Below, in pieces: positions 1 to 51,341 of a stretch of DNA of 51,341 nt. Location of the stretch: contig JAPOXW010000010.1 of assembly GCA_026706895.1 (NCBI GenBank), positions 1 to 51,341 of the forward strand, given 5' to 3'. Origin of the DNA: Gammaproteobacteria bacterium. Lineage in GTDB: Bacteria > Pseudomonadota > Gammaproteobacteria > Poriferisulfidales > Poriferisulfidaceae. Position numbers and translations under genes: made by a program. Numbering within the stretch: position 1 is the stretch's first letter; each line of letters opens with the position of its first letter. The notes under the pieces are model-generated. The model saw only the letters and a list, made by a program, of their open reading frames with translations, was not told the DNA's origin and ran no database searches.

Positions 1-1
1 C

Positions 2-55
2 GCCGAGGGGCGCGCGGAAGACCGCATCGAAATCCAGCTCCAGGGGCGCTGGTAG
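2..55 (+). CDS. 3' end of an upstream gene, possibly OmpA-family
   Basis: An open frame enters from the left edge and ends at TAG 53-55. The 17 visible residues include GRAEDRIEIQL. This resembles the conserved end of OmpA/MotB C-terminal peptidoglycan-binding domains, which usually read GRAxNRRVEI. Too little is present to name the gene, and the assignment rests on this one motif. Confidence 0.4.
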   Translation, partial: AEGRAEDRIEIQLQGRW

Positions 56-121
56 GGGGGCCAGAGCCGAAACCGACCTCCGTACGCGGGAAGTCGCAAC
101 GGCAGCCATGACCGGGGCATA

Positions 122-127
122 TATAAT
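122..127 (+). promoter_or_regulatory. Probable -10 element of the coxB promoter
   Basis: A perfect TATAAT lies 48 bp before the ATG at 176. No good -35 hexamer stands 16-18 bp upstream, so the promoter is weak or needs an activator. Transcription would start near 134. That excludes the GTG at 128 as the coxB start and supports ATG 176. Confidence 0.4.
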
Positions 128-175
128 GTGGGTTCAAGTTCGCGATTTCAGACGAAACACGCCCGCTTTCTACAC

Positions 176-1003
176 ATGCCGGAAAGAATCCGTCGGTTGC
201 TGCCGAATTTAAAATCCGTTCTGAACCTTCGCCGCCTCGCGGCCGGGGCTATTCTGTTGCCCTTCGCAAGCGCCGCACTGGCCGGCTGGGACACCCTCAA
301 CATGCCGGTCGGTGTCACCGAAGTCAGCCGCATCGTCTATGACCTGCACATGCTGATCTTCTGGATCTGCGTGGTTATCGGCATCGTGGTATTCGGCGCC
401 ATGTTCTATTCCATCCTGATGCACCGGAAATCCCGCGGCGTGACCGCTGCGACGTTCCACGAAAGCACGACCGTGGAAGTAATCTGGACAGTCATCCCCT
501 TCATCATCCTGGTCGCCATGGCGGTTCCGGCGACGGCCACCCTGATCAAGATGGAGGATTCCGGCCAATCCGAGATGACGATCAAGATCACCGGCTACCA
601 GTGGCTGTGGCGTTACGACTATCTGGACCACGATTTCGGTTTTTACTCGTTCCTCTCGACTTCGCGCGATTCGATCCGCGATAGGGCGGAAAAGGGCGAA
701 CACTACCTGCTGGAAGTCGACCGACCCCTGGTCATCCCGACCAACACGAAAATCCGCATGCTGATCACCGCCAACGACGTGATCCATGCCTGGTGGGTGC
801 CGGATCTCGCCCTCAAGCGGGACGCCATACCGGGTTTCATCAACGAACTGTGGACCCAGATCGATGATCCCGGTGTCTACCGGGGCCAATGCGCCGAACT
901 ATGCGGCCGCGACCATGGCTTTATGCCGATAGAGGTCCATGCCGTGCCCCCTGACGAATACCGCGCCTGGGTCGAGAAGCAGACCGCCGGCGTAGCCGAA
1001 TAA
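176..1003 (+). CDS. coxB: Cytochrome c oxidase subunit II (aa3 type)
   Basis: This subunit accepts electrons from cytochrome c at its dinuclear CuA centre and passes them to subunit I. The protein has 275 residues from ATG 176. It shows an N-terminal signal-like hydrophobic segment, two transmembrane helices (roughly residues 55-80 and 95-120) and a periplasmic cupredoxin domain. CuA ligands are visible as H204, C239, C243, H247 and M250, in VIHAWW and CAELCGRDHGFM. There is no fused cytochrome c domain at the C-terminus, so an external cytochrome c donor is expected. An in-frame GTG at 128 would add 16 residues but lies inside the likely promoter. coxA follows after 14 bp, in the usual order. 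Confidence 0.95.
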   Translation: MPERIRRLLPNLKSVLNLRRLAAGAILLPFASAALAGWDTLNMPVGVTEVSRIVYDLHMLIFWICVVIGIVVFGAMFYSILMHRKSRGVTAATFHESTTVEVIWTVIPFIILVAMAVPATATLIKMEDSGQSEMTIKITGYQWLWRYDYLDHDFGFYSFLSTSRDSIRDRAEKGEHYLLEVDRPLVIPTNTKIRMLITANDVIHAWWVPDLALKRDAIPGFINELWTQIDDPGVYRGQCAELCGRDHGFMPIEVHAVPPDEYRAWVEKQTAGVAE

Positions 1004-1017
1004 CCTACGGAGCCGAC

Positions 1018-2595
1018 ATGAGCGAAATCGCCGCCGCGCACGACGACCATCACGATTACCATCCCAGCGGCCTGTGGCGCTGGGTGACCACGACCAATCA
1101 CAAGGACATTGGCACGCTGTACCTGTGGCTGGCCATGATCATGTTCTTCATCGGCGGCGCGATGGCGCTGGTGATCCGCACCGAGTTGTTCTCACCGGGC
1201 CTGCAATTCGTCGATCCCCAGTTCTTCAACTCGATGACCACGCTGCACGCGCTGGTCATGATCTTCGGCGTGGTGATGCCCGCTTTCACCGGTCTGGCCA
1301 ACTGGCAGATCCCCCTGATGGTCGGCGCGACCGACATGGCCCTGCCGCGCCTCAACAACTGGAGTTTCTGGATCCTGCCGTTCGCATTCGCCATGCTGCT
1401 GTCGACCATGTTCATGGACGGCGGCGGCCCGGCCGGCGGCTGGACCCTGTATCCCCCGCTCACCCTGCAGACCGGCAACGCCCTGCCGTTCGTCATCTTC
1501 TCGATCCACTTCATGGGCATGTCCTCCATCATGGGCGCGATCAACATCATCGCCACCATCGTCAACATGCGTGCGCCGGGCATGCACATGATGAAGATGC
1601 CCCTGTTCGTTTGGACCTGGTTGATCACCGCCTTCCTGCTGATCGCCGTGATGCCGGTGCTGGCAGGCGGCGTCACCATGCTGCTGACTGACAAGTTCTT
1701 CGGGACCAGTTTCTTCAACGCGGCCGGCGGCGGCGACCCGGTCATGTTCCAGCATATCTTCTGGTTCTTCGGCCATCCGGAAGTCTACATCCTGATCCTG
1801 CCTTCGTTCGGGGTGGTGTCCAGCATCCTGCCGACCTTCTCCCGTAAGCCGCTGTTCGGCTACAGTTCGATGGTCTACGCCACCGCTTCGATCGCTTTCC
1901 TGTCATTCGTCGTGTGGGCGCACCACATGTTCACGGTCGGCATGCCACTGGCCGGCGAATTGTTCTTTATGTTCGCCACCATGCTGATCGCCGTGCCGAC
2001 TGGCGTTAAGGTCTTCAACTGGGTCGCCACCATGTGGCGAGGCTCAATGACGTTCGAGACCCCGATGCTGTTCGCCATCGGCTTTATCATCATGTTCACC
2101 ATAGGCGGGTTCTCCGGTCTGATGCTGGCGATTGTGCCGGCGGACTTCCAGTATCACGATTCCTATTTCGTGGTCGCCCACTTCCACTACGTCCTGGTCC
2201 CCGGATCGATCTTCGCGATCATGGCGGCGGTCTACTACTGGCTGCCTAAATGGACTGGAAACCACTACCCGGAACGCCTGGGCAAATGGCACTTCTGGCT
2301 GTCCACCATCTTCGTCAACCTGACTTTCTTCCCGATGCACTTTGTCGGTCTCGCCGGCATGCCGCGACGCATCCCCGACTACGCGCTTCAGTTCGCCGAC
2401 TACAACATGCTGGCCTCGGTCGGCGCATTCGGCTTCGGTTTCGCGCAGTTGCTGTTCCTGTACATCGTGGTGGTGACCATCCGGGGAGGAGAGAAAGCCA
2501 CGGACCAGGTCTGGGAAGGTGCGGAAGGGCTGGAGTGGACCTTGCCGTCCCCGCCGCCCTACCATAGTTTCACCACCCCGCCGGTGGTTCGATGA
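1018..2595 (+). CDS. coxA: Cytochrome c oxidase subunit I
   Basis: This is the catalytic proton-pumping subunit that holds heme a and the heme a3-CuB centre where O2 is reduced to water. The 525 residues match the family length of about 530 and contain about twelve hydrophobic helices. Visible ligands are H77 and H390 for heme a, H388 for heme a3, and H253, H302 and H303 for CuB. The HPEVY motif (253-257) carries the tyrosine that is cross-linked to histidine in this family. The stop codon overlaps the start of the next small gene, so translation is probably coupled. Confidence 0.97.
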   Translation: MSEIAAAHDDHHDYHPSGLWRWVTTTNHKDIGTLYLWLAMIMFFIGGAMALVIRTELFSPGLQFVDPQFFNSMTTLHALVMIFGVVMPAFTGLANWQIPLMVGATDMALPRLNNWSFWILPFAFAMLLSTMFMDGGGPAGGWTLYPPLTLQTGNALPFVIFSIHFMGMSSIMGAINIIATIVNMRAPGMHMMKMPLFVWTWLITAFLLIAVMPVLAGGVTMLLTDKFFGTSFFNAAGGGDPVMFQHIFWFFGHPEVYILILPSFGVVSSILPTFSRKPLFGYSSMVYATASIAFLSFVVWAHHMFTVGMPLAGELFFMFATMLIAVPTGVKVFNWVATMWRGSMTFETPMLFAIGFIIMFTIGGFSGLMLAIVPADFQYHDSYFVVAHFHYVLVPGSIFAIMAAVYYWLPKWTGNHYPERLGKWHFWLSTIFVNLTFFPMHFVGLAGMPRRIPDYALQFADYNMLASVGAFGFGFAQLLFLYIVVVTIRGGEKATDQVWEGAEGLEWTLPSPPPYHSFTTPPVVR

Positions 2596-2708
2596 CCCAG
2601 CCCCGGACGCCCGAGCGCCGTGCCGCAATACGGACCGCCTGGATCGTAGCAATTGTCGCCATGACAATCTACGTGGGCTTCTACTTCCTAGTGGGAACTG
2701 CAGGATGA
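2592..2708 (+). CDS. Cytochrome oxidase small assembly protein
   Basis: This 38-residue frame starts at an ATG that overlaps the coxA stop (ATGA) and ends in TGA overlapping the ctaG start (ATGA). It has a basic N-terminus (RTPERR) followed by a single transmembrane helix, about residues 16-36, ending GFYFLVGTAG. Small single-helix proteins occur at exactly this place, between coxA and ctaG, in many beta- and gammaproteobacteria and are annotated as oxidase small assembly proteins. Its role here is inferred from position and shape. Confidence 0.7.
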   Translation: MTQPRTPERRAAIRTAWIVAIVAMTIYVGFYFLVGTAG

Positions 2709-3253
2709 AACGTCCTCCCCGTCGAACGGCGATCCGGCTGGCGGCAGTCTGCGTGCTGATGCTGGGTTTCTCTTATGCGCTGGTTCCGCTTTACGATGCC
2801 CTGTGCGACCTCACCGGGCTGTCCGGGTCGACCAGCAATCTGACTCAGGCAATGGCCACCGCACCTGAGACTGAAACCGTTGCCGAACGTCAAGTCACGC
2901 TGCAGTTCGTTGCGAACGTCGATCACTCCATGCCTTGGGACATCCGCCCGGACCAGTTCGAGATGAAAATCCGGCCCGGCCAGACCTACCAGACCGTATT
3001 CCATGCATACAACCGCACCGCACGAGCCATGACCGGTCAGGCTGTCCCCAGTGTCGCCCCGCAAATGGCGGCCCCGCACCTCATCAAGCAGGAATGCTTC
3101 TGTTTCACCAGCCAACCGCTTGATGCCGGGGAAAGCGTTGAAATGCCTTTGATTTTCAAGGTCAGCGAACGCCTGCCCGAAACCATTGGAACCCTGACCC
3201 TGTCGTACACCTTCTTTGACGTCTCTCAAACTTCCGGGACCCAATCAGGCTAA
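2705..3253 (+). CDS. ctaG: Cytochrome c oxidase assembly protein CtaG (Cox11 family)
   Basis: CtaG delivers copper to CuB of subunit I. The protein has 182 residues: one N-terminal membrane anchor (about 8-30) and a periplasmic immunoglobulin-like domain. The copper-binding signature CFCF is present in QECFCFTSQPL, and the conserved cysteine after the membrane helix is in ALCDLTG. ATG 2705 is chosen because it overlaps the preceding small gene by 4 bp and gives the usual family length. A longer frame upstream would run through coxA coding sequence. coxC follows 5 bp downstream. Confidence 0.93.
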   Translation: MKRPPRRTAIRLAAVCVLMLGFSYALVPLYDALCDLTGLSGSTSNLTQAMATAPETETVAERQVTLQFVANVDHSMPWDIRPDQFEMKIRPGQTYQTVFHAYNRTARAMTGQAVPSVAPQMAAPHLIKQECFCFTSQPLDAGESVEMPLIFKVSERLPETIGTLTLSYTFFDVSQTSGTQSG

Positions 3254-3258
3254 CCCTC

Positions 3259-4128
3259 ATGTCGGACTCTACGCTCTACTACATTCCCGAACCCAGCCAC
3301 TGGCCGATTGTCGGCTCTGTCGGCCTGTTCACCACCCTGATCGGCGCTGCGCTGATGATGCTGGACTCGGCAATTGGCTCTTGGCTTCTGGCGGCCGGCA
3401 TCCTGATCGTGGTGCTCATGATGTTCGGCTGGTTCGGCACCGTGATCGGCGAGAGCGAGAGTGAAACCTACAACGCACAGGTCGATTTGTCGTTCCGCTG
3501 GGGGATGTTCTGGTTCATCTTCTCGGAGGTCATGTTCTTCGCCGCCTTCTTCGGCGCCCTCTACTACGCCCGCCAGTACTCGTTGCCATGGCTTGGGGGC
3601 GAGGGTCCCGGCATACTGACCAACTCTTATCTGTGGCAAGGCTATGAGGCCCTGTGGCCCTATACCGCGAACGGCCCGGGCGAGGTCGGCGGCGCATTCA
3701 CCCACATGGGCGCTTGGGGCCTGCCTGCAATCAACACGCTGATTTTGCTGACCAGCGGCGGCACGGTCACCTGGGCACACCATGCCCTCAAGGCTGGGCA
3801 CCGGGGGCAATTGATCGCGGGACTGTTCCTGACCGTGGCGCTAGGGTTCCTCTTCATCGCGCTGCAGGCGCTCGAGTATATGCATGCCTTCACGGAACTC
3901 AATCTGAACCTGGGATCAGGCATCTATGGTTCAACCTTTTTCATGCTGACCGGCTTTCACGGCCTTCATGTCACGATTGGGGCCATAATTCTGACCGTCG
4001 TGCTGTTCCGCTGCATTTCCGGGCATTTCACCCCGAACCGACACTTCGCGTTCGAGGCGGCCGCCTGGTACTGGCACTTCGTTGACGTCGTTTGGCTCGG
4101 TCTGTTCGTCTTCGTCTACTGGCTGTAA
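3259..4128 (+). CDS. coxC: Cytochrome c oxidase subunit III
   Basis: Subunit III is a membrane subunit that stabilises the oxidase and its proton uptake. The 289 residues include about seven hydrophobic helices. Family hallmarks are FWFIFSEVMFF in the second third, the HHALKAGHRG segment, and the end AAAWYWHFVDVVWLGLF. It closes the coxB-A-ctaG-C run. The usual next gene (DUF2909-like) is displaced about 3.3 kb downstream by an inserted methyltransferase gene. Confidence 0.96.
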   Translation: MSDSTLYYIPEPSHWPIVGSVGLFTTLIGAALMMLDSAIGSWLLAAGILIVVLMMFGWFGTVIGESESETYNAQVDLSFRWGMFWFIFSEVMFFAAFFGALYYARQYSLPWLGGEGPGILTNSYLWQGYEALWPYTANGPGEVGGAFTHMGAWGLPAINTLILLTSGGTVTWAHHALKAGHRGQLIAGLFLTVALGFLFIALQALEYMHAFTELNLNLGSGIYGSTFFMLTGFHGLHVTIGAIILTVVLFRCISGHFTPNRHFAFEAAAWYWHFVDVVWLGLFVFVYWL

Positions 4129-4394
4129 CGGGAAAAGGCGGAGATATGGCGCGCCATAATCTTTATTCTTCAAATTTTTCTGAGTGCACAAAACCATCGA
4201 TCAAGTCTTCCCCCAGAAAGGCGAATCGAAGAAACTGCAACCCCTGATTGTTCCACCCCTCAACTCACAGCATAAAGCGCACTAAAGCGGGCACACCAGT
4301 CAAGGACTGATATGCTGTAATCAGAGTACCCTGCCAGATTGTTCTGTAGGATTGCCTCACACTATCGCCAAAAAGACAAACGGAATCGGTGATC
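4129..4394. other. A/T-richer intergenic region upstream of the methyltransferase gene
   Basis: The 266 bp after coxC hold a perfect 14-bp palindrome, TATGGCGCGCCATA (4145-4158), followed by a T-rich stretch that might weakly terminate transcription. A short inverted repeat CAGTC-AAG-GACTG lies at 4297-4309. A weak promoter-like pair, TTGTTC (4248-4253) and CATAAA (4271-4276) with 17 bp spacing, could serve the methyltransferase gene. No coding sequence is apparent. Confidence 0.35.
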
Positions 4395-7298
4395 ATGCCC
4401 AAGACTGCGGAGACCGCATTCAATTTCGAATTGGCAAAAGTGCTGAGGAAGAAACATCCACGGTGGTCGGATCGAATCGGGGTAGAACAGACAAACGTCT
4501 TCAGTGAAGCGGCCGGACTGCGGCCTGACATCGTCGTCAACCATCCTGGGGGACTTCCAGTCGGTATTGAGACCGAATATACCCCGGCCGCAACCGTTGA
4601 GCAGGATGCCTGCCAACGTCTCGGAAAAACCCTGAAAGAAACAGGGCAACGCATAGAACAGGCCATCGCCGTACGTATCCCACATGCCTTGGCGAGTGCC
4701 AACCAGAATGACCTTGGAAAAGAAATAGAGAAAGCGGAGTTGCAATTTTGTGTTTTTTCAGGTTACCCGGAAAACCCCAATCGGTGGCCGAAATCCGGTT
4801 GGCTTGAAGGCGGCGTGGACGACCTTGCGTCCTGCATCGAATGGGTGGCACTTTCTGAAAACCAGATTGCCCGTGGCATGGGAATTCTCGAAGAAGGGAT
4901 TGAGCAGGCAGCGAATAGACTGCGTGAGGCCTGTGCCGATGCGCCGGACACACTCAAGTCCATTTCTCATGAACTTCATCAGAAAGACGGAGAACAGACA
5001 TCACGGATGGCGATGGCCATTCTGGCCAACGCGCTGACCTTTCATATCACCATTACAGGCTCCCACGAAATCGAAACGCTGGACCAGCTATGCAACGTCA
5101 ACGGAAAAATCTCAAAGACCCGCATCATCAGAGTCTGGTGGCGCATTCTCAGGGAGATCAACTACTGGCCCATTTTCAGGATTGCCTCTGATGTCCTCGC
5201 CCCCATCCGAAACAACACGGCAAGCGAAATTCTGAGCCTGCTGTCCATCGTCGCGGACAACCTTGTTTCCCTTGGGGCCAACAGCCAGCACGATTTATGT
5301 GGTCGCATGTTTCAGCGGCTCATCATGGACCGGAAATTCCTCGCAACGTTCTACACCTTGCCGACTTCAGCGACCCTACTTGCGGAAATTGCCGTGGCAC
5401 GCCTTGACGTCGACTGGTCAGACAAGAGTGCAGTGGCCGATCTGAAAATCAGTGACTTCGCCTGTGGCACCGGGGCACTGCTCAATTCGGCGTACAAGGC
5501 TGTGCTCTCACGCTACCGACGAAAGGGAAAGGACGACAGGGACATCCACCCCCAGATGATGGAAAGTTCACTGGTGGGCGCAGACATCATGCCAGCCGCA
5601 ACCCACCTGACAGCATCCATGCTTTCAAGCACGCACCCCAGCGTGACTTTCAGAAACACATCAATCGTCACGCTACCTTACGGCAAACAGCCCAAATCCT
5701 CTGGACGTCAAGTCGCAATCGGAGCACTTGACCTGATTGAAGACGAGCAGGCCCTTTCGTTGTTTGGTTCGGGACACGGCACCGGGCAAAAGCGGGTGCG
5801 TGGGGTGGACAGCAGTGACCAAGGGCATGTCGCCATGCTCCACAACGGATTCGACATCGTCATCATGAATCCGCCCTTTACCCGTCCCACGAATCATGAA
5901 AAGACTGATGTGCCCATCCCATCTTTCGCAGGTTTCGACACCGCCAAAGATGAGCAGAGGCTGATGTCGAACCGGCTCAAGCAGATGCGCACGCCGATGA
6001 CGGTGGGAGACGGGAATGCAGGATTGGCCTCGAATTTTATTGATCTTGCCCACGCGAAAGTAAGACCTGGAGGCATTGTTGCGCTAGTCCTCCCTGCGGC
6101 CTTTCTTCAGGGAAGCGCTTGGGCTCCGGCCCGGAGTTTGTTCAGCCAATACTATGAAAATGTCGTCATCGTCAGCATTGCTGCAGTGGGTACGGATGAG
6201 CGCGCATTCTCGGCCGATACTGGTATGGCAGAAGTACTAGTTGTTGCCACCAAGAGATACACGAAAAATGAGTCGGGAACGGTTGCGCTGTTCGTGAATC
6301 TTCTGCAACGCCCGCAGACCATTCTGGAAGCTGCGATGATCGCAAGATCCATTCAGCAGGTCCCGGACGATCCAGCCTTTGCACCGATAACCTTGGGGAA
6401 TGAAGTTGATGCATGCGGGTGCCATATCAAGAGTACGTTGAACGAAACTGGCTGCGCGGGACTGCGCGAGGTCGGTGTGGCACAGGCCGCGATAGGGCTC
6501 ACCCAGAGTGAACTGCGACTGCCCAGGCAACCTGATGCTGTACAACTCCCTTTGACCGCTCTTCAAAAGTTGGGCGATCGAGGGCTTTTGGATCGCGATA
6601 TCAATGGCAAAGAAATCACTGACAAAGGACCTAGAGGCCCGTTTGACATCAAAAAAAGAGACAAGGATTTCGAGACCTATCCCGCCCTATGGAAGCATGA
6701 GGCCACCCAGGAAAAACGGATGATCGTAATTCCGGAGCATGCTGGAGTGGTTCGCCCGAAGTGTAATGGACGTGCCGACGCAGTGTGGGAAAAGACAGCT
6801 TCGTGCTTGCATTTCAATCGAGATTTTCAGATCAACTCGCAACCGCTCACGGCCTGCATGACGCCCGAGCCATCAATAGGAGGTCGTGCCTGGCCCAGCT
6901 TCCTGTGTTCCGACCTGAACTGGGAAAAGCCGCTCATGCTCTGGGCCAATACAACCCTCGGCCTCATCGCATTCTGGTGGGTCGGGACTCGCCAGCAACA
7001 GGGCAGAGCAACACTCACCATCTCAAGGCTGCCAACTCTCACCGTGTTGGATCCACGAAAACTCACAGAAGGACAATTGAGCCATGCGGGTGAAATTTTT
7101 GATCAATTCCATGATCAGGCGTTACGACCTGCCAACGAAGCCTATCAGGACGAAGTGCGGCAAGCGCTTGACCACGCTGTCTTGATTGATCTATTGGGTC
7201 TTCCAGAAGATGTGCTGGAGCCGCTTTCCCTTTTGCGTCGTCAATGGTGCGCCGAACCCTCGGTTCATGGAGGAAAGAGTACGGCCCCTTCAGAATAG
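4395..7298 (+). CDS. Large N6-adenine DNA methyltransferase, possible restriction-modification fusion
   Basis: The 967-residue protein carries an N6-adenine methyltransferase core. Motif I, DFACGTGA, is near residues 354-361, and the catalytic motif IV, NPPF, is near 492-495. An N-terminal segment has PD (44-45) followed by ExE (59-61) in IETEY. That spacing is seen in PD-(D/E)XK nucleases, although the lysine is replaced. A long C-terminal region could hold target recognition. No separate restriction or specificity gene lies beside it. ATG 4395 is preferred to the GTG 6 bp upstream; neither has a strong ribosome site. The gene looks clearly more A/T-rich than its neighbours and splits the oxidase cluster, so transfer is likely. 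It could be a type IIG-like enzyme, a solitary methylase or a defence gene; only the methyltransferase part is sure. Confidence 0.8.
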   Translation: MPKTAETAFNFELAKVLRKKHPRWSDRIGVEQTNVFSEAAGLRPDIVVNHPGGLPVGIETEYTPAATVEQDACQRLGKTLKETGQRIEQAIAVRIPHALASANQNDLGKEIEKAELQFCVFSGYPENPNRWPKSGWLEGGVDDLASCIEWVALSENQIARGMGILEEGIEQAANRLREACADAPDTLKSISHELHQKDGEQTSRMAMAILANALTFHITITGSHEIETLDQLCNVNGKISKTRIIRVWWRILREINYWPIFRIASDVLAPIRNNTASEILSLLSIVADNLVSLGANSQHDLCGRMFQRLIMDRKFLATFYTLPTSATLLAEIAVARLDVDWSDKSAVADLKISDFACGTGALLNSAYKAVLSRYRRKGKDDRDIHPQMMESSLVGADIMPAATHLTASMLSSTHPSVTFRNTSIVTLPYGKQPKSSGRQVAIGALDLIEDEQALSLFGSGHGTGQKRVRGVDSSDQGHVAMLHNGFDIVIMNPPFTRPTNHEKTDVPIPSFAGFDTAKDEQRLMSNRLKQMRTPMTVGDGNAGLASNFIDLAHAKVRPGGIVALVLPAAFLQGSAWAPARSLFSQYYENVVIVSIAAVGTDERAFSADTGMAEVLVVATKRYTKNESGTVALFVNLLQRPQTILEAAMIARSIQQVPDDPAFAPITLGNEVDACGCHIKSTLNETGCAGLREVGVAQAAIGLTQSELRLPRQPDAVQLPLTALQKLGDRGLLDRDINGKEITDKGPRGPFDIKKRDKDFETYPALWKHEATQEKRMIVIPEHAGVVRPKCNGRADAVWEKTASCLHFNRDFQINSQPLTACMTPEPSIGGRAWPSFLCSDLNWEKPLMLWANTTLGLIAFWWVGTRQQQGRATLTISRLPTLTVLDPRKLTEGQLSHAGEIFDQFHDQALRPANEAYQDEVRQALDHAVLIDLLGLPEDVLEPLSLLRRQWCAEPSVHGGKSTAPSE

Positions 7299-7399
7299 AT
7301 GGCCCTGGTAGCGGCAATTCTGGACTTTTACAACCCCAAACTCAAACCTAAACAACACGTTTATTGTGTTCTGTAAATATAAGACCCTAACGGAACGCG

Positions 7400-7609
7400 T
7401 CAAGATCGGGGACGCAATCCATGCGGCTCGATCCAACCCATCCAGCCCGCCAATAGCAACAGCAGAAACAGGCCGATCGACAGGCCAATCCGCCAGGTCA
7501 GCGCCCGCACGGTGCGGTGAGTCGTGCCCCGGTCCCGTACCAGGAACACCAAGGCAGAAAACAGGCTTGCCAGAATCACCAGCAATAGAATAACCACCAG
7601 AAATTTCAT
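7400..7609 (-). CDS. Twin-transmembrane protein, DUF2909-like
   Basis: The protein has 69 residues and two hydrophobic helices (about 2-24 and 38-62) joined by a short basic loop containing VRDRG. Small proteins of this kind sit between coxC and surf1 in many gammaproteobacteria, often on the opposite strand as here. The function is unknown, and a part in oxidase assembly is inferred from position only. Its start lies 21 bp from the surf1 start, so the two genes are divergent. Confidence 0.65.
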   Translation of the reverse strand: MKFLVVILLLVILASLFSALVFLVRDRGTTHRTVRALTWRIGLSIGLFLLLLLAGWMGWIEPHGLRPRS

Positions 7610-7630
7610 CGTGGGTCCAGCCTGACTCTC

Positions 7631-8353
7631 ATGCGTCGATTCCGCCCTTCACTCCTGCTCAGTTTTGCGACCGTCGCGCTGACCGCCATTCTCCTCTCAC
7701 TGGGATTCTGGCAGCTCGAACGAGCCGAACTCCGTCGTACACAAGACGAGTTGAAACAGGAGCGGGCGCAATTGTCCCCCGTTTATATCACATCATTTCC
7801 CGGAGAATCCCTTGAGGAACTGGCCGACCGCCGGGTTCGTCTGCGCGGGCGGTACCTGCCCTGGCAGTTCCTGCTCGACAACCAGATCCATGGCAAGCAG
7901 CCCGGCTATCACGTGCTGAGCCCCTTCGAACTGTCGACCTACGAGCAGGTTGTCCTGATCAACCGGGGATGGGTTCCGGCCGGGGCGGACCGCTCCCGGC
8001 TGCCCCCTGTACCGATACCCACCGAATCCGAAGTCCAGCTCGAGGGAGTCATCTACCTCCCCCAACCCAATCCGTTCACCGACTCGGACCACCTGCTGGA
8101 AGGCCACGGCTGGCCACAAGTGATTCAGGGCATTGATTACCCCCGCCTTGCCGAACGTCTGGGCGAACTTTCGCTCGTCCCTGCCACGGTCCGGCTTGCT
8201 GAAAACCAGCCGCACGGCTATACGCTTGCCTGGCCAAGCCCCCCGATGAGCGCGGAGAAACATACGGCGTATGCGGTCCAATGGTTCGCCATGGCTGCAG
8301 CAGTGGTGATTTTGTTCTTTCTGTATTCCGTACGGCCGATCTTCCGAAGCTGA
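7631..8353 (+). CDS. SURF1 family cytochrome oxidase biogenesis protein
   Basis: SURF1 proteins help insert heme a into oxidase subunit I. The 240 residues fit the family: an N-terminal helix (about 7-24), a periplasmic domain with LRGRYLPWQFLLDNQ and the hallmark VLINRGWVPAG, and a C-terminal helix (about 215-235) after the motif HTAYAVQWFAMA. The stop overlaps the next start by one base (TGATG). It is placed correctly before ctaA and ctaB. Confidence 0.93.
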   Translation: MRRFRPSLLLSFATVALTAILLSLGFWQLERAELRRTQDELKQERAQLSPVYITSFPGESLEELADRRVRLRGRYLPWQFLLDNQIHGKQPGYHVLSPFELSTYEQVVLINRGWVPAGADRSRLPPVPIPTESEVQLEGVIYLPQPNPFTDSDHLLEGHGWPQVIQGIDYPRLAERLGELSLVPATVRLAENQPHGYTLAWPSPPMSAEKHTAYAVQWFAMAAAVVILFFLYSVRPIFRS

Positions 8354-8940
8354 TGTTCCACCTTGGTTCACACCCGGAAGCTCGGCGTCTGCTGCGCTCA
8401 CGCCTTTACCTGATCGGGCTGGTGCTGGCGTTTGCAGGCCCCTTAGTCGCCTCCGTCGTGCTGTACCACAATCCGCAATTGCGCGGGGATGTCGGTGGCG
8501 ACAGCCACGGCTCCCTGATCCTGCCTCCCCAGCCGCTCGGGCGCGACTTGTTCCGGCTTCCCGACCAGCCCCCGCGCTGGACCCTGCTCTACCATGCCCG
8601 CGCCGCAACCTGCAGCCTCGACTGCGAAGCGACCCTGTTCATGATGCGGCAGGTCCATCAGTCCCTGGGCTCCAAGCGCAACCGGGCACAAATCCTGATT
8701 CTGCTCGATCATGCGGAACTGGAGACACCCTACGCAGAAGTACTGAAACGCTTCAAACCGGATCAGGTTCGCATCTCTCCAAAAAGCCCCGATATCGACG
8801 CTCTGGACGACCAGCCCAGCGATACTCTCTTTATCGTCGATCCCCTAGGGAACCTGCTGATGCATTACGACGGTCGGTCCACCTCCCGGGGGATCCTGCG
8901 TGACTTGAAACGTCTCCTGACTGCCTCCCGGATCGGCTGA
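8353..8940 (+). CDS. SCO-like membrane-anchored thiol protein of the oxidase cluster
   Basis: The protein has 195 residues with one N-terminal helix (about 18-38) and a periplasmic domain. A CXXXC motif, CSLDC, is followed later by LFIVDPLGNLLMHY, which resembles the end of the thioredoxin fold in SCO copper chaperones. SCO proteins normally have CxxxCP and a copper-binding histidine; the proline is absent here. Hypothetical proteins sit at this place, between surf1 and ctaA, in Pseudomonas and relatives. A role in copper or thiol handling during CuA assembly is inferred. ATG 8353 overlaps the surf1 stop and is preferred over an upstream in-frame codon inside surf1. Confidence 0.65.
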   Translation: MFHLGSHPEARRLLRSRLYLIGLVLAFAGPLVASVVLYHNPQLRGDVGGDSHGSLILPPQPLGRDLFRLPDQPPRWTLLYHARAATCSLDCEATLFMMRQVHQSLGSKRNRAQILILLDHAELETPYAEVLKRFKPDQVRISPKSPDIDALDDQPSDTLFIVDPLGNLLMHYDGRSTSRGILRDLKRLLTASRIG

Positions 8941-8945
8941 CTCCC

Positions 8946-9947
8946 ATGTTGTTCCGTCGCCTTCTGTCGCTGACCGTGGCACTGACATTCCTGGTAGTGG
9001 TGATCGGCGCCTTCGTGAGGCTGACCGACGCCGGGCTCGGCTGCCCGGACTGGCCGGGATGCTACGGGCACCTGACTTCTCTACCGGAAACCGAACAGGA
9101 AATCGCGGCTGCACAGGCACAGGACCCGCGCGGGACATACGACGCCGTAAAGGCTTCTCGTGAAATGCTACACCGGTACCTGGCCGGCGCGCTCGGCCTG
9201 TTGATTCTGGCCTTGGCCGTACTGTGCCGAACCCGGCTGGGCAGCGCGCGCCTTGCACGCGGCACGATGGCGCTGCTCGCATTGGTGGTGTTGCAAGCCC
9301 TGCTCGGCATGTGGACCGTCACCCTGCAGTTGAAACCCTTGATCGTCACCCTGCACCTGCTGGGCGGCTTCGCCACTTTGGGCCTGATCTGGTGGCTGCT
9401 GCTGCGCTACCACGACTGGCCTCGCCCGACGGCTTCGGATCCGCCGCGTCCTCTGCGCTACCTGTACGCCGCCGCCTTGGCAGGGCTTGTCGTGCAGATC
9501 ACCCTAGGCGGATGGACCAGTACCAACTACGCCGCCCTGGCCTGCCCCGATTTTCCTACTTGCCGGGAACAGTGGTGGCCTTCCGGCATGGATTTCTCCG
9601 AGGCTTTCGTCCTGTGGCGGGGGCTGGGCATCGACTATGAGTACGGGGTTCTGGACAGCCCGGCGCGCACCGCCATCCATGTCGCCCATCGAATCGGCGC
9701 CGTCGTGGCTTCCGCCCTGATCCTGGCTTTAGCGGCCGCATCCATCCGGAGCGGACCCGGTGCATGGCGCACAAGCGGCTGGGTCCTGATCGCGCTGCTG
9801 GCCATCCAGGTTTCTCTCGGTATCGGCAATATCGTCCTGCAGCTTCCTCTTTCCGTCGCCGTCGCGCACAATGCTTTCGCGGCAATCCTGCTGCTAGCGA
9901 TTCTCACCCAGGGGCGACTTCTGCTCAACCGCGGAGCCAGCCCGTGA
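8946..9947 (+). CDS. ctaA: Heme A synthase (COX15/CtaA family)
   Basis: The enzyme oxidises the C8 methyl group of heme O to give heme A. The 333 residues show about eight hydrophobic helices. Family motifs include TDAGLGCPDWPGCYG near the N-terminus, EMLHRYLAG with a heme-ligand histidine, LGGWTSTNYAALACPDFPTC in the middle, and AVAHNAFAAILL at the end. The cysteine pairs in the loops are those of the type with conserved loop disulfides. Its stop overlaps the GTG start of ctaB by 4 bp. Confidence 0.95.
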   Translation: MLFRRLLSLTVALTFLVVVIGAFVRLTDAGLGCPDWPGCYGHLTSLPETEQEIAAAQAQDPRGTYDAVKASREMLHRYLAGALGLLILALAVLCRTRLGSARLARGTMALLALVVLQALLGMWTVTLQLKPLIVTLHLLGGFATLGLIWWLLLRYHDWPRPTASDPPRPLRYLYAAALAGLVVQITLGGWTSTNYAALACPDFPTCREQWWPSGMDFSEAFVLWRGLGIDYEYGVLDSPARTAIHVAHRIGAVVASALILALAAASIRSGPGAWRTSGWVLIALLAIQVSLGIGNIVLQLPLSVAVAHNAFAAILLLAILTQGRLLLNRGASP

Positions 9948-10831
9948 ATCTGACTTCCTCCTGGCGCGATTACTGGGAGGTCACCAAGCCGCGCGTGGTC
10001 GCGTTGATGACATTCACCGCACTGATCGGCATGGTTCTGGCCGATCCCCTGATGCAAGTGCCCATGAAAATGCTGTACGGCGCAATCGGCATCACCCTCA
10101 TGGCGGCTGCGGCTGCGGCCATCAACCAGATCGCCGACCAGCACGTGGATGCCCAAATGGACCGCACGCAGGCCCGACCCCTGCCGCGCGGTTCGTTGCG
10201 TACACCTCAGGTACTCGGATTTGCATCCCTGCTCGGCATGGGCGGGTTCCTGCTGCTGTACTTTTGGGTCAACGGGTTGACGGCCTGGTTGACTCTGGGT
10301 TCCCTGATCGGATATGCGCTGGTCTATACCCTTTACCTTAAGCGCGCGACACCCCAGAACATCGTCATCGGCGGGGCTGCCGGCGCCACGCCCCCCCTGC
10401 TCGGCTGGGCCGCGGTCACCGGCAATATCGAAGCAGGGGCCTTGGCCCTGTTCCTGATCATCTTCGTATGGACGCCCCCGCATTTCTGGGCGCTGGCCCT
10501 GCACCGCAAAGAGGACTATGCGAAAGCTGATATTCCAATGCTGCCGGTGACGCATGGCGACAGCTACACCCGCTTACAGATCACGCTGTACACCGTGTTG
10601 CTGGCTGCCACAAGCATGCTACCGTTCGTTATTCAACTCTCTGGACAGGTGTACCTGGCCGGTGCATTAATCCTGAACGGGATTTTCCTGGCCTATGCGA
10701 TACGAATGCAGAAGGAAGCCAGCAACCGCCTCGCCATGCCGACCTTCACCTATTCCATCGTCTACCTGATGGGGCTGTTCACATTGTTGCTTTTGGATCG
10801 GTACTTGGAATTGTTCCAAGCCTCCTCATGA
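9944..10831 (+). CDS. ctaB: Protoheme IX farnesyltransferase
   Basis: The enzyme adds a farnesyl group to heme B, making heme O, the substrate of CtaA. The protein is a UbiA-type prenyltransferase of 295 residues with about nine hydrophobic helices. The first aspartate-rich motif is in NQIADQHVDAQMDRT, and the second region includes YTLYLKR followed by APPLLG-like ATPPLLGW. The GTG start at 9944 overlaps the ctaA stop. A longer in-frame extension upstream would run through ctaA. It is the last gene of the oxidase cluster; no SCO1/SenC gene follows as in many relatives. Confidence 0.95.
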   Translation: MNLTSSWRDYWEVTKPRVVALMTFTALIGMVLADPLMQVPMKMLYGAIGITLMAAAAAAINQIADQHVDAQMDRTQARPLPRGSLRTPQVLGFASLLGMGGFLLLYFWVNGLTAWLTLGSLIGYALVYTLYLKRATPQNIVIGGAAGATPPLLGWAAVTGNIEAGALALFLIIFVWTPPHFWALALHRKEDYAKADIPMLPVTHGDSYTRLQITLYTVLLAATSMLPFVIQLSGQVYLAGALILNGIFLAYAIRMQKEASNRLAMPTFTYSIVYLMGLFTLLLLDRYLELFQASS

Positions 10832-10941
10832 CTGCTTGAAGCGAAATTGTATTAATTTCGTAGTCACTCTTCCGGTCTTGCCAAAATCTACTGTGGTGTG
10901 AGACTCGTAAATCCGGAACGGGTTAATCGCCCGAATCTCTC
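10826..10941 (-). pseudogene. Remnant of a second PIN-toxin 3' end
   Basis: On the minus strand, 10917-10941 matches 21 of 25 bases of 11323-11347, the C-terminal coding region of the intact vapC. It would encode EIRAINPFRIY, against EIRVIDPFRTP in the toxin. A stop codon lies immediately before it, and the rest of the gene is missing. The reading then continues to a stop at 10826. I take it as a decayed partial copy; it could also be a small duplicated segment. Confidence 0.35.
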
Positions 10942-11270
10942 AATTTTCTGACAGGCTCATTCTTACTTTCTTTGGCACATCACGGTTTTGTGTAATGGAA
11001 CAGAGGATTCCTTGGCCTTTCGCAAACCCCGACCCATGGCGACACCAGGCCGTATTCCAGCCCTCCCGGATCAGTCAGCCGGAATCGTCGGGCGACGCCC
11101 GGAACTGCAGAGAGAATCAGCCTTTTCGCCCCCCAGCTTTCCTTGGAAAACTGGTTTTGCAGGAAAACCCTGGTGCAGTATATTAAGTCGCAATCGTCAA
11201 GCAAGGCCTGTTCCCATATGTCCTGAACCCGTACACTGGAATCGTCCAGAAAAAACCGTACTTGCCTTCC
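10832..11270. other. Noncoding stretch between ctaB and vapC
   Basis: The 439 bp contain the PIN-gene remnant (10826-10941) and an inverted repeat CGAAATT-N5-AATTTCG (10842-10860) just after ctaB. Open frames exist across 10988-11323 but overlap vapC on the other strand and show no recognisable protein features or ribosome site. I see no convincing gene. Confidence 0.4.
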
Positions 11271-11735
11271 TCACTTTCCCGACCCTGCTAAGACTTCTTC
11301 TGGGGCACGATCTGGTGTTCTAAACGGGTCGATTACCCGAATCTCTCCGATCATCCGGTCATGCTGCAAATCTTCGGTGAGCAACGTGGAGCATTCGCAA
11401 GTCTGCGCGGCCGCAACGATCAGGGCATCCCACCATGAAAGTTTATGGAGTTGCTGAAGAAGCCAAGCTTTCTCCAGAACTGGGAGGTCGATGGCCACCG
11501 GTTGCCACACCGAAAATTTCCGCACAATCTCCTTTGCTTCTCCCTCCTCGAATCGTGGCTCCAACTTGCGCGTCAGCGTCGCATAGAGTTCCAGTAAAAC
11601 CTGAAAGCTGATCCGGGCCGACCGATGATGTGCTAAAAATGTAATCCATGCCTTCGCGCACGATTGTTTGGCAGGCTCCGACCCATCCTGCAGGTAAACC
11701 AGAATGTTGGTGTCAACGAAAACTGGCCCGGTCAT
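11271..11735 (-). CDS. vapC: PIN-domain toxin, VapC-like
   Basis: VapC toxins are Mg-dependent ribonucleases. The 154-residue protein begins VFVDTNILVYL, which supplies the first acidic metal ligand. A conserved glutamate follows in QVLLELYATL, and the later acidic cluster is in LSWWDALIVAAA and LLTEDLQHD. ATG 11735 is chosen because it gives the standard PIN start; it overlaps the antitoxin gene end by 23 bp, as expected for a coupled pair. An upstream in-frame start would add ten residues without PIN similarity. The RNA target cannot be told from sequence. Confidence 0.88.
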   Translation of the reverse strand: MTGPVFVDTNILVYLQDGSEPAKQSCAKAWITFLAHHRSARISFQVLLELYATLTRKLEPRFEEGEAKEIVRKFSVWQPVAIDLPVLEKAWLLQQLHKLSWWDALIVAAAQTCECSTLLTEDLQHDRMIGEIRVIDPFRTPDRAPEEVLAGSGK

Positions 11736-11955
11736 GCAATTCTTCCCGCGTCGGTTTTCGGCCATCCACCCATTTGAACTTTCGGGGTTTTCTTGCTAAA
11801 AGAGCCCTCATGGCAGTGTCGTACTCGTCTTCCTGACGCTTCATTCCTTCCAGCAAACCAGCCAACCATCGCGAGACACTACGGTCGCTCTCGGCAGCCC
11901 GGACCCTCAACCAGCGGGCAACATCTTCCGGCAGTGTTACAGTGATGTTCTTCAT
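11713..11955 (-). CDS. vapB: VapB-like antitoxin, ribbon-helix-helix type
   Basis: This 80-residue protein begins MKNITVTLPEDVARWLRVRA, which looks like a ribbon-helix-helix DNA-binding domain (strand followed by two helices, about 1-45). The basic C-terminal part, about 50-80, would wrap the toxin. It precedes and overlaps vapC. ATG 11955 is chosen because a consensus promoter ends only six bases upstream, so earlier in-frame codons would not be transcribed. The protein probably represses its own promoter through the palindrome at 11973-11987. Confidence 0.82.
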   Translation of the reverse strand: MKNITVTLPEDVARWLRVRAAESDRSVSRWLAGLLEGMKRQEDEYDTAMRALLARKPRKFKWVDGRKPTREELHDRASFR

Positions 11956-11961
11956 AACACG

Positions 11962-11990
11962 ATTATACGGAAACACGAAATTCGTGTCAA
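11962..11990 (-). promoter_or_regulatory. Consensus sigma70 promoter of vapBC with embedded operator
   Basis: On the minus strand TTGACA (11990-11985) and TATAAT (11967-11962) are separated by exactly 17 bp, a perfect sigma70 promoter. A perfect palindrome, ACACGAA-A-TTCGTGT (11973-11987), fills the spacer and touches the -35 box. This is the expected place for an autorepressor site. The -10 ends 6 bp before the vapB ATG, so the transcript should start at or next to the A of ATG. Confidence 0.8.
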
Positions 11991-12041
11991 ATGAAATTGG
12001 GTCAGGGAATCTCTCAAAGCCCTAGGAACCCCACTCGATGT

Positions 12042-12071
12042 TTGCGTTCAAACAGAGTAGTTTCATATAAT
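12042..12071 (+). promoter_or_regulatory. Promoter of def
   Basis: TTGCGT (12042-12047) and a perfect TATAAT (12066-12071) are separated by 18 bp. Transcription would begin near 12078. The ribosome site AAGGAG (12079-12084) lies 11 bp before the def ATG, so the leader is very short. It probably drives the def-fmt-ntrYX-trk run, which has few gaps. Confidence 0.65.
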
Positions 12072-12095
12072 GATTGGCAAGGAGTACGCTGGAAC

Positions 12096-12641
12096 ATGGC
12101 AAAACTTGAAGTCCTCCACTTCCCGGACCCGCGCCTGCGCACGGTGGCCGAGCCTGTTGCGGAGGTGACGGACGACACCCGGGAAATCGTCTCCAACATG
12201 CTGGAGACCATGTACGACGAATTCGGGATCGGCCTGGCGGCCGTGCAGGTCAATATTCCTCAGCGCATCGTGGTGATCGACCTGAGCGAGGACGGCAGCG
12301 AGCCGATGTGTTTGATCAACCCGAAGATTCTTGAAGCCGAAGGCACCGAGGAGATGGAAGAGGGCTGCCTGTCGGTCCCGGAGTTCCGGGCGCTGGTGCA
12401 ACGTGCCGAGAGAATCCGCTGCCGCGCCCTGAATGCGAACGGCGAAGAATTCGAGATCGAGACCGATGGCTTGCTTGCCGTCTGCATCCAGCACGAAATC
12501 GACCACCTGAACGGAAAACTGTTCGTCGATTACCTCTCGCCGCTCAAGCGCGAACGCGTCGCTGAAAAATTGCGCAAAATGGCACGCGCCGGAGAGATTC
12601 CGAAACGGACCCGGCGGCCGGAGTCTTACGTTCACGCCTGA
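12096..12641 (+). CDS. def: Peptide deformylase
   Basis: The enzyme removes the formyl group from the initiator methionine of new proteins. The 181-residue protein shows all three signature motifs: [19 protein letters not shown] with metal ligand C91, and QHEIDH with H133, E134 and H137. ATG 12096 gives the standard start [15 protein letters not shown] and has AAGGAG 11 bp upstream. The usual partner fmt follows directly. Confidence 0.97.
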
Positions 12642-12660
12642 TTCCCCTGCTGCAGCGCCC

Positions 12661-13584
12661 CTGCGGCTGATTTTCGCCGGCAGCGGGTCTTTCGCCGCCG
12701 TCGCACTCGAACGCCTGCAAGCCAGCGACCACACTCTCTGCGCGGTACTGTCGCAGCCGGACCGGCCAGCGGGTCGACACCTGCAGTTGCGCCCCACTCC
12801 CGTCTCGGAAATCGCCTTGGCTTCGCATCTGCCGCTGCTGCGACCGGACTCACTGGATTCTCCGGTACGCGATGAACTGGCACAGCACCACGCCGATGCC
12901 CTGGTGGTGGCGGATTTCGGGCGGCTGATCCCCGAACCGTGGCTCTGGCTGTGTCCGGGCGGCAGCCTGAATATCCATGCGTCATTGCTGCCCCGATGGC
13001 GCGGGGCGGCCCCGATTGCACGCGCAATCGAAACCGGCGATCCCACTGGCGGCTGTACGCTCATGCTGATGGATGCGGGTCTGGATACCGGCGACATCCT
13101 GGTTCAGGAATCTTTCTCTTTCGCCCCCGACGAGACCGCGGTTTCGGCCCAAGACCGACTGGCCCCGCTGGGTGCCGACCTGCTGCTGCGGTACTTGTCC
13201 GATTTCGATCCAAAACATCCATCACGACAGCCGCAGGACGAGACGCGGGCCTGTTACGCACCGGCGCTGCACAAGGACGAGGCTCCCATTGACTGGCACG
13301 ATCCGGCCGATCGGGTCGCCGCCAAGATCCGCGCCTTCAATCCCCGCCCGGTTGCCACCACGCGGTGCGGTGACGAAACCCTGCGCCTGTGGCAAGCCCA
13401 GGCACATGCAATGCAAACCGCCGAACCGGCAGGCACGGTGTTGCGTTGCAATCGCACCGGCCTATGGGTTGCATGCGGCGAAGGGCAAGTGCAGGTCACC
13501 GAATTGCAGCGGGCCGGAAGCCGGCGAATGTCCGCGCAGGACTTCTGCAATGCCCGTCCCCTGACCGGTTTGCAACTTGCGTGA
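12661..13584 (+). CDS. fmt: Methionyl-tRNA formyltransferase, apparent CTG start
   Basis: Fmt formylates initiator Met-tRNA, the reverse partner of Def. The frame encodes the family core: NIHASLLPRWRGAAPI with catalytic N and H, and GLDTGDILV with the catalytic D. A C-terminal tRNA-binding domain follows. Homology extends upstream of the first ordinary start codon (TTG 12787) through LRLIFAGSGSFAAVALERL. The CTG at 12661 would give the usual beginning (M)RLIFAG and 307 residues, the normal length. From the upstream stop at 12508 to 12786 there is no in-frame ATG, GTG or TTG. The usual FAGTPEFA reads FAGSGSFA. Alternatives are ACG at 12628, or a base error. The function is secure; the start is not. 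Confidence 0.85.
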   Translation: MRLIFAGSGSFAAVALERLQASDHTLCAVLSQPDRPAGRHLQLRPTPVSEIALASHLPLLRPDSLDSPVRDELAQHHADALVVADFGRLIPEPWLWLCPGGSLNIHASLLPRWRGAAPIARAIETGDPTGGCTLMLMDAGLDTGDILVQESFSFAPDETAVSAQDRLAPLGADLLLRYLSDFDPKHPSRQPQDETRACYAPALHKDEAPIDWHDPADRVAAKIRAFNPRPVATTRCGDETLRLWQAQAHAMQTAEPAGTVLRCNRTGLWVACGEGQVQVTELQRAGSRRMSAQDFCNARPLTGLQLA

Positions 13585-13631
13585 CAGCATCTCGGAGTTA
13601 AACTACTGGGGATTGGTTTACGGAAAGTCCT

Positions 13632-14183
13632 ATGCGTGCATTTTGGCTTTCGCTGCCGCTCCTCGGCACGTTGCTGGGCATCAGCCCTGCCCATGCGGAA
13701 TTGACTTTGGCCTCCGTCAAGAGCCATCAGGCCGCGCAGACCGTGCTGCTGGACCTCGAGGTGAAAATCGACGATGCCGATTCCGAAATCCCGCGCACGC
13801 TGTTACGGGGCGAAGTCTGGCTGGAGATCGAAATCACCCTGGTGCAAAAACGTCGCCTATTCGGCCACCAGCCGGTCGGCCGCCTCCACCTCCTTCAGCG
13901 CCTCTCGTACGATCCCTTGCACAACGTCTACCAAGTCACCCGCGTCAATCAGCAGGAACAGCAGACATTCACGAACCTGGCCGACGCCCTGGCCCGGCTT
14001 CGGGTGCTGAATGCCATCCCGGTCACGCGTCTTGACTGGCTGCTGCCGGAGCGTGAACAGTACCAAGGCGAAGTGCGTGCACGCCTTTACGCCAACCCGA
14101 TGCCGATGGCGCCTTCAGTCGGGTCGGCACGAAGCGAGCCCTTGGACTGGCAAAGCGGAATGGTTCCATGGCCCCTACCCTGA
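13632..14183 (+). CDS. DUF4390 family secreted protein
   Basis: The 183-residue protein has a clear signal peptide (about 1-22, ending SPAHA), followed by a beta-rich domain typical of DUF4390. Examples are LLDLEVKIDDADSEIPRTLL and RLSYDPLHNVYQVTR. Such genes precede ntrY in many gamma- and betaproteobacteria. The function is unknown; an envelope accessory role to NtrY is only suggested by synteny. The end overlaps ntrY by 16 bp. The rsmB gene that usually lies between fmt and this gene is absent; only 47 bp separate the two. Confidence 0.85.
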   Translation: MRAFWLSLPLLGTLLGISPAHAELTLASVKSHQAAQTVLLDLEVKIDDADSEIPRTLLRGEVWLEIEITLVQKRRLFGHQPVGRLHLLQRLSYDPLHNVYQVTRVNQQEQQTFTNLADALARLRVLNAIPVTRLDWLLPEREQYQGEVRARLYANPMPMAPSVGSARSEPLDWQSGMVPWPLP

Positions 14184-16483
14184 GATGGTTCCTGGCCGGC
14201 CCCTGGCCGGTCATCGGCATGTTCCTGTTGCTGGCGGGTTCACTGGCCATCATGGCCGAAGCCACGCAGAGTTCGGGGCATTTCCACCGGTGGCAATGGT
14301 GGGTGGCCAGTTTCAACGGCGTGCTGGCCTTGGCGCTTCTGGCACTGATCGGTCTCAGCCTTTCCCGTCTGATCCAGAGACTGCGCCACCGCGAGGCCGG
14401 GTCGCGCCTGTCACTGCGCATGACGGCCATGTTCGCCAGCTTCACCCTGATTCCGACCGCCATGGTGTTCATGTTTTCGGTATGGCTGATCTCCAGCGGC
14501 ATCGACAGCTGGTTCGACGTGGGAGTTGACGACACCCTGAACAAGGCATTGGAATTGAGCCGGACCTCGGTCGACATGCAAATGCGGGAGCGACGTTCGC
14601 AGGTGGAGCGTCTATTGCAGGAACCCATCGACGTCAGTGACCCCGAGGCAATGGTCGTGCGCATGCATGACCTGATGGTCCAGACGGGCGCGCTGGAGGC
14701 GACGTTGCTGGATTCCAGCAACAAGATCATCGCCTCCCAAGGAGAGGTGCCGGACATCCTGCCGGACCTGCCGGGCGAAGCCCAACTCCAGTTGCTGCAG
14801 GAAAGCGAGGAAAGCGGCTTCTACATGGCTCAGGAAGAACACCCGGAGCACGGCACCATCGTACGCATCCTGATGCAGGTTCCAGCATTGAGTCGGGAGT
14901 TGCCCCTGACGGACCAAGAGTTGCCCCTGGCCCTGAACCAGGAACTGCCCCTGACCCTGAATCAGGAACTGCCCCTGCTCCTGAACCGGGAACTGCCTCT
15001 AACCCTGAACCGGGAGATACCCCTGACGACTCGGGAACTGTCCCTGACCCTGCAGATCCTGTACCCCGTGTCCGAGTACATGCTCGGCCTGACCGACAGC
15101 GTCGAAAAAGCCTCCGTCACCTACCAATCACTTCTGGAACAGCGCACCCCTTTGAAATACAACCTCACTTTCGTGATGGCCCTAGCGGTCCTGTTGGGGC
15201 TCTTGTTCGCAATGTGGGCCGCCCTGTTCTCGGCACAGCGGATCCTGTCGCCGATCTCGGAACTCGCGCGTGGCATCGAGGCCGTGGCGGTCGGCGAATA
15301 CAGCCAGCGCCTCCCGACCGGACGGGGCGATGAACTGGGCCAACTGGTACATTCCTACAATGACATGATCGAGCGCTTGGCCAACGCCCGGTACGTGGCG
15401 GAGACCCGGCGCCTAACAATCGAGCAGCAGCACACCTACCTGCACACGGTCCTCGAGCACTTGTCCTCCGGGGTCATCAGCGTGGATGACCGCAACGAGG
15501 TGATTACCGCCAACCCCGCCGCCAGTTCCATCCTGGACCTAGACATCGAGCGCTACATCCGGCAGCCCATTTCCGTCCTGCGCGAAGAGCATCCCCAGCT
15601 TGAACCGCTATGGAATCTCATGGATCACCAGCAGTACAGCGTTGCCGATCTCAGGCGGCAGTTGCAGATCAACAACGAGTTGAAGGTATTGCACTGCCAC
15701 GGCGCACAGCTGCCAAAAGGCGCCGGCTACGTGGTGGTATTCGAGGACATTACCGACCTGCAACAAGCCCAACGCCAGGCGGCCTGGGGCGAGGTGGCCC
15801 GGCGGTTGGCCCACGAGATCAAGAACCCGTTGACGCCCATCCGCCTGTCGGCGGAGCGAATGCAGCACCGCATCCAATCCCGCCTCGCCGAAGAAGATTC
15901 CGAGATCCTGCAGCGTGCCACGCAGACGATCGTGCGTCAGGTGGAATCCATGAAAACCATGATCGACGAATTCAGCGAGTATTCTGCCGATCGCTTTACA
16001 CCGGAGTTGCTGGACCTGAATGCCTTGAGCACAGAAGTTCTTGATTTATATGTAGAAGACCGATCGAAGATTTCCATCCGAACCGAATTGAGCGAAACAC
16101 CCGCCTGGATACAGGGAGACCCGGATCGCATGCGCCAGCTACTGCACAACCTCATCAAGAACGCGCTGGAAGCACAGGAGGAGCAGGCAGAAGGGACCAT
16201 CATCCTGAGCACCGAGATGCAGGGGGCCACGGTAATGCTGAAAGTGCAGGATACCGGCCCCGGCTTTTCCCCGGAGATCATCGCCCGGGCATTCGAGCCG
16301 TATGTCACCACCAAGCCCAGCGGAAACGGGCTCGGGCTTGCCGTGGTGTACCGGATTACGGAGGATCATCAGGGGCGGATTCGCGTATACAATGACCCAA
16401 CGGGAGGCGGGTGCGTAGAAATCGAGTTCAACGCATCCCCACAGTCTCCGCAAGAAGTTCAGAGTCCAGCAGCCGTGGCATGA
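14168..16483 (+). CDS. ntrY: NtrY-type sensor histidine kinase with an octapeptide repeat insert
   Basis: This membrane kinase of 771 residues probably phosphorylates the adjacent NtrX. Three hydrophobic helices lie in about 5-105, then a periplasmic region, and a fourth helix near 333-358. HAMP (about 359-412) and a PAS domain (about 425-530) follow. The phosphoacceptor is H549 in LAHEIKNPLTPIRLSAERM. The ATPase part has the N box NLIKNALEA, VQDTGPGF and NGLGLAVV, so the kinase looks intact. The sensor region contains seven imperfect copies of a 7-8 residue unit (residues 244-296), unlike usual NtrY. The signal sensed is unknown; relatives have been linked to nitrogen status, redox state and envelope functions. 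Confidence 0.92.
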   Translation: MAPTLRWFLAGPWPVIGMFLLLAGSLAIMAEATQSSGHFHRWQWWVASFNGVLALALLALIGLSLSRLIQRLRHREAGSRLSLRMTAMFASFTLIPTAMVFMFSVWLISSGIDSWFDVGVDDTLNKALELSRTSVDMQMRERRSQVERLLQEPIDVSDPEAMVVRMHDLMVQTGALEATLLDSSNKIIASQGEVPDILPDLPGEAQLQLLQESEESGFYMAQEEHPEHGTIVRILMQVPALSRELPLTDQELPLALNQELPLTLNQELPLLLNRELPLTLNREIPLTTRELSLTLQILYPVSEYMLGLTDSVEKASVTYQSLLEQRTPLKYNLTFVMALAVLLGLLFAMWAALFSAQRILSPISELARGIEAVAVGEYSQRLPTGRGDELGQLVHSYNDMIERLANARYVAETRRLTIEQQHTYLHTVLEHLSSGVISVDDRNEVITANPAASSILDLDIERYIRQPISVLREEHPQLEPLWNLMDHQQYSVADLRRQLQINNELKVLHCHGAQLPKGAGYVVVFEDITDLQQAQRQAAWGEVARRLAHEIKNPLTPIRLSAERMQHRIQSRLAEEDSEILQRATQTIVRQVESMKTMIDEFSEYSADRFTPELLDLNALSTEVLDLYVEDRSKISIRTELSETPAWIQGDPDRMRQLLHNLIKNALEAQEEQAEGTIILSTEMQGATVMLKVQDTGPGFSPEIIARAFEPYVTTKPSGNGLGLAVVYRITEDHQGRIRVYNDPTGGGCVEIEFNASPQSPQEVQSPAAVA
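14897..15055 (+). repeat. In-frame tandem repeat, about 24 bp x 7, in ntrY
   Basis: Seven consecutive units encode variants of ELPLTLNQ or ELPLTLNR; four are 8 codons and three are 7 codons long. The core codons CTG CCC CTG are nearly constant, while positions 5-8 drift. The array lies in the periplasmic part, just before the segment ILYPVSEYM. All units keep the reading frame, so copy-number change would alter loop length without breaking the kinase. Confidence 0.9.
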
Positions 16484-17829
16484 GTCGTGAAACCATCCTG
16501 ATCATCGACGACGAGTCCGATATCCGGGCTCAGATCCGGGACATTCTGTCTGATCATGGCTACCAGGTCCTGCAAGCCGATTCCGCTTCTGTCGCCCGCA
16601 GGCTCGTGCGCCAGCAATCCGTGGACCTGGCACTGCTGGACATCTGGATGCCGGGTGAAGACGGGATGAGTTTGCTCAGGTCGTGGCGTCACGACGACAC
16701 CCCGGAGTTCCCCATCCTGATGATGTCCGGGCACGGCAACATTGAAACCGCGTTGGAAGCCACCCGGCTGGGAGCCTGGCATTACCTGGAAAAGCCTTTC
16801 GCGATGGACAAGCTGTTGCTTAGCGTTTCGCGAGCGTTGGAAACCTACCGCCTGCGCCAACAGAACCGGGTCCTGTCCAAGGATTCTGCGGCGACCGAAC
16901 AGTTGGTCGGCGACAGCCCGGAAATCCGCCGGCTTCGGGAACAAGCGCAGGCGTTCGGCGACGATGGCAACCCGGTCCTGATCCTCGGCGAGCCGGGCTG
17001 CGAATTTCTGGCACTCGCCAATCACATTCACTACAACGGCGTTCGCCATCACTGGCAACTCGTCATCGGCAGCGGACAGAACCTGAATCAGCGCCTGCTG
17101 GAAGAGGCCCCTGGCAATGGCACCTGCCTGCTGCTCGAAGCGCACGGGGGCACGTTGTTCATGAATCCACTGGATCAATTGACGGTCAAAACGCAGAGGC
17201 GCTTGCTGTCAGTGCTTGAAAACCACCATCTCCTCCAAGCAAACGGCACCGCCACGCCGATCGACGTACAGCTCATTGCCACCCTGCACCAGAGACCCGA
17301 AGCCGCGCTGGCCTCGAACATCCTGGATCCCTCGCTGTATGCCCAACTGGCGCCCTACACCTTGACTCTTCCGCCTTTGCGCAAACGGACTCAAGACATT
17401 CCGGAACTGGTCGAACATTATGCCGCCCGTTACTGTGCACGTGAAAGCCTGCCCATGCGCAGTTTTCCGTCCAGCGCGATGGAAATGCTGCGCAAATACG
17501 ACTGGCCGGACAACGTGCACGAGTTGCGACGCCTGGTCTACCAGCTCCTGATCAGCGGCGACGGGGCCGAGGTCGGACTGGCGGAAATCAATCACCTGCT
17601 CCATCCGGTGCCGCAGGCCGATGCGCCTTCCGGAGGATTGGAAAACCTGATGGGCTTGCCGTACCGGGAAGCCCGTACCCGGTTCGAACAGATGTATTAC
17701 CAGTTTCAGATCGAGCAAAGCGGAGGCAGCATGAAACGGCTGTCCGACAGCACCCACATGGAGCGAACCTACCTCTACAGGAAGTTGCGCGACCTTGGCA
17801 TCGAACGTCCGCGGGAGTCCTCTTCTTGA
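16480..17829 (+). CDS. ntrX: NtrX-type response regulator with a degenerate AAA+ domain
   Basis: The 449-residue protein has a receiver domain (about 1-120) with phosphoacceptor D54 in LLDIWMPGEDG and a conserved lysine in LEKPF. A central region is recognisable as a sigma54-activator AAA+ domain, for example LPPLRKRTQDIPEL and WPDNVHELRRL. A C-terminal Fis-type helix-turn-helix is near 420-445. The Walker A motif, normally GESGTGKE, reads GEPGCEFL. The sigma54-contact GAFTGA segment is missing. Walker B, normally GGTLFLDE, reads GGTLFMNP. It probably binds DNA and responds to phosphorylation but cannot act as an ATP-driven sigma54 activator. ATG 16480 overlaps the ntrY stop. Confidence 0.88.
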   Translation: MSRETILIIDDESDIRAQIRDILSDHGYQVLQADSASVARRLVRQQSVDLALLDIWMPGEDGMSLLRSWRHDDTPEFPILMMSGHGNIETALEATRLGAWHYLEKPFAMDKLLLSVSRALETYRLRQQNRVLSKDSAATEQLVGDSPEIRRLREQAQAFGDDGNPVLILGEPGCEFLALANHIHYNGVRHHWQLVIGSGQNLNQRLLEEAPGNGTCLLLEAHGGTLFMNPLDQLTVKTQRRLLSVLENHHLLQANGTATPIDVQLIATLHQRPEAALASNILDPSLYAQLAPYTLTLPPLRKRTQDIPELVEHYAARYCARESLPMRSFPSSAMEMLRKYDWPDNVHELRRLVYQLLISGDGAEVGLAEINHLLHPVPQADAPSGGLENLMGLPYREARTRFEQMYYQFQIEQSGGSMKRLSDSTHMERTYLYRKLRDLGIERPRESSS

Positions 17830-17854
17830 GCGGGACCTGGAATTTTCCTGGCGC

Positions 17855-19216
17855 ATGAAAATCATCATTCTCGGGGCAGGCCGGATCGGCAGTTCGCTGG
17901 CGATCGGGCTGGCACAGGAAAACAACGAAATCACGTTGGTCGACCTGGAAGAGCAGAACCTGAGAAACGTCAGCAACCGCGTGGACCTGCGCACCCTGTG
18001 CGGCAACGGCGCGCATCCCAATATCCTGCAGCAGGCCGGCGCCGAAGATGCCGACATGCTGGTGGCGCTGACCAAGAGCGACGAAGTCAACATGATCGCC
18101 TGCCAAGTCGCCTACAGCCTGTTCAACACGCCCCAGCGGATCGCCCGGGTGCGGGCTGCGGAATACCTGACGCAGGGCAACCTGTTCATGACGGAGGCCC
18201 TGCCGATCGACGTCCTGATCAGCCCGGAACAGATCGCCGCACGCAACATCGAACGATTGATCCGCCGTCCCGGCGCATTGCAGGTGCTGGAATTTGCGGA
18301 CGGCCTGGCACAACTCGCCGTGGTGCGCATCTCGCCCGGCGCCCCTGCTGCCGGCCGGAACCTGCTTGACCTGCAGCATAGCGTCCCCGACGTCCAGTTG
18401 CATGTCGCCGCTGTCTACCGCGACCAGCAGGTCCTGAAGCCGGAGCCCGAACTGCGCCTCAAGGCCCATGACGAAATCGTCGCGCTCACTCGCACGGATC
18501 AACTCAACACCGTCGTGGAAAAACTGAGAACCCAACCTGGCCGGAGCCGTCACATCCTGATCGCGGGCGGTGGAAATGTCGGCAACGGCATCGCGGCACA
18601 ACTGGAATCGGACTGCCACGTCAAGATCATCGAGCATAACGAGTATCGTGCACGTTATTTGTCGGAACAGTTGGCCCGGACGACCGTGCTCCAGGGAGAC
18701 GCGACTGATGACAAATTGTTGCTGGACGAGAACATCCGCGACATGGACGTGTTCTGCGCGGTGACCAACAACGAAGAGGCCAACATCCTGTCGGCCATGC
18801 AGGCCAAGCGCATGGGGGTGTCCACCACGATCGCCCTGATCAACCGCCCTTCCTACATCGACCTGATCGAACGTTCCGTCGATATCGCGGTTTCCCCCCA
18901 GCAGGCCACGCTGAGCGAGTTGCTGACGCACATTCGTCGCGGTGACGTCCTGGCCGTGCATTCGCTGCGACGCGGGCGCGCAGAAGCACTGGAAGCCAAG
19001 GCCCACCAAACGGCAGCTGCAATCGGGCAACCGATCGGCCAACTTAATTTGCCGACGAGTGTCGACATCGCCGCACTGGTCCGCAATGGCGAAATGATCC
19101 TGCCGAACACGCTCACCACGATCCAGCCCGACGACCACGTCATCCTGTTCATCAGCGACAAGCGGTATTTGCGGGATGTCGAGCGGTTGTTCCAGGTCAG
19201 CGCCACGTTCTTCTGA
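17855..19216 (+). CDS. trkA: Trk potassium uptake regulatory subunit TrkA
   Basis: TrkA is the cytoplasmic NAD-binding ring that gates the TrkH potassium channel. The 453 residues contain two RCK repeats. Each has a Rossmann GXGXXG: ILGAGRIGSSLA at the N-terminus and IAGGGNVGNGIA near residue 235, followed by conserved acidic residues that bind the ribose. Each repeat ends in a small C-terminal domain. ATG 17855 gives the exact family start MKIIILGAGRIG. trkH follows after 3 bp. Confidence 0.96.
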   Translation: MKIIILGAGRIGSSLAIGLAQENNEITLVDLEEQNLRNVSNRVDLRTLCGNGAHPNILQQAGAEDADMLVALTKSDEVNMIACQVAYSLFNTPQRIARVRAAEYLTQGNLFMTEALPIDVLISPEQIAARNIERLIRRPGALQVLEFADGLAQLAVVRISPGAPAAGRNLLDLQHSVPDVQLHVAAVYRDQQVLKPEPELRLKAHDEIVALTRTDQLNTVVEKLRTQPGRSRHILIAGGGNVGNGIAAQLESDCHVKIIEHNEYRARYLSEQLARTTVLQGDATDDKLLLDENIRDMDVFCAVTNNEEANILSAMQAKRMGVSTTIALINRPSYIDLIERSVDIAVSPQQATLSELLTHIRRGDVLAVHSLRRGRAEALEAKAHQTAAAIGQPIGQLNLPTSVDIAALVRNGEMILPNTLTTIQPDDHVILFISDKRYLRDVERLFQVSATFF

Positions 19217-19219
19217 TCC

Positions 19220-20686
19220 ATGCCTGTCCAGTACCGGGTTGTCCAGCGCCTGCTTGGCTACCTGCTGACTTTCTTCAGCCTCGGCATGCTGCCGCCTTTG
19301 GCCCTGAGCCTGATCCTGGGCGACGGCGAGGCTTTTTCGTTCCTGTACGCGTTCTTCCTCCTGTTCCTTCTTGGCACCGCCTTGTGGGTCCAGGCGGCGC
19401 ACCGCGCGCCTCGTCGGCAGCCACTGCGGCTGCGCGACGGATTCGTGGTGGTCTCGTTGTTCTGGATCGGCTTGGGAATGGCTGGCTCCATTCCCCTGTA
19501 TATCTCGCCTTCCCTCCAGCTCAGCGGAACCGATGCCGTGTTCGAGGCAGTCTCGGGACTGACCACGACCGGTGCAACCGTGCTGACAGGCCTGGACGAT
19601 ATGCCCCCCTCCATCCTGTTCTACCGCCAATTCCTGCAGTGGGCCGGCGGTCTCGGCATCATCGTGCTGGCGGTTGCGATCCTGCCTCTGGTCGGCATGG
19701 GCGGCGTGCAACTGTACCAGGCCGAAGCACCGCATTCCCTGACCGAGCGGCGCCTGACCCCGCGCATCACCGAAACGGCCAAGGTCCTGTGGTATCTGTA
19801 CTTCGCGCTGACCGCCGCCTGCGGGCTTGCATACTGGCTCGCCGGCATGAGCCCGCTGGATGCTGCCGGCCATGCATTCTCCACCATCGCCATCGGGGGG
19901 TTTTCCACCCACGACGCGAATTTCGGCTACTTCGACAGCGCCCTGATCGAGATGATCGCGATTGTCTTCATGATTCTGGCGGGAGCGAACTTTGGCCTGC
20001 ATTATCTTGCCCTGAGCCGGCGTAGCCTGCAACCATACCGCCAGAACGGTGAGTTCCGGGGCTATGTCACGGTCCTGGCCTCCGTGGGAATCATCTGCAT
20101 CAGCTACCTGTGGGCCACCTCCTTCTACGGCGATTCCGTCGAGACCCTGCGCCATGGGCTGTTCCAGGCCGTGTCAATCGCTACCACCACCGGCTACACC
20201 ACGACCGGCTACGATCACTGGCCCGTGTTCGCCTCCACGTTGCTGTTGCTTGCCAGCTTCATCGGCGGCTGCGCCGGCTCGACCGGCGGCGGCATGAAAG
20301 TCATCCGCTTCCTGTTGATGGTCAAACATGGCGGAAAGGAACTGTACCGGATCATTCATCCGACCGCGCAGGTCACGGTCCGGGTCGGCGACCGGGTAAT
20401 ATCGCAAAGCGCCCTGCAATCGGTCTGGGGGTTTTTCGCCGCCTACATCACCACGTTCACCGTTCTCTTCCTGTTGCTGACGATGACCGGCCTGGATCAG
20501 GTCAGCGCATTCTCGGCAGTTGCCGCGACCCTCAACAACCTGGGCCCCGGGCTCGGGGAAGTCAGCCAGAACTACGCTTCCGTCAGCGACTTCGGCAAGT
20601 GGCTGTTGTGCGCCAGCATGGTCTTCGGTCGCCTGGAGGTCTTCACTCTGCTGGTGATCTTGACTCCGGGCTTCTGGCGTCGCTAG
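19220..20686 (+). CDS. trkH: Trk potassium transporter membrane subunit
   Basis: TrkH is the potassium-translocating membrane subunit of the Trk system and works with the adjacent TrkA. The 488 residues form four membrane-pore-membrane repeats. The filter regions are visible as SGLTTTGATVLTG, IAIGGFSTHDANF, IATTTGYTTTGYD and AVAATLNNLGPGLG. The length agrees with the family (about 485). The stop codon shares one base with the GTG start of the following methyltransferase gene. Confidence 0.96.
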   Translation: MPVQYRVVQRLLGYLLTFFSLGMLPPLALSLILGDGEAFSFLYAFFLLFLLGTALWVQAAHRAPRRQPLRLRDGFVVVSLFWIGLGMAGSIPLYISPSLQLSGTDAVFEAVSGLTTTGATVLTGLDDMPPSILFYRQFLQWAGGLGIIVLAVAILPLVGMGGVQLYQAEAPHSLTERRLTPRITETAKVLWYLYFALTAACGLAYWLAGMSPLDAAGHAFSTIAIGGFSTHDANFGYFDSALIEMIAIVFMILAGANFGLHYLALSRRSLQPYRQNGEFRGYVTVLASVGIICISYLWATSFYGDSVETLRHGLFQAVSIATTTGYTTTGYDHWPVFASTLLLLASFIGGCAGSTGGGMKVIRFLLMVKHGGKELYRIIHPTAQVTVRVGDRVISQSALQSVWGFFAAYITTFTVLFLLLTMTGLDQVSAFSAVAATLNNLGPGLGEVSQNYASVSDFGKWLLCASMVFGRLEVFTLLVILTPGFWRR

Positions 20687-21219
20687 TGAGTTCGCCGGAA
20701 CTCTGGGATTCCCGGTACCGCGAAGCCGCACACGAGCCGCAAGCCTGCGCGGTTCTGCAGCAGCACCCTTCTCATCTGCCGCGACAGGGATTGGCCCTGG
20801 ATCTGGCTTGCGGACGGGGCGGCAATGCGCTGTGGCTGGCACGCCGGGGGCTGACTGTCCACGCCTGGGACTACTCCGAGGCCGGAATCCGGCACCTGCG
20901 CGCGGATGCCGAACGACACTGCCTTGCCGTTCAGGCCGAAGTCCGGGATGTCGTGCTCGAGCCGCCGGAACCAGATCAATACGACCTGCTGGTGGTCAGC
21001 CATTTCCTGGATCGGAGCCTGATGCCGGCCTTGCTCGCTGCGGTGCGCCCAGGCGGACTGCTGTACTACCAGACCTTCCTGGTCGGCCATCCGGGGCCGG
21101 GACCCCGCAATCCCGACTTTCTGCTGCGCCCCGGAGAACTGCCGGAATACTGCATAGATTGGGAGATTCTCCACTCTCTGGAGCAGGACGGACAGGCGCA
21201 ACTGGTCGCGCGCCGGTAA
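20686..21219 (+). CDS. Small class I SAM-dependent methyltransferase
   Basis: The 177-residue protein starts at a GTG overlapping the trkH stop. Motif I is LDLACGRGGNALWLA near residues 38-52, followed by the acidic end of strand 2 in VHAWDYSE. The later YDLLVVSHFLDRSL and VRPGGLLYYQTF are the strand 4 and 5 regions. It resembles the TehB/UbiE-like group, but the substrate cannot be read from sequence. Coupling to trkH suggests co-expression rather than shared function. Confidence 0.8.
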   Translation: MSSPELWDSRYREAAHEPQACAVLQQHPSHLPRQGLALDLACGRGGNALWLARRGLTVHAWDYSEAGIRHLRADAERHCLAVQAEVRDVVLEPPEPDQYDLLVVSHFLDRSLMPALLAAVRPGGLLYYQTFLVGHPGPGPRNPDFLLRPGELPEYCIDWEILHSLEQDGQAQLVARR

Positions 21220-21223
21220 ACGC

Positions 21224-22111
21224 CTACGAGTACAGGGATTCGGGCTGGATCAGCCGTTTGCGGAAACGCGGATAGCTCCACCAGTATTGCGCCACATCCT
21301 CGGCAATCGCCGTCTCCACCATGGCGTTGATGCCGGTTGCGGCTTCCACCCGGTCATGGGAATAAACGCGCGGATCCGCCGCATGGAACGAAACATGGAA
21401 ACCGCCGCGGCAACGGCGCGACTGGATCAGGAGCACCACGACATCCTGCCTCCGGGCCAAGCGGGAGACCAACGCGCCCGTGTTCGCCGGAATTCCAAAG
21501 AACGGCGCCATGACGCCATCCTCTTTCCTGCGCGGGACATGATCCGGCAGGATGCCGACTGCATGACGCTCCTGCAGTGCGCGCAGGAGCAGGCGCACGC
21601 CGGTTGTGTCCGCAGGAGCCAAAATCGCTCCGGTGTGCTGTCGGCCTCGCCGCACAAAATCATCGATGAGGCGGTGCTTCAGCGGACGGTACATGCTGTA
21701 TATGGTGACGTGTCCGGTCAAGTACAGGCCGCTGAACTCCCAACTCCCGAAGTGCGGTGTGACCAGAATGACGCCCTTGCCTTGAGCCTTCGCCTGCTCC
21801 AGCAGATCAAGCCCCGATACCCGGACCGCCAAGGACTCGATTTGGCTTGGCGGCAGGCGCCATAGACGGATCATCTCCAGCATGGTACGGGCTTCATGGA
21901 TCAGGCTCTTGCGGGCCACGCTCTGATGCCAGACATCGTCCTTCTCCGGGTAGCACAGTCTCAAATTGGTCAGACAAGTTTCGAATCGGCGGCCCGGCAC
22001 GTAGCCGATCCAAAGTCCTATAAGGCTACCCAGAAGACGCAGCAGGGGCAACGGCATCCACGAAAGGAACTGCAGCAACCACAGGGAAAAACGGGAGTCG
22101 AATATGGACAT
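21224..22111 (-). CDS. Lipid A biosynthesis acyltransferase (LpxL/HtrB family)
   Basis: The enzyme would transfer a fatty acyl chain to a lipid A precursor at the inner membrane. The 295 residues begin with a hydrophobic anchor (about 10-35). They contain the catalytic H-x4-E motif in TPHFGSWE, the substrate-binding region YRPLKHRLIDD, and the typical C-terminal QYWWSYPRFRKR. Whether it acts like LpxL or LpxM cannot be decided. It converges with the preceding methyltransferase gene and is divergent from pip. Confidence 0.87.
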   Translation of the reverse strand: MSIFDSRFSLWLLQFLSWMPLPLLRLLGSLIGLWIGYVPGRRFETCLTNLRLCYPEKDDVWHQSVARKSLIHEARTMLEMIRLWRLPPSQIESLAVRVSGLDLLEQAKAQGKGVILVTPHFGSWEFSGLYLTGHVTIYSMYRPLKHRLIDDFVRRGRQHTGAILAPADTTGVRLLLRALQERHAVGILPDHVPRRKEDGVMAPFFGIPANTGALVSRLARRQDVVVLLIQSRRCRGGFHVSFHAADPRVYSHDRVEAATGINAMVETAIAEDVAQYWWSYPRFRKRLIQPESLYS

Positions 22112-22163
22112 CTGGCCGGCCTCACGGCGAAGTATAGAATGAACGCAGTTCCCGATAGTCTTG

Positions 22164-23114
22164 ATGCTCTATCCCGCCATCCGACCCTACGCAACCCGCC
22201 GTCTGCAGGTTGACGCCCGGCATGAACTGCATATCGAGGAATGCGGCAGCCCGGACGGATTGCCCGTAGTATTTTTGCACGGCGGCCCCGGCGCCGGCTG
22301 CGAGGATTATCACCGTCAGTTTTTCGATCCGGAGAACTACCGGGTGGTCTTGTTCGACCAACGCGGCTCCGGTCGCTCGACTCCTCATGCGGACCTGACC
22401 GACAACACGACCGCTCACCTGGTCGATGACATCGAAAAAATCCGCGAGGAATTAGGGATCGATCAATGGCTGGTATTTGGAGGTTCCTGGGGCTCGACCT
22501 TGGGGCTGGCCTATGCCGAGGCCCATCCCAAGCGGGTGCTGGGCCTGATTCTGCGCGGCATCTTCCTATGCCGGAACCACGATCTCTCGTGGTTCTACCA
22601 AGAAGGCGCGGACAAGATATTCCCGGATTACTGGCAGGACTTCCTGGAACCCATCCCGGAGGAGGAACGCGACGATCTGATGCGGGCCTATCACAGCCGG
22701 CTGACCGGCCCCGACGAACTGATACGCATGAAGGCGGCCAAAGCCTGGTCCATCTGGGAGGCACGCTGCTCGAACCTGCAACATAACGCCAAGGTCTTGG
22801 AAGCGTTCAGCGACCCGCATATGGCGCTCAGCCTGGCGCGCATCGAGTGCCACTATTTCGTCAACCGGATTTTCCTACCGGAGAATCACTTGCTGGAGCA
22901 GGTTGGAAAACTGGCCGGAACCCCAGGCATCCTGGTACATGGCCGCTACGATGTCGTTTGCCCCATCGATCAGGCCTTCGCCCTGCATCACGCTTGGCCG
23001 GATTCGCGTTTGGATCTGGTCGCCGAAGCCGGTCATTCGGCGCTGGAGCAAGGCATTACTACCGCTCTGATTGCTGCAACGAAGGAGATGCATCTGCGCT
23101 TGACCAAGGCGTGA
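22164..23114 (+). CDS. pip: Proline iminopeptidase (alpha/beta hydrolase)
   Basis: This cytoplasmic peptidase releases N-terminal proline from peptides. The 316 residues carry the family signature: oxyanion segment HGGPGAGC, FDQRGSGRS, nucleophile serine in FGGSWGSTLGLAYAE, and catalytic aspartate and histidine in HGRYDVVCP and EAGHSALE. ATG 22164 gives the standard start; a TTG codon directly before it is a less likely start. It stands alone, upstream of tRNA-Phe. Confidence 0.94.
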   Translation: MLYPAIRPYATRRLQVDARHELHIEECGSPDGLPVVFLHGGPGAGCEDYHRQFFDPENYRVVLFDQRGSGRSTPHADLTDNTTAHLVDDIEKIREELGIDQWLVFGGSWGSTLGLAYAEAHPKRVLGLILRGIFLCRNHDLSWFYQEGADKIFPDYWQDFLEPIPEEERDDLMRAYHSRLTGPDELIRMKAAKAWSIWEARCSNLQHNAKVLEAFSDPHMALSLARIECHYFVNRIFLPENHLLEQVGKLAGTPGILVHGRYDVVCPIDQAFALHHAWPDSRLDLVAEAGHSALEQGITTALIAATKEMHLRLTKA

Positions 23115-23131
23115 ATGCGGATTGCCCCCTG

Positions 23132-23137
23132 TATAAT
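23132..23137 (+). promoter_or_regulatory. -10 element of the tRNA-Phe promoter
   Basis: A perfect TATAAT lies 32 bp before the tRNA and overlaps no gene. It is followed by a G/C-rich discriminator (GCCGCGCGC), which is typical of growth-rate-controlled stable RNA promoters. No strong -35 hexamer is visible at 16-18 bp. Confidence 0.55.
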
Positions 23138-23169
23138 GCCGCGCGCTTGCTCGCAGGTTTTCAGATCAA

Positions 23170-23245
23170 GGCCAGGTAGCTCAGTCGGTAGAGCAGGGGA
23201 CTGAAAATCCCCGTGTCGGCGGTTCGATTCCGTCCCTGGCCACCA
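23170..23245 (+). tRNA. tRNA-Phe (GAA)
   Basis: The 76-nt gene folds as a full cloverleaf: acceptor GGCCAGG with CCTGGCC, D arm GCTC/GAGC, anticodon stem GGGGA/TCCCC with loop CTGAAAA, and T arm with TTCGATT. The anticodon GAA is at 23203-23205. The 3' CCA (23243-23245) is encoded. A terminator follows within 30 bp. Confidence 0.97.
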
Positions 23246-23272
23246 CATCCATCCCTATCAGATTGCGAATGG

Positions 23273-23309
23273 AACCGGCCAATCCGATGCCGAAGGCCGG
23301 TTGATTTTT
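23273..23309 (+). terminator. Intrinsic terminator after tRNA-Phe
   Basis: A perfect 8-bp stem, AACCGGCC (23273-23280) with GGCCGGTT (23295-23302), and a 14-nt loop are followed by GATTTTT. This is a standard Rho-independent terminator. It separates the tRNA from the downstream xre-res promoter. Confidence 0.85.
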
Positions 23310-23340
23310 GCCATTCAATCCGACTGAATATCAGTTCTAT

Positions 23341-23394
23341 TTGACTATAACAATACAGTTTGATATATTGTACTAAAGCGCTGTAAAAATACAG
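23341..23394 (+). promoter_or_regulatory. Promoter and operator region of xre-res
   Basis: TTGACT (23341-23346) and TATATT (23364-23369) with a 17-bp spacer form a strong sigma70 promoter. Two inverted repeats overlap or follow it: ACAATA-N10-TATTGT (23350-23371), spanning the -10, and CTGTA-AAAA-TACAG (23381-23394), just past the expected start point. They are probable autorepressor sites for the Xre antitoxin. Confidence 0.7.
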
Positions 23395-23413
23395 TCCATG
23401 AGAGGTAATCATA

Positions 23414-23812
23414 ATGGCTCAAGCTGAACAGTTGCTGCAACGCGGTCCCAGTGTCACCCGTTCATTGCTTCCGGCAATTTTCAACATTTTCAGCGATTGG
23501 AACCTGAAGGGTGCCCAGCAAATGGTTCTGCTGGGACTCAGCAACGAGAAAACCCTCTACAACTGGAAAAACCAGCCGGAAAAAGCCAAGTTGACGCGGG
23601 ATTTACTGGAGCGAGCCAGTTATATCCTCGGGATTTACAAGTCCCTGCAGATCCTGTTGCCCGACCGGACGCTTGCCGGCCAGTGGCTATCCACACCCAA
23701 TGACAACCCGCTATTCAATGGCACGACACCGCTGGACCGATTGCTGGCTGGGCAAGTCGTCGATTTGGCCACGGTCAGAAATTTTCTCGATGCGGAACGA
23801 GGCGGCTGGTGA
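23414..23812 (+). CDS. Xre/MbcA/ParS-type antitoxin
   Basis: The 132-residue protein has an N-terminal Xre-like helix-turn-helix region (about 15-75), containing GAQQMVLLGLSNEKTLYNW. A C-terminal toxin-binding domain of the DUF2384 type (about 75-132) contains LAGQWLSTPN and FNGTTPLDRLLAG. It would neutralise the downstream RES toxin and repress the operon. AGAGG lies 8 bp before the ATG. The stop overlaps the GTG start of the toxin gene by 4 bp. Confidence 0.9.
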   Translation: MAQAEQLLQRGPSVTRSLLPAIFNIFSDWNLKGAQQMVLLGLSNEKTLYNWKNQPEKAKLTRDLLERASYILGIYKSLQILLPDRTLAGQWLSTPNDNPLFNGTTPLDRLLAGQVVDLATVRNFLDAERGGW

Positions 23813-24501
23813 TCGACATTGGCTCCCTGCCCGACAGTGATGTGGATGAATCGGTCTATCGAGTCATTCTGTCACGCTATCCGCAGATCAGCCTGTTCGA
23901 ACGTGTCTCCAATGCACAGGATTGGGAGGTACTTTACGCCGTTGAATCCTTAACCAATCTCAGATTGCGCGATGAGGTTGGTGACATCCGCATGGTGGCA
24001 CCGGAAGACCGTGTCTACGGCGATGGGGCTTCCTGGATTATGGCTGCCTTTACCCACCCACCGGTGGACGGTCGCGGTGGTCGATTCAACCGGAATTTCG
24101 GCATTTACTATTGCGCTGCCGACGAGTCCATCGCCATCGCCGAATCGGCTTTCCACCGGGCACGCTTCCTGCAAGAATCCAGAATCGGGCAAACTGTGCA
24201 GGAAATGCGTGTCATCCGGGCGCAACTCGGACCCATCGTCCTGCACGACCTGCGGCATCTAACCGAACACGCCATTTATGATCCCAATGACTATGAGGCC
24301 GCTCAACAATTAGGCCATGTGTTGCGAAATGCCAAAAGTTATGGCGTTCACTATCGAAGTATCAGGGCAGATGGGGAATGTTTCGGAGTGATGCGGGCCA
24401 AGGCTCTCTCGGACGCGATTCACTGGCGTTACCTACGCTACCACTATGCGCATGAATCCGGCATCGAGGTTGAATCGTTGGGTGGCGGTGAAAGAGGTTG
24501 A
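23809..24501 (+). CDS. RES-domain toxin
   Basis: RES toxins of Xre-RES modules deplete cellular NAD+. The 230-residue protein has the RES core, with the conserved arginine in GRGGRFN, YYCAADESIAIAES with conserved acidic and serine residues, and VLHDLRHL. The start is the GTG at 23809, coupled to the antitoxin stop; this is the common module order and overlap. The gene is complete, so the module is probably functional. Confidence 0.9.
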   Translation: MIDIGSLPDSDVDESVYRVILSRYPQISLFERVSNAQDWEVLYAVESLTNLRLRDEVGDIRMVAPEDRVYGDGASWIMAAFTHPPVDGRGGRFNRNFGIYYCAADESIAIAESAFHRARFLQESRIGQTVQEMRVIRAQLGPIVLHDLRHLTEHAIYDPNDYEAAQQLGHVLRNAKSYGVHYRSIRADGECFGVMRAKALSDAIHWRYLRYHYAHESGIEVESLGGGERG

Positions 24502-24517
24502 CAACGCATCAGCATTA

Positions 24518-24835
24518 TTAATTGTGCCGCTCGCGCAAGACATACTGCCCGTCATAAAACCCGCTGAAGATCTGATCGGCCAATGGGTGCCGGATCGGGC
24601 GTGATTCCTCGTCCGGTTCCAGGTTGCGTTCCGCCACGTAGGTCTCAAGCGGCTGGCCGTCGACCAGTACCCGGTACCAGGGCCGATCCCGGGGCGGCCT
24701 TGATTTGGCATTGCGTTCGTACCACTCGTCACTCCCCTGGAATACCGGATCCACATCGAAGACTACGCCTCGATATCCGAACAGGCGATGCGTGACCAGT
24801 TGTCCCAGAGCAAACCGCGCTTGGCTTTCCGTCAT
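24518..24835 (-). CDS. hspQ: Heat shock protein HspQ (YccV family)
   Basis: HspQ binds hemimethylated DNA and DnaA in enterobacteria and modulates Lon. The 105-residue protein has the family pattern FALGQLVTHRLFGYRGVVFDVDP, continuing with RPWYRVLVDG and TYVAERNLEPD. It converges on the RES gene with a 16-bp gap, and its start faces the small operon beginning at 24893. Confidence 0.92.
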   Translation of the reverse strand: MTESQARFALGQLVTHRLFGYRGVVFDVDPVFQGSDEWYERNAKSRPPRDRPWYRVLVDGQPLETYVAERNLEPDEESRPIRHPLADQIFSGFYDGQYVLRERHN

Positions 24836-24892
24836 GCCTCAACTCCATCCTTGCGCTTGCTATACTGACAAAAGGCTCTGGGTGTACTGCAC

Positions 24893-25168
24893 ATGGAACG
24901 TACCGTCGAACAGCGAATTCTCGTGGTGATGCGTAAGATTCTGGCACAGATCGTGCGGGAAGTCACGCCGCCTCCAGGCATGAAAACCCCCCTGTCCCCG
25001 CAGACTCTGCAGGACATACGGGAGGCATTCGAGTTGATTTCCACGAGAGAAAAGGAATTGATGGAAACTGCGGGAAAGACCGCCCGTGAACGGCCCCGAT
25101 ACGCGGACGAACCCAAGACCACCCAGGCCGTGCAAATGCCTACCACGAAACGCAAGCTGGATTCATGA
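24893..25168 (+). CDS. Small protein of unknown function
   Basis: I do not recognise this 91-residue protein. It begins with a probable helix, VEQRILVVMRKILAQIVREV, then TPPPGMKTPLS and a second helix, QDIREAFELISTREKELME. The tail is charged and proline-rich and probably disordered. The sequence looks like a two-helix fold without enzymatic motifs. Its stop overlaps the next start (ATGA), so it is the first gene of a three-gene operon. A TATACT at 24861-24866 might be its -10, but no -35 is clear. Confidence 0.7.
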   Translation: MERTVEQRILVVMRKILAQIVREVTPPPGMKTPLSPQTLQDIREAFELISTREKELMETAGKTARERPRYADEPKTTQAVQMPTTKRKLDS

Positions 25169-25566
25169 GTTCCCCGTCGGAGGAATCACGAGCAAGAATG
25201 GCGCGTCAGACCATGGCAGTTCTTGACCAGTGGCAACTCAATGCAGACGAAATCGTGACCCTCTTGGCATTGCCAAAAAAAACCCGCAGCACGCAACTCG
25301 AACGTTTTCGTCGCGGCGAAGCCTTGCCAGACGACCCTCCCCTGATCGTACGGGCAGAACACATCGTTGGCATCGCCGACGCCCTGCGCACTTCATTCCC
25401 GCGCAACAGCCGCATCGGGGCGCGCTGGCTGATTACGCCGCACCGCCGCTTCCGGAAACGGACACCCCTGTCGCTGATGCTGGAGGACGGCATCAACGGT
25501 CTGTGCCGGGTGCGTGCCGAGTTGGATTGTTCTTTCTCCTGGAGGCGATCACAGGAGGACAATTGA
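25165..25566 (+). CDS. Orphan antitoxin-like protein, MbcA/ParS type
   Basis: The 133-residue protein resembles Xre/MbcA antitoxins. It has an N-terminal helical region with ADEIVTLLALPKKTRSTQLE and a C-terminal part WLITPHRRFRKRTPLSLMLE, which follows the toxin-binding-domain pattern of a short loop, TPL and a helix. No RES toxin follows; instead a tiny cysteine-containing protein overlaps its end. It may be a regulator derived from an antitoxin. The assignment to the DUF2384 family is by eye and moderate. Confidence 0.65.
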   Translation: MSSPSEESRARMARQTMAVLDQWQLNADEIVTLLALPKKTRSTQLERFRRGEALPDDPPLIVRAEHIVGIADALRTSFPRNSRIGARWLITPHRRFRKRTPLSLMLEDGINGLCRVRAELDCSFSWRRSQEDN

Positions 25567-25745
25567 TACTGGAATCCATTGCCATCCCGGTCGTCGCCAA
25601 AGGCGTCAAGATGACCCCGGAGAACAAGTGCGACTTCTGCGAATACGATCAGTCGCCCGAAGAGGGATTCGACCTTTATTTCCCGGATTACGACAGCCTG
25701 CTCAAGTACTGCAAGAAACGCTTCAAGCGGTGGGATCGGGGCTAG
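25563..25745 (+). CDS. Small cysteine-containing protein of unknown function
   Basis: This 60-residue frame starts at a TTG that overlaps the preceding stop (TTGA), with GGAGG 5 bp upstream. An internal ATG at 25611 would give 44 residues. It carries a CXXC pair in NKCDFCEY and a third cysteine in LLKYCKKRF, which suggests metal or redox chemistry. The C-terminal half, EEGFDLYFPDYDSLLKY, is acidic and aromatic. The 3' end overlaps the convergent nucleotidase gene by 23 bp. I do not recognise the family. Confidence 0.6.
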   Translation: MILESIAIPVVAKGVKMTPENKCDFCEYDQSPEEGFDLYFPDYDSLLKYCKKRFKRWDRG

Positions 25746-26394
25746 GCGGCATGATGTCGGAAAAATCCCGGATCGCCGGGTACGCCAGCTGTTCCCGTTC
25801 CGGCTGACCACTGTCCGGCTGTCGGACCGTCAGCAAACATCCGATGCCGGCGGCTTCCGCGTGCTTCAGGACATTCGGGTCGTCGTCCACCATGAGAGTC
25901 CGGGCGGGTTCATGTACTACCGCGCCATGCAGGGCTCTCCAGAATTCCGGGCTTTCCTTGGGTACTTGAAACTCATGGGAACTGACGACTTTCTGGAAGT
26001 AGGGTCGGATTTGGGATTCTTCCAGCTTGATGTCGATGAACTTGGGGTGAGCATTGGTCACCAGGTAACAGGGCCTGCCGCTGTCGTTGACCCGGACCAG
26101 GAATTCCTCGACGTGAGGCATGCGCGTCACGCGATGGCGGATTTCATGCTTGAGCGCGGCCACGTCCAGACCCAGTTCCTCACTCCAGTAATCTGCGCAA
26201 TACCACTGCAAAGTGCCGCGCATCTCGCGGTAGCGGGCAGTCAGGTCTGCCTTGGCCTCCGAGAATTCCAGCCCGTAAGTCTCCGCGAAACGCTGCGGTA
26301 GATGGTGATACCAGAAATGGGAATCGAACCGCAGATCCAGCAACGTCCCGTCCATGTCCAGAAAGACGGTATCGATGACATTCCAGTTGATCAT
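25723..26394 (-). CDS. HAD-family GMP/IMP nucleotidase (YrfG-like)
   Basis: HAD hydrolases of this group dephosphorylate nucleoside monophosphates. The 223-residue protein has motif I in FLDMDGTLLDL, motif II in YLVTNAHPK, the motif III lysine in VPKESPEFW, and motif IV in MVDDDPNVL. The cap region, YWSEELGLDVAALKHEIRHR, matches the YrfG/GMP-IMP nucleotidase type. ATG 26394 is preferred to a start six codons upstream because it gives the usual MINWNVIDTVFLDMDG. Confidence 0.87.
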   Translation of the reverse strand: MINWNVIDTVFLDMDGTLLDLRFDSHFWYHHLPQRFAETYGLEFSEAKADLTARYREMRGTLQWYCADYWSEELGLDVAALKHEIRHRVTRMPHVEEFLVRVNDSGRPCYLVTNAHPKFIDIKLEESQIRPYFQKVVSSHEFQVPKESPEFWRALHGAVVHEPARTLMVDDDPNVLKHAEAAGIGCLLTVRQPDSGQPEREQLAYPAIRDFSDIMPPSPDPTA

Positions 26395-26477
26395 GTCGCT
26401 GCTTGAACCCACATAAATTGAATTTTACACTTCCCTTTTCACCAATTTGTTAGTATGGCGCATCCCGCCACACCCCG

Positions 26478-27302
26478 ATGGATTCCGAACAACTTGCCCG
26501 ACTCCTGCCCGAAGTGCGGCAGATTGTCATCGACGCCGGGGCAAGCATTCTGGAAGTCCGTCGCACGGGCTACGAAGTCTACGAAAAGACTGACCGTTCT
26601 CCGGTTACCACGGCCGACTTAGCGGCGCATCAGTGCATTTTCGAACGGCTGGAGGCACTGGACGAGCGCTGGCCAGTACTGTCGGAAGAGAACCCCACTC
26701 CGACCCCTTGGGAGACCCGTCGAAACTGGGACACCTATTGGCTGGTCGATCCCTTGGACGGCACGCGCGAACTGCTCAGGCAGAGCAGTGAATTCACTGT
26801 CAATATCGCCCTGATCCACCGTCAACAGCCCGTACTTGGCATCATCGGAGCTCCCGCCCTGGATCTCCTTTACTACGCCCACCGCGGCGGTGGCGCTTGG
26901 AGAGTACAAGGGGAAAAATCGCCCACCGCCATACACAGCCGCCCTTATCCCACCGATGGAACCTCAGTCGTGGCAGTCAGTTTCAGCCACGCGCGACCCG
27001 AAGTGCAGCGATTCCTCAGGCGGCTCGGACCGCATCAGGAGAAACGGGTTGGAAGTTCACTCAAAAGCTGCCAGGTTGCCGAAGGGAGTTTGGACCTCTA
27101 TCCGCGTTGCGGTTCGACCCACGAATGGGACACGGCGGCTGCCCAATGCATCGTGGAGGAAGCGGGCGGGCAACTTGTCGACTGGGAATTGCAACCGCTT
27201 CGCTACAACCTCAGGGAGAATCTGATTAACCCTCCCTTTCTGGTGCTCGGAGACCCCGACTTCGCCTGGGCCCCCTTGTTGGATGGGTTTTCAAGGCGCT
27301 AA
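26478..27302 (+). CDS. cysQ: 3'(2'),5'-bisphosphate nucleotidase
   Basis: CysQ removes the 3' phosphate from PAP(S), a by-product of sulfate assimilation. The 274-residue protein is of the inositol monophosphatase fold. Metal-site motifs are visible: the glutamates in LSEENPTP, VDPLDGTRELL, and the later EWDTAAAQCIVEEAGG. It stands alone, divergent from the nucleotidase gene. A TTTACA-like hexamer lies in the A/T-rich gap upstream, but no clear -10 matches it. Confidence 0.94.
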   Translation: MDSEQLARLLPEVRQIVIDAGASILEVRRTGYEVYEKTDRSPVTTADLAAHQCIFERLEALDERWPVLSEENPTPTPWETRRNWDTYWLVDPLDGTRELLRQSSEFTVNIALIHRQQPVLGIIGAPALDLLYYAHRGGGAWRVQGEKSPTAIHSRPYPTDGTSVVAVSFSHARPEVQRFLRRLGPHQEKRVGSSLKSCQVAEGSLDLYPRCGSTHEWDTAAAQCIVEEAGGQLVDWELQPLRYNLRENLINPPFLVLGDPDFAWAPLLDGFSRR

Positions 27303-27333
27303 GTTCCGTCTCGGTGACCCGGGCACATCAGGC

Positions 27334-27591
27334 TCAGCCATTGCTGCTATCAAGCCACTCGATCAGGTAGTACAGGTATTGTCCTTCAGAGGATTTTGAC
27401 GGTCCTAGAACCTGGGCCGCATGGCAATTGGCCTCAGCCTTCGCCTGCCGGACTGCCGCGTTGGAATCCTCCACAATCCGGACGATCCCGGCCGGAAAGC
27501 GTCGCCGGTTCCGGTTCGGGGCCTGAATTACCGCGTAATGAGTGCCTGAGACGGAAGTCTCCGGATCCGGCGGCACGAACCCCCGCATCAC
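27334..27591 (-). CDS. Small protein coupled to accC
   Basis: This 85-residue protein starts at an ATG overlapping the accC stop by 4 bp. It has no membrane segment or cysteine motif. The sequence [20 protein letters not shown] and the end [11 protein letters not shown] suggest a small alpha/beta fold. I do not recognise it. Its position makes it the last gene of the aroQ-accB-accC operon, where prmA is found in many relatives. Confidence 0.65.
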
Positions 27592-28937
27592 TCCTCGGCC
27601 GAAGCCGCACGATTCTCAAGGAAATGGATGTTTACGCCGCCCTCCTGGAACTGCGGATCCTCCAGCAGTTCTTGATGGAGCGGGACATTGGTGCGGATAC
27701 CTTCGACCACCAACTCCGTCAAGGCGCGGTTCATCCGGCGCAGGGCCACGGTGCGGTCCCGTGCATGCGCGACGACCTTGCCGATCATGGAATCATAGTT
27801 CGGCGGCACGGTGTAGCCGGTGTACAGGTGCGTGTCCATGCGCACGCCAGGACCACCGGGGCTGTGGAAGTGCGTGACCTTGCCAGGCTGCGGCAGGAAA
27901 GTCTTCGGGTCTTCCGCATTGATCCGGCATTCCACGGCATGTCCGCGCAGGCGCACTTCGGACTGCCGGATAGACAAGGGCTCGCCCTGTGCAACCAGCA
28001 TCTGGTGGCGCACCAGGTCAATACCGGTGACCATCTCGGTCACCGGATGCTCGACTTGAATCCGGGTGTTCATTTCTATGAAGTAGAACTCCCCGTCCTG
28101 ATACAGGAATTCAAACGTTCCTACGCTTCGGTAATTCATCTTCTTGCAGGCCGCGGTCACCCGCTCGCCCAGTTCCATGCGTTGCTCCTCCGTGATGCCG
28201 GGTGCAGGGGATTCCTCGATGACCTTCTGGTGTCGACGCTGCACCGAGCAATCGCGTTCGGCAAGATGAATGGCTTCGCCGTGAGCATCGGCCAGTACCT
28301 GAAATTCGATATGCCGGGGATGATCCAGGAATTTCTCCAGATAGACCGCCCCGTTCCCGAAAGCCGCCTGCGCCTCGGCCCGGGTTAATTCCAGAGATTC
28401 CTCCAACTCCGCTTCCTCCCGAACCACTCGCATGCCGCGTCCGCCTCCACCTGCAGTCGCCTTGATCAGGACTGGATAACCCACTTCGCGGGCCTGTGCC
28501 TTGCTGTCTTCAAGGGAGTCGGTTAGTTCTCCATCACTACCCGGCACACACGGAAGACCGGCTGCCAAAGCCGCCTTTCGGGCCGCCGCCTTGTCGCCCA
28601 TTTCTCGAATGTTCTGCGCCTGCGGCCCAACGAAGATGAAACCGCTGGACTCCACGCGCTCGGCGAAATCTGCATTTTCCGAAAGAAAACCGTAGCCAGG
28701 GTGGATGGCATCGGCATTCGTGACCTCAGCCGCCGAAATGATAGCGGGGATATTCAGGTAGCTCTGCTGGGAGTCTGCAGGACCGATGCACACCGACTCA
28801 TCCGCCAGCCGCACATGCAGGAGGTCACGATCCACTTCGGAGTGCACCGCCACGGTTCGAACTCCGAGATCCCGGCAGGCTCGCAGGATACGCAGGGCGA
28901 TTTCCCCGCGGTTGGCGATCAGGACTTTTTCCAGCAC
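27588..28937 (-). CDS. accC: Biotin carboxylase subunit of acetyl-CoA carboxylase
   Basis: AccC carboxylates biotin on AccB with ATP and bicarbonate, the first step of fatty acid synthesis. The 449 residues begin [20 protein letters not shown] at a GTG codon. The ATP-grasp glycine loop is [11 protein letters not shown], and the bicarbonate/biotin site segment is [15 protein letters not shown]. The gene is 6 bp downstream of accB, as usual. Confidence 0.97.
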
Positions 28938-28943
28938 CGCCTT

Positions 28944-29405
28944 TCAGCCGATGATGAACAGTGCCTGCCCGTATTCCACGGGCGTCGCGTTTTCGACCAA
29001 GATGGCCCGAACCGATCCCCCCTTGTCGGCCTCGATCCGGTTCAGCATCTTCATGGCCTCCACGATGCACAAAGTGTCGCCTTCCGCGACCTGGTCCCCC
29101 ACATTGACAAAAGGCTTCGCGCCCGGAGAAGGAGCGGAATAGAACGTCCCGACCATCGGCGATACAACCCGGTGTCCTGCCGGAAGATCATCCCCGGGCG
29201 GTTCCTCCTCAGTATCAGCCAGAGGTTCAGTGGGCGCAGGTGCCGGTGCCGCCGCAGGGACTGGAACATGAACTTGGGGCGCGGGAACGGCGGCCGAACT
29301 GGTGCGGCTGATGCGAACCGATTCCTCGCCTTCGGAGATCTCGATCTCCGCAACATCGGATTCCTCCAGCAACTGGATCAGGCTCTTGATCTTCCGCAGA
29401 TCCAT
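28944..29405 (-). CDS. accB: Biotin carboxyl carrier protein
   Basis: AccB carries biotin between the carboxylase and transferase halves of acetyl-CoA carboxylase. The 153-residue protein has a short N-terminal helix domain, an Ala/Pro-rich linker (about 38-75), and a C-terminal biotinyl domain. Biotin attaches at K119 in EAMKM. The start shares one base with the aroQ stop. Confidence 0.96.
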
Positions 29406-29851
29406 CAGGCGTTTTTCTCCAGCCAGGCCACAGCTGCCTGCAGTGCCAACACATAACCTTGTGCACCAAGGCCGGAAATCACGCCGATTGCGATATCGGA
29501 CAGGTAGGACACCTGCCGGAAATCCTCGCGCGCGAACACGTTGGACAAGTGGACTTCTATGAATGGAATCGAAGTCCCCAGCAACGCGTCCCGAAGTGCA
29601 ATGCTGGTGTGCGTCAGCGCCCCCGGATTGAACAGGATGAATTCCACCTTGTCCTCGCGCGCCTGGTGAATCCGGTTCACCAGTTCGCTCTCGGAGTTGG
29701 ACTGCAGGGTTTCAATGGTGCAATCATGGTGCACCGCATATGCCCCGACCTCCTCCATGATCTCTTCCAAGGAAGCCGAACCATAGATCTCGGGTTCGCG
29801 AGTTCCTAGAAGGTTGAGGTTGGGACCGTTGAGAACCAGAATGCGCGACAT
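29405..29851 (-). CDS. aroQ: 3-dehydroquinate dehydratase, type II
   Basis: The enzyme makes 3-dehydroshikimate in the shikimate pathway. The 148-residue length is typical of the dodecameric type II enzyme. It starts [20 protein letters not shown], with the catalytic tyrosine later in the flexible loop. [16 protein letters not shown] and FIEVHLSN, with the active-site histidines, are also present. It is the first gene of the aroQ-accB-accC operon. A/T-rich DNA upstream (29852-29961) probably holds the promoter, but no clear hexamer pair is seen. Confidence 0.96.
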
Positions 29852-29961
29852 AAGGAACCTAAACTTATTGCCTGAACGGGCACAAGTTTACCATAAAACA
29901 CAGAAATGGACTTTTACAGTGATTTTGACGTTAAATAGCGAAAAATATCGAGAGATAAGGA

Positions 29962-31767
29962 CTACTCGGAGAATTCCATCACTTCATCGAGCACCATGGC
30001 GAACTGGGGTGCGGGAACATAGCTTACGGTTCTGTACGCGCGCAATTCCTCTCCGTCAGGGGCATAGAAAAGGATTGCGGGCGGCCCAAACAGTCCCAGT
30101 GATTCGAGCAATTTCTTGTCATCTTCATCGTTGGCCGTGACGTCGGCTTTCAAAAGCGCGAAACGGCGCATCCGCGCCTGAACGTCAGGGTCAGAAAACG
30201 TGAATGCTTCAAGTTCGTGGCAGGTCACGCACCAGTCGGCGTAAAAATCAACCAGCACTGGCTGGCCTCTCGCGGCGGCCAACTCCCGGTTCAGGTCTGC
30301 CACGGTCTTGATGGAGTGGAAGTCCACTGACGATTCGACCGATTCCGAGGGATTCGTGAAATGCGCCCAAGGCCGCACCAGACTGTCGCCCCCGGTCGCG
30401 GCCCCCACCAGCAGGACCCCGCCGTAAATGAGAAATGCCAGCCCCACGCCTCTGCCAAGACGACTCAACGCGTTGGCATCCGGAGGCAGAGATTCGACGG
30501 CGTGGAGGATCATGCCAAGCAACAGCAACAGCAGCCCACTCAATCCCAATGTCACCTGTCCGGGCACCACCCGGTCCAGCATCCAAATCGAAAGCGCCAG
30601 CAACAATACGCCGAATACTGCCTTGACCCGTACCATCCAAGGCCCCGAATGCGGCATGAAACGACCTTCGAAAGTGCCGAATGCCAACAGCGGAAGCCCC
30701 AATCCCAGCCCCATCCCGAACAAGCTGACTGCGCCGCGCACGGGATTGCCAGTATCAGCAATGTGAATCAAGGCCCCCACCAAGGGTGGCGACACACAAG
30801 GACTGGCCACCAGCGCTCCGAGAAGGCCCATGACCGCAGCGCTCAGATAACTGCCACTGCCCGCGAACCTTTCCCCCACCTGGTGCAGGAAATTATGAAG
30901 ACCCGCTGGCATACGGAAATCATAGACGCCGAACATCGACAGGGCCATCAGAAGCAGAATCAGCACGAAACCGCCAATTACCCAGGCGTTCTGCATGTAC
31001 GCCTGAAGGTTGGCCCCGGTCAAGCCGATAATGATCCCGAGCATTGCGTAGGTGGTCGCCATCGCCAGCACGTAGACCAGCGACAGGCGCAATGCACGGG
31101 CCGTCCCGGCATTGGCGCCCGCGATCACACCGGCCAGAATCGGAATCATCGGCAATACGCACGGCGTGAACGCCAGCAACAGGCCGAATCCCCCGAACAC
31201 GATGAAACTCCAGATTAAGGTTTCTTCGGACAGGCCTTGGGCGATCTGATCGGAATGCGACAGCAACCCACCCGAATGGTCTTCCGTTTCCACAGCGGGA
31301 GAGGGCTCCGGTTCCGAAGCGCCCAGGCTGACTTTCAGGATTTTGGTCTGCGGCGGATAGCAGACGCCCTTCTCGGCGCACCCTTGATAGTTCGCAACCA
31401 AAGCAACGCCGCCAGAGCCCGCCGATGCTCCCGCCAAACGCAGGTCCACCGCGACATCGCCCGACCACGTCTGGACTTTCCCGAACAGCGGATCATCCTT
31501 GACGACACCTGACGGCAACTTGTACGGCATGAGCCCGGCATCGTCCCCCTCGATGGAAAAACTGGTCTTGTCCCGGTACAGGTAGTACCCCTCGGCGACC
31601 CTGAAAGATGCCTGAAATCTTTCCGAATCCTCGGGCATCACGGTCAGGACGAATGCCTCGTCCGGATGCAGGAATTCCTGCTCTCCCGAGTCGAACAGAT
31701 CCACGGCCCCGGCCGGCAGCGCCACCAGCCACGGCAACGAAAGGATCAGACGGAGTCTTGCAACCAT
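29962..31767 (-). CDS. dsbD: Thiol:disulfide interchange protein DsbD
   Basis: DsbD moves electrons from cytoplasmic thioredoxin to periplasmic thiol proteins, needed for cytochrome c maturation and disulfide isomerisation. The 601 residues include a signal peptide (ending ALPAGA) and an alpha domain with the cysteine pair in CAEKGVCYPP. An eight-helix membrane domain has its cysteines in FTPCVLPMIP and ASPCVSPPL. A C-terminal thioredoxin domain carries WCVTCHELE. ATG 31767 is preferred, because upstream sequence in this frame is cutA read in another frame. It overlaps the cutA end by 22 bp. The many c-type cytochromes in the window fit its presence. Confidence 0.95.
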   Translation of the reverse strand: MVARLRLILSLPWLVALPAGAVDLFDSGEQEFLHPDEAFVLTVMPEDSERFQASFRVAEGYYLYRDKTSFSIEGDDAGLMPYKLPSGVVKDDPLFGKVQTWSGDVAVDLRLAGASAGSGGVALVANYQGCAEKGVCYPPQTKILKVSLGASEPEPSPAVETEDHSGGLLSHSDQIAQGLSEETLIWSFIVFGGFGLLLAFTPCVLPMIPILAGVIAGANAGTARALRLSLVYVLAMATTYAMLGIIIGLTGANLQAYMQNAWVIGGFVLILLLMALSMFGVYDFRMPAGLHNFLHQVGERFAGSGSYLSAAVMGLLGALVASPCVSPPLVGALIHIADTGNPVRGAVSLFGMGLGLGLPLLAFGTFEGRFMPHSGPWMVRVKAVFGVLLLALSIWMLDRVVPGQVTLGLSGLLLLLLGMILHAVESLPPDANALSRLGRGVGLAFLIYGGVLLVGAATGGDSLVRPWAHFTNPSESVESSVDFHSIKTVADLNRELAAARGQPVLVDFYADWCVTCHELEAFTFSDPDVQARMRRFALLKADVTANDEDDKKLLESLGLFGPPAILFYAPDGEELRAYRTVSYVPAPQFAMVLDEVMEFSE

Positions 31768-32063
31768 TTTAGATACGGCTCCGAGCCGTCCGTGATCGGA
31801 AGAGTGATGAATTCCGGCAATTCGTACGGATGGGCTTCCAGCAGGGCATTCTGAAGATCCGCCTGCCGGGCGCGGGTGGTCTTGATCAGCAGCAGGATTT
31901 CCGGTTCTTCTTCCACCGCCCCCTTCCAACTGTAAGTAGAAGCGACGCGAACCTGGTTGACGCAGGCAGCCAGGCGGCTCTCGACCAGCTGTCGTGCAAG
32001 ATCCCGTGCCTGCGGCTCGCCGGAAACCGTTGTCAGGGCGAGGATGCATTCGGTGGAACTCAT
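31746..32063 (-). CDS. cutA: Divalent cation tolerance protein CutA
   Basis: CutA is a small trimeric ferredoxin-like protein linked to copper tolerance. The 105-residue protein shows the family pattern LARQLVESRLAACVNQV, then STYSWKGAVEEEPEILLLIK and HPYELPEFITLPI. ATG 32063 is chosen over a start five codons upstream. The cutA-dsbD order is common in gammaproteobacteria. Confidence 0.94.
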   Translation of the reverse strand: MSSTECILALTTVSGEPQARDLARQLVESRLAACVNQVRVASTYSWKGAVEEEPEILLLIKTTRARQADLQNALLEAHPYELPEFITLPITDGSEPYLKWLQDSV

Positions 32064-32168
32064 ATGAAAATTTTTCAATTAGTGCATCCGCATTGCACGA
32101 AAGTTCCCAACCTTAGTGTGGCGGTATTGTCTGTTAGTAGAGCCTTTGCGTATGAGGCGAATAAACAA

Positions 32169-33149
32169 TCATTCATCGTCATTATCTAAATCGAAGATAT
32201 CCAACGTTTTGATACGTTCAGAAAAGGCGTTATGCATTTCGTTGAGGCGTTTGACAAGCCATTCATGCTGGCGTGGCCAGTCAGATTCGTCATCCGGATC
32301 AACTTCATTGAGGTAAATCGAAATCCGACAGTATTTACGTGTTGGTAGTTTCTCCCACTCCAATGAATAGCCCAGCTCTTCCTCGATTTGCTCTTTTTGT
32401 TGTTCTATAAGAGCAAAGAATTTTTTTTGCTCATCGCCAGAAATATACAGTTCTGCCCGAATTTGGTTTTTTTGACGCAGCATTACTGCACCTAGCACGA
32501 AGCCGCTGCGTCCTATCCCATAATTCATCCAAGGCTGAGGTTGTGGTTTGCGATTGCCTGAGATCGGTCCAGGGATGGAATCAAGTGCCGAATGAAATTT
32601 CTCCCAGTACTTTCTCTGTTTTATTTTTATCTCTGACAATCCACTGTCCGCAAAAGCACGAGCTGCTTGCCGAGACCAATCATTCGGTTTTGAAACAACA
32701 TTGAATTTTGGGGCAGCGAGTGAATCCTCAATTTGCCAAAGTTCTACCTCCAGCCCGAAAAAGCGGAAGTTTTCATCAGTAATTTTGTTCAGCCAATCAA
32801 GGGTCGCCCGATGCTCGTCCGTAAACTTTGCCGAGACCCAGACGATAGTAACAGCCTGTAAACCAGCGGCGTATGTAAGCAGTTGACCAAGGTGTGTGTG
32901 GTCGGTTCGCTCTAATTGGTTCTCGACCAACACCCAAGTATCCGTATTTATGTCTTTGCAGAGAATATCGGCTCGGAAAGGACCGACTACCTTTTCTTGT
33001 GCTTCAACTTCGAGATCTATTCCGAGTGTTTCTGCCAGCACTGCAATGTTTTCAGCATTAGCAAGCCACGGAGTAAAGTCTGTTGCTTCGTCGGCCCAAA
33101 TCTCTCGAAGATTGACACGCTTTAGGTGTCCGAGCGTTTGATTATTCAT
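32169..33149 (-). CDS. DUF4268 protein with a nuclease-like N-terminal domain
   Basis: The 326-residue protein has an N-terminal region that resembles PD-(D/E)XK nucleases. D61 is in FRADILCKD, then ENQ (77-79) is in WVLVENQLERTDH, and Q89 is in HLGQLLTYAAGL. The DUF4268 C-terminal part (about 170-315) follows. Such proteins are often scattered near mobile or defence genes. The gene is visibly more A/T-rich than both neighbours and has its own promoter, so transfer is likely. The function is unknown; nuclease activity is inferred only. Confidence 0.75.
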   Translation of the reverse strand: MNNQTLGHLKRVNLREIWADEATDFTPWLANAENIAVLAETLGIDLEVEAQEKVVGPFRADILCKDINTDTWVLVENQLERTDHTHLGQLLTYAAGLQAVTIVWVSAKFTDEHRATLDWLNKITDENFRFFGLEVELWQIEDSLAAPKFNVVSKPNDWSRQAARAFADSGLSEIKIKQRKYWEKFHSALDSIPGPISGNRKPQPQPWMNYGIGRSGFVLGAVMLRQKNQIRAELYISGDEQKKFFALIEQQKEQIEEELGYSLEWEKLPTRKYCRISIYLNEVDPDDESDWPRQHEWLVKRLNEMHNAFSERIKTLDIFDLDNDDE

Positions 33150-33170
33150 ACAGAATCTCCAGTCGGTAGT

Positions 33171-33199
33171 ATTTTAGGCGTAGTAATTTGAACTGCCAA
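33171..33199 (-). promoter_or_regulatory. Promoter of the DUF4268 gene
   Basis: On the minus strand TTGGCA (33199-33194) and TAAAAT (33176-33171) are separated by 17 bp. Transcription should begin near 33164. A GGAG ribosome site (33160-33157) lies 7 bp before the ATG at 33149. Confidence 0.6.
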
Positions 33200-33263
33200 T
33201 TGTACTCGGACGGTAGCGTTGCTTGCCACAGTACAGTGTCACCAAATCCCATTCAAGAAAACG

Positions 33264-34739
33264 TCAGCGTACGACTTTGACCGCCTCTCCGGAAGTCGGT
33301 TCCCCCGACGGATACGCCGCATTGAAAAGCCTCAATTGATCTTCAGGATACGGGCTCCATTCGGCACCCTCGGCGTATGCGGCATAGGTGTCTCCGGCCT
33401 TGGCTTCGGCGATCTTCAACTGGGGCGGCCGCGCCGCATCGTATTCGGCCTTCGTCATCGGCCTCAGGCTCCGGAATGTCTCTTGTACGGCCCCGGCGTA
33501 GCGCCGAAATGCATCTGGGCGATCCGACTGCGCAGCCACGACCAGGAAAATCTCGGAAGAATGTTCCAAGACCAAGATGTCCGCCGCAGACCGACTATCC
33601 CAAACCCGTGCCTGGCATCCGGAAAACCCTTCCGTCGCGCGAACCCTCAACTGAGCCAGGTTCTCGAACCGCCGGCTTAGAAAATCGCAGGAAGGCTGCC
33701 GGGCATTCCGTTCAATCAAGGTCAGCCGGATCTGCATGTCCCGGCCCGGCGCTTGCGCGATCAAGCGGTCCGGGAAGTTCCGGGTCTCCCATCCTTCCGG
33801 GAACGCGAGGGTGAAATTGTAGCTTCGATGATAGAAATAGCGCCCGCGCAACAGGCCCTCGAACTCGGCGGGACCGATCGCCATGCCGTCGATATGGCGC
33901 AGGTATTCCTTGCGTCGCACCAGCACTTCCGAATCGGAACGGTGCTGGTTTGCCTCCCGGATCACTTCCTGCAGGCGGTCATCGTTGTCAGGGTGCGTGG
34001 CGAAAAGGCCGTGATAGACCTGCGGCTTGCGTCCTTCCTGTCTCGCCATCTTGATTTCATGAGACTCCTGATCCTTCAGAATGCGAATGACCTCGAGCAG
34101 CGCTTCGGGGTCGTACCCGGCCAGCGCCGCATAGCGTGCACCCAGCCGGTCTGCTTCCAGTTCATTCTCGCGCCCGTAGCCGCGAAGATGCGCCTCTCCC
34201 AGAATGTTTGCCGCGTTGTCGATCAACGCACTGTCGGTGGCCACGTCCAGCACCAGTCTGATAATGTCGACCGTCTGCTGCTGCCCGATCCTCTGGGCCG
34301 TGTGCCGCGCCGTAATGTGTGCCAGTTCGTGCCCCAGCACGCCAGCCAATTCCGCCTCGGAATTGAGCAGGGCCAGCATGCCACGCGTGATGTAGACGTA
34401 GCCGGGCGTGGCCATCGCATTGACCATCGGGCTGTCGAGCACCGTGAAACGGTAGTCCAGTTCCGGGCGGTGCGTGTGGGGGACCAGCGCCTGGCCGACC
34501 TGCGAGACGTACTCCTGAAGCCTGGGGTTGTCGTAGTAGCCGTACAGATTGAGGATTTCCGGATGGGCTTCATGCCCGAGTTCCAGTTCCCGCTTCTCGT
34601 CGACCACCGTCCAGTCCCGTTCCCCGGTCACCGGGTTCGTGGCGCCCACGCAGGCGCTGACTGACGCACCCAGCGCCAGCGTCAACAGAGAAGTTCGAAA
34701 GAAAGAAAGGGTCGGAAGCCGGCGACGCTCAGCTGCCAT
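33264..34739 (-). CDS. M48-family metallopeptidase, lipoprotein
   Basis: The protein has 491 residues with an N-terminal lipoprotein signal (cysteine near residue 30 in SVSACVG) and the zinc motif HELAH. A later [13 protein letters not shown] segment supplies the third zinc ligand. A C-terminal domain (about 300-450) includes [16 protein letters not shown], as in larger secreted M48 proteases. It is probably an outer-membrane-associated quality-control protease. The frame extends upstream through rpmE in another reading frame; ATG 34739 is the sensible start and overlaps rpmE by 11 bp. Confidence 0.88.
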
Positions 34740-34929
34740 AACGCTTGCGGAACTTGTCGACCTGCTTCGCGGTTTCCAGGATTTTCTGCTTCCCGGTGTA
34801 GAACGGATGGCACTGCGAGCAGATTTCCACGTGCAGCTCGTCCTCGGCATAGGTCGAGCGCGTCTGGAAGCGATTGCCGCAGGCGCAAACGACCGTAATG
34901 TCGTGATAATTGTGGTCTTGGACTGCCAT
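34729..34929 (-). CDS. rpmE: Ribosomal protein L31, zinc-binding form
   Basis: L31 belongs to the 50S subunit and bridges the two ribosomal subunits. The 66-residue protein has the zinc-site pattern CACG followed by [13 protein letters not shown], and the family ending KFRKRYGS. Four cysteines mark the zinc-containing form rather than the zinc-free paralogue. ATG 34929 is used; an upstream in-frame start would add 17 residues of unrelated sequence. Confidence 0.93.
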
Positions 34930-34987
34930 GCTCGTAAAAACCGGGGCGAACCGGGGCGCGTAGTATATCAGGGAGGGCATCGGGTTG

Positions 34988-35023
34988 GCGCAAATTGCGC
35001 AACCGGGCTGCTTTGCCTATGAT
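34988..35023 (+). promoter_or_regulatory. Promoter of the GPP34/cytochrome operon
   Basis: TTGCGC (34995-35000) and TATGAT (35018-35023) are separated by 17 bp. A perfect inverted repeat GCGCAA-A-TTGCGC (34988-35000) overlaps the -35 box and could be a regulator site. Transcription should start near 35030, giving a leader of about 12 bases; the G-rich stretch before 35031 may act as the ribosome site only if the start lies a little earlier. Confidence 0.55.
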
Positions 35024-35041
35024 GGGGGGAGTCGACCGGCC

Positions 35042-36235
35042 ATGACCCAGAATCCCGCTCCGACCCTTGCCGAAGACGTTGTCCTGCTGCTGCTGGACGA
35101 CCAGAGCGGTACCCTGCTGCCGGTCCAGGAAGCCGCTTTCAAATGCGCCCTGGCCGGTGCCACACTGATGGACCTGGCGTTCGCCTATCGGATCGACACC
35201 GACCTGCATTCCCTCATGGTCAGCGACCGCACGCCGGTCGGCGACCCCATGCTCGACCGGATCCTGAAGAGGATTTCGAACCACCCGGAAGTCTCGAATG
35301 CCCATGCGTGGGTTGAAATCCTGTCGTCCGAGGAGGCGGGCATCATCCGCGAGCAGGCCCTGGCCCGCCTCGTCGAACACGGCGTTCTGCAACGGCACAG
35401 GAAATTACCGGGACTGTTCCGGGCTCACCGCTACACCCGGGTCGACGGCGCCGTCGAACGCGAGCTCAAGGGGCACATCCGCGACATCCTGCACTCCGAC
35501 GACATCCCCGACCCCCGGGATGTCGCCTTGATCTGCCTAGTGGACGCCTGCAACATTCTTGCCGACATCTTCCCCCGGGAAGAAATCGAGCAAGTCGCTC
35601 CCCGAATCGAGCAATTCCACAGGATGGACCTGATCGGCCACGAAGTGACCGGCACGATCGACGAGGCGAGACGGGCCATTGTTCTCGCGGTCCGGACCCG
35701 GGCCGCACGGTTCGGAAAATGGCTCGCGGCCCTCTCCCTTGGCGGCGGCCTCGCGGCCGTCGCCACGCTCCTCGTCCCGCGCATCCCCATGCCGGACCGG
35801 TTCGGGCCCGGCCTGTTCGAACTTCTATGGTCCGACGAAACCTGGCAGCAATGGAGCGGCTACACCCTCCTGGGGCTCAGTCTCGCGGGGCTCCTGGTCG
35901 CCCTGCTCATGAAGACCCCGCTGCTGGTCCGGCGGAAAAGCCACGACTGGTGGCCGCTGATGCACGTCGGGTTCGGGGCCGGATGCGTGCTGGCCCTGTT
36001 CGCCCACACCGGCTTCCGGTTCGGCATAAACCTGAATGCGGCGCTCATGTGGAACTATCTGGCCCTGCTGATCTTCGGCGCACTGGTCGGGATTTCGATG
36101 CGCCGGACGGCCTGGCCCCCGGTAAACGCGGCCCTGAACCGGTTGCGCCGCTTCTCCATCAAGGCTCACCTCCTCGCGCTGTTGCCGCTGCCCGCCCTGC
36201 TGATCCTTCACCTGCTGATCGTCTACCTATACTGA
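35042..36235 (+). CDS. GPP34-domain protein fused to a probable two-heme b-type membrane cytochrome
   Basis: The 397-residue protein has two parts. Residues 1 to about 220 match the GPP34 (Golgi phosphoprotein 3) family, with LAEDVVLLLLDDQSGTLL, ALAGATLMDLAFAYRI and VGDPMLDRIL. In eukaryotes this fold binds a phosphoinositide head group; its bacterial role is unclear. Residues 225-397 hold about five helices. Two carry exact HX13H pairs: H308/H322 and H376/H390, the bis-histidine arrangement of a two-heme cytochrome b. The start follows a promoter, and the multiheme gene begins 12 bp after the stop. Electron transfer from quinol to the multiheme partner is inferred. The GPP34 match is by eye but has several motifs. 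Confidence 0.75.
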   Translation: MTQNPAPTLAEDVVLLLLDDQSGTLLPVQEAAFKCALAGATLMDLAFAYRIDTDLHSLMVSDRTPVGDPMLDRILKRISNHPEVSNAHAWVEILSSEEAGIIREQALARLVEHGVLQRHRKLPGLFRAHRYTRVDGAVERELKGHIRDILHSDDIPDPRDVALICLVDACNILADIFPREEIEQVAPRIEQFHRMDLIGHEVTGTIDEARRAIVLAVRTRAARFGKWLAALSLGGGLAAVATLLVPRIPMPDRFGPGLFELLWSDETWQQWSGYTLLGLSLAGLLVALLMKTPLLVRRKSHDWWPLMHVGFGAGCVLALFAHTGFRFGINLNAALMWNYLALLIFGALVGISMRRTAWPPVNAALNRLRRFSIKAHLLALLPLPALLILHLLIVYLY

Positions 36236-36247
36236 CCGAACAAGCCC

Positions 36248-37774
36248 GTGTCGCGAAACACCCTCCTCTGGATCCTGGGCATTGCAGGGACCTTGCTCGC
36301 CACAGCCGTGGCCGTGGCCTGGATGACCGTGGGCGGCGACCGGGGAATCCTCCTGCCCGGCAAAACCACCGATGCCCACCACCAGATCGAACTGGCCTGC
36401 GAGACCTGCCACGCCGCGGGGGCGTTCGCCAACGCAAAAAAAGCCGAAAAGGCACTGAACAAGGCGTGCCGGGGTTGCCACGAGGCGGAACTGAAGGCTG
36501 CCAAGGACAGTCACCCGCCCGGGAAATTCCGCAATCCGAGGATGGCCGCCTACTGGGAGAAGCTGGACGCGCGCCTCTGCACGGCCTGCCACGTCGAGCA
36601 CCGCCCCGAGACCACGAGGACCAGCGCGGTCACGACCCCCACGGATTTCTGCGTGGCCTGCCACTCCGAGGAGGAGCAGGACGTGCGCGTGAACCGGCCG
36701 AGCCACGCCAGCCTGGCCTTCGACACCTGCGCGTCTTCCGGCTGCCACAACTACCACGACAACCAGGCGCTCTATGCGGATTTCCTGGTCAGGCACGCGG
36801 ACCAGCCCTGGCTCGCCCCGGTGCCGATGCACCGATTCTCCGCGCAGGCCCAAACCCGGACCTTCCGGACGGAGGCCGCGCCCGGACGGGGCGATGCCGT
36901 GGCGCCCGAAAGTGCATTGCGGGATCCGGCCATCCTCGACGCATGGGCGGGATCCGGCCATGCGGCGGCGGGGGAGAATTGCGCGGCCTGCCACGCGCCC
37001 GCCGCAGCAAAAAGGGCCGGGCTGGCGGAAATCGAGGCACAGTGGGTCGAAGCGCCGGACATGGCGGTCTGCGAAGACTGCCACAGGTGGCAGACGAAGA
37101 CTTTCGCCCGGGGCCGGCACGGCATGCGCCAGCACCCCCGGGTCTCAAAACCCCGGAACCCTCGCCGCAGGCTCGCGGCGCTCGGGCTCGGAGGCTGGCT
37201 TCCCGAAGCTGCCGTGGCCCGGTTCACGGACCCCGCTCCACCCCGGCGCATGACGGTCGGCGAGGCGCGCCTGCCCATGCATGCCGAGACCGCCCACCTG
37301 AGCCTCCACTGCGGCTCCTGCCACCGGCCGCACGCGGTCGACACCGAAGCCGCCGCAGTCGAAGCCTGCGCGTCCTGCCACAATGACCCGCATACCCAAG
37401 CCTACTTCGGAAGTCCCCACCACGCGCTTTGGGAAGCCGAGGTTGCGGGCGAAGCCGAACCCGGGACCGGAGTGAGTTGCGCGACCTGCCATCTGGAGAA
37501 AGTCGAACGCCGCGGGAACATCGCCGTCAATCACAACCAGAACGACCTTCTGAGACCGAACTCGAAGATGATCCGCCCCGTATGCCTGGACTGCCACGGC
37601 CTGGGTTTTTCGCTGGATGCCCTGGCCGACCCCGGACTGATCGCCCGGAATTTCAAGGGGAAACCGGAAATCCAGGTCGAAAGCATGGCATGGGCAATCC
37701 GGCGCACGGTGGAGAAGCCGGAGGAGGAAGGTGCCGGATCCCGCGTACAATCACCCTGGAGGAACAGCCCATGA
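36248..37774 (+). CDS. Membrane-anchored multiheme c-type cytochrome (up to 11 hemes)
   Basis: The 508-residue protein (GTG start) has one N-terminal membrane helix (about 5-27) and a long periplasmic part. Ten CXXCH motifs start at C51, C74, C111, C135, C245, C275, C355, C374, C411 and C446, and one CX4CH (CASSGCH) starts at C161. The C-terminal half has a distinctive conserved look: HALWEAEVAGEAEPGTG, NDLLRPNSKMIRPVC and GLGFSLDALADP. I recall this from other unnamed multiheme cytochromes but know no function. Linked to the HX13H membrane protein upstream and the one-heme protein downstream, it probably relays electrons through the periplasm. The stop overlaps the next start by 4 bp. Confidence 0.88.
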   Translation: MSRNTLLWILGIAGTLLATAVAVAWMTVGGDRGILLPGKTTDAHHQIELACETCHAAGAFANAKKAEKALNKACRGCHEAELKAAKDSHPPGKFRNPRMAAYWEKLDARLCTACHVEHRPETTRTSAVTTPTDFCVACHSEEEQDVRVNRPSHASLAFDTCASSGCHNYHDNQALYADFLVRHADQPWLAPVPMHRFSAQAQTRTFRTEAAPGRGDAVAPESALRDPAILDAWAGSGHAAAGENCAACHAPAAAKRAGLAEIEAQWVEAPDMAVCEDCHRWQTKTFARGRHGMRQHPRVSKPRNPRRRLAALGLGGWLPEAAVARFTDPAPPRRMTVGEARLPMHAETAHLSLHCGSCHRPHAVDTEAAAVEACASCHNDPHTQAYFGSPHHALWEAEVAGEAEPGTGVSCATCHLEKVERRGNIAVNHNQNDLLRPNSKMIRPVCLDCHGLGFSLDALADPGLIARNFKGKPEIQVESMAWAIRRTVEKPEEEGAGSRVQSPWRNSP

Positions 37775-38343
37775 ACAGAAATCTATTCAGGCAGACGGGC
37801 ATCACGTGCTGCGTGGTGGTCGCTCTGGCGGGCACCGGGAGCGCGGCCGGAGAGGGCGTGCCATACCGGCAGGTCGCGGACATGCTGTACACCGTGGTGT
37901 CGGCGGACCGGGAAGTCTATACGCACATGGTGGTCCAGCGCCTCGTGGAAGACCAGCAGGTCATTTCCGCCTCGGAGCATTTCGAGGATGACGCGGCATT
38001 GCCCCTGCCGGCGCAGATGTTCCGCTTCGGCGCGGAAAAGGTGGAAGAACAGACCGAGGACTTCTCCTATGCCCTGCTGTCGCTGTGGCCGATCAACAAG
38101 CAGAACGGTCCGGCCACGGAACTGGAGAGGGAAGGCCTCGAGCGGGTCGCCGAGAATCCGGAAGAAAATTTCTACGGCGAAGAGGAACTCGCCGGACAAC
38201 GTTATTTCGCTGCCGTCTACCCGGACATCGCGGTCGCCGAAGCCTGTGCCAGTTGCCACAACAACCACAAGGATTCCCCACGCACCGACATCGAGGTCGG
38301 CGACGTGCTCGGCGGCGTGGTCATCCGCCTCCCGATGCTCTGA
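37771..38343 (+). CDS. Secreted one-heme protein, Tll0287/DUF3365-like
   Basis: The 190-residue protein has a signal peptide (about 1-26, ending GSAAG) and a single heme c site, CASCHNNHKDSPR, at about 160. The C-terminal VGDVLGGVVIRLPM is the typical end of the Tll0287-like (DUF3365) heme domain, which is often used as a PAS-like redox sensor or a small electron carrier. ATG 37771 overlaps the multiheme stop, with GGAGG about 8 bp upstream. It is the third gene of the operon and could be the final electron acceptor or a redox sensor. Confidence 0.82.
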   Translation: MNRNLFRQTGITCCVVVALAGTGSAAGEGVPYRQVADMLYTVVSADREVYTHMVVQRLVEDQQVISASEHFEDDAALPLPAQMFRFGAEKVEEQTEDFSYALLSLWPINKQNGPATELEREGLERVAENPEENFYGEEELAGQRYFAAVYPDIAVAEACASCHNNHKDSPRTDIEVGDVLGGVVIRLPML

Positions 38344-38373
38344 CGGCACCGTCTGCGGGCGGTTGCCGAAGCG

Positions 38374-39516
38374 TCAGGCCCGTTCCGGCAGGAACAACTC
38401 GCAAAGGTCGTCCAGGCGGCGCCAACCTCGTGCGCTGGCGCGCAAGCCCCTCGGCGACTCCGTCACCAGGCCGAGGGTGCGGGCTTCTTCCAGCACGCCA
38501 GCCAGGACCTCCCGGGACTGCCCGGTCCGCGTCTCGAACAAGCTCCAGGCCGCCCCCGCCTTCAGACGAAGCGCGCCCAGCATGAATTCGAAGATCCGGT
38601 TTTCAGCACCTCGGTGTCGACGCTCGATTTCCGCCCCTTCTCTCTCCGCCGCTTCCATCCAGTCGCCCGGGTTGTATGCCTGCACCGTGCGAAACACTTC
38701 CCCTGCCGCGTCCGTCAGTTTACCGTGCGCACCAGCCCCCACGCCCAAGTAATCCCCGTATTCCCAGTAGTTCACGTTATGCCGGCAAGCCGCTTCATCC
38801 CGGCACCAGGCGGAAACTTCGTACTGAGCGTAACCCGCGCGTTCCAGTATCCCGGCACCCTCCGCGAACATCTCCCACAAGCGATCCCCATCCGGAAGCG
38901 GAGGGGGTTTGACGGCAAACGGTGTGCCGGGTTCCAGCGTTAACTGATACCAAGACAGGTGTTCCGGCTCGAAAGCCAGCGCCGCCTCAAGGTCGGCATG
39001 CACCTGCTCCACCTGCTGGTTCGGCAGACCATACATTAGATCCAGATTGAGGCGTGAAAAGCCTGCCTGTCTCGCGAAATCGATAGCTGCATGAGCATCC
39101 GTCCGGTCATGAGCACGGCCGAGTCGGCGCAGGCCATCATCATCAAAACTCTGTACGCCGATCGACAGGCGGTTGACGCCCGCTTCCCGGTAGCCCGCGA
39201 AATGGCCCCGGTCGGCCGACTGCGGGTTGGCCTCCAGCGTGACCTCCAGCGAGGGGCTGCAATCAAATTCCGCTTGAATCGCGTCCAGCACGCGCCGGAT
39301 AGCCTCCGGAGAGAACCGGCTGGGCGTGCCCCCGCCCAAAAACACGCTTTCGATGACCCGCCCTTGGGCGACTCCCGTCACTCGCCCGAATTCCCGGATC
39401 AGGCACTCCACGTATCGTGCCTCCTCGAACGTCGAAGCCGCATGGGCATTGAAGTCGCAGTACGGGCAGCGCGAGACGCACCAGGGAAAGTGCACGTACA
39501 GGGACAGGGGAATCAT
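38374..39516 (-). CDS. hemW: Radical SAM heme chaperone HemW
   Basis: HemW binds heme and a 4Fe-4S cluster and delivers heme to respiratory proteins. The 380-residue protein has the radical SAM motif CVSRCPYC near the N-terminus, then FLGGGTPS, the HemW-type NRLSIGVQSFDDDGLRRLGR, and the C-terminal HemN_C-like domain. It converges with the cytochrome operon. The start overlaps the rdgB end by 4 bp. Confidence 0.94.
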   Translation of the reverse strand: MIPLSLYVHFPWCVSRCPYCDFNAHAASTFEEARYVECLIREFGRVTGVAQGRVIESVFLGGGTPSRFSPEAIRRVLDAIQAEFDCSPSLEVTLEANPQSADRGHFAGYREAGVNRLSIGVQSFDDDGLRRLGRAHDRTDAHAAIDFARQAGFSRLNLDLMYGLPNQQVEQVHADLEAALAFEPEHLSWYQLTLEPGTPFAVKPPPLPDGDRLWEMFAEGAGILERAGYAQYEVSAWCRDEAACRHNVNYWEYGDYLGVGAGAHGKLTDAAGEVFRTVQAYNPGDWMEAAEREGAEIERRHRGAENRIFEFMLGALRLKAGAAWSLFETRTGQSREVLAGVLEEARTLGLVTESPRGLRASARGWRRLDDLCELFLPERA

Positions 39517-40106
39517 GCGTCGGCTTGCAGGTGTTCAATCAGGGCGCGAAGTGCGGCGCCGCGGTGGCTGATGCCGTTCTTGACGTCCGGTTCCAACTCG
39601 GCCGAGGCGCAGCCATGCGTCGGCACGTAGAACAAGGGATCGTAGCCAAAACCGTTGTGACCCTGCGGCGCTTCTAGAATCCGGCCTTCCCAGACACCGC
39701 GGGCAATCAGCGGGTCAGGATCTTCGGCCGTGCGCACCAAGGCGATGACGCACTGGTAGCGGGCGCCGCGCTGCTCTTCCGGTACCCCTTCGAGTTCCTG
39801 CAGCAGGAGCCGGTTGTTGGCCTCGTCGTCGCACTGCGGGCCCGCGTAGCGAGCCGAATAAACGCCCGGGCGCCCGTCCAGAGCATCCACTTCGATACCC
39901 GAGTCGTCCGCAAGCGCAGCCAGACCGGTGCGGGCCGCCGCATGACGGGCCTTAAGCAGCGCGTTCGCTTCGAAAGTTGTTCCCGTCTCTTCCGCCTCCG
40001 GAACCCCGAGGTCGCCCTGCGCAACCAGTTCCCAGCCCATCGGGCGGAGCACAGCGTCCAACTCGCGCAATTTTGCCGGATTGTTGCTGGCCAGCACGAC
40101 TTTCAC
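39513..40106 (-). CDS. rdgB: dITP/XTP pyrophosphatase
   Basis: RdgB hydrolyses noncanonical purine triphosphates, keeping them out of nucleic acids. The 197-residue protein begins [15 protein letters not shown] and has the family core [20 protein letters not shown] with SARYAGP. The C-terminal [10 protein letters not shown] is also typical. It lies between rph and hemW with 4-bp overlaps on both sides, the standard order. Confidence 0.96.
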
Positions 40107-40825
40107 TGTGCGCGAACCTGCCTCTGCTGCTGCATGATTTCCCGGATGCCGGTTTCCGCAAGGTCGAGCATGGCGTCCAATTCCTTTCGCTGGAACGCAT
40201 GCCCTTCCGCCGTGCCCTGGATTTCGATAATCGAGCCCGCGTCGTTCATCACGACGTTCATATCGGTCTCCGCCGTGGAATCCTCCGCATAGTCCAGATC
40301 CAGCCGGGCCTCGCCATCGACAATCCCCACGGACACTGCCGCAATCTGCCCATGTATCGGGTTGGTCTGCAGCACGCCCTTCTCACGCAAGACATCCACC
40401 GCGTCCTGCAGCGCCATGAACGCACCGCTGATGGCGGCCGTACGCGTCCCTCCGTCCGCCTGAAGCACGTCGCAATCCAAGGTCAGGGTGTTCTCACCCA
40501 GTGCCTCAAGGTCAAGCACGGCGCGTAGAGCACGGCCGATCAGGCGCTGGATCTCCATGGTGCGCCCGCCCTGTCCGCCACTGCGGGCCTCGCGCCGGGT
40601 GCGCTCGCCGGTGGCGCGCGGCAGCATGCCGTACTCGGCGGTCACCCAGCCGCTTCCCGTTCCCTTGAGCCAGCGCGGCACGCCCGGTTCGAATGTTGCC
40701 GTGCACAGTACGCGGGTGGCACCCTGTTCGTACAGGACGGAGCCCTCGGCATGTTGCACATAACCGCGCTGATGGCGGATCGGGCGCAGTTCACCCGGTG
40801 CGCGGCCGCTGGGACGTTCGGGCAT
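40103..40825 (-). CDS. rph: Ribonuclease PH
   Basis: RNase PH is a phosphorolytic 3' to 5' exoribonuclease that trims tRNA. The 240 residues show the phosphate-binding and catalytic segments: [36 protein letters not shown], and [17 protein letters not shown]. It is the first gene of the rph-rdgB-hemW operon on the minus strand. Confidence 0.97.
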
Positions 40826-41147
40826 GATGGAGTTGGAACAAACCGAAAATTATGGTGGAACGCCGGGTCGCCCCGAAGCGGCCTTATTATGGCATTCGGC
40901 TTCGCCCGTGCAGCCCGGAACCCTAACAGACCTGCCTTTCCAGAGGCAGGCAGGCCCGAAGCGCCCCGAACTTTACATAATAAAAAAAACTTTACATTTC
41001 TCATTTTTTACATAAGAGATAATCATTTTTCAATAGTTTATATGCGTAAAAAATGGTCTAAAAAATCCGACCATTTTCCCTTCCATTTCGCCACTTTATG
41101 CGTTACAACAGCAGTCCAGGAAACCAGCCCCACAGGAGTGCTATATT
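40826..41147. other. A/T-rich regulatory gap between rph and the coiled-coil gene
   Basis: The 322 bp hold several structures. A hairpin CCTGCCT-N6-AGGCAGG is at 40931-40950. Three copies of TTTACAT lie at 40972, 40991 and 41007. A hairpin AAAATGGTC-N10-GACCATTTT (9 bp perfect) spans 41050-41077. The tract from about 40970 to 41090 is very A/T-rich in an otherwise G/C-rich window. AGGAG at 41134-41138 is the ribosome site of the next gene. No coding sequence is apparent. Confidence 0.5.
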
Positions 41148-41672
41148 ATGGGAACCTCCAACTTGACCCCCGAAGAGACCCCCTCTCAGTCACGAATTCC
41201 TTCTGCCCCGGCCAAACCGGCGGGCGGGCAAGTGAAAGAGAAACATCCCATGTTCGATACGCTCCAGGTCACCAAGGAACTGCGGGAATCCGGATTTGCC
41301 GAACCTCAGGCCGAGGCAATTGTCGTTGCTTTCGGGGCCATTGCCGGGAACGTCGCGACCAAGGATGATCTGGAGGGGTTCGCGACCAAGGATGATCTGG
41401 AGGGGTTCGCGACCAAGGGCGATCTGGAGAGGTTCGCGACCAAGGATGACCTGAAGGCCCTGGAAGCGAAGATGGTGACCAAGGACGACCTGAAGGGGTT
41501 CGCGACCAAGGACGATCTGAAGCATTTTGTGACGGAGGCCAGCATGCTCAAGGCTCTCGGTGAATTTTCCGAGAGGATGCACCGTTCTCTCCTGCAGGTC
41601 GCAATGGGAACTGTCATGGCCAACATCGCCATGGTGACCGCGATCTTCATGGTTGCGAAGTACCTGTTCTAG
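41148..41672 (+). CDS. Coiled-coil membrane protein, DUF1640-like, with TKDDL repeats
   Basis: The 174-residue protein has a helical head, LQVTKELRESGFAEPQAEAI. It continues with six imperfect copies of ATKDDLEGF forming a coiled coil, and ends with a single C-terminal membrane helix (about 151-172). Proteins of this build (DUF1640/CCDC90 type) are common near mobile or accessory genes; their function in bacteria is unclear. ATG 41148 has a good AGGAG 9 bp upstream. An internal ATG at 41250 gives the more usual N-terminus, so both starts are possible. Confidence 0.75.
   Translation: MGTSNLTPEETPSQSRIPSAPAKPAGGQVKEKHPMFDTLQVTKELRESGFAEPQAEAIVVAFGAIAGNVATKDDLEGFATKDDLEGFATKGDLERFATKDDLKALEAKMVTKDDLKGFATKDDLKHFVTEASMLKALGEFSERMHRSLLQVAMGTVMANIAMVTAIFMVAKYLF
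41355..41528 (+). repeat. In-frame 27-bp tandem repeats in the coiled-coil gene
   Basis: Units of 27 bp encode ATKDDLEGF. The first two (from 41355 and 41382) are identical over at least 26 bases; the third and fourth differ by few bases. A seven-residue interruption (ALEAKMV) precedes two more units. Near-identity of the first copies points to recent expansion. Confidence 0.85.
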
Positions 41673-41752
41673 ACACTTCCGGGTTCCATCCGGGCCAGGC
41701 GAGCGCCATGACTCGCGCAGATTCCAATCTGGTGCGATAATGATAGACCGTG

Positions 41753-43710
<1,958 letters not shown>

Positions 43711-43712
43711 AC

Positions 43713-45980
43713 ATGCCTCAATCCTCGCTGTTCGAACTCCAGGAAACCGACGCTGGCATTCGGCCTCTCTCTACATTCGTGGAGGAAGCCTACCTCAACT
43801 ACTCCATGTATGTCATCCTGGATCGGGCCCTCCCGCATCTTGCCGACGGCCTGAAGCCGGTGCAACGGCGCATCGTGTACGCCATGTCGGAACTGGGCCT
43901 GAAGGCCACCAGCAAACCCAAGAAGTCCGCCCGCACCATCGGCGACGTCATCGGCAAGTACCACCCTCATGGCGACCAGGCCTGCTACGAGGCCATGGTG
44001 CTGATGGCCCAAGACTTCGCTTACCGCTATCCCCTGGTCGCCGGCCAAGGCAACTGGGGTTCGGCGGACGACCCCAAGTCCTTCGCTGCCATGCGCTACA
44101 CGGAAGCGCGCCTGACTCCCTACGCGCAAGCCCTGCTGGCAGAACTGGATCAGGCTACCGTCGACTGGCAACCCAATTTCGACGGCACCTTGGAAGAACC
44201 CCGACTGCTGCCCGCCCGCCTGCCCAATGTACTGCTCAACGGCACGACCGGCATCGCTGTCGGCCTGTCCACCGACATTCCGCCGCACAACCTGCGCGAA
44301 ATCGCCAGCGCCTGCATCCGATTGTTGGAACGTCCCAAATCCTCCGTGGCCGAACTGTGCGAACACGTGAAGGGCCCGGACTACCCGACCGGAGGCGAGA
44401 TCCTCTCCTCGCCCGAGGAACTGCGCGAACTGTACGAGACCGGAACCGGCACCGTCCGCATCCGGGCCAGCATTGCCGACGAAAAAGAAGGGCTGATCGT
44501 CACGGCCCTGCCCTACCAGGTCTCCGGCGCACGCGTCATGACGCAAATCGCCCAGCAAATGCGGGAAAAGAAATTGCCCATGGTCGAGGACCTGCGCGAC
44601 GAATCCGACCATGAAACCCCGACTCGGCTGGTCATCGTCCCTCGCAGCAAGCGGGTGGACCGGGAGGCGCTCCTGTTGCATCTGTTCGCCACAACCGACC
44701 TGGAGCGGTCGGCCCGCGTCAATCTCAATGTCATCGATCTGGACCGTCGCCCGAGGGTTATGGACTTGCGCTCCCTACTGCGGGCCTGGCTGGAGTTCCG
44801 CAAGCAAACCGTCACCCGCCGGCTGAACCACCGGCTGGATGCGGTCAATAAGCGACTGCACCTGTTGGAGGGCCTGCTGACCGCACATGCCAACCTCGAC
44901 GAAGTCATCCGCATTATCCGGAACGAGGACGAGCCCAAGCCCGTCCTGATGAAGAAATTCAAGTTGAGCCAGGAACAGGCCGAGGCGATCCTGGAAATCC
45001 GCCTGAAGCAGCTGGCGAAGCTGGAACGGGAGAAACTGGAGCAGGAACAACAGGACTTGAGCGCCGAAAAGAAAGAAATCGAGAAGATCCTCGGTTCGGC
45101 CGCCCGCTTGAAGACCCTGATCAAGAAAGAACTCCAGGAAGACGCGGAGCGTTATGGCGACGGCCGACGCAGCCAGCTCGCAGAGGCCGCCCCCCAGGCG
45201 CAAGCGATGGATCCGTCCCAACTCATGCCCGCAGAGCCCGTGACCGTGGTGCTGTCCCGCAGCGGTCTCGTGCGTTCCGCCAAGGGCCACGAGGTCGACC
45301 CCGCCTCGCTGACCTACAAGACCGACGATGCCTTGCAGGCCAGCGTGCGCACCCGAAGCAACCAGACCGTGCGGTTCCTCGACAGCCACGGCCGGACGTA
45401 TACCATGGCCGCCGCCCAGATGCCCTCCGCCCGCAACCTCGGCGAGTCGCTGACGCGGCATTTCAATCCCCCGGCAGGCGCGCATTTCATCGGGGTGATG
45501 GCCAACGAGGAGAACCCCCACTGGCTGATGGGCACCAGTTTCGGCTACGGCTTCCTCGTGCCCTACGACCGCCTGGAGACCCGCAGCAAGGCCGGCCGGG
45601 CCACCCTGACCGTACCGGACGGCACCATCGTGATGCAGCCACACCCGGTGCCGAACCTGAATCAGACCTATGCCGTCGCCGCGACCAGCGCCGGGAACAT
45701 GCTGATGATCAAGGCATCCGAACTGCCAATCCTCGGTCGGGGACGCGGCAACAAGATCATCAACATCGCCGGTTCGCAACTCAAAGATCCCAAAGGTGAG
45801 CGAGTCACGCTGCTGGCCGCGGTGACGGAGAAGCAGGCATTGGTGCTGTTTACTCAAGCGACTCACCGGGTCATGCGCTTCAAGGACCTGTGCGAGCATC
45901 AGGGTGCACGGGGCGGGCGCGGCACCAAGCTGTCCAAGAGCTGGCGGAATTTTCAGCGTTTCGAAGTGCGGGATTTATAA
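43713..45980 (+). CDS. parC: DNA topoisomerase IV subunit A
   Basis: ParC is the DNA-cleaving subunit. The 755 residues contain the active-site tyrosine Y129 in [10 protein letters not shown] and the quinolone-resistance region near [13 protein letters not shown] long coiled coil (about 420-475) and the C-terminal beta-pinwheel follow. Where E. coli ParC has SSAKFKKSA, this protein reads [12 protein letters not shown] 43713 is preferred over a TTG two codons upstream. Confidence 0.96.
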
Positions 45981-45981
45981 T
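45976..45981 (+). promoter_or_regulatory. Possible -10 element of htpX
   Basis: TATAAT overlaps the parC stop codon and lies 8 bp before the htpX ATG. No good -35 stands upstream. If used, the mRNA would be nearly leaderless. Confidence 0.35.
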
Positions 45982-45989
45982 CTAGGACT

Positions 45990-46883
45990 ATGCGAATTCT
46001 TCTGTTCCTCGGCGTCAATTTCGCCATCCTCCTGGTCCTCGGCATCGTATTCTCGGTGCTCGGCATCGACGGCCTGCTGGATGCCCAGGGCATGCACCTG
46101 GATCTGTACGCCCTGCTGGTCTACTCGCTGGTCCTCGGCTTCGCCGGCTCTTTCATCTCGCTTGCCCTGTCGAAATGGATTGCCAAGCGAACCATGCGGG
46201 TACGGGTGATCGAACAGCCTGCCAACCGTACGGAGCAATGGCTCGTGGATACGGTCAACCGCTACTCCGAGACCTGCCACATCCAGCCTCCCGAGCTGGG
46301 GATCTTCGACGCTTCGCAGCCGAATGCCTTTGCAACCGGGATGAACAAGAACCATGCCCTGGTCGCCGTCAGCACCGGCCTGCTGAAACAAATGAGCCAG
46401 GACGAAGTGGAGGCGGTAATCGGCCATGAAATGGCGCACGTCGCCAACGGCGACATGGTGACCATGGCCCTGCTTCAGGGCGTGCTCAATACGTTTGTCG
46501 TGTTCCTGTCGCGAGTAATCGGATTCCTGGTCGACCGGCTCGTGTTCCGGGTGCAGCGCGGGTTCGGACCAGGTTATTTCATCGTCTCGATTGTTGCCCA
46601 AATCCTGCTGTCGGTTTTGGCCACCATCGTGGTGATGTGGTTCTCTCGGCGCCGGGAGTTTCGTGCGGATGCCGGCGGGGCCTACCTGGCCGGTCGCGAC
46701 AAGATGATCTCTGCACTGCAACGCCTGCGAGAAGTCAGCCAGCCCCGGGACCTTCCGGACACGATGGCGGCTTTCGGCATCTCCGGGGCCCGCCCCACCT
46801 CAAGCATGCGCAAGCTCTTCCTGTCCCACCCGCCCCTGGAGGAACGGATTCGCGCATTGCAGAACAATGAGGTTCAGCCTTAA
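45990..46883 (+). CDS. htpX: Membrane zinc metalloprotease HtpX
   Basis: HtpX degrades damaged inner-membrane proteins. The 297 residues have two N-terminal helices (about 4-22 and 35-58), the zinc motif HEMAHVANGD, two further helices (about 155-225), and the third ligand region RREFRADAGGA. It lies 9 bp after parC and may be partly co-transcribed with it. Confidence 0.95.
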   Translation: MRILLFLGVNFAILLVLGIVFSVLGIDGLLDAQGMHLDLYALLVYSLVLGFAGSFISLALSKWIAKRTMRVRVIEQPANRTEQWLVDTVNRYSETCHIQPPELGIFDASQPNAFATGMNKNHALVAVSTGLLKQMSQDEVEAVIGHEMAHVANGDMVTMALLQGVLNTFVVFLSRVIGFLVDRLVFRVQRGFGPGYFIVSIVAQILLSVLATIVVMWFSRRREFRADAGGAYLAGRDKMISALQRLREVSQPRDLPDTMAAFGISGARPTSSMRKLFLSHPPLEERIRALQNNEVQP

Positions 46884-46949
46884 GTCGCGATTGCGATACA
46901 TCAAACACTCGCTCTCGTTATTCGACTTAGAGTTGAAGGCATGCGTGCG

Positions 46950-47016
46950 TAGACATGCTTTCCAATGTCTGTTATGATTTACGTAAGCCGTAACGAATCC
47001 ATCGAAATATTCGATG
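46950..47016 (+). promoter_or_regulatory. Promoter and operator region of higBA
   Basis: TAGACA (46950-46955) and TATGAT (46973-46978) with a 17-bp spacer form a sigma70 promoter. An inverted repeat TTACG-N5-CGTAA (46979-46993) covers the expected transcription start. A perfect palindrome CATCGAA-ATA-TTCGATG (47000-47016) runs into the higB ATG (47014-47016). Both are candidate sites for repression by HigA. Confidence 0.7.
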
Positions 47017-47292
47017 ATACAGAGTTTCAAGGATCGAAACACCCAGCGTTTTTTCGAGGGTCATCGAATCGCGGCATTTCAGGGGTTCGCCAGACAGGCC
47101 ATGCGCCGTCTTGCTTACCTAAACGACGCGGAATCCTTTGGGGATCTTGCGGCATTGCCGGGCAATCGGCTGGAGATGCTGGGAGGCCGACGACGTGGCC
47201 AGTACAGCATCCGAATCAACATGCAGTGGCGGATTTGCTTTCGCTGGGGAGACAAAGGGCCATGCGGGGTAGAAATCGTCGATTATCATTGA
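47014..47292 (+). CDS. higB: HigB-type toxin (RelE superfamily)
   Basis: HigB toxins are ribosome-dependent mRNA endonucleases. The 92-residue protein has the family pattern: TQRFFEG at the start, LNDAESFGDLAALPGNRLE in the middle, and the end YSIRINMQWRICFRW followed by VEIVDYH. The toxin gene precedes the antitoxin, the usual higBA order. The start codon lies inside a palindrome, and no ribosome site is evident before it. Confidence 0.92.
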   Translation: MIQSFKDRNTQRFFEGHRIAAFQGFARQAMRRLAYLNDAESFGDLAALPGNRLEMLGGRRRGQYSIRINMQWRICFRWGDKGPCGVEIVDYH

Positions 47293-47305
47293 GGAGGAAA
47301 GAGAA

Positions 47306-47611
47306 ATGGGTGTGAAAAACGGAATGAGGCCGGTGCATCCCGGCGAGATCCTAGGCGACGAACTGGAGGAACTGGGCCTGTCGGCCAGTGCGTTTTCGAA
47401 AGCGTTGGGTGTCCCAGTGAATCGAATCACGGCGATCCTGAATAGCCAGAGGGGCGTGACGGCCGACACGGCATTGCGCTTGGCGTGTTATTTTGGGACG
47501 ACCCCTCAGGTGTGGCTGAATCTGCAGAAATCTTACGAACTCCGCAAAGCTGAAATCAAGGTGGGCCGGCAGATCGCCAAGCGCGTCAAGCCCTTGCGCA
47601 GGGCCGCATAG
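47306..47611 (+). CDS. higA: HigA-type antitoxin
   Basis: The 101-residue protein begins with the HigA hallmark RPVHPGEILGDELEELGLS. An Xre-type helix-turn-helix follows (about 25-75, ALGVPVNRITAILNSQRGVT), then GTTPQVWLNLQKSYEL. It neutralises HigB and should repress the operon. A strong GAGGAGG lies between the two genes, so the antitoxin is probably made in excess. Confidence 0.93.
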   Translation: MGVKNGMRPVHPGEILGDELEELGLSASAFSKALGVPVNRITAILNSQRGVTADTALRLACYFGTTPQVWLNLQKSYELRKAEIKVGRQIAKRVKPLRRAA

Positions 47612-47633
47612 GCGACCTAGGCAACCACTCCCT

Positions 47634-48233
47634 TTAGTACTGGGTTCGCCCCTCGAACGCCGTCATCAAGGTGCCGGGGTCCAGGTATTCCAGCTCTCCG
47701 CCCACCGGCACCCCGCGCGCCAGCCGGGTAACCTTGGCATGGTGCCGTTGTGCCAATTCACCCAGCACGTGTGCCGTGACATCGCTTTCGACGGTCGTGC
47801 CGATCGCCAGAATCATCTCTTCTATCGGTTCGGATTGAAGCCGGTCCTCCAATTGCGACAGGCCGATCTCCTCTGGCCCGATCCCATCCAGCGGAGATAG
47901 TCGCCCCATCAGCACGAAATAGCGCCCTTGGTAATCGGTGTTGGCCTCCAGCAATCGTACATCGGCCGGCCCCTCCACGATGCACAACTGGCTCGCGGAC
48001 CTTGATGCATCCGCGCAAATCGAGCATAGTTCGTTTTCCGTGAAATTCCGGCAGCGTGCGCAATGCCGGATGTTGTCCAGCGCCTCCTTCAGCACGGATG
48101 CCAGTACCCGCCCGCGCGGGCGATTCCGCTCCAGCAGGTTGAACGCCATGCGCTGCGCCGTCTTTACACCGACGCCAGGCAGGCATTGCAAGGCTTCGAC
48201 CAGTTGATCCAGAAGGCTGTCCGAAGCCGACAT
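47634..48233 (-). CDS. recR: Recombination protein RecR
   Basis: RecR works with RecF and RecO to load RecA at gaps. The 199 residues have an N-terminal helix-hairpin-helix (LQCLPGVGVKTAQRMAF), the zinc finger CARCRNFTENELCSIC, and a TOPRIM domain. Its start abuts the dnaX stop directly; the ybaB gene commonly found between them is absent. Confidence 0.96.
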   Translation of the reverse strand: MSASDSLLDQLVEALQCLPGVGVKTAQRMAFNLLERNRPRGRVLASVLKEALDNIRHCARCRNFTENELCSICADASRSASQLCIVEGPADVRLLEANTDYQGRYFVLMGRLSPLDGIGPEEIGLSQLEDRLQSEPIEEMILAIGTTVESDVTAHVLGELAQRHHAKVTRLARGVPVGGELEYLDPGTLMTAFEGRTQY

Positions 48234-49835
48234 TCAGGATTCCGGGGTCGCGGATGTGACGCCGTTCATCGGGCCGACGACCTGTTGCGCTCCAAGCTCA
48301 TCCTGCAAAGCCCGAAGCGTCGGGGATTCTTCGATTTCGCGCTGAGCCTGCTCGGCCCGCTCCTCACGGGCATTGACTTCCTTCTGGGCCTTGGTCTCCT
48401 GTTTCGGAACACCGGGGCGAACATGCAGGGAAACCTCTCGTTCGAAGTATTCGCTTAAGGCCTCTCCCAGAGTTTTTTCGACTCCAGACGGGACCGAATA
48501 CGCTTTGTCGCAGACCAAATGCAGTGCGTCGCCTTCCACACGCCCTATCTCGCAGTTTCTCGCAAATACTCGGGTATTTCCGACAATCTCAAGTTGTTCG
48601 ATCAACTCCCCCCATTCAATCCCCTCACCCCATTCGATCGATTTCGCGGATGCAGTGGGTTCTGCTGCGACCGCAGGTGCGCTTTGGGTCTGTGCGGGCA
48701 CATCTTCATCCGAAACTGCAGATTTTAAGGGAGAAGGCGCCTCTTCTTTCCAACCATCCGGCATGAAGCACAAGAAACGCAACAGGGTCATCTCCAGCCC
48801 CGTCTGCTCATCGGGCGCGTACTGCAGGTCACGCTTGCCCTGCAGCAGTATTTGATAAGCCAGCTGGAGGTCGGCCGGACTGTACGCCGCATTGACTGCA
48901 CGCGCCCAATCTTGCATTTCTTCCGGCACGTCGGCTTCCACGCCTTCGGATGCCATCGCACAGGTATGAAACACTCGGGCCAAATCGTCCAGGATGTCTT
49001 GGAACGAAGGGGACAGTTCCCGCAAGCCAGCGACCGCCTGCATCACCGCTTCAGGCTCCCGGCCTGCAAGAGCCATCACCAGTGCCCCAAAGTTCTCGCG
49101 CGGCAACAGCCCCAGCATCCGACCCACTTCGTCCTGGGTCAGTCCGTCCGCACAATAATTGATGGCCTGATCCAAAAGACTCAATCCATCCCGCATGCTG
49201 CCATCCGCCGCACGCGCCAATTGAATCACCGCGTCCGGTTCGGATTCCAGCTTTTCATATTCGAGAATCTTGGTCAGTTGGTCGCCGATCTGGGACTCGT
49301 TCAGGCGCTTCAGATGGAATTGAAGGCATCGGGACAGCACCGTGGCTGGAAGTTTCTGTGGATCGGTCGTGGCAAAAAGAAACTTGAGGTGCTCGGGTGG
49401 TTCCTCCAAGGTCTTGAGCAAAGCATTGAAGCTGTGCGTCGACAGCATATGCACTTCGTCGATCAGGTACACCTTGAAGCGACCCTGCGTGGGAACATAG
49501 GAAGAATCCGAAAGCAATTCGCGCATTTCCTCCACGCGGGTGCGGGAGGCTGCATCAATCTCCAGAAGATCCGGGAATTTCCCCTCGTCGATGCTGCGGC
49601 AGACCTCGCACTCGCCGCAGGGTTCCGCACTGACCCCCCGCCCGCAATTCAGACACTTCGCGACAATGCGCCCCAGGGTGGTCTTGCCGACGCCCCGGGT
49701 CCCCGTGAACAGGTACGCGTGATGCAACCGATTGTTTTCAAACGCCTTGGTCAGAACCTGAAGCACATGTTGCTGGCCGACCACTTCGGCAAACGTGCGG
49801 GGCCGCCATCTGCGGGCCAGGACTTCATACGCCAT
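48234..49835 (-). CDS. dnaX: DNA polymerase III tau/gamma subunit
   Basis: DnaX is the clamp-loader motor. The 533 residues show Walker A in GTRGVGKTTLGR, the zinc module CGRGVSAEPCGECEVC, and the sensor segment LSRCLQFHLKRL. The tau-specific C-terminal part is shorter than in E. coli (643 residues). I saw no A-AAA-AAG slippery site, so a separate gamma form is not evident. No Shine-Dalgarno sequence precedes the start; a 16S-tail-like sequence sits there instead. No 4.5S RNA gene is recognised next to it. Confidence 0.95.
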   Translation of the reverse strand: MAYEVLARRWRPRTFAEVVGQQHVLQVLTKAFENNRLHHAYLFTGTRGVGKTTLGRIVAKCLNCGRGVSAEPCGECEVCRSIDEGKFPDLLEIDAASRTRVEEMRELLSDSSYVPTQGRFKVYLIDEVHMLSTHSFNALLKTLEEPPEHLKFLFATTDPQKLPATVLSRCLQFHLKRLNESQIGDQLTKILEYEKLESEPDAVIQLARAADGSMRDGLSLLDQAINYCADGLTQDEVGRMLGLLPRENFGALVMALAGREPEAVMQAVAGLRELSPSFQDILDDLARVFHTCAMASEGVEADVPEEMQDWARAVNAAYSPADLQLAYQILLQGKRDLQYAPDEQTGLEMTLLRFLCFMPDGWKEEAPSPLKSAVSDEDVPAQTQSAPAVAAEPTASAKSIEWGEGIEWGELIEQLEIVGNTRVFARNCEIGRVEGDALHLVCDKAYSVPSGVEKTLGEALSEYFEREVSLHVRPGVPKQETKAQKEVNAREERAEQAQREIEESPTLRALQDELGAQQVVGPMNGVTSATPES

Positions 49836-49844
49836 GAGGGTCGA

Positions 49845-49853
49845 TAAGGAGGT
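49845..49853 (-). promoter_or_regulatory. Anti-Shine-Dalgarno-like sequence in the dnaX leader
   Basis: Read on the dnaX strand, this is ACCTCCTTA, identical to the 3' end of 16S rRNA. It lies 9 bp before the dnaX ATG, where a ribosome site would be expected. A -10-like TATAAT (49888-49883, minus strand) lies 30 bp upstream of it, so it would be transcribed. Confidence 0.5.
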
Positions 49854-49943
49854 TAAAACCAGTTCCGATTCGTCTGCAACTCATTATAGTGTCCTGCCAG
49901 ATCGATTCGCTCGACCGGTTCCAAGTGCGTACAATTCGCCTTG

Positions 49944-51167
49944 ATGCACGGCATTTCCCGCAACCTCGCCCAATTCGGGCAACAACTGGCACAGGTCTTT
50001 CTGGTCGGCATGACCCTCGGCATGGTGCGCACGGTTGTACCAGCACTGGCGGAAAGCGAATTCTCCGTGGAACGCGGTTCCTACCTCCTGTTGACCGTCT
50101 TCGTCGTTGCGTTCGGATTCGTCAAGGGCACCATGAATTTCGTCGCCGGACGGACGGCAGACCGGTTCGGCCGGAAGCCCGTGTTGCTGACAGGCTGGCT
50201 GTTCGCCCTGCCCGCTCCCTGGTTGATCCTTTATGCCACGAGCTGGAACGAGGTGGTGCTGGCCACGCTGCTGCTGGGCATCAACCAGGGCCTGTGCTGG
50301 TCGGCAACCCAAACCAGCAAACTGGACTTGGCGCATTCCCAGGAACGAGGTTTTGCAGTCGGGTTGGACGAGTTCTCCGGTTACATGGGGGTGGCGGTTG
50401 CCGGAGTCATGACCGGCTACCTCGCAAGTGCGATGGATGCCCGAGAAGCATTGTGGGGGTTCGGCCTCATCTGCATCATGCTGGCTTTGGGGCTTTTGCT
50501 CGGGTTCGTGCGCGAAACCCTGCCTTGGGCACACCGCGAACAACAGGCGACCGAAACCCCGACTGAAGCGATACCCGCCACCACATGGGAAGCCTTTGCC
50601 AAGGTTTCCTGGCGGGACCGGCGCATGTTCGCGGTCAGCCAAGCCGGGCTGGTTGAGAAATTCGTGGACACCCTGGTCTGGATCTTTTATCCCGTCTATC
50701 TGTACACCCACGGTTTCAGCCTTCCCGACATCGGCTGGATCGTGGGCATCTACGGAACAGTCTGGGGGGCCAGCCAGTTCCTGACCGGGCGGCTGTCCGA
50801 CCGGATCGGCCGCTTGATTCCCTGCGTGGCTGGCATGTGGCTGTGCGGGATCGGGGTTCTGGGTTCGCTGTGGAGCCTGCAATTCGAAACCTGGGCGGTC
50901 AGCGCCGCCGTCACGGGGTTCGGCATGGCCCTGCTGTATCCCAATCTCAGTGCCGCGATCAGCGACCTCGCGACTCCCGCATGGCGGGGTTCCGCGATTG
51001 GGACATACCGTTTCTGGCGCGACCTGGGCTATGGCATCGGGGCACTTGGGCTGGGCATCCTGGCAAGCCTCGCCGGATACCTGGAGGCCGGGTTTTACGG
51101 GGTGGCGATCAGCATGTTCGCGTCTGGAGCGTTGCTGGCCTGGCTGGGTCCGAGGCGGTCTGATTAG
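49944..51167 (+). CDS. MFS transporter
   Basis: The 407-residue protein has about twelve hydrophobic helices and the typical MFS loop motifs: GRTADRFGRKPVL between helices 2 and 3, and its repeat GRLSDRIGRLIPC in the second half. The substrate is not evident. ATG 49944 is used; a TTG directly before it is possible. A TACAAT at 49930-49935 would start transcription close to the ATG. It is divergent from dnaX. Confidence 0.85.
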   Translation: MHGISRNLAQFGQQLAQVFLVGMTLGMVRTVVPALAESEFSVERGSYLLLTVFVVAFGFVKGTMNFVAGRTADRFGRKPVLLTGWLFALPAPWLILYATSWNEVVLATLLLGINQGLCWSATQTSKLDLAHSQERGFAVGLDEFSGYMGVAVAGVMTGYLASAMDAREALWGFGLICIMLALGLLLGFVRETLPWAHREQQATETPTEAIPATTWEAFAKVSWRDRRMFAVSQAGLVEKFVDTLVWIFYPVYLYTHGFSLPDIGWIVGIYGTVWGASQFLTGRLSDRIGRLIPCVAGMWLCGIGVLGSLWSLQFETWAVSAAVTGFGMALLYPNLSAAISDLATPAWRGSAIGTYRFWRDLGYGIGALGLGILASLAGYLEAGFYGVAISMFASGALLAWLGPRRSD

Positions 51168-51177
51168 ACCCTTGGTC

Positions 51178-51193
51178 GGCGACAACTGTCGCC
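51178..51193 (+). repeat. Inverted repeat after the MFS gene
   Basis: A perfect 7-bp hairpin GGCGACA-AC-TGTCGCC begins 11 bp after the stop codon. No T-run follows, so it is not a standard intrinsic terminator. The remaining DNA to the window end (51194-51341) shows no complete gene. Confidence 0.4.
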
Positions 51194-51341
51194 TTCAGGC
51201 TCACTTCTCATGAGAGACTCAATGATGACCTTTTTCGACAATATCGTATAACAGTCATGACTTTTCTACGATGATGTCGATTTTGGGGGTCTTCACGGAA
51301 TTGTGTGGAACGGCGGTCTGGGATAAAGGTCTAATCCTCCC

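Follow-up and report, generated by a model that had tools for sequence, protein, structure and literature searches.

A single gene lying between coxC and a DUF2909 gene in the 51,341-nucleotide stretch of gammaproteobacterial DNA analysed here (the window) probably encodes a one-gene restriction-modification enzyme of type IIG-like organization, inserted recently at this position as a bare gene. The initial annotation had described an inserted adenine methylase that was possibly a single-chain type IIG-like enzyme, and this reading is supported by an empty site in related genomes, a nuclease fold at the N-terminus and a foreign base composition. In the mechanism that we propose, the C-terminal half of the 969-residue protein would recognize a DNA sequence and methylate adenine there with S-adenosylmethionine, and the N-terminal PD-(D/E)XK domain, whose metal site would be of the D...E-x-E type known from BamHI, would cut DNA in which that sequence is unmethylated. 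Phages and other incoming DNA would in this way be restricted and the host genome protected. The features of the locus are listed in Table 1.

Table 1. Features of the locus in window coordinates, with the corresponding residues of the 969-residue protein.
Feature	Position	Strand	Basis
coxC, for subunit III of the cytochrome aa3 oxidase; left neighbour	3259..4128	+	ORF; protein match
TAACGG direct repeat (6 bp), left copy, starting within coxC stop codon	4126..4131		Junction alignment, strings
Insert, 3,256 bp, missing from three same-genus genomes	4132..7387		Junction alignment
Nuclease-methylase fusion gene, 969 aa (GTG start codon, 4389; stop, 7298)	4389..7298	+	ORF, translation; Pfam Eco57I; structure models
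PD-(D/E)XK-fold domain, residues 1-156	4389..4856	+	Fold, conservation, E-x-K in distant homologues
Site residues E8; D47; E61; E63	4410-4412; 4527-4529; 4569-4571; 4575-4577	+	
Helical connector, residues 157-340	4857..5408	+	Model secondary structure
Adenine-methylase core, residues 341-640	5409..6308	+	Invariant motifs; Pfam, PADLOC, NCBIfam matches
Motif I, DFACGTG	5454-5474	+	
Motif IV, NPPF	5868-5879	+	
Region with least conserved stretch, probable target recognition, residues 641-810	6309..6818	+	Inferred
TAACGG direct repeat, right copy	7388..7393		Junction alignment, strings
DUF2909 gene, right neighbour	7400..7609	-	Translation; Pfam PF11137, E 3.7e-25
surf1	7631-8353		Next gene after DUF2909

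In three same-genus genomes, matches to the window up to position 4131 and from position 7388 onwards run continuously at 82–93% identity. As the sequence is unbroken across the site, the insert represents a discrete gain or loss. Examination of the coxC–surf1 interval in relatives, which had been suggested as a check, therefore returned an uninterrupted site in these three genomes, and the interval first proposed (4129–7400) is close to the actual insert. Two other same-genus genomes gave no match to coxC or surf1. No full-length copy of the protein was found among 54 related genomes, and the sole other match to it in the host genome covers 99 residues at 27% identity. The claim that the gene is A/T-richer than both of its sides was also borne out: the GC content is 53.4% for the insert and 54.4% for the gene (GC3 58.9%) compared with 58.8–60.7% for coxB, coxA, coxC and surf1 (GC3 69–87%). 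A second empty site was sought for the relatives L032, L015 and L017 and none was obtained, the neighbours of L032 being too distant.

Several other accounts of the insert were considered and rejected. The empty sites in same-genus genomes are incompatible with a long-standing member of the oxidase cluster. A transposon with terminal inverted repeats was rejected because the outermost 60 bases of the two ends share no inverted repeat of six bases or longer, and one with its own transposase because no such gene was recognized among the ORFs of at least 80 amino acids in the insert. The upstream noncoding part is single copy in the genome and is not a repeated element.

The left neighbour, which we take to be coxC from the initial annotation and from recognition of its sequence rather than from a family scan, encodes a protein that is 92–96% identical in the three same-genus genomes. 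The gene does lie between coxC and the DUF2909-like gene, as had been noted, but the latter is convergent with coxC and not co-directional with it. Among the ORFs of positions 1–12000 of the window no accompanying restriction or specificity gene was recognized, in agreement with the earlier description of the gene as standing alone.

The N-terminal domain modelled alone has a pLDDT of 93.9. In this confident model the elements (helix 8–20, strands 30–32, 48–50 and 58–64, helix 70–77 and strand 91–97) occur in the order found in PD-(D/E)XK nucleases. Its best structural matches (VIA) are mostly PD-(D/E)XK nucleases, with Z-scores of 7.9 for 1wdj, 7.3 for 4ic1, 7.0 for 4tkd (Hjc), 6.5 for DrdV (118 residues aligned, r.m.s. 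difference 3.8) and 6.4 for BsaXI; all of these are below 8, a range that is possible without kinship. Element order and structural matches agree on the fold that had been suggested for this region. The domain alone gave no Foldseek match at E ≤ 0.001, and its sequence matched neither solved chains in the Protein Data Bank nor Pfam models.

Conservation of the putative active site was assessed in an alignment (A1) of the window protein with 42 of 55 relatives, giving 43 rows. The relatives left out (L007, L009, L013, L016, L034, L040, L047, L049, L051, L053, L054, L056 and L057) were near-duplicates, had truncated or broken frames or were very divergent; L009 is missing from the ORF cluster and the frame of L040 has just 843 residues. 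E63 is retained in 43/43 rows, D47 and E61 are each retained in 41/43, and E8 is present in all 40 rows that cover its position. When two exceptional rows are set aside, just seven residues of the domain never vary among the remaining 41 rows. D47, E61 and E63 are three of these, for which the chance is about 6e-5 if the columns are taken as exchangeable. D47 and E61 are likewise kept in 13/13 rows of a wider set.

The lysine that is usual at such sites is missing, E-x-E standing in place of E-x-K. The initial annotation had called this PD...ExE site degenerate or divergent. We favour divergent over degenerate, because family members hardly ever depart from E-x-E and E-x-K is found in distant homologues. 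Two of the latter, both encoded on mobilizable plasmids, are WP_108610813 from Aminobacter (annotated 'N-6 DNA methylase') and WP_126447967 from Sulfuricystis (annotated 'hypothetical protein'). They share 27% identity with the window protein in alignments that cover most of each sequence (E 7e-73 and 6e-71), and they differ from it in having the canonical E-x-K, reading RPD...IEGK at the aligned site. BamHI, which was not returned as a relative by any search that we ran, is an endonuclease in its own right and carries no methylase domain. Its active site offers a precedent for that of the 969-residue protein: PMC4081073 describes a glutamate in place of the lysine of its PD...(D/E)XK motif.

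The replaced lysine invites an alternative, in which the protein acts by itself as an adenine methylase, its nuclease-fold domain having ceased to cut and serving to bind DNA or to stabilize the protein, with a role in regulation or self-marking. The relatives L026 and L031 are in keeping with this, as D47 and E61 are gone from both but each keeps a complete methylase; their extra N-terminal stretch matched no Pfam model. Together with L024, in which a second tandem copy lacks the PD motif, they indicate that the nuclease can be dispensable. A dead site would nevertheless be expected to drift, and the conservation described above, in the alignment and in the wider set, argues against this alternative, as does the glutamate of BamHI. 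We regard it as unlikely.

The methylase core contains DFACGTG and NPPF, which we take to be motifs I and IV, and D356, C359, G360, T361, G362, N494, P495 and P496 are invariant in the 43 rows. Pfam Eco57I matches at 26.1 bits, just above its cut-off of 25.3 (E 1.1e-5). The type IIG models of PADLOC match weakly (best 9.2e-6, over 60 residues), and none of the curated families scanned spans the whole protein. When the model is aligned structurally with type I M subunits, the matched part begins near residue 156.

The full-length model (mean pLDDT 87.1) gave the type IIG enzyme BpuSI (3s1s) as its first Foldseek match (E 1.2e-18), and DrdV (7lvv, 7lo5), also type IIG, at 1.4e-13. Residues 1–930 superpose (VIA) on residues 18–1023 of a DrdV chain with a Z-score of 18.7 and an r.m.s. 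difference of 7.2 over 622 aligned residues. In BpuSI and DrdV a single chain carries an N-terminal PD-(D/E)XK nuclease, a helical connector, a gamma-type adenine methylase and C-terminal recognition. The same features define the type IIG assignment here: the N-terminal domain has the nuclease fold and the conserved D47 and E61, with glutamate as the third residue; the N6-adenine methylase motifs are present; and nuclease, methylase and a putative recognition region share one polypeptide. A type IIG enzyme would also be expected to cleave at a fixed distance from an unmethylated site and to methylate that same site. The differences are an identity of only about 9–14% in structural alignments and the E-x-K of BpuSI and DrdV.

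PglX structures are also among the top Foldseek matches, and the core matches the PglX, mad2 and DrmMI models weakly, as would be the case for a methylase of a BREX, MADS or DISARM system with its partners elsewhere in the genome. The scores, however, are far below the curated cut-offs (27.3 versus 500 bits for BREX-1 PglX and 18.7 versus 720 bits for MADS MAD2), and probably reflect a related methylase core common to gamma-type enzymes. Such systems also differ in having partner genes; among the 93 near neighbours of relatives that were scanned (of 183 neighbour ORFs, from 53 loci), no Pfam family occurred more than twice. As no gene recurs beside the relatives examined, a multigene defence locus was rejected, and we consider a PglX- or DrmM-like role the least probable of the explanations weighed here.

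Relatives of the protein span ten phyla, with many in sponge symbionts. Some are on plasmids, including two mobilizable ones, relatives also occur beside conjugation genes, and one (L100) is on a clear phage contig (IMG/VR) with replication, HNH and terminase genes. These contexts could suggest a protective methylase that shields a mobile element from host restriction, the chromosomal copy being a relic. The insert, however, is without a recognizable phage or plasmid gene, its gene is intact, and the neighbours of relatives on genome contigs are varied and mostly housekeeping. A mobile origin would also be compatible with nuclease activity. We find this explanation very improbable, and a type IIG-like enzyme remains our preferred interpretation.

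The gene, whose relatives are labelled 'N-6 DNA methylase' or 'hypothetical protein' in databases, may then be read as encoding a probable complete defence enzyme with a testable active site, and the natural E-x-E/E-x-K pair within one single-chain family would allow the role of the third residue to be probed on a common scaffold. According to PMC8163846, restriction-modification genes are enriched and laterally transferred in sponges, and a related enzyme across sponge-symbiont phyla is a concrete candidate for this.

The titles, abstract openings and passages returned by literature searches held no published description of the family. More tentatively, it may be an uncatalogued family of solitary E-x-E type IIG-like enzymes, moving between phyla as a bare gene, shared among marine-sponge symbionts, phages and plasmids, and changing specificity by the swapping of two separate blocks, one within the helical connector (residues 181–300) and one that follows NPPF (residues 510–810); this wider picture is possible but, in our view, falls short of probable. 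If active, the family may supply enzymes with new recognition sites. Judged from sequence, residues 641–810 are the probable target-recognition region, and mean pairwise identity falls to 0.325 for residues 641–735 compared with 0.41–0.51 elsewhere. A mosaic block is seen in the three Chloroflexota copies analysed, of five (L014 and L017 were left out).

An initial annotation had described an inserted adenine-methylase gene, A/T-richer than both sides, which parts coxC from a DUF2909-like gene. Comparison of the coxC–surf1 interval in close relatives bears this out. CoxC was detected in 8 of the 11 relatives tested and Surf1 in 5 of 7. In all three same-genus genomes having both, the site is empty: window-matching sequence to position 4131 runs straight into 7388 onward, with flank identities of 88–93% on the left and 82–92% on the right (wider stretches were compared for two). 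The two remaining same-genus genomes matched neither protein and are therefore uninformative. In a protein search of 55 genomes (the host and 54 relatives) the full-length gene was found in the host alone, with partial matches of 24–28% identity in three others. The enzyme gene is thus an insertion in the host genome. As listed in the table, the insert occupies the gap where two convergent genes face each other with their 3' ends, leaving both unbroken, and the right-hand neighbour does carry the DUF2909 family. The insert has a GC content of 53.4% and the enzyme gene 54.4% (GC3 58.9%), compared with 58.8–60.7% (GC3 69–87%) for coxB, coxA, coxC and surf1.

Features of the insertion region and of a second variable site (window positions)
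Feature	Position	Strand	Basis
coxC, left flank	3259-4128		
Insert, 3,256 bp	4132-7387		
Nuclease-methylase fusion gene, 969 aa, GTG start	4389-7298	+	ORF and translation
DUF2909 gene (PF11137, E 3.7e-25), right flank	7400-7609	opposite to enzyme gene	Pfam scan
surf1, next after DUF2909 gene	starts 7631		
PIN-domain gene (PF01850, E 3.9e-13)	11271-11765	minus	
Weak ribbon-helix-helix gene	11713-11976	minus	

Both borders of the insert carry TAACGG, a direct repeat of 6 bases that is single-copy at the empty site; by a simple formula, a shared run of at least six bases at a random junction has a chance of about 0.0013. The repeat is compatible with either target-site duplication or microhomology-mediated joining, neither being favoured. 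No terminal inverted repeats of the insert were found, and its 5' non-coding portion is single-copy in the host genome. We note a perfect palindrome, ATGGCGCGCCAT (4146–4157), shortly inside the left end.

Family libraries detect the methylase core alone. The Pfam Eco57I match scores 26.1 bits against a cut-off of 25.3, and this model is matched at 0.001 by just 23 of the 43 aligned family members (the window protein and 42 of 55 relatives). PADLOC and NCBIfam matches are weak (type I, II and IIG enzymes and PglX), those to the NCBIfam PglX, MAD2 and Alw26I models being far under cut-off, and none of the curated models scanned gave a full-length match. The structure predicted from the 43-row alignment (mean pLDDT 87.1, pTM 0.90) returned the type IIG enzyme BpuSI first in Foldseek (E 1.2e-18), followed by PglX, a Vibrio MTase and DrdV, also type IIG (1.4e-13). 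In VIA the top Z scores belong to methylases (CamA, Z 23.0, 486 aligned, rmsd 4.4), while the DrdV alignment spans residues 1–930 (Z 18.7, 622 aligned, rmsd 7.2) and that of BpuSI residues 153–965 (Z 19.6, 619 aligned, rmsd 11.3).

The predicted N-terminal domain is best matched in VIA by 1wdj (Z 7.9), 4ic1 (7.3) and Holliday-junction resolvases (7.0 and 6.8), then by McrBC (6.6), DrdV (6.5) and BsaXI (6.4); most of the matches are to PD-(D/E)XK nucleases. Considered alone, Z values of this size are modest; a Foldseek search with the domain by itself gave no match at E ≤ 0.001. The main alternative, that the protein is a solitary methylase whose nuclease domain is dead, we consider improbable in view of the site residues. 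D47 and E61 are each kept in 41 of 43 rows, E63 in all 43 and E8 in all 40 covering that position. D47 and E61 are missing only from L026 and L031, a pair of proteins from Chloroflexota; once these are set aside, seven domain positions are invariant in the 41 rows (E33, D47, E61, E63, R77, R132 and P134). All rows of a wider, 13-row set retain D47 and E61; in its printed alignment, 11 rows have E at position 63 (one of them, L057, within a shifted local context) and two have K. Both proteins with K are full-length homologues encoded by mobilizable plasmids, from Aminobacter and Sulfuricystis (27% identity, E 7e-73 and 6e-71), in which BLASTP pairs RPDIVV...IETE of the enzyme with RPDVLI...IEGK and RPDVMF...IEGK. 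According to a review, glutamate substitutes for lysine in BamHI (PMC4081073), and the predicted site is BamHI-like. Of the two options first offered for this site, degenerate or divergent, the E61/E63 conservation and E-x-K homologues argue for the second: judged from these alignments, the predicted E-x-E site is divergent rather than decayed. L026 (7431–8000) and L031 (7344–8000) carry about 190 additional N-terminal residues, for which no Pfam match was found; this extension is perhaps a replacement domain for a degenerate nuclease site.

The enzyme has no recurrent partner around the relatives examined. Across the 55 relatives in genome_contigs the largest gene cluster besides the enzyme family is common to at most four loci. 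Among 93 near neighbours scanned (of 183 collected from 53 loci), no Pfam or PADLOC family occurred more than twice; two of the neighbours were C5 methylases. Locus L024 (8001–13681) holds a tandem pair of family genes, the second (11048–13681) shorter and without the PD motif.

The enzyme has a type IIG-like architecture with a BamHI-like site, and the type IIG-like reading first proposed largely holds. The analysis establishes the fold, the site residues, the lack of recurrent partners and the insertion, and from these we infer enzymatic activity. Judged from its type IIG homologues, the C-terminal part would locate the target DNA, the central part would methylate adenine and the N-terminal part would cut when the target is unmethylated. 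Family-wide, residues 641–735 are least conserved (mean pairwise identity 0.325). Three related Chloroflexota copies (L012, L013 and L054) mostly share 70–100% identity per 30-residue block, but L054 falls to 37–63% against the other two over about residues 181–300, and L013 to 43–73% over about 510–810, where L012 and L054 stay at 70–100%; their DNA has the same mosaic pattern. In these three sequences it looks as if two blocks were exchanged, of which one is probably the recognition region. The block at about 181–300 sits in the helical connector, not the expected recognition region.

Matches to the enzyme occur in 7 of 72,556 plasmid records (three covering at least 80% of the query) and, over residues 171–663 only, in 11 of 50,697 INPHARED phage records, mostly annotated as type IIG enzyme. 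Six IMG/VR loci match, two near full length. L100 (3935–7021), a full-length relative whose nuclease site reads RPDIL...IEAE, lies on a phage contig, with a replication-initiation gene on one side and, on the other, genes for an antiterminator, an HNH protein and the terminase small subunit; for the other, L099, the phage evidence is weaker (transglycosylase, E 2.2e-6).

In the 43-protein tree the window protein pairs with a gammaproteobacterial protein (97/95), nested in a supported clade (100/99) also holding alphaproteobacteria and two cyanobacteria. Phylum label is clustered, the ten labels needing 13 changes (minimum 9, shuffled mean 24). Chloroflexota (three changes) and Actinomycetota (one) may be mostly vertical; Pseudomonadota need at least five, although more than one change does not prove transfer. 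In some genomes two family members coexist; L035 and L036, for instance, share one chromosome. Synechococcus spongiarum is named in the titles of 2 of the 55 loci, 12 bear jk18x bin names, used for Ircinia sponge symbionts in PMC9531527, and the prefixes of ten more (CAR, COS, RHO and STY) would denote sponge genera occurring in PMC8163846; these are raw counts, given without a base rate of sponge genomes in the collection, and no enrichment is claimed. PMC8163846 describes restriction-modification genes as enriched and laterally transferred in sponge symbionts.

A second variable site, a low-GC stretch 3.4 kb downstream (10819–12038), has about 2.7 kb without a blastn match to the window in genome G001 and about 0.1 kb in genome G004; its PIN-domain and ribbon-helix-helix genes form a VapBC-like pair.

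Follow-up and report, generated by a model that had tools for sequence, protein, structure and literature searches.

A GPP34 domain in place of an FAD/[2Fe-2S] head on a putative multiheme membrane conduit of a gammaproteobacterium

The stretch of DNA analyzed here (51,341 nucleotides of a gammaproteobacterial genome, hereafter the window) carries three genes separated by a 12-bp gap and a 4-bp overlap, a layout that had been described correctly in the initial annotation (Table 1). Chance neighborhood of the three can be ruled out, as their order is conserved. The promoter claimed to precede gene 1 was not recovered by a promoter scan; the TTGCGC-N17-TATGAT stretch located there, which another species of the genus (G002, record JAPPLD010000003.1) has retained, matches about 8 of the 12 consensus positions. 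A near-palindrome upstream of gene 1 (TTGGCGCAAATTGCGCAA, window positions 34985-35002), likewise kept in G002, is a possible operator candidate. The bacterium itself is probably a sponge symbiont.

Table 1. Features of the GPP34-type operon and of the segment that contains it (positions in the window).
Feature	Positions	Strand	Remarks
Whole inserted segment	34973..38384	+	Found in the window genome and in G002; missing between rpmE and hemW of G001 and G004
Gene 1, 397 aa, GPP34 joined to a membrane domain of five helices, for which two b hemes are predicted	35042..36235	+	
GPP34-coding region of gene 1	35066..35665	+	Profile, PDB similarity, predicted fold
Part of gene 1 encoding the b-type membrane domain	35693..36232	+	Homology with the C-terminal part of NirB-like FAD proteins
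Gene 2, membrane-anchored 11-heme cytochrome c, 10 CXXCH and one CX4CH	36248..37774	+	
Gene 3, exported Tll0287-like/sCache_heme one-heme protein without conserved axial cysteine	37771..38343	+	

GPP34 is a Golgi lipid and cargo adaptor domain known from animals and yeast. Its presence at the N-terminus of gene 1, proposed earlier together with a profile search as the appropriate check, was confirmed by Pfam PF05719 (residues 9-208, E 5e-42), with a score of 144.6 bits against a curated cut-off of 29.1 bits. The domain also matched GOLPH3 in the PDB (E 4.6e-5), and a Foldseek search with its AlphaFold model returned yeast Vps74 (2zih; E 6e-6, probability 1.00) as the sole significant match. 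For modeling, the GPP34 and the membrane domain were aligned separately; in a mixed alignment, MAFFT laid rows of the membrane domain on GPP34. The initial suggestion that the domain might sense or grip the cytoplasmic membrane face is a conjecture. When the residues that we take to line the PI4P pocket of the eukaryotic members were mapped via the GOLPH3 alignment, about one of four contacts appeared to be kept in gene 1. No redox cofactor is visible in the domain, which might bind a cofactor that is not recognized as such, or be regulatory only.

The two HX13H pairs reported for the second half of gene 1 (H308/H322 and H376/H390) proved exact, and each of the four histidines is conserved without exception in the 24 homologues, which supports, on the grounds of sequence conservation, the predicted bis-histidine layout for two hemes. 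Five helices are predicted for the membrane domain. The distribution of positive charges in its loops would place the N-terminal GPP34 domain in the cytoplasm, with the first histidine of each pair (H308, H376) toward the cytoplasmic side and the second (H322, H390) toward the periplasmic side. Neither a Pfam cytochrome family nor any PDB entry matched the domain significantly, and Foldseek gave no significant match for the model of the membrane half; prokaryotic cytochrome b561 (PF01292) remained under the cut-off (E 0.1 to 0.67). No quinone site was recognizable.

Gene 2 contains 10 CXXCH motifs and one CX4CH, as annotated, and the count is the same in all 25 full-length cytochromes of this operon family. 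The protein has an N-terminal anchor. Eleven histidines outside the heme motifs, one per heme, are invariant in 25 of 25 cytochromes, a pattern that suggests that all hemes are bis-histidine ligated and that the protein conducts electrons rather than catalyzes a reaction. The Tll0287-like nature of gene 3 was likewise substantiated (PF11845, E 2.9e-20, one CXXCH). This motif is kept in 25 of 25 members of the family, and among these 25 homologues no conserved cysteine was found beyond it. Proteins with sCache_heme domains comprise an NO-binding type without, and a tested redox type with, an axial cysteine; redox behavior was found for the single stand-alone protein tested (PMC12889525).

When gene 1 was used as the query, its membrane half was found at the C-terminus of far longer proteins. 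These are NirB-like FAD proteins, composed of Pyr_redox_2 and [2Fe-2S] Fer2_BFD domains, and within NCBIfam they match the N-terminal part of NirB best. Among 368 sampled gammaproteobacterial genomes, 26 matched the membrane domain strongly, weak matches (below 1e-8) being counted apart. At 21 loci lacking GPP34, the operon is complete and consists of the FAD-BFD-membrane protein, an 11-heme cytochrome with the same 10 CXXCH and one CX4CH, and a Tll0287-like protein; it is referred to here as the parent operon. Two further loci (L084 and L096), both near a contig end, contain the genes for the cytochrome and the Tll0287-like protein next to a head that was not resolved, and at L080, just a short piece of the cytochrome is present. 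No description of the parent operon was found in the literature searched. The initial interpretation, which named no described complex of this composition, missed the widespread parent operon, in which NirB-like FAD and [2Fe-2S] domains occupy the place of GPP34.

Within one genus, just two of the six genomes, namely, the window genome and G002, have the GPP34 form, which was found in none of the 20 genomes of the order besides these two. Regarding the occurrence of the three genes together elsewhere, which had been named as a test of the proposal, the GPP34 form is therefore confined to one further species of the genus, whereas the rest of the operon recurs in many genomes. Related membrane domains carry other heads as well. 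At L111, from another class of the phylum, a BFD and FNR-type FAD head is combined with a multiheme partner; at L094 (6833-9424), an 863-aa protein contains two cNMP-binding domains, BFD, and FNR-type FAD/NAD domains in front of the related membrane domain and has neither an 11-heme cytochrome nor a Tll0287-like protein encoded next to it. Such variety shows the head to be a swappable part. In the cytochrome tree (midpoint root, no outgroup), the GPP34 form fell among the FAD forms with moderate support; it did so in the membrane-domain tree (one distant outgroup) too, at another position and with weak support. The branch leading to it is long. That the exchange ran from FAD/BFD to GPP34 is suggested mainly by the distribution of the forms. 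The window assembly also contains a complete FAD-type 11-heme operon on a contig of 5.7 kb (L027, G000:C31), which could be misbinned.

The operon is located between rpmE and hemW, and at the same place in G002. It is missing in the relatives G001 and G004, in which about 23 and 19 bp, respectively, separate the two genes. In the flanking stretches, the window genome, G001, and G002 stand at much the same distance from one another (92-95%), which, together with the presence or absence of the operon, points to its recent gain or loss. Nearby dsbD and hemW had been taken as a sign of heavy cytochrome production; this notion was not supported, and both were rejected as functional partners, as they occupy the same place in relatives devoid of the operon. 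Two other stretches of the window also vary among these genomes. The one at 32169-33149, with a 326-aa gene that appears DUF4268-like by eye, lacks a counterpart there in G001, G002, and G004 and is, judged from this sequence comparison, apparently another recent insertion or loss. The other, at 41148-41672, contains a gene with repeated TKDDLEGFA-type units and is missing in G001 and G002 and partly present in G004. Between the window copy and that of G002, dN/dS of the three genes ranges from 0.17 to 0.27, that is, they are under purifying selection. The value is 0.19 for the GPP34 half and the membrane half of gene 1 alike, which indicates that the fusion is being maintained. An assembly artifact as the source of the fusion is ruled out by its occurrence in two separate assemblies. 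The three-gene operon is real, conserved, and under selection, and it belongs to an apparently undescribed family of putative conduits.

The neighborhood of the parent operon points to nitrate or NO metabolism: a globin gene is found at 15, an ANTAR regulator at 10, and NrtAB at 8 of 23 parent loci. At least one of globin, ANTAR, NrtAB, or NirB occurs at 20 of 23 parent loci and at none of 13 control loci, the latter being those fetched for GPP34 and not a random draw. No nitrate-transport, globin, or ANTAR genes are present in the window, and no match to globin was obtained in the window genome, in which the only NIR_SIR matches are ones resembling DsrA and DsrB. The DsrA- and DsrB-like genes, which have a DsrE-family neighbor (L116, G000:C9), suggest that the host is a sulfur oxidizer. 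A molybdopterin protein is also encoded in the host genome.

GPP34 itself is rare in the class, exceeding the cut-off in 7 of 368 gammaproteobacterial genomes. Beside a stand-alone form, it was encountered in bacteria as the N-terminal part of cytochrome P450s in several genomes of the genus of the window (L105:6183-8213, L106:7309-9381, L006, L007, and L012) and, in the gammaproteobacterial genomes G036 and G330, of MFS transporters (L098:5607-7514, L109:6462-8327, and L099:5132-7030). Its recurrence as an N-terminal module favors a general function, be it attachment to membranes or the docking of partners. No paper on the role of GPP34 in bacteria was found, and the literature matches mostly concerned the unrelated insecticidal protein Gpp34.

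The interpretation we favor, at a probability of about 0.58, is that the operon encodes a membrane-to-periplasm electron conduit in which a non-redox GPP34 docking head has taken the place of the NAD(P)H entry. Electrons would pass from the two b hemes of the membrane domain to the eleven bis-histidine c hemes and from there to the single Tll0287-like c heme in the periplasm. In the parent operon, the route would lead from NAD(P)H via the NirB-like FAD domain and the [2Fe-2S] BFD domain into the membrane conduit; the window operon would be a derived form in which GPP34 stands in place of this FAD/BFD input module and acts as a head that docks to the membrane surface or to a partner. Since no redox cofactor is visible in GPP34, electrons would most likely reach the b hemes from the quinol pool, or from a separate reductase docking at the cytoplasmic face. 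From the original proposal of a quinol-to-periplasm conduit, the path from membrane to periplasm is retained as the likely role; the NirB-like FAD and [2Fe-2S] head of the parent form makes NAD(P)H the likely ancestral donor, and quinol is a presumed one.

Feeding by NAD(P)H might also have been kept, in two pieces, if GPP34 docks proteins and in this way brings in a cytoplasmic reductase or partner enzyme encoded apart from it. The parent head is of the NAD(P)H dehydrogenase type, and the position of GPP34 on P450s in the same genomes and on MFS transporters elsewhere suggests a shared docking role. However, no reductase gene lies in or adjoins the window operon, and the occurrence on transporters favors membrane attachment or regulation over an electron partner; we regard this arrangement as unlikely. 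A choice of acceptor compatible with the favored conduit is the reduction or scavenging of periplasmic nitric oxide or nitrite, with the Tll0287-like heme as the catalytic end. The neighbors of the parent loci, set against the controls, speak for it, as does the lack of a conserved axial cysteine in gene 3, which resembles the NO-binding sCache_heme type (PMC12889525), and a flavoprotein with a single-domain globin is known as an NO-detoxification pair within a nitrate assimilation cluster, Flp-Bjgb of Bradyrhizobium (PMC4724949). The window operon, however, lies outside such clusters in a genome with no globin match and with solely DsrA/DsrB-like NIR_SIR matches, and the stand-alone sCache_heme protein that was tested acted as a redox protein (PMC12889525), and we consider this acceptor less likely than not.

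Electrons could also flow inward, from periplasmic sulfur or nitrogen compounds via first the c and then the b hemes to the quinone pool. Such a reversal would go well with the loss of the NAD(P)H head, and the DsrA/DsrB-like proteins with their DsrE-family neighbor are encoded as in sulfur oxidizers, but all homologues with a recognizable redox head look built for outward feeding from NAD(P)H, and no periplasmic sulfur gene adjoins the operon, rendering this direction rather improbable. Finally, the GPP34 form could be a degenerate copy that lost its input head, the fusion being devoid of function, a notion to which the variable presence of the operon among species of about 93-94% identity and the long branch lend themselves. 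Purifying selection on every part and the retention of all heme ligands make it highly improbable.

The operon provides a concrete setting for asking what the job of GPP34 in bacteria is. Tentatively, and at somewhat less than even odds, we propose that bacteria employ it as a plug-in module by which membrane redox enzymes and transporters are attached or regulated, and that it has here replaced the NAD(P)H-oxidizing head of an apparently undescribed 11-heme transmembrane conduit, which is now quinol-fed or partner-fed. The natural domain swap separates the conduit from its input head and shows an unexpected rewiring of bacterial electron-transfer parts. The parent operon, conserved and apparently undescribed, may offer electrons from NAD(P)H a path across the membrane via about 14 hemes.

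Among known systems, GOLPH3 and yeast Vps74 have sequence family and fold in common with the N-terminus of gene 1, but these solved eukaryotic members are soluble Golgi adaptors, whereas GPP34 of the window is fused to a redox membrane protein. Domains of the cytochrome b561/ferric reductase type resemble gene 1 in having two HX13H pairs on two helices, with two b hemes expected; gene 1, in contrast, has five predicted helices and lacks a significant Pfam or PDB match. Stand-alone sCache_heme/Tll0287 proteins share the family and the one c heme with gene 3, which differs from the tested redox type in lacking the axial cysteine and in being part of a membrane conduit operon (PMC12889525). Flp-Bjgb, as a flavoprotein and globin in a nitrate assimilation cluster, resembles the neighborhood of the parent operon (PMC4724949); its description includes neither an 11-heme cytochrome nor a membrane domain, and both flavoprotein and globin are absent from the window operon. 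The parent operon itself shares the four invariant membrane histidines, the 11-heme motif count, the Tll0287-like protein, and the gene order with the window operon, but has FAD and [2Fe-2S] domains and usually a nitrate-cluster setting where the window operon has GPP34 and lies outside nitrate gene clusters.
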